DNA of 24,510 nucleotides, from positions 1-24,510 of IMG/VR virus record IMGVR_UViG_3300004770_000109; one strand, 5' to 3'. This stretch comes from a virus. Below, piece after piece: positions 1 through 24,510 of the stretch. The notes beneath the pieces were generated by a model. The model was given only the letters and a program-made list of their open reading frames with translations. It ran no database searches and was not told the DNA's origin. The translations under genes and the position numbers were made by a program. How positions within the stretch are numbered: position 1 is the first letter of the stretch; the number at the start of each line of letters is the position of its first letter.

Positions 1-2126
1 TCAGCCCATGACATACCGCCCAAAAATACACAGGCTTGCATAACTTGTTCTTGATAAATAATTACGCCATATGTTCTAGCGGTAAACTCTTGCATAAGCG
101 GGTGTGCATAAGTTACAATTTCTTCACCTTTTTTACGTCGGATATAAGATCCTCCAACCGTATTCATAGCACCTGGACGAACCAATGCATTAGAAGCAGC
201 AAGATCTTCAAATGTACTAACACCCATTTTCATAAGCAAATTTGTATAAGGTGTCGCTTCTGCTTGAAACACGCCTTTTGTAAAACCACTTGAAAGCATT
301 TCAAAAACTTTTTTATCATCAAGTTCAATTGACTTAAGGTTAACATCTTCTTTTTTAATATGCTTAATTGTTTTCAATGTATCATCAATAACAGACAGGG
401 TTTTAAGTCCAAGTACGTCAAGCTTAATTAGACCAAGGTCTGCAGTTTGTTCCATATCATAAGCAACTACTGGTATGCGACCAGATACCGAATCATCTGG
501 ATCTTTGCGAGTTTCAATTGGAACATATTGACTAATGTCATCTTTTGCAACTACTACGCCAGCAGCATGCATTCCATTTCCACGAATCTTGCCACGTAAC
601 ATGGATGCATATTTAGTTACCTCTGGATATTTTTTTCTGAATTCTTCTGTACTTGGGGAAGATTCATATTCTTCAAATGTCTCAACACCCTTAAGTGCTT
701 TATTAACTTCACCAAGTGGGATAAGGAACGCTCTAGCAACATCACGAATAACTCCTTTATCTTTAAAATATTGATATGTAGAAATAGAAGCAACATGCTT
801 AAATTTCTTACGCAAATACTCTTTAACTTCTCCACGACGGCGATCCATAAAATCTGTATCAATATCGGGAAAGTCATTACGTTCTGGATTAATAAATCTA
901 AAAAATAGCAAATCAAATTTAATTGGGTCTACTTCTGTAATACCCATTAAATAACAAACTAAACTTCCAGCAGCGGATCCTCTGCCTGGTCCAACCAAGA
1001 TTTCATTTTCTTTCGCCCAATTAACCATGTCACCAACAACAAGGAAATAACTAGCAAAATTTTTATCTGAGATAACTTTGAGTTCTTCTTGGAGTCTTTC
1101 TTTATATGTCTCATTTTCTAAGCCCTTATCTACTAGAGACTTTTCACACATTTCTTTTAATGTTTTTAATGCATTCTTTTTTGGTACTGGAAGCAAATCA
1201 AGATTCTCATGAAACGTATAAGATTCAATCTTGTCTGCTATTTCTACTGATGACTTGTATATATCTTTTCTTGTAATACCCGCTTTTTCAAAATCCATAC
1301 TAATTTCAGAATAGGATTGAATATAAACGTTAATATCAGCGAAAGAAATAGGGCGATTGGGATAAAGATGATCAAAGCGGTCAAGAGTATTAGTGAATGC
1401 ACGACCACTGGCGTAGTCTGCCTCTTTGTTTTCGGAAGGCTTTGTTGAGAGGATGAGGAGGAGTTCTTCCAGATCCCTCTCTTCTTTCTTTGCAAAATGA
1501 CAATCGCCTGTTGCAACTGGTTTCACCCCAAACTTATCTGCTAAATTAAGCAGAGAGTTATTTAATTCTTTAGGGTTGTGTGCCTGTACTTCAATATAAA
1601 AATCATCACCAAAATTGTCTTTAAAAATATTTACAAGCTCTTCTGCCCTGTTTAATTCACCACGCTCAATAGCCTTAGAAATAAGACCATTCATACAGCC
1701 TGATACTACAATTATACCTTCTTTATATTCAAACAAGACATCCATATCAATTCTTGGTTTTCTATAATATCCTTCAGTCCAAGCAATCTGTGAAAGCTTT
1801 TGTAGATTCTTTAATCCTATATCGTTTTTAGCAAGCAAAATAATATGATTATAAACTGAAGTGTTATCGTCACGCTTTTTAACTTCCCGCTTATCAAACC
1901 TATCTGTTTCTGAAATATAAGCTTCAATGCCAAGTATTGGCTTGATTCCTAATTCTTTTGCAGCAATCTGCATATCTCTGTGGGAAGATAATGTTCCGTG
2001 ATCTGTAATTGAAAGAGATGTCTGACCTTGCTTTTTTGCAGCCTCCAAAAGCTCGTGAGGTGTATTTAAACCGTCCATGAGACTATAATGCGAGTGAACG
2101 TGAAGGTGGACAAAATTATTTTGCAT
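1..2126 (-). CDS. dnaE: DNA polymerase III alpha subunit, DnaE type (3' end beyond window)
   Basis: Replicative C-family DNA polymerase that would copy the phage genome. The minus-strand frame opens at ATG 2124-2126 and stays open to the window edge, giving 708 codons of a protein whose family is usually 1000-1200 residues. The N-terminal PHP domain is clear (HLHVHSHYS at residues 7-15, then ITDHGTL). The palm carries GPGRGSAAGS and PDIDTDF, so the metal-binding aspartates are D421 and D423; the third is D570 in KLDVLGLKT. This spacing matches E. coli DnaE (D401, D403, D555). A YGVIIYQEQVM motif lies near the cut end. The start overlaps the end of the upstream endonuclease gene by 11 nt, suggesting coupled translation. 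No frameshift or intein was seen in the visible part. Plus-strand open frames over this region are shadows. Confidence 0.96.
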   Translation of the reverse strand, partial: MQNNFVHLHVHSHYSLMDGLNTPHELLEAAKKQGQTSLSITDHGTLSSHRDMQIAAKELGIKPILGIEAYISETDRFDKREVKKRDDNTSVYNHIILLAKNDIGLKNLQKLSQIAWTEGYYRKPRIDMDVLFEYKEGIIVVSGCMNGLISKAIERGELNRAEELVNIFKDNFGDDFYIEVQAHNPKELNNSLLNLADKFGVKPVATGDCHFAKKEERDLEELLLILSTKPSENKEADYASGRAFTNTLDRFDHLYPNRPISFADINVYIQSYSEISMDFEKAGITRKDIYKSSVEIADKIESYTFHENLDLLPVPKKNALKTLKEMCEKSLVDKGLENETYKERLQEELKVISDKNFASYFLVVGDMVNWAKENEILVGPGRGSAAGSLVCYLMGITEVDPIKFDLLFFRFINPERNDFPDIDTDFMDRRRGEVKEYLRKKFKHVASISTYQYFKDKGVIRDVARAFLIPLGEVNKALKGVETFEEYESSPSTEEFRKKYPEVTKYASMLRGKIRGNGMHAAGVVVAKDDISQYVPIETRKDPDDSVSGRIPVVAYDMEQTADLGLIKLDVLGLKTLSVIDDTLKTIKHIKKEDVNLKSIELDDKKVFEMLSSGFTKGVFQAEATPYTNLLMKMGVSTFEDLAASNALVRPGAMNTVGGSYIRRKKGEEIVTYAHPLMQEFTARTYGVIIYQEQVMQACVFLGGMSWA

Positions 2127-2616
2127 TAGCTCTCATCTTTCTTTTTTGTTCTGCATGACATGTTTTACAAATTATATATCCATTTGGCCTAACATACCCA
2201 ACAACCGAATAATCGTGTCCTTTTGGACAATTTGTTTTTTTGCCCTTTGGCATTGGCCTATCTTTTTCTTTATATTGTTCTATGTTTTGTAATGCGTTTT
2301 TAACTTGCAAATATTTTTTACCAGTTAATTCTGATAATATTGCTTTTAATATATTTTCTGCATCATTTGATGATGCAGCATATTGATATATTTCAGATTC
2401 TCCACGATTATTTACATGTGGACCTTGAACAGAACCAACTTTAAATATTTTTTGAAATCTATCAAGAGGTGTTCTGTCTACATACTGAGTTATTTTTATA
2501 CTTATATATTTGTAATCTTCTTTATATTTTCTTTTAGCAGTAGCTATTCCAGCAAAACCTTCTCCTTGGAAAAATCCCGCTGCCCAACATAAATCTGATT
2601 TGTGTATTTTGTCCAT
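2116..2616 (-). CDS. LAGLIDADG-type homing endonuclease with C-terminal zinc finger
   Basis: Free-standing homing endonuclease, 166 aa. Residues 10-20 (CWAAGFFQGEG) form one LAGLIDADG-like helix with the acidic E19 expected of the active site. Single-motif members of this family act as homodimers on pseudo-palindromic DNA. The C-terminus has CPKGH (C130, H134) and CKTC (C150, C153), a short zinc-binding module often attached to phage homing nucleases. The gene sits between the SSB gene and dnaE, overlaps the dnaE start by 11 nt, and is not inside an intron that I can see. Its start ATG lies only 6 nt after a TATAAT box, so it may be translated from a leaderless mRNA. Nuclease class is fairly sure; target and activity are inferred. 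Confidence 0.85.
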   Translation of the reverse strand: MDKIHKSDLCWAAGFFQGEGFAGIATAKRKYKEDYKYISIKITQYVDRTPLDRFQKIFKVGSVQGPHVNNRGESEIYQYAASSNDAENILKAILSELTGKKYLQVKNALQNIEQYKEKDRPMPKGKKTNCPKGHDYSVVGYVRPNGYIICKTCHAEQKRKMRANAK

Positions 2617-2622
2617 AAACCT

Positions 2623-2628
2623 ATTATA
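2623..2628 (-). promoter_or_regulatory. Candidate -10 box (TATAAT) for a leaderless endonuclease transcript
   Basis: A perfect TATAAT on the minus strand ends 6 nt before the endonuclease ATG (2614-2616), so a start site at the usual 7 nt would fall on the A of ATG. No good -35 is present; that position falls inside the perfect inverted repeat at 2642-2672. The only Shine-Dalgarno-like bases are AGG, just 3 nt from ATG. Leaderless starts of this geometry are common in actinobacteria. TATAAT also arises often by chance in AT-rich DNA. Confidence 0.4.
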
Positions 2629-2641
2629 TCATAGATATTTC

Positions 2642-2672
2642 ATATGGGGGAGTAATGGATACTCCCCCATAT
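2642..2672 (-). terminator. Perfect 13-bp inverted repeat after the SSB gene (terminator or operator)
   Basis: Arms ATATGGGGGAGTA (2642-2654) and TACTCCCCCATAT (2660-2672) are perfectly complementary around a 5-nt loop. It begins 7 nt after the SSB stop codon, the usual place for an intrinsic terminator or 3' stabilising hairpin. On the minus strand the stem is followed by GAAATATC rather than a T run, so it is not a classic rho-independent terminator. Its dyad also covers the -35 position of the candidate endonuclease promoter, so an operator role is possible. Confidence 0.6.
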
Positions 2673-2678
2673 TACTTA

Positions 2679-3356
2679 TTACCACTCAACAGCAGATGAT
2701 GTTGATTGTAGTGATTCTTCAGATGAATCAGATGTAATTCCTAGGTAGAAATTTTCTTGTTCATTATAAGGTACATCACGAACTGCAGACTTTTGTAAAT
2801 CAAACAATTCAAACTTATCAAAGTCAATTGCAGCAACATCAGCAGTTGGCAATGGGATAATTGAATAATTTGTATCTGTTGATGTTCCTGTACGCTTTAG
2901 CTTCCAATTAAGATTGGAAATGCTACCTGTCTCACCAGCGTAATTAATAATTTCTGGTGTTGCAGACTTTGGTCCAGCGCCTTGTGAAAAAATTGCAACA
3001 TATGGATCTTCTGAACCATCATCAACTAACACGTTAGCATAAAAACGTGAACGGCCTTTCCAACCAGCCTTTGGATCACGGCGATGCATTTCGCAACCGT
3101 AACAACGACCTTGATCTTCAATTGTGCAAAGCGCTTTACGCTTATAATCTTTTGGATTTGTATGTTCTACTGCAATAAAAGCTAAACCAGCTTTCTCAAC
3201 ATAACTCTTTGAGTCTGGATCAATTTCTTGCAAGAATCGGATTTTTAGAGATTGACCATCTTTAAGTTGTAGCCATCTTCCTTTTTGTGAATCAGTTGAA
3301 TGAGACTTTTGTTCCATTTGTTCATTCATTGCTTTTAAACCTGTTACGATACCCAT
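2679..3356 (-). CDS. T4 gp32-like single-stranded DNA-binding protein
   Basis: Replicative ssDNA-binding protein, 225 aa, expected to coat single strands at the fork. The start of an OB-like core is seen around residues 28-45 (RWLQLKDGQSLKIRFLQ). H65, C77, C85 and C88 are laid out as H-x11-C-x7-C-x2-C, very close to the zinc site of T4 gp32 (H64, C77, C87, C90). The tail is Ser/Glu/Asp rich and ends in Trp (SSAVEW), resembling the acidic-aromatic tips that SSBs use to recruit replication partners. It lies between primase and polymerase genes, which fits. It has its own strong promoter and an AAGGAG ribosome binding site, consistent with the high dose an SSB needs. Assignment is from motifs and context, without a database match. 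Confidence 0.8.
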   Translation of the reverse strand: MGIVTGLKAMNEQMEQKSHSTDSQKGRWLQLKDGQSLKIRFLQEIDPDSKSYVEKAGLAFIAVEHTNPKDYKRKALCTIEDQGRCYGCEMHRRDPKAGWKGRSRFYANVLVDDGSEDPYVAIFSQGAGPKSATPEIINYAGETGSISNLNWKLKRTGTSTDTNYSIIPLPTADVAAIDFDKFELFDLQKSAVRDVPYNEQENFYLGITSDSSEESLQSTSSAVEW

Positions 3357-3432
3357 AGTGTATTTCTCCTTGTATAGTGGGCTATATGATGCCCTGTTAT
3401 TTAATTATAGCATGCAAAATTGTGTTTGTCTA
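3357..3432 (-). promoter_or_regulatory. Strong sigma70-type promoter and leader of the SSB gene
   Basis: On the minus strand, TAGACA (3427-3432) is separated by exactly 17 nt from TATAAT (3404-3409), and the -10 is extended by TG (TGCTATAAT). This matches the sigma70 consensus at 11 of 12 bases. Transcription would begin near 3397, placing a GGGC-8 nt-GCCC stem-loop (3379-3394) at the extreme 5' end of the mRNA, where it could stabilise the message or bind a regulator. The leader ends with AAGGAG about 9 nt before ATG 3356. The -35 lies just inside the gap after the primase stop codon. Confidence 0.8.
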
Positions 3433-4395
3433 CTATATATTTGCGTATTGAAAATGTGGAATAGCATTTTTTATACATTGTTTGATCTCTTCATCTGTGA
3501 GATCCCCCACATCTTTTGCCATATGGGGATAGATTACATCATTGTTATATCTAGCCCATAATACATTTTTATTCTTTAATTTATTAGCGATTGTAGTTCC
3601 TAGTGCTTTCCCTGCCTGATCATTGTCAGTCATAAGAATAATGGTTGATGAATACTTATTTAAATGTTTAATATTAACTTCAGATATACTGCCTCCTAAA
3701 GTAGCTACTGCATTTGGAAACCCCGCCTGCCATAAACGTATTGCATCAAAGCTAGATTCTACTACTATAATAGTTCCGCCCTCACGCTTTGCCCTATGCA
3801 AATTAAACATAGTTTTATTGCGTGGTAAGTTTGGCGTATTTTTAAAAGACTTGCCCTCTATTGACCTTCCAATCAAGCCAACTGGAATTCCGTCTGGGGA
3901 GTGCAATGGTACTGTAACCATTTTTTGTTTATAAGAATAGCCAAGCTTAAAATGCTCCATTGCTTCTTCATTAATATTTCTGGAAATAAAATATTGTTTT
4001 CCATCAGTCATGTATTGCATAAGATTATTGTGTAAAGTATCAATCTCGGCTTGACTGTATTCAACAAATTCTGGTTTATCATCCAATAGGTCTTTGAGCT
4101 CTTCTTCAAGAAGTTCTGCTTCTGAAAGCTTGTTTGCTGATATAAACCTAAGTGCTTCAAAATCATTTCTGTCTGTTAGTTTTTTAACTAAATCAAGAAC
4201 TGTACCTGAAGCATCACAATTTTGATTGTAGCAAATATAAAGCCCTTTAGAATAACTTACTGCAAAAGCTGGAGAATCGGTATTATGATGAAATGGACAT
4301 AAGCAAAGAAAATCAGTTCCAGTTTGAGAAATTATTTCAATGCCACAAGATTGCAGAATAGAGCGGAGGTCCGCTTTACTATATGCATCTAACAT
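3433..4395 (-). CDS. DNA primase, CHC2 zinc finger plus Toprim (DnaG-like, stand-alone)
   Basis: Primase that would make RNA primers for lagging-strand synthesis, 320 aa. The N-terminal zinc-binding domain has CPFH (C33, H36) and C55-x4-C60. The Toprim domain follows, with the catalytic glutamate in VVESSFDAI (E213), then VATLGG, then the metal-binding pair in TDNDQAG (D257, D259). It is far shorter than bacterial DnaG (about 580-600 aa) and ends soon after Toprim, so it has no C-terminal helicase-binding domain; nor is it fused to a helicase as in T7 gp4. ATG at 4395 follows AAGGA with 9 nt spacing, and only 2 nt separate it from the upstream gene. It probably works with the DnaB-type helicase two genes upstream. 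Confidence 0.93.
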   Translation of the reverse strand: MLDAYSKADLRSILQSCGIEIISQTGTDFLCLCPFHHNTDSPAFAVSYSKGLYICYNQNCDASGTVLDLVKKLTDRNDFEALRFISANKLSEAELLEEELKDLLDDKPEFVEYSQAEIDTLHNNLMQYMTDGKQYFISRNINEEAMEHFKLGYSYKQKMVTVPLHSPDGIPVGLIGRSIEGKSFKNTPNLPRNKTMFNLHRAKREGGTIIVVESSFDAIRLWQAGFPNAVATLGGSISEVNIKHLNKYSSTIILMTDNDQAGKALGTTIANKLKNKNVLWARYNNDVIYPHMAKDVGDLTDEEIKQCIKNAIPHFQYANI

Positions 4396-4397
4396 TT

Positions 4398-4682
4398 TTA
4401 TTTTCCTTTAGGTATTAAACTCTGACCAGAGAAACCTTCGTATTGTAATGCCTTGCTTTTACCTAAGTAAATTCCATACATTACAAGATTGAAAGTATAG
4501 TGATCCTTGCTCTCATTATATTTTACATTAAATTGTGGTTGCATGTCAAGGACAGGAACATAACCTTTGTCCCGCATCTGCTGGACCAAAAGTCTTTCAT
4601 AGTTCTCCCTTGAGCTTTGGAAAATAGAATCATCTTTAATAATTCCGTTAATCCAAAAGTCATGTATCTTACGTGGGTACAT
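4398..4682 (-). CDS. Hypothetical protein between helicase and primase
   Basis: I do not recognise this protein. It has 94 aa if translated from ATG 4680-4682; an upstream TTG at 4691 would add three residues, but ATG is preferred. It is soluble-looking, with basic N-terminal residues, an alpha-helical-looking middle (residues 22-40) and aromatic strand-like segments (FNVKY, YTFNLVMYGIYL). There are no cysteine clusters or nucleotide-binding motifs. The gene is wedged between the replicative helicase and the primase, with a 2-nt gap to the latter, so a role as accessory or bridging factor for these two is plausible but unproven. Confidence 0.75.
   Translation of the reverse strand: MYPRKIHDFWINGIIKDDSIFQSSRENYERLLVQQMRDKGYVPVLDMQPQFNVKYNESKDHYTFNLVMYGIYLGKSKALQYEGFSGQSLIPKGK
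4520..4549 (-). promoter_or_regulatory. Possible intragenic promoter ahead of the primase gene
   Basis: Within the preceding gene, minus-strand TTGACA (4544-4549) is followed after 18 nt by TAAAAT (4520-4525). This is the same -35 and spacer length as two better placed promoters in this window. It would start transcription about 120 nt before the primase ATG. Being inside coding sequence, it may be coincidental. Confidence 0.3.
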
Positions 4683-4703
4683 GATCACCAATCTTTCATG
4701 ATA

Positions 4704-4726
4704 ATTATATCAATTTAAAGATTGAT
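4704..4726 (-). promoter_or_regulatory. TATAAT box with adjoining 6-bp dyad (candidate promoter/operator)
   Basis: In the 43-52 nt gap after the helicase gene, minus-strand TATAAT (4704-4709) abuts a perfect inverted repeat ATCAAT-6 nt-ATTGAT (4709-4726). The dyad would fill the whole spacer upstream of the -10, the usual position for a repressor site. No recognisable -35 is present. Short arms and AT-richness make chance occurrence quite possible. Confidence 0.3.
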
Positions 4727-4734
4727 TACATAAA

Positions 4735-5961
4735 TTACCCTATTGGATTATCATACAATTCTTGAATAATACCCCGATTTAAATCCCAATCAAGATAGAA
4801 ATCAAATTCTGTACCGTGACGATTTTTACGTGAAACAACTTCAATGATATTGGTATCTGGAGTTCTGTGAACTGCCATAGCCATATCAGCATCATATTCA
4901 ATTGCTTTAGACCAAGCAACTTGTGAAAGTAATGGCGGGGCATCTTGATCAGATATATCATCCATAGTTGCAGCAGTAATATCAATAATAGGAATATTAT
5001 TTCTTACTGCTAACAATTTAAAGTCACGAGAAATATTTCTATTTCTTTCAACTTCTGATTTAGCTCCAGATGAATCATTAAACAGTTGGTGATAATCAAG
5101 AATAACAATATCAGGCTTATGTTGATCAATTTTTGCTTGCACTGTATTTGGTGTAACTTGACCTGTACCTTCATTTGAGACTAGGATAAATTGATTTTTA
5201 TTAGCAAACTTTTTAGTTCCCCAATCATCAAATGCACTAATATCTACTTGTCCTCTTGAAAAGTCTGAGGCTTTAAAAAGTCCCGACCCCATCATGGTAT
5301 AGATACGGTCACGCATATTCTCTGGAGTCATTTCAAGGGATATGATCATTGGTTTAAAGCCCTGTTCCCATGCCTTGCAGGCCAAATAAGAGGAGAACCA
5401 AGTCTTACCCTTACCTGGCCAACCAATCATCACTATAAGGTGTCCTGGAGCCATTCCTGTAGGGTATGCATAGTCAATAGCTTTAAATCCAGTCATAATT
5501 CCTGGGCTACCGCCCATTGCATCAGAACGATTTTTAACTGATTCAAAATGTTTTTCAGCCAGCTTAAAATCTGTTAAGTCCATATCTCGGACAGCAGAAG
5601 TAAGTTTTCCAAGGGAGTTGAGTTCCGATTGCATCTGTAAAATAACTCTTGAAGAAGCTTCTGTTTTAAGGCTTGCTCCTGAAGTTAAAAGCAAATTGCG
5701 GAGGCGAGATGCAAGATATTCATTCTTTAATTGATCAAGGTAATATGCTGTTTCGCCTTTTACCTTGACGGGTTCAAAATCTTTAAATTTTTCAGTAAGT
5801 ACAGACACGTCTGGAACAGATTTAAATTTTAAATAATAAGATTTAAGTCCTTCCCAAACATCTCTGTGGGAAGTAAATACCTCATCAATATTTTCAGCAA
5901 GTACTGTAGCAATATCTTTATTAGTACATACTGATGTTATGACTGCGGATTCAGTGTTCAT
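4735..5961 (-). CDS. Replicative DNA helicase, DnaB-like
   Basis: Hexameric 5'-3' helicase of the RecA/DnaB family that unwinds the fork, 408 aa. An N-terminal helical domain (about residues 1-130) precedes the ATPase core. Walker A is GWPGKGKT (residues 180-187) and Walker B is DIVILDYHQ, with D289. SLEMTPENMRDR is the usual DnaB-family motif after Walker A, and the C-terminal SRKNRHG segment matches the arginine-rich end of the family. ATG 5961 is preferred because GAGA precedes it; a TTG at 5976 would add five residues. The start overlaps the end of the upstream gene by 11 nt. Length is slightly below bacterial DnaB (about 450-470 aa), as usual in phages. Confidence 0.93.
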   Translation of the reverse strand: MNTESAVITSVCTNKDIATVLAENIDEVFTSHRDVWEGLKSYYLKFKSVPDVSVLTEKFKDFEPVKVKGETAYYLDQLKNEYLASRLRNLLLTSGASLKTEASSRVILQMQSELNSLGKLTSAVRDMDLTDFKLAEKHFESVKNRSDAMGGSPGIMTGFKAIDYAYPTGMAPGHLIVMIGWPGKGKTWFSSYLACKAWEQGFKPMIISLEMTPENMRDRIYTMMGSGLFKASDFSRGQVDISAFDDWGTKKFANKNQFILVSNEGTGQVTPNTVQAKIDQHKPDIVILDYHQLFNDSSGAKSEVERNRNISRDFKLLAVRNNIPIIDITAATMDDISDQDAPPLLSQVAWSKAIEYDADMAMAVHRTPDTNIIEVVSRKNRHGTEFDFYLDWDLNRGIIQELYDNPIG

Positions 5962-6283
5962 TATCTCTTTCTTCAACCATAAACTTTGTTTTACTTCTAA
6001 TTAATTCCCTGCGTGTTTTATCTTCTTGTGTTTGAGACAATGTAAGATCTAGCTTTTCAAAATTATAAAAAAACCATTGCAAAGGATGTCCTGACTTTGT
6101 AATTTTAAAATAATATTCAAGAAGCTCTTTAGACCTATCATAGCCAACACTATCAATGACATCTTGCATTGCCCACTTTTCACGATATTTATTTACAATC
6201 GGAGGCTTTTTATAAGTTTCTTTATAAAGAGCACAATATAAGGAAACTAAGCTGTAGGCAAGCTTTGCTTCATCTTTGGTCAT
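5951..6283 (-). CDS. Small replication-module protein, possible helicase loader
   Basis: A 110-aa, mostly helical and basic protein without an ATPase motif. It has a segment YYFKITKSGHPLQWFFYNFE (about residues 57-76), rich in aromatics, followed by a charged helical tail. It is directly upstream of the helicase with an 11-nt overlap, and its ATG shares a 4-nt ATGA overlap with the gene before it. Phage helicase loaders and replisome organisers are often small helical proteins encoded next to the helicase, so that role is inferred from position and size only. AAAGG lies 6 nt before the ATG. Confidence 0.75.
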   Translation of the reverse strand: MTKDEAKLAYSLVSLYCALYKETYKKPPIVNKYREKWAMQDVIDSVGYDRSKELLEYYFKITKSGHPLQWFFYNFEKLDLTLSQTQEDKTRRELIRSKTKFMVEERDNEH

Positions 6284-6489
6284 TTTTTACCTTTTAACTC
6301 TGATTCAATCTCGCCAACTTTTTCCATTAATTTATTTTCAACAAAACCATAAATTCTATCTGTTGCTTCATCTGTTGATTCGCCTTGACGTTTAAAATCT
6401 TCAACAGCAATTCCGACTTTTAAGCTTTCATAATTTCCAAGGTTGCGTGTGAATTGTAGATCAACTCTAATGCTCGTCTGGGTGTTCAT
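6280..6489 (-). CDS. Hypothetical 69-aa protein
   Basis: Not recognised. I place the start at ATG 6487-6489 because AAGGAAG lies 6 nt upstream; an upstream TTG at 6507 would add six mostly lysine residues and is probably just the ribosome binding site read as codons. The first 25 residues look like beta strands (SIRVDLQFTRNLGNYESLKVGIAVEDF), the rest helical and ending in KGKK. It overlaps the upstream gene by 23 nt and the downstream gene by 4 nt (ATGA), so it is translated within the same operon. Confidence 0.75.
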   Translation of the reverse strand: MNTQTSIRVDLQFTRNLGNYESLKVGIAVEDFKRQGESTDEATDRIYGFVENKLMEKVGEIESELKGKK

Positions 6490-6703
6490 CTTTTTCTTCC
6501 TTTTCAACTAAAGCAAAACCTGGCTTAAACTTCTTTGCACTACCTTCTGATAAATGTTGATACAACATCATTAGGCGGTCTGATATCGCTATCATAGCAT
6601 CTAGGTCATCTTTTTGTCCAGCCAGCTCCATGGCGTATTCTAGAACTCTTAATGCAGCATCAAGCGTTTGCTTTGCTTCTTTATTTAATTTCTTTTCTAC
6701 CAT
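6467..6703 (-). CDS. Hypothetical 78-aa helical protein
   Basis: Not recognised. Starting at ATG 6701-6703 it encodes a highly charged, probably all-helical protein (LDAALRVLEYAMELA, LDAMIAISDRLMMLYQHL), with an acidic tail EKEEKDEHPDEH. The two amphipathic helices suggest a small helical hairpin or oligomer. The ATG overlaps the TAG stop of the upstream gene by 7 nt, with a GGAAG site 8 nt upstream. A TTG at 6718 would add five residues and is less likely. Confidence 0.72.
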   Translation of the reverse strand: MVEKKLNKEAKQTLDAALRVLEYAMELAGQKDDLDAMIAISDRLMMLYQHLSEGSAKKFKPGFALVEKEEKDEHPDEH

Positions 6704-7212
6704 TCTGGTTGCTTCCAAACTGGGACAAATTCCCCATCGTTGTTTTTAACATATAAAATATTTTCTTGTTTAATCATAGCCTCTAGTTCTGCTCTGCTTG
6801 GCATATTTCCTGGAGTAATCCCGCCATCAATTCTGGGTCTTCCCCTGTGAACTGTTTTAAAAAAATCATGCATTTCTCTAATATTATCTTCGCTCCAAAA
6901 ATATTTTCCTGGAGTTTTATTTCCGTTTAAAGAATAAACTCTTTGAGGAAATTTTAAATCACCTCTATACAAATGCATTTTAATTGTATCTTCATGTTTT
7001 CCAATTAATTGGACAACTTCTTTGATGGGGTAGGCGTGTTGTTTATTTTTATTGACATCTGCCAAACTATAAGCAACACGCTTACCCAACTGATAATCCC
7101 ATGCGACAATAAGGTCCTCTGCACGAGAGCGACGTAGAACTTTGTGCAACTTGCCGTTTAGATAGAAATACCGTAGGCGTGTTGTACTATTTCTTCCTGT
7201 CTTGCTACCCAT
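6697..7212 (-). CDS. Putative DNA-binding protein with HTH-like region
   Basis: A 171-aa basic protein. The middle (about residues 62-85: YPIKEVVQLIGKHEDTIK and on) reads like a MerR/excisionase-type helix-turn-helix, in which a domain chooses a position by helices and is followed by an aromatic wing (YFWSEDNIREMHDFF). The N-terminal half begins GSKTGRNSTTRLRYFYLNGK, strongly basic. It heads the replication operon, so it could regulate it or act at an origin. The call rests on residue pattern only. It starts within the end of the zinc-ribbon gene (55-nt overlap). Confidence 0.7.
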   Translation of the reverse strand: MGSKTGRNSTTRLRYFYLNGKLHKVLRRSRAEDLIVAWDYQLGKRVAYSLADVNKNKQHAYPIKEVVQLIGKHEDTIKMHLYRGDLKFPQRVYSLNGNKTPGKYFWSEDNIREMHDFFKTVHRGRPRIDGGITPGNMPSRAELEAMIKQENILYVKNNDGEFVPVWKQPEW

Positions 7213-7343
7213 GATCCAAACCTATTATCTCTCTTGATCATCCATCTTTTCCCACATAAAGCACAGAACAATTCAACCCGTAGGTTCTGGGAATAAACTC
7301 TATCAACGAATACTCGTCCTGTACATTTTTTACAATTAAGCAT
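7158..7343 (-). CDS. Small zinc-ribbon protein
   Basis: A 61-aa protein with two cysteine pairs, CKKC (C4, C7) and CALC (C27, C30), separated by 19 residues containing alternating hydrophobic positions. This is a typical zinc ribbon, as used for nucleic-acid or protein binding. The C-terminal half is basic. It overlaps the next gene by 55 nt, which is long, but the intact zinc motif argues the reading frame is real. The start codon is ATG, with only a weak ribosome binding site. Function unknown. Confidence 0.75.
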   Translation of the reverse strand: MLNCKKCTGRVFVDRVYSQNLRVELFCALCGKRWMIKRDNRFGSWVARQEEIVQHAYGISI

Positions 7344-7358
7344 TATTTAATTGTCTTG

Positions 7359-7655
7359 TTACTTAGCTGCCTTTGCAAGTGCCTTTTCAGCATCTGACTG
7401 TGCTGCTGCGACAACATTAGTAAGTACTGCTGCTTCTGGTGCAGACAAGTGCTCTTGCTTTGTTAGTTTTGCAACCAAACCACGAGGGTTAACCTTTGCA
7501 AGAACTGGACCAATAACACCATAAAGTGCTGCAAATGCAACGTGCTTTAGGTTATGGTTTGCGACACCACCACGCTGCCAAAGAATGACTGCTGCTGATG
7601 CTGTTGCGTATACGTAGTGCTCAACTAGAGTCTTCTCTGAGTTTGTTATCTTCAT
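7359..7655 (-). CDS. Alanine-rich small protein of higher GC, possibly membrane-associated
   Basis: A 98-aa protein I cannot name. Two moderately hydrophobic stretches are visible (YATASAAVILW, residues 15-25, and HVAFAALYGVIGPVLAKV, about 38-55), followed by an Ala/Lys-rich helical tail ending in KALAKAAK. GC content is near 47% against 33-38% in neighbouring genes. It has a perfect AAGGAG site 6 nt before ATG and a TATAAT box 50 nt upstream, suggesting high expression from its own transcript. A holin-like or small virion protein would fit, but the hydrophobic segments are short and nothing proves either. The higher GC mainly reflects many Ala codons and may also reflect transfer. Confidence 0.8.
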   Translation of the reverse strand: MKITNSEKTLVEHYVYATASAAVILWQRGGVANHNLKHVAFAALYGVIGPVLAKVNPRGLVAKLTKQEHLSAPEAAVLTNVVAAAQSDAEKALAKAAK

Positions 7656-7719
7656 TTTGTCTCCTTATAGTTAGGGGTATATGTAGGACTTGAAACCTTT
7701 TTATTATAAATTTTTACAT
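7656..7719 (-). promoter_or_regulatory. Leader with TATAAT box and strong RBS for the Ala-rich protein
   Basis: Minus-strand TATAAT lies at 7703-7708, predicting transcription from about 7696 and a 40-nt leader. The leader ends in AAGGAG (starting at about 7667), 6 nt before ATG 7655. No convincing -35 is seen (the expected place reads TTTTCG). The whole gap between two genes is only 64 nt. Confidence 0.45.
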
Positions 7720-8523
7720 TCATACCGAAAATAATTTCCCATCAACTACACATGTGTAGTCACGAGAAATTTCCACAATTTGTACATGAGGATGTTGACC
7801 ATTCTCAATATGTGCAATTGCGAAACCTTTTTGCCAGTCATGATTTTGTGTGTAATTCATACCTGCAGACTTTTCATCACACATATGACCGATTTCATAT
7901 CCACGAAGAATTCTTCCATTTGTTTCTAGTGGGAGTTCATATGTAACAAAATGTGAAGCAATTCTATGTGAATGTCCTCTGATTAAAGATACTTGAAGAT
8001 CAAGGACATCTTTTCTGACTGCCCCCGAATCAGCAATTGAAAGTCCATGGTGAACGTGAATATCTCCAAATCGTTGCTTAGGCAACTCATTGTAATAGAT
8101 ATAATCATATCCAAGTGAATCTAAAGACCACAAAGATTCTGGTGTTATATCAGCAAGATATTCTGGAAGCTTTTTATCTAAATAATCAAAAATTCTAATA
8201 TCGTGATTTCCCAAAGCTGAAAACAACTGTGCTTCTGGCAACATTTCACGGGTCTTTGCATAAAAGTCTCTTGCACCTTTTGCTTCATGTCGCATCATTG
8301 GAACAATTAAATCTTTGCTATCGTTCTTATGAAGTTGCATAAATTCTGCAGATCTTCCTTCTGTATATTTGCTATAACAGGCTTGATCATCTGTGTCTCC
8401 AAGATAATCAACAACATCTGGTTTAAACCATTTCATGACTTTAAACCAAAGTTCAATGGCCTTGTCATCTTGATACGGAAATTGCTGATCAGATGATAGC
8501 ATCCATTTTAAATCATTACTCAT
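7720..8523 (-). CDS. Calcineurin-like metallophosphoesterase
   Basis: Metal-dependent phosphoesterase of 267 aa. The motif series is nearly complete: SDQQ (D12; the family's usual DxH has Gln at position 14), GDTDD (D43), GNHD (N106, H107), HVHHG (H159) and GHSH (H184, H186). Enzymes of this superfamily act on phosphomonoesters, cyclic nucleotides or nucleic-acid phosphodiesters; the substrate here is unknown. Phages often carry them among DNA metabolism genes, and here it lies between tail and replication genes. It has its own TTGACA-TACAAT promoter and AAAGGA ribosome binding site. Gln in place of the first-metal His is seen in related phage sequences and need not abolish activity. Confidence 0.9.
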   Translation of the reverse strand: MSNDLKWMLSSDQQFPYQDDKAIELWFKVMKWFKPDVVDYLGDTDDQACYSKYTEGRSAEFMQLHKNDSKDLIVPMMRHEAKGARDFYAKTREMLPEAQLFSALGNHDIRIFDYLDKKLPEYLADITPESLWSLDSLGYDYIYYNELPKQRFGDIHVHHGLSIADSGAVRKDVLDLQVSLIRGHSHRIASHFVTYELPLETNGRILRGYEIGHMCDEKSAGMNYTQNHDWQKGFAIAHIENGQHPHVQIVEISRDYTCVVDGKLFSV

Positions 8524-8548
8524 ATAATCCTTTGTCTAGGTTTAGTTA

Positions 8549-8578
8549 ATTGTAGCGTATTGTATTAGTTTCTGTCAA
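8549..8578 (-). promoter_or_regulatory. Sigma70-type promoter of the metallophosphoesterase
   Basis: Minus-strand TTGACA (8573-8578), a perfect -35, is followed after 18 nt by TACAAT (8549-8554). Transcription would start near 8542 and the gene's ATG is at 8523, leaving a leader of about 18 nt that carries AAAGGA. The -35 overlaps the stop codon of the HNH gene. The architecture equals that of the promoter at 9758-9787. Confidence 0.78.
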
Positions 8579-8835
8579 GCAACATGTGCTTTATTATGCT
8601 CTATTCTTGAACATAAAAAAAGATTAATTAACCTATTATCCATCTTATTTTCATTGATATGATGAATGGTTTCCCAATCTTCTATAATTCTATTTAATTG
8701 TTTTTCTATTATAAGGCGGTGTTCATAATACCAACCTTTAAAATTTTTAGGATGTTCTGGTACTTTTACTAAAACATAACCTTCACGGCTTATTTTCCTA
8801 TCCCGCTTAGTCCAAGCTTTGATAGGTTCGTACAT
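8575..8835 (-). CDS. HNH homing endonuclease
   Basis: Free-standing HNH nuclease, 86 aa. The beta-beta-alpha metal site is visible: EHR (H39), IHHINENKMDNRLINL (H58, H59, then N67 and N71) and a final H80/H84. YVLVKVPEHP and WYYEHRLIIEK are typical of the HNH_3 family. The start overlaps the stop of the preceding gene by one base (TAATG), and the stop codon is inside the -35 of the next promoter, so the gene fits precisely between two functional units, as expected for a selfish insertion tolerated by the phage. The small size suggests a minimal nuclease with no extra DNA-binding domain. Confidence 0.9.
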   Translation of the reverse strand: MYEPIKAWTKRDRKISREGYVLVKVPEHPKNFKGWYYEHRLIIEKQLNRIIEDWETIHHINENKMDNRLINLFLCSRIEHNKAHVA

Positions 8836-9215
8836 TATGCTGTTGCAGTTCCATTCACAATATAATAAATTTGAGTTACAGCTACACTAGTTGAAATTTG
8901 CCATCTTGAACCATTTGTAGAACTAACCCAACAACTAACTGGTTTTGATGCAGAGTTATATGCTGTAAAAGTTGCTGAAGTTACTGTTTGTATTCCATTT
9001 ACTGGAATTGCCATTTCAAAAAGTTGCGATGTTCCGTTTGCTTTTATAACTCCACCAGCAGTTTTTGTAATAACTGAACCGCCACCTTGATCAGTTGAAG
9101 CTTGTGTAATACTATCAATTGTTGCTTGCTGTTGATTAATAGCATTAACCAATTGAGAAATAATGCTGTAATCAATAACTGCATTGTCTTGTGGTAATGT
9201 TAAATTTGTTGTCAC
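8835..9215 (-). CDS. Small structural-looking protein
   Basis: Not confidently identified; 126 aa. Residues 15-45 form a helix likely to trimerise (DYSIISQLVNAINQQQATID), followed by a Gly-rich turn and a beta-rich C-terminal half full of Thr, Ser and Val (TSQLFEMAIPVNGIQTV and on). This helix-plus-beta-sandwich pattern is typical of small tail or fibre accessory proteins. The start is GTG at 9215, sharing GTGA with the stop of the upstream gene, with GAGGGAGA 9 nt upstream. Its neighbours are of unknown function and it lies close to the fibre gene. Confidence 0.75.
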   Translation of the reverse strand: MTTNLTLPQDNAVIDYSIISQLVNAINQQQATIDSITQASTDQGGGSVITKTAGGVIKANGTSQLFEMAIPVNGIQTVTSATFTAYNSASKPVSCWVSSTNGSRWQISTSVAVTQIYYIVNGTATA

Positions 9216-9610
9216 TCTATTGGATCTCCCTCTTCATGGACAAGAATTTCTTTTTGTCCCGCATCAATAACCGCTGTATTCATCCATTCTAGCACATCTG
9301 GGCTTATAATGTGACGACGTTTTGAATCGCTTATAAGATATATTTTACCATCTGAGACGTCTTTAACCAAAGACCCGTCTCTAAAACCTAATGTTCCCGA
9401 CATCAATAATTTACTAATCATAATTTCGTTAGTTTTTATTGCAGGCAAAGACCAAGAGAGCATGGCTCTCTCAGATACAAGTTTAAATTTTTTGTTACCC
9501 TTGATATAAAAATAACCCTTCTCGGTATGAGCAATTAATCCACTTGGGATAACAGGGTTATATACTTTATTCGGCGGGCTTTTCTTCAACAGCTTGATTA
9601 GAAAATTCAT
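9212..9610 (-). CDS. Protein with two similar YLI-KRRHI-type repeats
   Basis: 132 aa, function unknown. Two segments resemble one another: residues 22-53 (PSGLIAHTEKGYFYIKGNKK and on to LSW) and 78-110 (DGSLVKDVSDGKIYLISDSK, then RRHIISPDVLEWM). Each has the order Gly-Ser/Leu strand, a short turn, an aromatic-aliphatic strand, a basic KK/KRR cluster and a Ser plus Leu-Trp helix. Similar short units, with DGKxYLI and KRRHI, occur in surface-associated proteins of bacteria and phages. It starts inside the end of the 55-aa gene, with a 44-nt overlap, and ends in GTGA with the next gene. It may be a virion accessory protein. Confidence 0.75.
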   Translation of the reverse strand: MNFLIKLLKKSPPNKVYNPVIPSGLIAHTEKGYFYIKGNKKFKLVSERAMLSWSLPAIKTNEIMISKLLMSGTLGFRDGSLVKDVSDGKIYLISDSKRRHIISPDVLEWMNTAVIDAGQKEILVHEEGDPIE

Positions 9611-9734
9611 TTACTTTTTCTGATAGTTGTGTTATCTCTGCACGATATACTGCAATTTGTGTTTCATATTGTGATACAATTTCGCCTATACGTTGTTGTA
9701 AGGCAGCAATTATTAATTCAACTTTTTCAGTCAT
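9567..9734 (-). CDS. 55-aa coiled-coil protein
   Basis: A short gene with ATG at 9732-9734 and TAA at 9567-9569. The product (MTEKVELIIAALQQRIGEIV and on) is one long helix with heptad-like hydrophobic spacing (V5, L7, I8, L12, I16, V20, Y23) up to about residue 45, ending in VEEKPAE. It could trimerise or cover an oligomer, like small phage tail or lysis accessory proteins. Evidence that it is real: a very good promoter (9758-9787), an AGGA site 5 nt before ATG, and a start immediately after the fibre gene. Function unknown. Confidence 0.78.
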   Translation of the reverse strand: MTEKVELIIAALQQRIGEIVSQYETQIAVYRAEITQLSEKVNEFSNQAVEEKPAE

Positions 9735-9757
9735 TATAGTCCTATTCTCTTTTGTTT

Positions 9758-9787
9758 ATTGTAGCAGCTAATTGTTTAAACTGTCAA
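9758..9787 (-). promoter_or_regulatory. Sigma70-type promoter ahead of the accessory genes
   Basis: Minus-strand TTGACA (9782-9787) and TACAAT (9758-9763) are separated by 18 nt, exactly as at 8549-8578. The -35 is inside the last codons of the fibre gene. Transcription from about 9751 gives a 17-nt leader to ATG 9734. It would express the 55-aa, 132-aa, 126-aa and HNH genes separately from the tail operon. Confidence 0.75.
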
Positions 9788-12700
9788 ATTTAGATTTAAG
9801 TATATCTATTTTATTAGACAATTCCTGAATTGTTTTTTCATGATCTTGAATTAACGATAACATACCAGGAATAATATATTTAGGATTCCAAGTTTCAGGT
9901 TGTCCATTTAATGTATCAACCGCAATAGGATAAATAGCTTGCATTTCTTCAGCAATAAAACCTGGTACTGATTTTGATAAACGAGCATCATCATTATCTA
10001 AATAATCTTTTTTATAGGTAAATGAACGAACAGGAATTTTTAATAAAGCAGAAGGATTAAGTCCAGAAATTGTTTTTATATCAACAATGTTTTCTTTATA
10101 TCGTTCAGATGATGAAGAATAGCGAGCAATATATCCGCTGCTAGAATTTATAAATAAATTTGGAGAGCTAGTTGTAGTAGAAGCGCCTGCAGTGCCAATT
10201 AAATATGTTGAACCTGTTACAGATAAACTACTTGAAACTTGTCCACTTGTATTAATTATAAAATTACTATTACCAAAAGTAGCACCACCAGCTATAGTTA
10301 AATCATTTGAGGCACCCGTGACTGTTTGAAAAGCTTTTGCCAAAATGCTTTTGGAAGTCCAAATAGAATAAACCGCACCTTGCGGACCACTATTAGTTGC
10401 ATATATCTCTACAGTATCTGCACTGTTTTGAAGACCCCAACTAGTAAGGGTGAATCCACCAATAGTTCCAGAAGTTGCTGATATATCACCAGTTAAATTT
10501 AAAGTTGATCCATCCCAACTTAATTTTTGTGTTGAACCGTTTCCAACTTTAAAATTATTTGAGTACCATTGATTGTTTGAATCTATGTTTACGGAGTTTG
10601 CAGTAATGCTTCCTGATATAACTGCGCTTGATGCATGTAATGTTCCATCTGCTGTTACATAGAAATTATTTGAAGTTGATCTTGCTCCTGAACTTCCCGC
10701 CCAAAATACAACATCTGAAGAACTATCTAAATTTGGAGTAGCAATACCAGAGCTATATGTTGAACTAGAGGCAGATATATATACATTAGATTGATCTAAC
10801 TTTAATGTTCCATGACCAGTTGTTTTAGATATACCAGCTGAATTAACACTCCACCCGCCAATATATGCAGCATTTGTTACAAACAAGCCTGTTGTTCCAT
10901 CAATTGTTGTAATTCCCTTTGTAGACGGGCTATTAAATATAAGACCTGAATTATTTAAGATAAATGATTGAACACCTGTAGCTACTGCTTGTGCAGATGT
11001 AGAAACTGAAGATATAGATGCAGTATTAGTATTTGTTGCAATTGTAAACGTATCTGTTGTAACTGAAGAAATTGTAAATATACCAGAATATTGTATTGGC
11101 AATATACCAGAAATTGCAACAACATCTCCAGCAACAAATGTATGTGAATATGCTGTATAGACCGCACCGCTACTTCCATTTGGTGTTACTGCATAAATAT
11201 TTTTAACTTTTAAATTGCTTGAATATAATGACCCACCCAGGGAAAGGTTTCCATTAATTGAACCACTGCTTGCTGTTACAGTTCCAGAAATTATTGCATT
11301 TGTTGCAGTTAAAGCTCCAGTTCCGTCTACTGTAAATGTATTGCCAGATGAAATAAGTATTGGAGTTATAACTCCATTTGATACAGATCCTATTCCAGTA
11401 CCAGTTACTGTAAATGTTGTTGGTGTTGGAACAGATTCAATAGCTTTATTTGTTATGTTATATCCTGATGTCATTCCAGTTATGCTAATTAATTGTCCTA
11501 CAACTAAGCCATGTGCTGAAGTAGTAGTATATGTCATAACCCCGCCAGTTGCAGTTGCGTTGACTCCAGTTATTGTTCCACTACCAACAATTGATATATT
11601 TTTTGCCAGTACGTTTCCAGTAGGGGTTACGCTAAAACTAGCATTGTCTGATGAATTGCCAGATGTGGTTGCTCCAGCCCAAAAAGAATATTTGCCTGTT
11701 GCTGATAAACCAACATAATTACTTGCAGATCCAAGTGTGTTTTGTATTTGTGTTGAGTTAATAGACCAGTCTGCAATTTTTGCATTTGTTGTTGAAAAAG
11801 TATAACCACCACTTCCAGCATTTGAAATTATTGATGTAGTTGGTGCGGCATTAGTTGTTGCTGATCCATCATATGCAAATATTCCAGAGTATGAATTATT
11901 TCCTGTATTGTAATATGAATCTACTCCTAGGAGTATTCTTGCTCCAGTTGATGCTGATGCTCCTACATAAATTGCTCCTGCCGTTCCACCTACTTGAACC
12001 GCAGAATTAATTAAAGATGTTGTAGGATTAATTGGTGTAAATAAACTGCTTCCTGTTGTAGATGGAAGAGAACGATTTCCAAATAAATCATAGTAAACTA
12101 CAACCAAGTATGTCGGAGCATAAAAAGTTGAATATATATTTGCTGGATTAGATCCTGAATAAAGCAAAGCATTTATTTTATATGTACCCGTAGCCCCACT
12201 ACCGCTAAAATTAGATGCGACAATAGATCCAGAGCTGTACGTTGACAAAGTTAATGTATATGTGGGACCACTACCAGAAACTGCAGAAACAAAAGTATTT
12301 GAAGGTATATTGCTTCCAGTAATTGTATAGCCTAAATATAAACTTGGAGAAATTGTTAATCCATCTTCATTTAAAAAATTAGTTAATGTTACAGTATTAG
12401 TTCCAGCAGCTCCTCCTGAAGAATAAGTTGCAGTCATGTAATCTGGAAAATTTGAAGATAATTCTGAAGTGGTCCATGTATAATATTGGCCATAAACTTC
12501 AAGATATGCTGCTGTTGTATTTGAAAAATCAGACGAAACTACAAATCCATTTACTGATGCACTTATTGATGGACTTGGGGTTATTGAAGTAATTGTTGAA
12601 TTTCTTGAAAATGAAGCAATAGATTTTCCACCACTTCTAATTCCTGAAGAATTTACAGATATTAATGTTCCAGATAATGTGGAATAATATGCTCCAAGTT

Positions 12701-14318
12701 GTGAATAAATGTTTGCGGAAGATATTGTAAATGATTGTGATGTGTTGCCAGTTCCGTCTAGATTTAAATAAAAATAACCACTAGAAGAACCAGATATAAG
12801 TTTTGCAATATAACTAATTCCAGAATACTGAGCTGTTCCTCCAGTTGCTGATCCAGTAGTAGTTCCACTCATTGAAAAAGATGTTGAAGAAATTACAGTA
12901 ATGAGTCCAGTTGCATTATAGCCAGATATTGACATGCCAGTTATTTTAATTTGATCTCCAGAGGCAAATCCATGAGGTGTGCTTCCAGAGCTATAAACCA
13001 TTGAATTGCCACTAGTGTTTGTGGCTGTTATTCCTGATATGTTATAAACAGTTAAACTTATATTTACATCATTTCCGCTTCCACTATTTGAAAATGAACC
13101 AGATACAGAATTTACTTCATTTGGAGCATTAGTATTAATGGTAACTGGTGAATTTGGAGTTACTGAATATACTGAAGACCATCCATTTGTCCCGCCTAAA
13201 ACATCTACAAAACTTGCTGATACCCATCTTGTATTTAAATCTGAGGTAAGTACTGAAACTGGATTTACTGTGCCTTGATTAACAACATTAAAGTTTGTTG
13301 AATTCCATGATGTAGCTGAAATAGTTGATTCTGAAATCTGCATTGATTGAAAATTTGGATCTGAAAAAATAGTTGATGGATTTGCTGTAACATTATATCC
13401 ATTATTAATTGGAGTAACACTTAAAGAAGTTGGAATTGCAAGTGGGCTAACATAAGTTGCTCCTGTTATTGGAGAAGCAGCTAAGCCTAGGTTTCCAAAT
13501 GTGTCTTGTGCAACAACAGAAATGCTTGTAAAAACAGTTTGAGGAACTCCAAATATAGATTTATTTAATGTTGGAGTTAAAACATATGATTGTGATGGGC
13601 TTGATGTATTTGCTTTTACAAGTACTGTTTTTGTATTACCTCCCGCCGTAAGAGATAAAATAAAAGTTTGTGTGTTTTGATTTGAATAATTTCCAGCTGA
13701 GATTGCTGTTGTATCAAATGTCCAAGATATTGTTAAATTTGTTGAAGAATTCCAATTACTTGCTAGACTTGAAACTGCCCCTGGTTTTAATATTTGAGAT
13801 CCTACTAAAGCTCCAGCAATATCTGAACCTTTTGCAGACCATGAACCATCTGAATACCAATAATTATATGCATTTATATATATGCCATCTTTTCCAGTAT
13901 TATTAACATTGGGTCCAATTTGGACTGTACCTGCTGTTACTGTTCCCGCAAAATATGCTTTTCCTGTTGCAGAATCAATATAAAATTGTTTTGTTCCATT
14001 TGCAAATCCAGCAAGTCCTGTACTATTTAATACAACTCCAGTTCCGCTAACTGATCCATTAATTAAATCAACTTGTCCAATATCGGCTGGAAAATCTCCT
14101 GCAAATAAAGATCCACCACTTAATGATATATCTGTACCATAATTTTTTGTTTGAAAATTACCACCACTTGCTGAAACTGCTGGTGTTGAAATTGCTAACG
14201 CTGGTGAGTAAGGAGATGTATGTAGTTTTCCAGATGGGTCTGTGTACGTTGCAAACACCATAATTGTATAATTTTCATTTGGCGTTAATCCTTCAACTGG
14301 TAAACTTTCGGTTGCCAT
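9768..14318 (-). CDS. Tail fibre with C-terminal S74 autoprocessing domain
   Basis: 1516-aa virion protein, likely a trimeric receptor-binding fibre. Residues 1-45 look like the second half of an Fn3 domain (GLTPNENYTIMVFATYTD and SPYSPALAIST) without a first half. Residues about 50-1300 are Ser/Thr/Gly/Asn-rich beta repeats. They include three copies of a module with the pattern HGF-GD-IxITGM-YN-TT (about 424-498, 909-988 and 1038-1114) and repeated WSxNS...FWAG...VTxxG units (about 846-916 and 1149-1243). The C-terminal intramolecular chaperone is of the S74 family: S1403, R1406 and K1408 give the S-x-x-R-x-K dyad motif, followed by GFIAEEM and a helical end. It would trim itself after trimer folding. 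ATG 14318 is preceded by AGGA. Confidence 0.9.
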   Translation of the reverse strand: MATESLPVEGLTPNENYTIMVFATYTDPSGKLHTSPYSPALAISTPAVSASGGNFQTKNYGTDISLSGGSLFAGDFPADIGQVDLINGSVSGTGVVLNSTGLAGFANGTKQFYIDSATGKAYFAGTVTAGTVQIGPNVNNTGKDGIYINAYNYWYSDGSWSAKGSDIAGALVGSQILKPGAVSSLASNWNSSTNLTISWTFDTTAISAGNYSNQNTQTFILSLTAGGNTKTVLVKANTSSPSQSYVLTPTLNKSIFGVPQTVFTSISVVAQDTFGNLGLAASPITGATYVSPLAIPTSLSVTPINNGYNVTANPSTIFSDPNFQSMQISESTISATSWNSTNFNVVNQGTVNPVSVLTSDLNTRWVSASFVDVLGGTNGWSSVYSVTPNSPVTINTNAPNEVNSVSGSFSNSGSGNDVNISLTVYNISGITATNTSGNSMVYSSGSTPHGFASGDQIKITGMSISGYNATGLITVISSTSFSMSGTTTGSATGGTAQYSGISYIAKLISGSSSGYFYLNLDGTGNTSQSFTISSANIYSQLGAYYSTLSGTLISVNSSGIRSGGKSIASFSRNSTITSITPSPSISASVNGFVVSSDFSNTTAAYLEVYGQYYTWTTSELSSNFPDYMTATYSSGGAAGTNTVTLTNFLNEDGLTISPSLYLGYTITGSNIPSNTFVSAVSGSGPTYTLTLSTYSSGSIVASNFSGSGATGTYKINALLYSGSNPANIYSTFYAPTYLVVVYYDLFGNRSLPSTTGSSLFTPINPTTSLINSAVQVGGTAGAIYVGASASTGARILLGVDSYYNTGNNSYSGIFAYDGSATTNAAPTTSIISNAGSGGYTFSTTNAKIADWSINSTQIQNTLGSASNYVGLSATGKYSFWAGATTSGNSSDNASFSVTPTGNVLAKNISIVGSGTITGVNATATGGVMTYTTTSAHGLVVGQLISITGMTSGYNITNKAIESVPTPTTFTVTGTGIGSVSNGVITPILISSGNTFTVDGTGALTATNAIISGTVTASSGSINGNLSLGGSLYSSNLKVKNIYAVTPNGSSGAVYTAYSHTFVAGDVVAISGILPIQYSGIFTISSVTTDTFTIATNTNTASISSVSTSAQAVATGVQSFILNNSGLIFNSPSTKGITTIDGTTGLFVTNAAYIGGWSVNSAGISKTTGHGTLKLDQSNVYISASSSTYSSGIATPNLDSSSDVVFWAGSSGARSTSNNFYVTADGTLHASSAVISGSITANSVNIDSNNQWYSNNFKVGNGSTQKLSWDGSTLNLTGDISATSGTIGGFTLTSWGLQNSADTVEIYATNSGPQGAVYSIWTSKSILAKAFQTVTGASNDLTIAGGATFGNSNFIINTSGQVSSSLSVTGSTYLIGTAGASTTTSSPNLFINSSSGYIARYSSSSERYKENIVDIKTISGLNPSALLKIPVRSFTYKKDYLDNDDARLSKSVPGFIAEEMQAIYPIAVDTLNGQPETWNPKYIIPGMLSLIQDHEKTIQELSNKIDILKSKFDSLNN
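10975..13045 (-). repeat. Three divergent copies of an about 75-residue beta module in the fibre gene
   Basis: Protein-level repeat units lie at about 12825-13045 (HGFASGDQIKITGMSISGYN), 11355-11590 (HGLVVGQLISITGMTSGYN) and 10975-11205 (HTFVAGDVVAISGILPIQYS). Each is followed by a strand rich in S/T ending in FSMSG, FTVTG or FTIAT. Boundaries are estimated by eye. Copies are too diverged at DNA level to be recent duplications. Confidence 0.65.
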
Positions 14319-14324
14319 TTATTC

Positions 14325-15263
14325 CTACAACAACTCTACATAATATTCTACATCCAAAGGGATGTTTGGATTTTTAGGAATTGGTGTTGATAAAACTGAT
14401 TTACTGACTATTGATTCTTCTGTTGAAATTTCATTTGCGCTTACAACTTTTATTGCATCAAGCGTAAGAGATGCACTTGAATCAGTTGCAACTTGAATTT
14501 GAGTTATTGCGCTAAAATTTATAACTGAAGTATAGTTGCTGCTGGATGTATTTTGATCAAAAATTTGTGATAAAACTGAATAACCAGTGTTATTTGTTGT
14601 GGTAAACAATATGTTTTGATTTTTTCCTGAAACATCAGTTAGGGTAACAGTAACTATACCCGCAGATGTATTAAAAGCTAATAATTGAAGTGAATCAACA
14701 TTTGTATAATTTGTAAAGCCTATTGATAAATTAGAATTTAAATATGTTGTGCTTGAAGGAATATTAATTGAATTTGAACCAATTCTTGGAGAATTATATC
14801 CTTGAGGAATAAAACTATTTGTAGTTACTGAGCCTGATGTTGCATTCCAATACGTTAAGTTTGAAAAATCTGACAATATAAAATTATTTCTTGTTGAAGT
14901 TGAAAAACCAGTACTTGTTACTGCATATAATCCAACCTCATAAATATTAGCATATAGATCAGTTGGAAATGTTGCTCTTACAACTATTAAATCTGGATCA
15001 ATGGTTGTTGCTGATATAAAGCTTTTTAGTGTTACTGGTTGCCTGGAAGTTTCAAAATTTAATTGTGTATCTGAAATTGCTGGAGAACCGCCCGATATAT
15101 TTGTTGGCATTGCACCTATTGCCATATCTGCTGCCCAATTTTGTCTTGAGCCAGACAAGTACTCTAAAATCATCTTACGACCATTAGTTGTAATAATGTT
15201 TTTTGATCTTCCAATTTCTAATCCGTTTTGTTTAAATACGTATGTACCTTTAAATTGTGACAT
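14325..15263 (-). CDS. Minor structural (tail-associated) protein
   Basis: 312 aa, probably a virion component. The N-terminal third (GLEIGRSKNIITTNGRKMIL, then LRxx/ATFPTDLYANIYEVGLYA) resembles the start of phage tail appendage proteins in which a conserved beta domain attaches to the tail. The remainder (residues 120-310) is a Ser/Thr/Asn-rich beta region with a jelly-roll-like pattern. No catalytic motif is visible. Its start overlaps the stop region of the upstream Fn3 gene by 14 nt, and it ends 6 nt before the fibre gene, so it belongs to the same operon and very likely the same structure. Confidence 0.78.
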   Translation of the reverse strand: MSQFKGTYVFKQNGLEIGRSKNIITTNGRKMILEYLSGSRQNWAADMAIGAMPTNISGGSPAISDTQLNFETSRQPVTLKSFISATTIDPDLIVVRATFPTDLYANIYEVGLYAVTSTGFSTSTRNNFILSDFSNLTYWNATSGSVTTNSFIPQGYNSPRIGSNSINIPSSTTYLNSNLSIGFTNYTNVDSLQLLAFNTSAGIVTVTLTDVSGKNQNILFTTTNNTGYSVLSQIFDQNTSSSNYTSVINFSAITQIQVATDSSASLTLDAIKVVSANEISTEESIVSKSVLSTPIPKNPNIPLDVEYYVELL

Positions 15264-16140
15264 TATATGCTACCCCCGTTGAAGATCCATTTGCATAATT
15301 TACTTGAACAGATATGTTATATGTGCCAGTAAATGGTAATCCTGTTGCTGATGTTAAAGTAAATGAATATAATCCATAATTTAATGAACCAACTGCGTAA
15401 GAACTATTGCTACTGCTACCGCCTGCAGAAGGAACCACATAAGAATGTGTATCAACAGCAAAAGGTTTTCCTGGTATATCCCATCCTTTTACTGTTACAG
15501 TATAATGTACTGCATTTGGCAAAGCTTTCCATTGAATTGCAAAAAATGATGATGTATGATTAATTGTTGTAATTGTTCCAACTGGGTTTAAAGTTCCTTG
15601 ACCACCGCCACTTGACCCTCCGCTTGATCCGCCACCAGTTGTTCCGCCAGTTGATCCGCCACCAGAACTTCCGCCACCAGCAGGTGGGGGAGTACTTTTC
15701 ATATAATTAACATGATATGTATAAGAACCATCTCCAGGGTCGCCTTTTGAACGCTCAAAAGTTATTGTGATATTTTCAAATATTCCTGTATCTGTTGAAA
15801 CATAAGTAATGTCTGAAGGATTCCATACTGGTTTTCCTGGAACAGCAAGATCATTTAAAGCATTAGGAAAATCAGTTAAAGATTCATCATCACTTAACAG
15901 CATTCCACTTGAGCTTCCAGGTGCACTTAAATTATCTGAAGTATTAATATTTTGTTGTTTTAAATATAAAGCAAAACTTGCATCGTCTAAGACAACAATT
16001 TGTCCTGGATGACTATTTATATATTGCGGATTATTTCTAGGGTCGTGTTGAGATATATAAATAACATTTCTTTTTTTAGTGGATAAGGCAAGGGAGCCTT
16101 TGGCTTGGCTTTTTGTGCTTCTATTTTGCTGGATTGTCAT
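15250..16140 (-). CDS. Fn3-containing tail protein with Gly/Ser linker
   Basis: 296-aa virion protein. After a basic N-terminal segment (residues 1-30), residues about 98-152 look like the first half of an Fn3 domain (PGKPVWNPSDITYVST, ITITFERSKGD, YTYHVNYMKS). The domain then stops and a low-complexity linker PPP plus about 30 residues of Gly, Ser and Thr follows (to about 182). A complete second Fn3 domain occupies residues 184-296 (FFAIQWKALPNAVHYTVTVK to YNISVQVNYANGSSTGV). Fn3 domains in phage tails bind surface carbohydrate or polymer. ATG 16140 has a strong GGGGAGG site upstream and a TATAAT box at 16157-16162. Confidence 0.8.
   Translation of the reverse strand: MTIQQNRSTKSQAKGSLALSTKKRNVIYISQHDPRNNPQYINSHPGQIVVLDDASFALYLKQQNINTSDNLSAPGSSSGMLLSDDESLTDFPNALNDLAVPGKPVWNPSDITYVSTDTGIFENITITFERSKGDPGDGSYTYHVNYMKSTPPPAGGGSSGGGSTGGTTGGGSSGGSSGGGQGTLNPVGTITTINHTSSFFAIQWKALPNAVHYTVTVKGWDIPGKPFAVDTHSYVVPSAGGSSSNSSYAVGSLNYGLYSFTLTSATGLPFTGTYNISVQVNYANGSSTGVAYNVTI
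15595..15692 (-). repeat. Gly/Ser/Thr low-complexity linker repeats
   Basis: About 30 codons made almost only of GGN, TCN/AGY and ACN with short units such as GGGSSGG and GGST, producing an internally repetitive DNA segment (plus strand shows ccgccacc, ccgccagt and similar units). It separates the half Fn3 domain from the complete Fn3 domain in the 296-aa protein. Replication slippage could vary its length. Confidence 0.7.
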
Positions 16141-16179
16141 TTTTTACCTCCCCTAAATTATATCATTTTTACGCTTAAA
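16141..16179 (-). promoter_or_regulatory. Short gap with TATAAT box and strong ribosome binding site
   Basis: Minus-strand TATAAT is at 16157-16162, followed within 8 nt by GGGGAGG and ATG 16140. No good -35 exists (candidates read GGTTAA or GTTAAT). It could be a minor promoter giving the Fn3 protein and fibre extra expression, or a chance match. The ribosome binding site is one of the strongest in the window. Confidence 0.35.
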
Positions 16180-19100
16180 TTAACCTATTTGATTTAAAAC
16201 AAGCGTAGTTGTTAATCCTGTATCAAAATTTTGAGTAATTCCTTGAACAAAATATTTTTGATTTACTATATTTTTTAAACCATAGTTAATTACAACAATA
16301 TCTCCAATTTCATACAAAGGGTTGCCATATATAGATATTGTCGTGTCTCTTGTAAATCCATCTAGAGCCCTGTATATTGATCTTAATATTGCTGAGGCTG
16401 TATTTTCATCCTGAACCCAACTTGTAGTAATGTCTACAGTTTCATTAATATTTTCAATATCAAAAACTTTTTCCATTACTACGTCATCTCCGAGCGTTAT
16501 TAATGAATCTGTAATTAAACTAAAATCTACATTAATTTTGTTTACAGAGTCTGGTGATTTTTTTAACCAAATTTGACATGGTGAATTATTAATAATTGCA
16601 AATCTACTTCTAAATCCAGAATGATAAATTGGAGAATATGTTAATGAATTTTTATCAACAGGTATTGAAGGCAAACCAATATTTTTATTTGCTAAACTTG
16701 ACACCTGTACACTTTTTATTTTACCATTTGTAGCTAATTTTGCTGCTGGGGAATTAACTGGAATAGTTGTTGGTGCAGCGCCATCAAGATAATAGTACCA
16801 ATCATAAGATAGTTTTAATGGGTAGGCATCAAGCGATGGAGCTTGTGAATCTTTTATATCATAATAGTTTATTCCTATAATTGAAGGTTTTGATTGCACC
16901 ATATAATTAATTTCAAATATTTTTTTATTACTTGATAGTTTTTCAGCAAACCAAGGCAGTTGATAATGATAAAAATAATCAGCAGTTAATAAAGCACTTT
17001 GAGTTGCATATACTTCTGAAAATTCAATTGATGCTATTGGAGAAGAAGATGATAATAAAGCTGAAGCAAATATTCCAAATTTTCCAGAAGTGTCTAAGGT
17101 TATATTAGATTTTGTAGATAAAAATATTTTTTTCTTATTTATATAAACTTCAAAAATATTTTTTGTTTCAGTACTTTTTACAAATTTAAGATTAATATAT
17201 TCACCAAAAGTTTCTAGAGCTGAGAAAGGGGGGTATGCTTTTGCTTGTCCAGATATAGCTTCTGTTATGTCTAAACCTAGCGAATTTCCGTTATTGTATG
17301 AAAGGAGTGTTGGCCCAACAGCAGAGTTTTGTCTTACGTCTAAATAATATTTTGTTACATTATTTAAAGTTTGTTGATTAATCATAACAAAAATACTTGC
17401 ATTTTGAGATGAATCATGTAAAACTAAACCATAAGAACTATCTGGATAACGCATTGGAACCCAACTATTATCGTCAGCTCTAGTATTTATTAAAATTTTT
17501 GTTGAAAAAGTATTATAATTATTCGTACTTCCATTTATAGAATAAGGGTCTAACGCTGTTATTTTTGAAGTCCAGCCAGAATTTCCAGATAAAAGTATAT
17601 TTCCATTTGTACTAATTGTTGGTGTATACGATGCATTAGAAATATCAAACCTTTGTTGTATATCATATGTTGTTGACATAACTATATGTGATGAAATTGG
17701 TGTATTAAATTGACCTCTATCTACATTTGTTATTCTTCCTGTTGCTTGTACTTGAAATGGTGAATTACCCGCCAAGGTACTTATTTCTGCAAACTTTGAA
17801 GAAAACTCGGCAGAGTTAGCAATAGATCTTGTAGTATTAATTGAAGGACCAACATAGCTAAATTCTTTGTATTTAAAACTTACTATTTCATTTTCAATAA
17901 TTCCGTATCCACTATGATCTATTCCATAAGATCTAAATATTGGTTGCTCTGTGCTTGCAGCTGTTGCTTCGTATGTTGGTACAGTAAAATAGGTGTCTGA
18001 CAAACTCATGCTTTTTGCAAGAGTATTATAAGTTGTTGCGTCATCAATAGTTGAATCCCAAATAGCATTTGTTTTATTTGTAAATGTTGGAGCACTGTCT
18101 ACATATAAATTATTATTTAAAAGCCTTGTATCAGATGCAATGGTTTTTTCAATTTGAGGTGTTTTATAAGTAAAATTAATTTTGCCCACTTTAGTCTTTG
18201 TTGATTCTTGATATGTATCTTGAACTATATTTGGATAAACGGTTAAGTTGTTTGTATAACCATTTGAAGTAGAAATTGATAAGGGAGCAGATGAATCATG
18301 AAGCTGCATATTTATAAGATTATTTTTATCAAAAATGCCATCAAAATTTATAAATTTCATAACACCATACACATCTATGTATGCTGCAATTTGATAAACT
18401 TCAAATATTTCTCTAAGAACATCATAAACTTTTTGTTGAGTTCCGTCAACATAAAAATATCTAATTTTTATTGGCGCTGTACTTTTAATGTTGGATCCAT
18501 CTACTAGGGCTGTTGTTGATGATGTTACTCTTTTAAGAGAATCATAATCATAATCTGTAAAACCAGCAAAGTCTAAGATATTGCTTATAAGCCTAAATGC
18601 ATCTTCAGTTTGTGCAACATAATCTGTTGGCTGTGCTAGTTGCAGATACTTTGTTATATCATATGCTGTAATGACAGTTTTTTCTATATCTTTAACATCC
18701 CAGGTATCAACATAAAATACTCCGCCATGTATTACTCTATCTGACGAAGTTGTTCCTGTTATACTATCTATAATTCTATAATTAACATAACATTTAACGT
18801 AATTTCTAAACAAACCTTTAAGGACAGAACTTGAAGAATTGTTTGAAAATAAGCTTAAAACTTGATTACTTACGGTTAATGGAACGTTAGATAATGTAAT
18901 TGTTGCCATGTTTGCTGATATGGCGGAAATTGGAAGTGGATTTTGTTTATTATCAAGTTCTGCTTGAGTATTTACAGACATTGTATAATAAGAAACATCA
19001 ATCTCTAATCTAGGAGATATCTCCACAACCTGCATCCTTAAAAATTCTGATGATTTAGATGTACGAGAAGTTGATCCATCTAAATTTTCATTAACAGAGC

Positions 19101-20376
19101 TGGAGTATGAATTTGAAATAGTTGAGGAATTTTGTGTTACTTGTATAGAGTTAATGGCTATTGTAGCATTTGTTGTTCCACCTTTAGACCCGCCAAATTT
19201 TATATCTCCATTAAAGTTAAATGATGGCGTTCCTGGCATTGTAGTTGTATCTACAGTCCCCGTCCATGTGCCCCCATTTAAACCAGAGACCCATGAGCCA
19301 TTAGATTGATAATAAAGTATACATGTTCCAGAGCTATCAATATCTGATCCAGAGTATGTTTGACTATAGGAATATGTAGAAGAATATCCTCCAGCAAATG
19401 TATTTGTTTCTCCTGCTAAATTTACTGTAAAAGACGATGGTTTTGAATAAGCCAAATTAAACTTAATAACAATTTTATTGACATTTAAAGTTTGATCATA
19501 AACTCCAGATATTGTGGGGGATGAAGAATCAGCAACAAAATACTTATATTGTGACCATTCAGATAAAGAACCATTCTTATAAACTGGATTAAAAGAATTT
19601 GTACCTATTAATGTTGGATGATAGGATACTGGACTTACTGGCATTATTTGATTGTTCCAGCTCCCGCCTAAGTTAGTACTGATTTGTCTAAAGTTTGTTG
19701 GCAGTTGACATAAAGAGTTTCCTGATGGAACAAAACTTTCGCCTGGTCGGAAAGCTTTAAATGGAGAGGATGTTGTCCATAAATTTCCATAACGATATTC
19801 AAAATCACTTGTTTGATGCATTTCTAATTGATCAATTAAAACACCATAAGATGTTGCTCCATCTGTAGCGCCATGATGCAAAGAAAGGGTTGGGTTAGAA
19901 TAAGCAGTTCCTAGAGGTTGGGGGCTTAAATAAATTTCAAATTTAGTCCAGCTAACACTATTTATTTTTTGTGAAGATGAGTGTGCTCTATGATAATCAA
20001 TGTATAACAAGGCTGATAGATTGACTTCGGCATCTGTGTTTACTTTAGCCCAAAATGTTACTTTATATGTATTTGTTGTAGAAGAAAGAGGAATTGTAAT
20101 AGATGAATCACCTGATCCATTTGTTGTATTAAATGAATAACAAGATCTTGTTGTTTGTAATGTGTCTGCTAAAAATACACTGGTTATCCGACCACTTGCA
20201 ACTGTTGTTGGAGCATTGCTCCATGTACCAGAAATTAATGTGGGGGTTGCTGAGCCATTTATAGAAACATATGGAGCATAAAATAAATTATAATTCCACT
20301 CTAAAGATGTTTGTGGGAGCACATAATGAGAATTACCAGAAGCAAAGTACTGTTGAACATTTGAGGAGCCTAGCAT
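16180..20376 (-). CDS. Tail hub/baseplate protein with embedded lectin-like domains
   Basis: 1398 aa, likely the tail-tip hub (analogue of the Tal or minor tail hub proteins) that joins the tube to the fibres. Residues about 60-195 resemble a carbohydrate-binding jelly roll (WSNAPTTVASGR...VTFWAKVN...GVLIDQLEMHQ). Residues about 447-720 look like a hub core (RLEIDVSYYTMSV, VLREIFEVYQIAAYIDVYG). A concanavalin/laminin-G-like segment occupies about 907-1122. The hub fold appears to resume at the end (SIYGNPLYEIGDIVVINYG, then QGITQNFDTGLTTTLVLNQ). Domain calls are by eye. ATG 20376 overlaps the stop of the Dit-like gene by one base. Confidence 0.8.
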   Translation of the reverse strand: MLGSSNVQQYFASGNSHYVLPQTSLEWNYNLFYAPYVSINGSATPTLISGTWSNAPTTVASGRITSVFLADTLQTTRSCYSFNTTNGSGDSSITIPLSSTTNTYKVTFWAKVNTDAEVNLSALLYIDYHRAHSSSQKINSVSWTKFEIYLSPQPLGTAYSNPTLSLHHGATDGATSYGVLIDQLEMHQTSDFEYRYGNLWTTSSPFKAFRPGESFVPSGNSLCQLPTNFRQISTNLGGSWNNQIMPVSPVSYHPTLIGTNSFNPVYKNGSLSEWSQYKYFVADSSSPTISGVYDQTLNVNKIVIKFNLAYSKPSSFTVNLAGETNTFAGGYSSTYSYSQTYSGSDIDSSGTCILYYQSNGSWVSGLNGGTWTGTVDTTTMPGTPSFNFNGDIKFGGSKGGTTNATIAINSIQVTQNSSTISNSYSSSVNENLDGSTSRTSKSSEFLRMQVVEISPRLEIDVSYYTMSVNTQAELDNKQNPLPISAISANMATITLSNVPLTVSNQVLSLFSNNSSSSVLKGLFRNYVKCYVNYRIIDSITGTTSSDRVIHGGVFYVDTWDVKDIEKTVITAYDITKYLQLAQPTDYVAQTEDAFRLISNILDFAGFTDYDYDSLKRVTSSTTALVDGSNIKSTAPIKIRYFYVDGTQQKVYDVLREIFEVYQIAAYIDVYGVMKFINFDGIFDKNNLINMQLHDSSAPLSISTSNGYTNNLTVYPNIVQDTYQESTKTKVGKINFTYKTPQIEKTIASDTRLLNNNLYVDSAPTFTNKTNAIWDSTIDDATTYNTLAKSMSLSDTYFTVPTYEATAASTEQPIFRSYGIDHSGYGIIENEIVSFKYKEFSYVGPSINTTRSIANSAEFSSKFAEISTLAGNSPFQVQATGRITNVDRGQFNTPISSHIVMSTTYDIQQRFDISNASYTPTISTNGNILLSGNSGWTSKITALDPYSINGSTNNYNTFSTKILINTRADDNSWVPMRYPDSSYGLVLHDSSQNASIFVMINQQTLNNVTKYYLDVRQNSAVGPTLLSYNNGNSLGLDITEAISGQAKAYPPFSALETFGEYINLKFVKSTETKNIFEVYINKKKIFLSTKSNITLDTSGKFGIFASALLSSSSPIASIEFSEVYATQSALLTADYFYHYQLPWFAEKLSSNKKIFEINYMVQSKPSIIGINYYDIKDSQAPSLDAYPLKLSYDWYYYLDGAAPTTIPVNSPAAKLATNGKIKSVQVSSLANKNIGLPSIPVDKNSLTYSPIYHSGFRSRFAIINNSPCQIWLKKSPDSVNKINVDFSLITDSLITLGDDVVMEKVFDIENINETVDITTSWVQDENTASAILRSIYRALDGFTRDTTISIYGNPLYEIGDIVVINYGLKNIVNQKYFVQGITQNFDTGLTTTLVLNQIG

Positions 20377-20942
20377 TAGATCTCCGTAAACTCTATATTA
20401 ACATTAACTAAATCAAAGTTTTTGTTTCTTTTTATTACTTCATAATCAAAAGAAGTAATAAATACATTATAAACCATGTTTGCAGATTGATTTGCAACAA
20501 TTGATGGAATATATGTGTCTGCAGAATTATATTTATACACGTTTGCAACTGTTTCTGTTGGTACAAATCCAGGAGTTGTTGCAATATTTTGTGTATTTAC
20601 TGAAGCAGCAGTTACTCTCACATATATTGGAATAAAAACATTTGCTTCATAAAATGATCTAAGCCAAGACATTCCTTTATTTCCATCAGAATTGGCTGCT
20701 GTATTACTCCAAGCATTCTGCCATGAAGATGTAATTTTATATTTTCTTGCAATAACATAACGACGTAAAGTTCCATCAGCCATACGATTTGTTTTTTCAA
20801 TAACCTCATAGCCAAGCTTTACTGGTTGACGATTATCATCTGTTAAATTGTACCAAACCATTTGTGCGGGATCTGTAGTTGGATTATCACTAATATCGTG
20901 TCCAACTGATACTTCAATACCAGCATTAATTGCATATGACAT
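20376..20942 (-). CDS. Distal-tail (Dit)-like minor tail protein
   Basis: 188 aa, between the tape measure and hub genes, where siphophages encode the distal tail protein that caps the tube. Visible features are beta-rich segments (EVIEKTNRMADGTLRRYVIA, YKITSSWQNAW, FIPIYVRVT) and a C-terminal pair of strands (NVFITSFDYEVIKRNKNFD, VNVNIEFTEI). These are consistent with a small beta-barrel of Dit-like proteins, though shorter than the common 220-270 aa. Its ATG overlaps the tape measure stop by one base (TAATG). Identification rests on position and general pattern; a tail-completion protein is the main alternative. Confidence 0.65.
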   Translation of the reverse strand: MSYAINAGIEVSVGHDISDNPTTDPAQMVWYNLTDDNRQPVKLGYEVIEKTNRMADGTLRRYVIARKYKITSSWQNAWSNTAANSDGNKGMSWLRSFYEANVFIPIYVRVTAASVNTQNIATTPGFVPTETVANVYKYNSADTYIPSIVANQSANMVYNVFITSFDYEVIKRNKNFDLVNVNIEFTEI

Positions 20943-23900
20943 TAATTATACCCCACATAACTTCTTGAACCACTCATTTTTGCTCTTGATTCTGCAGACT
21001 TTAATGCTTCATCAATTGCTTTCTTCATATCTACAGTTGAATCTATCTTATCTACGCTTACATTAACATTATATACTACATTGGTTCCTGCGTTTATTGA
21101 ATTTACTGCTCCCCCCGCTGCAAAATGCGGGAAGCTAGAAAGAGACATTAATCCTGAAACTGATGATGGAACATATCCACCATCTGCAAAGTGACGAGCA
21201 ATTCTATTCATATGTTGCTTATGATAAGTAATAGAAGAATTTGTTCTTGCTACACCACCCTTAGCAAGATGGCGGGCGTTAAGAGCATCAAAAGTTCCTT
21301 TACCATAATGTGCTACAGCACCTGCATTTACAACATATTCACCATTTGAAAGCATTGCTGGAATTGAATCTGATGTAGCAGATCCTGGACCAGATATGTG
21401 TCCTCCGTCTGCTTTACCAATTGGTGCAGGCGTTTTAGGTTTTGTCGCATTATATCCTGGAATTAAAGATGGTTTTCCAACCATAGAAATGTTTCCATTG
21501 TTATTTGGATCTGAATAAAATGTATATTTTTTACCGTCATGTTCTATTGAAAAATATTGACCTGGTTGTATTTTTCTTTCTTGTGCTAAATTTTTAATAG
21601 CATCTCTTGATGAAAATCCAGGAATTCCAAATGACATATTGTTCCATTTTGATGGATCAACTCCAGCTTCTCCAGGTGCTGGACTTAAATCTGGATTAGA
21701 TTTATAAATACTTGAAACACTTCCAAAATCAATTGCACTTGATGAACTTGTGCCTGTATTTACTTTTGGAGGAACTGATTTACTTGCAACAATTTTAGTT
21801 GCAGCATCTCCAACTGCTGTTACTACAGATGCAGAACCAGTTGTTACGGCATCTTTTGTAGCATTTGCGGCATCAAGAAGTTTTCTATTTGCATCTCCAG
21901 CCTGTTGTGCTGCATCTACTTTATTTTGAAGATTAAAGTCCTTTGTTGTTCCTATAAGTTGTTGCTGTAATAACTGTGCTTTAAGATTATCACCTGTGGC
22001 TTGTGCCATAAGTATTTGATTTTTAATATCTTCTTTAGTTGTGGCATAGTTTGTATTTTGAGTTTGTTGTTTTTGCAAATCTTGTAATGCTTTAAGATTT
22101 GCATCAAGTATTTTTTGTTGTGCAGTTAATGCTGTAGTGTTTGCAGTAGCAGCAGCAGTTGCTTTTTGTTGGGATGCTGTAGCTGCATCAGTTATAGCAG
22201 TTTTCTTTTTCATTGCATCTTGAATTTGTTGTTCAAGTGCTAGGGTTTCTTTACCAGCTACATTTGATTTATCTGCTATGTCAAGAGCTGTATAACCAGC
22301 TGCCTTGTTACCTGTAGTATCTACGCCAATTCCTAATTGAGATGCTGTTAGTACATCTTGTATTTGTCTTGCAGAAAAATTTTGACCCTTTAATGCACCA
22401 ACATTATTTGCACCATTATAGTCACCTGCAGCTATAAGTGATTGTATCAAGCCATCAACAAACCCCTTTGATGTTTGTGCAGATGCACCAATTGCGGTAA
22501 TGACTGCTTTATATGTATCCCAGGATGTTGTATTTACTCCAAGATTAGATATTTGGTTTACAAAGTCTGAGAATTGCTTTGTATCTGGCTTTAATGATTC
22601 TAGGGTAGATTTAATAGCTGATAGTTGATCTGCTACTCCAACTCCCGCCCCTGCACCGTTGTGGCCAGACATTGTAAGCATCATTTGAACAAGAGAGTCA
22701 GCTTGTGCCTTACTTATTCCATTAATTGCCATCTGTGTTTTGGCAAATTCTTCTGCCATTTTTGCGGCATCGCCTTGGCTCATGCTTTTTATTTGAGTCA
22801 TTACTAATGCTAGTGGGTTATCTTTTGGCAATGACTTTAGCATATCTGTAAATGATTTTAGTTGATCATTTGTATATGATATTCCATCTGCTAGAGGCTT
22901 TACTGCCTTGTCCTTAGTCTTTATAATAGTATCATTCCATATTGTCATTATATGGTCTGTATTTGCTACTTGGCCTCCAACAATTTGAACAGCATCAGCA
23001 CTTGATGTAAAATCAGCTTTAGCTTCTGCAGCATGTTGTTTTTCCATATTAATTAATGAAGTTATTCCGTGTGTTACAAGACTTAATGCAGCTCCCGCCG
23101 CTATGCCCCATGGACCAAATCCAGCACCCATTGATGCCCCTGACATGGCACTTGATATAAAGCTTCCTCCTGGAACTTTATCAATAAGTGGTGATGCCAT
23201 TTGAGTAACTGCCCCTAGACCCATTCCAACACCAATACGTCCCATCATTCCCATTCCTGAGAACTTAGACATCATTCCACCTATACGAGAATTAGCACCA
23301 AATCCTTTATTAAATGCTGATTGAATTTTTGATTGTCCTGTTGATCCATTTATACCTTCATCAACGCCCTTTGCAACTCCCTCAGCAATTGGAATTCCAA
23401 CTTCTTTTTCAAATGTTTCTGAAGGGCTTTTAATGCCCGCTTCTGCTTGTGCCGCTACTTTAATATCATTAACTAGTGCTGTTCCAGTTTTTTTAGATTT
23501 TGAAATTGCACCTGGAACTGCACGACCACTTGTTGAAACATCAGCACTACTTAATCCAATATTTGCATCTTTAAGAGGAATTAAATTACCACTATTATCA
23601 ATCCAATAAGTAGAGCCAGTTGCTCCAGGTTTTTCTTGACCGTTTTTTAATGTTTGTCTTCCTCTTGTAGTTGCAACTCTTTCTAAAGCGCCGCTTAGAT
23701 TGCTTCCAACTTGTGTTTGAATTTTTGACAAAGTTGGTTTTAATTGTTCTTCCATCCAAGTTTCTAAACTAATTTGACCTGTTTTTTTACCAAACATTTT
23801 TTCTGAACCATTTTTTAATTCTTTAATCATATCTTGGTATGCTTGATCAAGCATTGGTCCTGCTTTTGACATATTTGCACCTAATTTTGATGCAGCAATT

Positions 23901-24510
23901 TTTAAATCAGCCATTGGATCAAGGTTTACTCCACCTTTACCAGTCAGCGTTTGATATCTTTCAAGTTGATTAGCAACGCCAGACGAAGACATTCCAGATC
24001 TTCCAGTTCTTACTGCCTGATTAAGATCGGATGTCATTCCAACCATTACACCTTTAGTTACATCATCTACAGAATTTAATCTACTTTGTGTTGGAAGTAA
24101 TGCTCTTGCTTTTTCTAAAATATCTTGATTATGAGATGAATAAGCATGTCCTCTTTGAACAATTACAGAATTGCCATTAGGATCTAATCCCTCCGCATAG
24201 CCTGGCAAATTACCTGATATTAAAGCACTTATAAGAGGGGCATGTTGATTTACAATGTTTTTTGGAACAACAGCTTCCCCTGGAGTAAGCATTGCAGCGT
24301 ATGTATCACCAGAGCCGTAGCCTGGAACAATTCCTCCAGCTGCCATTCCTGGCAATATTAATTGACCAGATGATACTTCTGCAGCTGCAGCTGCCTCAAC
24401 TTTATTAAGCAATGAGCCACCCATTGAAGCATTAAAATTCATATTAATTGATTCAAGACTTGATATTAATCTTTGAAGAGCTGCATTAAGTGTGTCTACT
24501 GCTGTTACAT
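20942..24510 (-). CDS. Tail tape measure protein (5' end beyond window)
   Basis: C-terminal 1188 residues of the tape measure protein, which sets tail length and helps genome ejection. The frame is open to the window edge: 22 more codons precede ATG 24442 (VTAVDTLNAALQRLISSLES), and this ATG has no ribosome binding site, so the true start is outside. Near the beginning is AAGGIVPGYGSGD plus TPGEAVVP (plus positions about 24340-24260). A hydrophobic Gly/Ala/Met-rich stretch (about 23285-23050) could cross a membrane during ejection. Gln/Ala-rich coiled coil lies at about 22250-21850. Near the end is GGHISGPGSATSDSIPAMLS with GEYVVNAGAV (about 21410-21320), typical of tape measure proteins, where these sequences anchor into the tail tip. 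Confidence 0.93.
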   Translation of the reverse strand, partial: VTAVDTLNAALQRLISSLESINMNFNASMGGSLLNKVEAAAAAEVSSGQLILPGMAAGGIVPGYGSGDTYAAMLTPGEAVVPKNIVNQHAPLISALISGNLPGYAEGLDPNGNSVIVQRGHAYSSHNQDILEKARALLPTQSRLNSVDDVTKGVMVGMTSDLNQAVRTGRSGMSSSGVANQLERYQTLTGKGGVNLDPMADLKIAASKLGANMSKAGPMLDQAYQDMIKELKNGSEKMFGKKTGQISLETWMEEQLKPTLSKIQTQVGSNLSGALERVATTRGRQTLKNGQEKPGATGSTYWIDNSGNLIPLKDANIGLSSADVSTSGRAVPGAISKSKKTGTALVNDIKVAAQAEAGIKSPSETFEKEVGIPIAEGVAKGVDEGINGSTGQSKIQSAFNKGFGANSRIGGMMSKFSGMGMMGRIGVGMGLGAVTQMASPLIDKVPGGSFISSAMSGASMGAGFGPWGIAAGAALSLVTHGITSLINMEKQHAAEAKADFTSSADAVQIVGGQVANTDHIMTIWNDTIIKTKDKAVKPLADGISYTNDQLKSFTDMLKSLPKDNPLALVMTQIKSMSQGDAAKMAEEFAKTQMAINGISKAQADSLVQMMLTMSGHNGAGAGVGVADQLSAIKSTLESLKPDTKQFSDFVNQISNLGVNTTSWDTYKAVITAIGASAQTSKGFVDGLIQSLIAAGDYNGANNVGALKGQNFSARQIQDVLTASQLGIGVDTTGNKAAGYTALDIADKSNVAGKETLALEQQIQDAMKKKTAITDAATASQQKATAAATANTTALTAQQKILDANLKALQDLQKQQTQNTNYATTKEDIKNQILMAQATGDNLKAQLLQQQLIGTTKDFNLQNKVDAAQQAGDANRKLLDAANATKDAVTTGSASVVTAVGDAATKIVASKSVPPKVNTGTSSSSAIDFGSVSSIYKSNPDLSPAPGEAGVDPSKWNNMSFGIPGFSSRDAIKNLAQERKIQPGQYFSIEHDGKKYTFYSDPNNNGNISMVGKPSLIPGYNATKPKTPAPIGKADGGHISGPGSATSDSIPAMLSNGEYVVNAGAVAHYGKGTFDALNARHLAKGGVARTNSSITYHKQHMNRIARHFADGGYVPSSVSGLMSLSSFPHFAAGGAVNSINAGTNVVYNVNVSVDKIDSTVDMKKAIDEALKSAESRAKMSGSRSYVGYN

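What the first reader, a model, noticed from the sequence alone, without database searches (positions are those of the whole stretch)
14180..15850. One Fn3 domain appears split between two tail genes, with the fibre starting at the second half
The 296-aa protein (15250-16140) has an Fn3 first half ending in YHVNYMKS at about 15687, where a Pro/Gly/Ser linker abruptly begins. The 1516-aa fibre starts with an Fn3 second half (ATESLPVEGLTPNENYTIMV). Joined, the pieces read as a plausible single Fn3 domain with the normal order of strands. Two readings are possible: an ancestral gene was interrupted by about 1.37 kb (linker, whole Fn3 domain and the 312-aa gene), or two virion proteins complete one fold in trans. 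The second would be a strand-complementing contact at the tail.
Basis: partly seen in the sequence, partly recalled or inferred. Interest (0 to 1): 0.68.

Follow-up and report, generated by a model that had tools for sequence, protein, structure and literature searches.

The report
Phage Fn3 domain shared by two proteins
In a large group of phages one small protein domain is written half in one tail gene and half at the start of the tail-fibre gene, with a third gene in between, and structure prediction says the two halves fit together as one fold, so the domain probably works as a press-stud that fastens the fibre to the tail.

Summary
The 296-aa gene (U) carries only strands A-B-C of a fibronectin type III (Fn3) domain (residues 101-149). 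The 1516-aa fibre (D) starts at strands E-F-G (residues 1-50). The 312-aa gene (M) lies between. This is not a recent interruption. The same split, at the same place in the fold and with the same gene order, occurs in 56 fetched loci: freshwater phages, Streptomyces phages (Stanwilliamsviridae) and Rhodococcus phages (Trinavirus). In the barest forms U stops 1-4 residues after strand C and D starts a few residues before strand E. No one-gene fusion was found: joined halves matched 132 phage records, none covered as one piece. The extra parts in the window (Gly/Ser linker, complete second Fn3) are later additions on the M-gene tree. AlphaFold2, given the halves on one chain but 306 nonsense residues apart and with unpaired alignment rows, docks them into a single Fn3 (VIA Z 9.3-10.3 to solved Fn3 domains, model range 5..406, about 82 residues, about 2 A). 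Best reading: U and D complete one Fn3 in trans, as the joint holding the fibre's virion-proximal end. Physical association is inferred, not shown.

The parts
15250..16140 (-). U: 296-aa protein; N-terminal anchor-like region (1-100), Fn3 first half, Gly/Ser linker, complete Fn3-like domain
   Evidence: ORF; alignment with 22 relatives
15694..15840 (-). Fn3 half 1 (strands A-B-C), U residues 101-149
   Evidence: Homologous to half 1 of the other curated relatives; profile hit 8e-15 in the identical locus L052 (profile includes it)
15595..15693 (-). Pro/Gly/Ser linker, U residues 150-182
   Evidence: Sequence; absent where U ends at half 1
15253..15594 (-). Complete second Fn3-like domain of U (residues 183-296), a later addition
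   Evidence: Alignment; the counterpart in L078 folds as a full Fn3, residues 61-153, VIA Z up to 12.9; gained once on the M tree
14325..15263 (-). M: 312-aa minor tail protein lying between the two halves
   Evidence: phrog_9983 tail protein, E 5e-30; 123 Streptomyces phage hits
9768..14318 (-). D: 1516-aa tail fibre with C-terminal S74 chaperone domain
   Evidence: ORF; Peptidase_S74 at 1403-1467, 23.7 bits, above cut-off
14169..14318 (-). Fn3 half 2 (strands E-F-G), fibre residues 1-50, at the very N-terminus
   Evidence: Pfam fn3 profile 49-72 only; profile hit 3e-19 in the identical locus L052
16180..20376 (-). 1398-aa minor tail protein upstream of U, conserved context
   Evidence: phrog_10359 minor tail protein; same gene order in all sufficiently long relatives

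Best explanation
U and the fibre D are two virion proteins that complete one Fn3 domain in trans. U supplies strands A-B-C at (or near) its C-terminus; D supplies strands E-F-G at its N-terminus, the end of a fibre that normally faces the virion. Because neither piece can form the sandwich alone, formation of the domain couples fibre attachment to U and hence to the tail. Tight gene coupling (U-M and M-D overlap by 4 bases in the Streptomyces phages) would let both halves be made side by side on one mRNA. Later lineages appended extra domains at the cut ends: linker and Fn3 after half 1 in U, and Fn3 and linker before half 2 in D, without altering either half. Shown: the split, its conservation, its antiquity, and the predicted docking. 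Inferred: physical association, the role as a joint, stoichiometry (one U per fibre chain) and co-translational assembly.
For: (1) The split is at the same place in the fold, in the same gene order, in all examined relatives: freshwater contigs, Streptomyces phages Jay2Jay, Francob, Coruscant, Comrade, BillNye, Wakanda, Yaboi and others, and Rhodococcus phages Trina, Francesca and NiceHouse. (2) In the bare forms U stops right after strand C (..EYDVRITKS*) and D starts right before strand E (MSRILLRDLEPG..), so nothing else in either gene completes the halves. (3) On a 53-row tree of M the bare split is on one side; the Fn3 added to U and the Fn3 added to D are single changes. (4) Zero of 132 matching phage records cover the joined domain in one piece; the same for a Rhodococcus query. 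(5) The joined profile matches solved Fn3 domains, some over the full length (TEN-D3 2-89 of 93). (6) AF2 of L099, halves separated by 306 out-of-frame residues and alignment rows unpaired: half 2 pLDDT 92-93 in its core, half 1 76-89; VIA aligns model residues of about 5..406 to single Fn3-type domains, Z 9.3-10.3, 76-93 residues, rmsd mostly about 2-3 A, in all 50 rows. A second lineage, L078, also gives an ordered half 2 (pLDDT 76-91) between disordered flanks. (7) Half 1 and half 2 distances correlate beyond the M phylogeny (partial r 0.41), more than either half with its own neighbour in the same protein (0.28, 0.19).
Against: No experiment shows contact. AF2 had the halves on one chain and may complete any Fn3 half offered; no mismatched-half or half-alone control could be run, and the window's own pair was not folded. 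U has never been shown to be a virion protein (annotated 'hypothetical'). The distance correlation uses short segments of about 45 residues.
Confidence: 0.8

Rival explanations
1. The halves complete themselves by self-association or pair with other tail proteins (for example D's half 2 trimerises at the fibre base; U's half 1 docks on the 1398-aa protein or on M's C-terminal strand), so no shared Fn3 forms.
For: The S74 chaperone in D suggests a trimeric fibre. M ends in a strand-like ..PLDVEYYVELL immediately before D.
Against: The halves are exact complements in every lineage and dock with each other in prediction. M's last strand is conserved together with M's own collar-like fold and is not in the reading frame of D in the Streptomyces phages.
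Confidence: 0.13
2. An ancestral single gene was interrupted by about 1.37 kb and the halves are remnants without shared function.
For: The order half 1, insert, half 2 is that of an interrupted domain.
Against: Both halves are conserved as Fn3 halves over lineages whose M proteins share only about 25-30% identity; remnants would decay. The linker and Fn3 in the insert are later additions. No uninterrupted form found. An ancient interruption at the origin of the system is not excluded.
Confidence: 0.04
3. The two proteins are joined covalently (read-through, frameshift, bypassing, or protein trans-splicing).
For: U-M and M-D overlap or lie within a few bases.
Against: M would have to be included or skipped (about 900 bases); frame relations differ between lineages; no intein or Hint domain matched in U, M or D.
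Confidence: 0.02
4. Assembly or gene-calling artefact.
For: The window is a single metagenomic record.
Against: Identical genes in another IMG/VR contig and the same architecture in complete genomes of isolated phages.
Confidence: 0.01

Closest known systems
Engineered fragment complementation of an Fn3 domain (Dutta et al. 2005, Protein Sci 14:2838; cited as ref. 50 in PMC11666773)
   Same: One Fn3 cut into two fragments that reassemble with high affinity (from the title of that paper; details from my own knowledge, paper not read).
   Different: Engineered from human fibronectin; here the split is natural, between two phage genes, and conserved.
Phage lambda tail tip gpI-gpJ contacts (PMC10721106)
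   Same: A separate tail-tip protein joins an Fn3 domain of the central fibre protein gpJ by beta-sheet augmentation; lambda also spreads the counterpart of T5 pb3 over several genes with an extra gene K between.
   Different: gpJ's FNIII-A is described as a domain of gpJ itself, augmented by gpI; here neither protein has a complete domain and the cut runs through the fold.
Donor-strand complementation/exchange of chaperone-usher pili (own knowledge)
   Same: An Ig-type fold is completed by a segment from another polypeptide, and completion drives assembly.
   Different: There one strand is donated to a nearly complete Ig fold; here roughly half of an Fn3 comes from each of two different structural proteins.
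Minor tail operon of Stanwilliamsviridae (Jay2Jay gp66-gp69)
   Same: Same order and same split Fn3.
   Different: U stops at half 1; no linker or second Fn3; fibre of about 2,000 aa with Fn3 and carbohydrate-binding domains. The split is not noted in its annotation.

Membership tests
Fibronectin type III domain (PF00041) | Sequence match above the curated Pfam cut-off (25 bits) | tested here: not met
   Joined halves reach 18.3-24.4 bits in the nine of ten sequences that matched; half 2 alone 15.9-19.4; half 1 alone no match.
Fibronectin type III domain (PF00041) | Profile relationship to solved Fn3 domains over the whole domain | tested here: met
   Joined profile A2 hits 286 distinct sequences at E<=1, best 2.6e-12, some spanning 2-89 of 93.
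Fibronectin type III domain (PF00041) | Seven-strand Fn3 beta-sandwich | tested here: met
   Prediction only: the L099 model aligns to single Fn3 domains at Z 9.3-10.3 across both halves. For the window's own pair the fold was not run.
Split intein / trans-splicing system | Hint/intein domain at the split ends | tested here: not met
   No intein family matched U, M or D in Pfam.
Trans-completed (split) domain joining two virion proteins | Two complementary halves in separate genes, neither complete alone | tested here: met
Trans-completed (split) domain joining two virion proteins | Halves associate physically in the virion | not testable with these tools
   Prediction only.
phrog_9983 tail protein (gene M) | Profile match over most of the protein | tested here: met
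   E 5.1e-30, residues 23-311, profile 1-271 of 273.

The most novel reading that the evidence does not exclude
A naturally split Fn3 domain, half from an adaptor and half from the fibre, is the obligate joint that fastens tail fibres in a widespread phage group, assembled from genes that are translated next to each other. It would be a natural heteromeric two-gene Fn3, and a modular socket onto which very different fibres (294-2331 aa) can be plugged.
Probability: 0.7. Interest if true: 0.82.

Novelty: new variant of a known kind. Interest (0 to 1): 0.74.

Why it matters
How long fibres are attached to the tails of Stanwilliamsviridae, Trinavirus and related freshwater phages is, as far as I found, undescribed. 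A trans-completed Fn3 gives a concrete and easily tested answer in phages already kept in teaching and research collections. It would extend fold complementation, known from pili and from engineered Fn3, to a natural fibre-tail joint, would warn annotators that a 'truncated' N-terminal domain can be real, and offers a natural split-Fn3 pair as a protein tool.

Tried and rejected
An earlier alignment (A3) was discarded because MAFFT placed U's second Fn3 on half 2. Foldseek and VIA on the L078 model were filled by the complete second Fn3 and say nothing about docking. Profile scans with A7 and A8 were too degenerate. tblastn matches running upstream of D in D's frame are not evidence of fusion: in most they cross in-frame stop codons and none covers 80% of the joined domain. 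No solved relative of M by sequence. The held library gave no paper on a split Fn3 in phage tails; absence there is weak evidence of novelty.

Full report
What is in the window. The window is a 24,510-base virus record. On the minus strand the tail genes run: tape measure, 188 aa, 1398-aa minor tail protein, U (296 aa, 15250-16140), M (312 aa, 14325-15263), D (1516-aa fibre, 9768-14318). M belongs to PHROG 9983 (tail protein) and the 1398-aa protein matches PHROG 10359 (minor tail). D ends in an S74 chaperone domain.

U residues 101-149 have the pattern of Fn3 strands A-B-C and then run into a 33-residue Pro/Gly/Ser linker. D residues 1-50 have the pattern of strands E-F-G. D cannot start earlier: the codon before its ATG is TAA in frame. 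Pfam finds only the second half of the fn3 profile in D's half (positions 49-72 of 84) and nothing in U's half. The joined sequence extends the match (window 15.9 to 19.1 bits; L081 18.3 to 24.4 bits over 10-76 of 84), though never past the curated 25-bit cut-off. A profile of 19 joined sequences matches solved Fn3 domains (best E 2.6e-12), some across the whole length.

The split is old and general. Relatives were found from three directions: the 1398-aa protein (36 loci), M (53 viral loci and one genome contig) and the fibre N-terminus (32 loci). In the loci with enough sequence the order is 1398-like, U, M, D. The annotated phage collection adds 132 records (127 Streptomyces, 5 Rhodococcus) with matches to both the 1398-like protein and M of Jay2Jay; 13 were read in detail. 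In Streptomyces phage Francob the gene before M ends ..GATEYDVRITKS* and the fibre begins MSRILLRDLEPGRLYHIQARATNG; in Rhodococcus phage Trina ..NVEYEIRITQ* and MAEIQLQGLQPGQQCFVQVRTK. The halves line up column by column across all lineages. Profiles of the halves find half 1 in U and half 2 in D in 54 and 55 of 56 loci. 33 of these built the profiles; of the 23 held out, many of them close relatives of included ones, 21 are clear for both halves, while L148 is weak for both and L088 weak for half 1.

Architecture and history. Three forms exist. Bare: U ends at half 1, D starts at half 2 (Streptomyces, Rhodococcus, L096, L099, L106, L144 and others). U extended: half 1 is followed by an Fn3, with or without a Ser/Gly linker (the window's clade and the L077-like clade). 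Both extended: in addition D has a complete Fn3 and a linker in front of half 2 (L061-like clade). A 53-row tree of M needs only two changes for all three forms, each on a supported branch. Its root is arbitrary, but the bare form holds the most diverse lineages, so the bare split is the likely ancestor and the linker and second Fn3 in the window's 1.37 kb are later additions. A recent interruption of one gene is therefore not what happened. A tblastn with the joined domain found no phage record with an unbroken copy (0 of 132 records with one place covering 80%).

Do the halves fit? L078 has U, M and D in one frame: half 2 is ordered (pLDDT 76-91) between disordered flanks. In L099 U and D share a frame and the M region, read out of frame, gives a 306-residue nonsense tether; the alignment rows for the two halves were kept apart, so no pairing information was given (A11). 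Half 2 reached pLDDT 92-93 in its core, half 1 76-89. All 50 listed VIA matches are Fn3-type domains, with model range about 5..406, 76-93 residues aligned, Z 9.3-10.3. The tether occupies residues 57-362, so an alignment of about 82 residues to a single 90-residue Fn3 from 5 to 406 means that both halves lie in one fold. This is a prediction on one chain, without a mismatched-half control.

Covariation. Over 49 phages, half 1 and half 2 distances correlate after removing the M phylogeny (partial r 0.41, 0 of 1,000 permutations), more than half 1 with the neighbouring part of U (0.28), half 2 with the neighbouring part of D (0.19) or either half with parts of M (0.02-0.18). This is suggestive, as the segments are short.

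Mechanism. Most likely U is a small adaptor: its N-terminal region is anchored on the tail, and its Fn3 half is completed by the fibre's N-terminal half. The N-terminus of a fibre is normally its virion-bound end, and D's C-terminal S74 domain fits that polarity (general knowledge). U-M and M-D overlap by four bases in most of the Streptomyces phages read, which suggests translational coupling. Appending domains exactly at the two cut ends, once in U and once in D, is what one expects if the cut lies in an exposed loop of a real domain. The D proteins behind half 2 range from 294 to 2331 aa, consistent with a constant socket and exchangeable fibres. Contact, stoichiometry and co-translational assembly are inferences.

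Comparison. The nearest precedents are an engineered Fn3 fragment complementation (Dutta et al. 2005, seen as a citation in PMC11666773), the beta-sheet augmentation of lambda gpJ's Fn3 by gpI (PMC10721106) and pilus donor-strand exchange (own knowledge). None is a natural Fn3 with one half in each of two structural genes. Hence 'new variant of a known kind'.

Noticed in passing
L061 around 6996-7015 (also L059, L060): M appears to lack a usual start codon: the position of ATG-TCA-CAA in the window reads ATT-TCA-CAA (..GGAAATTTCACAATTTAAAGG..), overlapping the end of U. It may use an ATT start.
   Followed up: partly
window 2116-2616: A LAGLIDADG endonuclease ORF (PF00961, 26.5 bits) overlaps the start of the phage DNA polymerase III alpha gene (3-2126) by 11 bases.
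   Followed up: partly
window 8575-8835: A small HNH endonuclease gene (PF13392, 30.5 bits) just downstream of the tail module; Jay2Jay and Francob also have an HNH gene next to a metallophosphoesterase at about the same place.
   Followed up: partly
L015, L016, L018, L044 (1398-aa homologues): The homologue of the 1398-aa protein is 1805-1846 aa long in these close relatives, an extension of about 400 residues at its C-terminus.
   Followed up: no
D homologues in L052-L106, downstream of half 2: Fibres with a similar N-terminus vary from 294 to 2331 aa and are often followed by one or more further large genes, suggesting exchange of fibre parts behind a constant start.
   Followed up: no
L105 (CAINGU010000031.1): The same tail module lies on a contig binned as an uncultured cyanobacterium MAG; it is probably phage DNA, and the host is uncertain.
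   Followed up: no
window 12855-13001 (fibre residues 440-488): A weak match (24.6 bits, under the cut-off) to the E1_FCCH domain of ubiquitin-activating enzyme inside the fibre.
   Followed up: no
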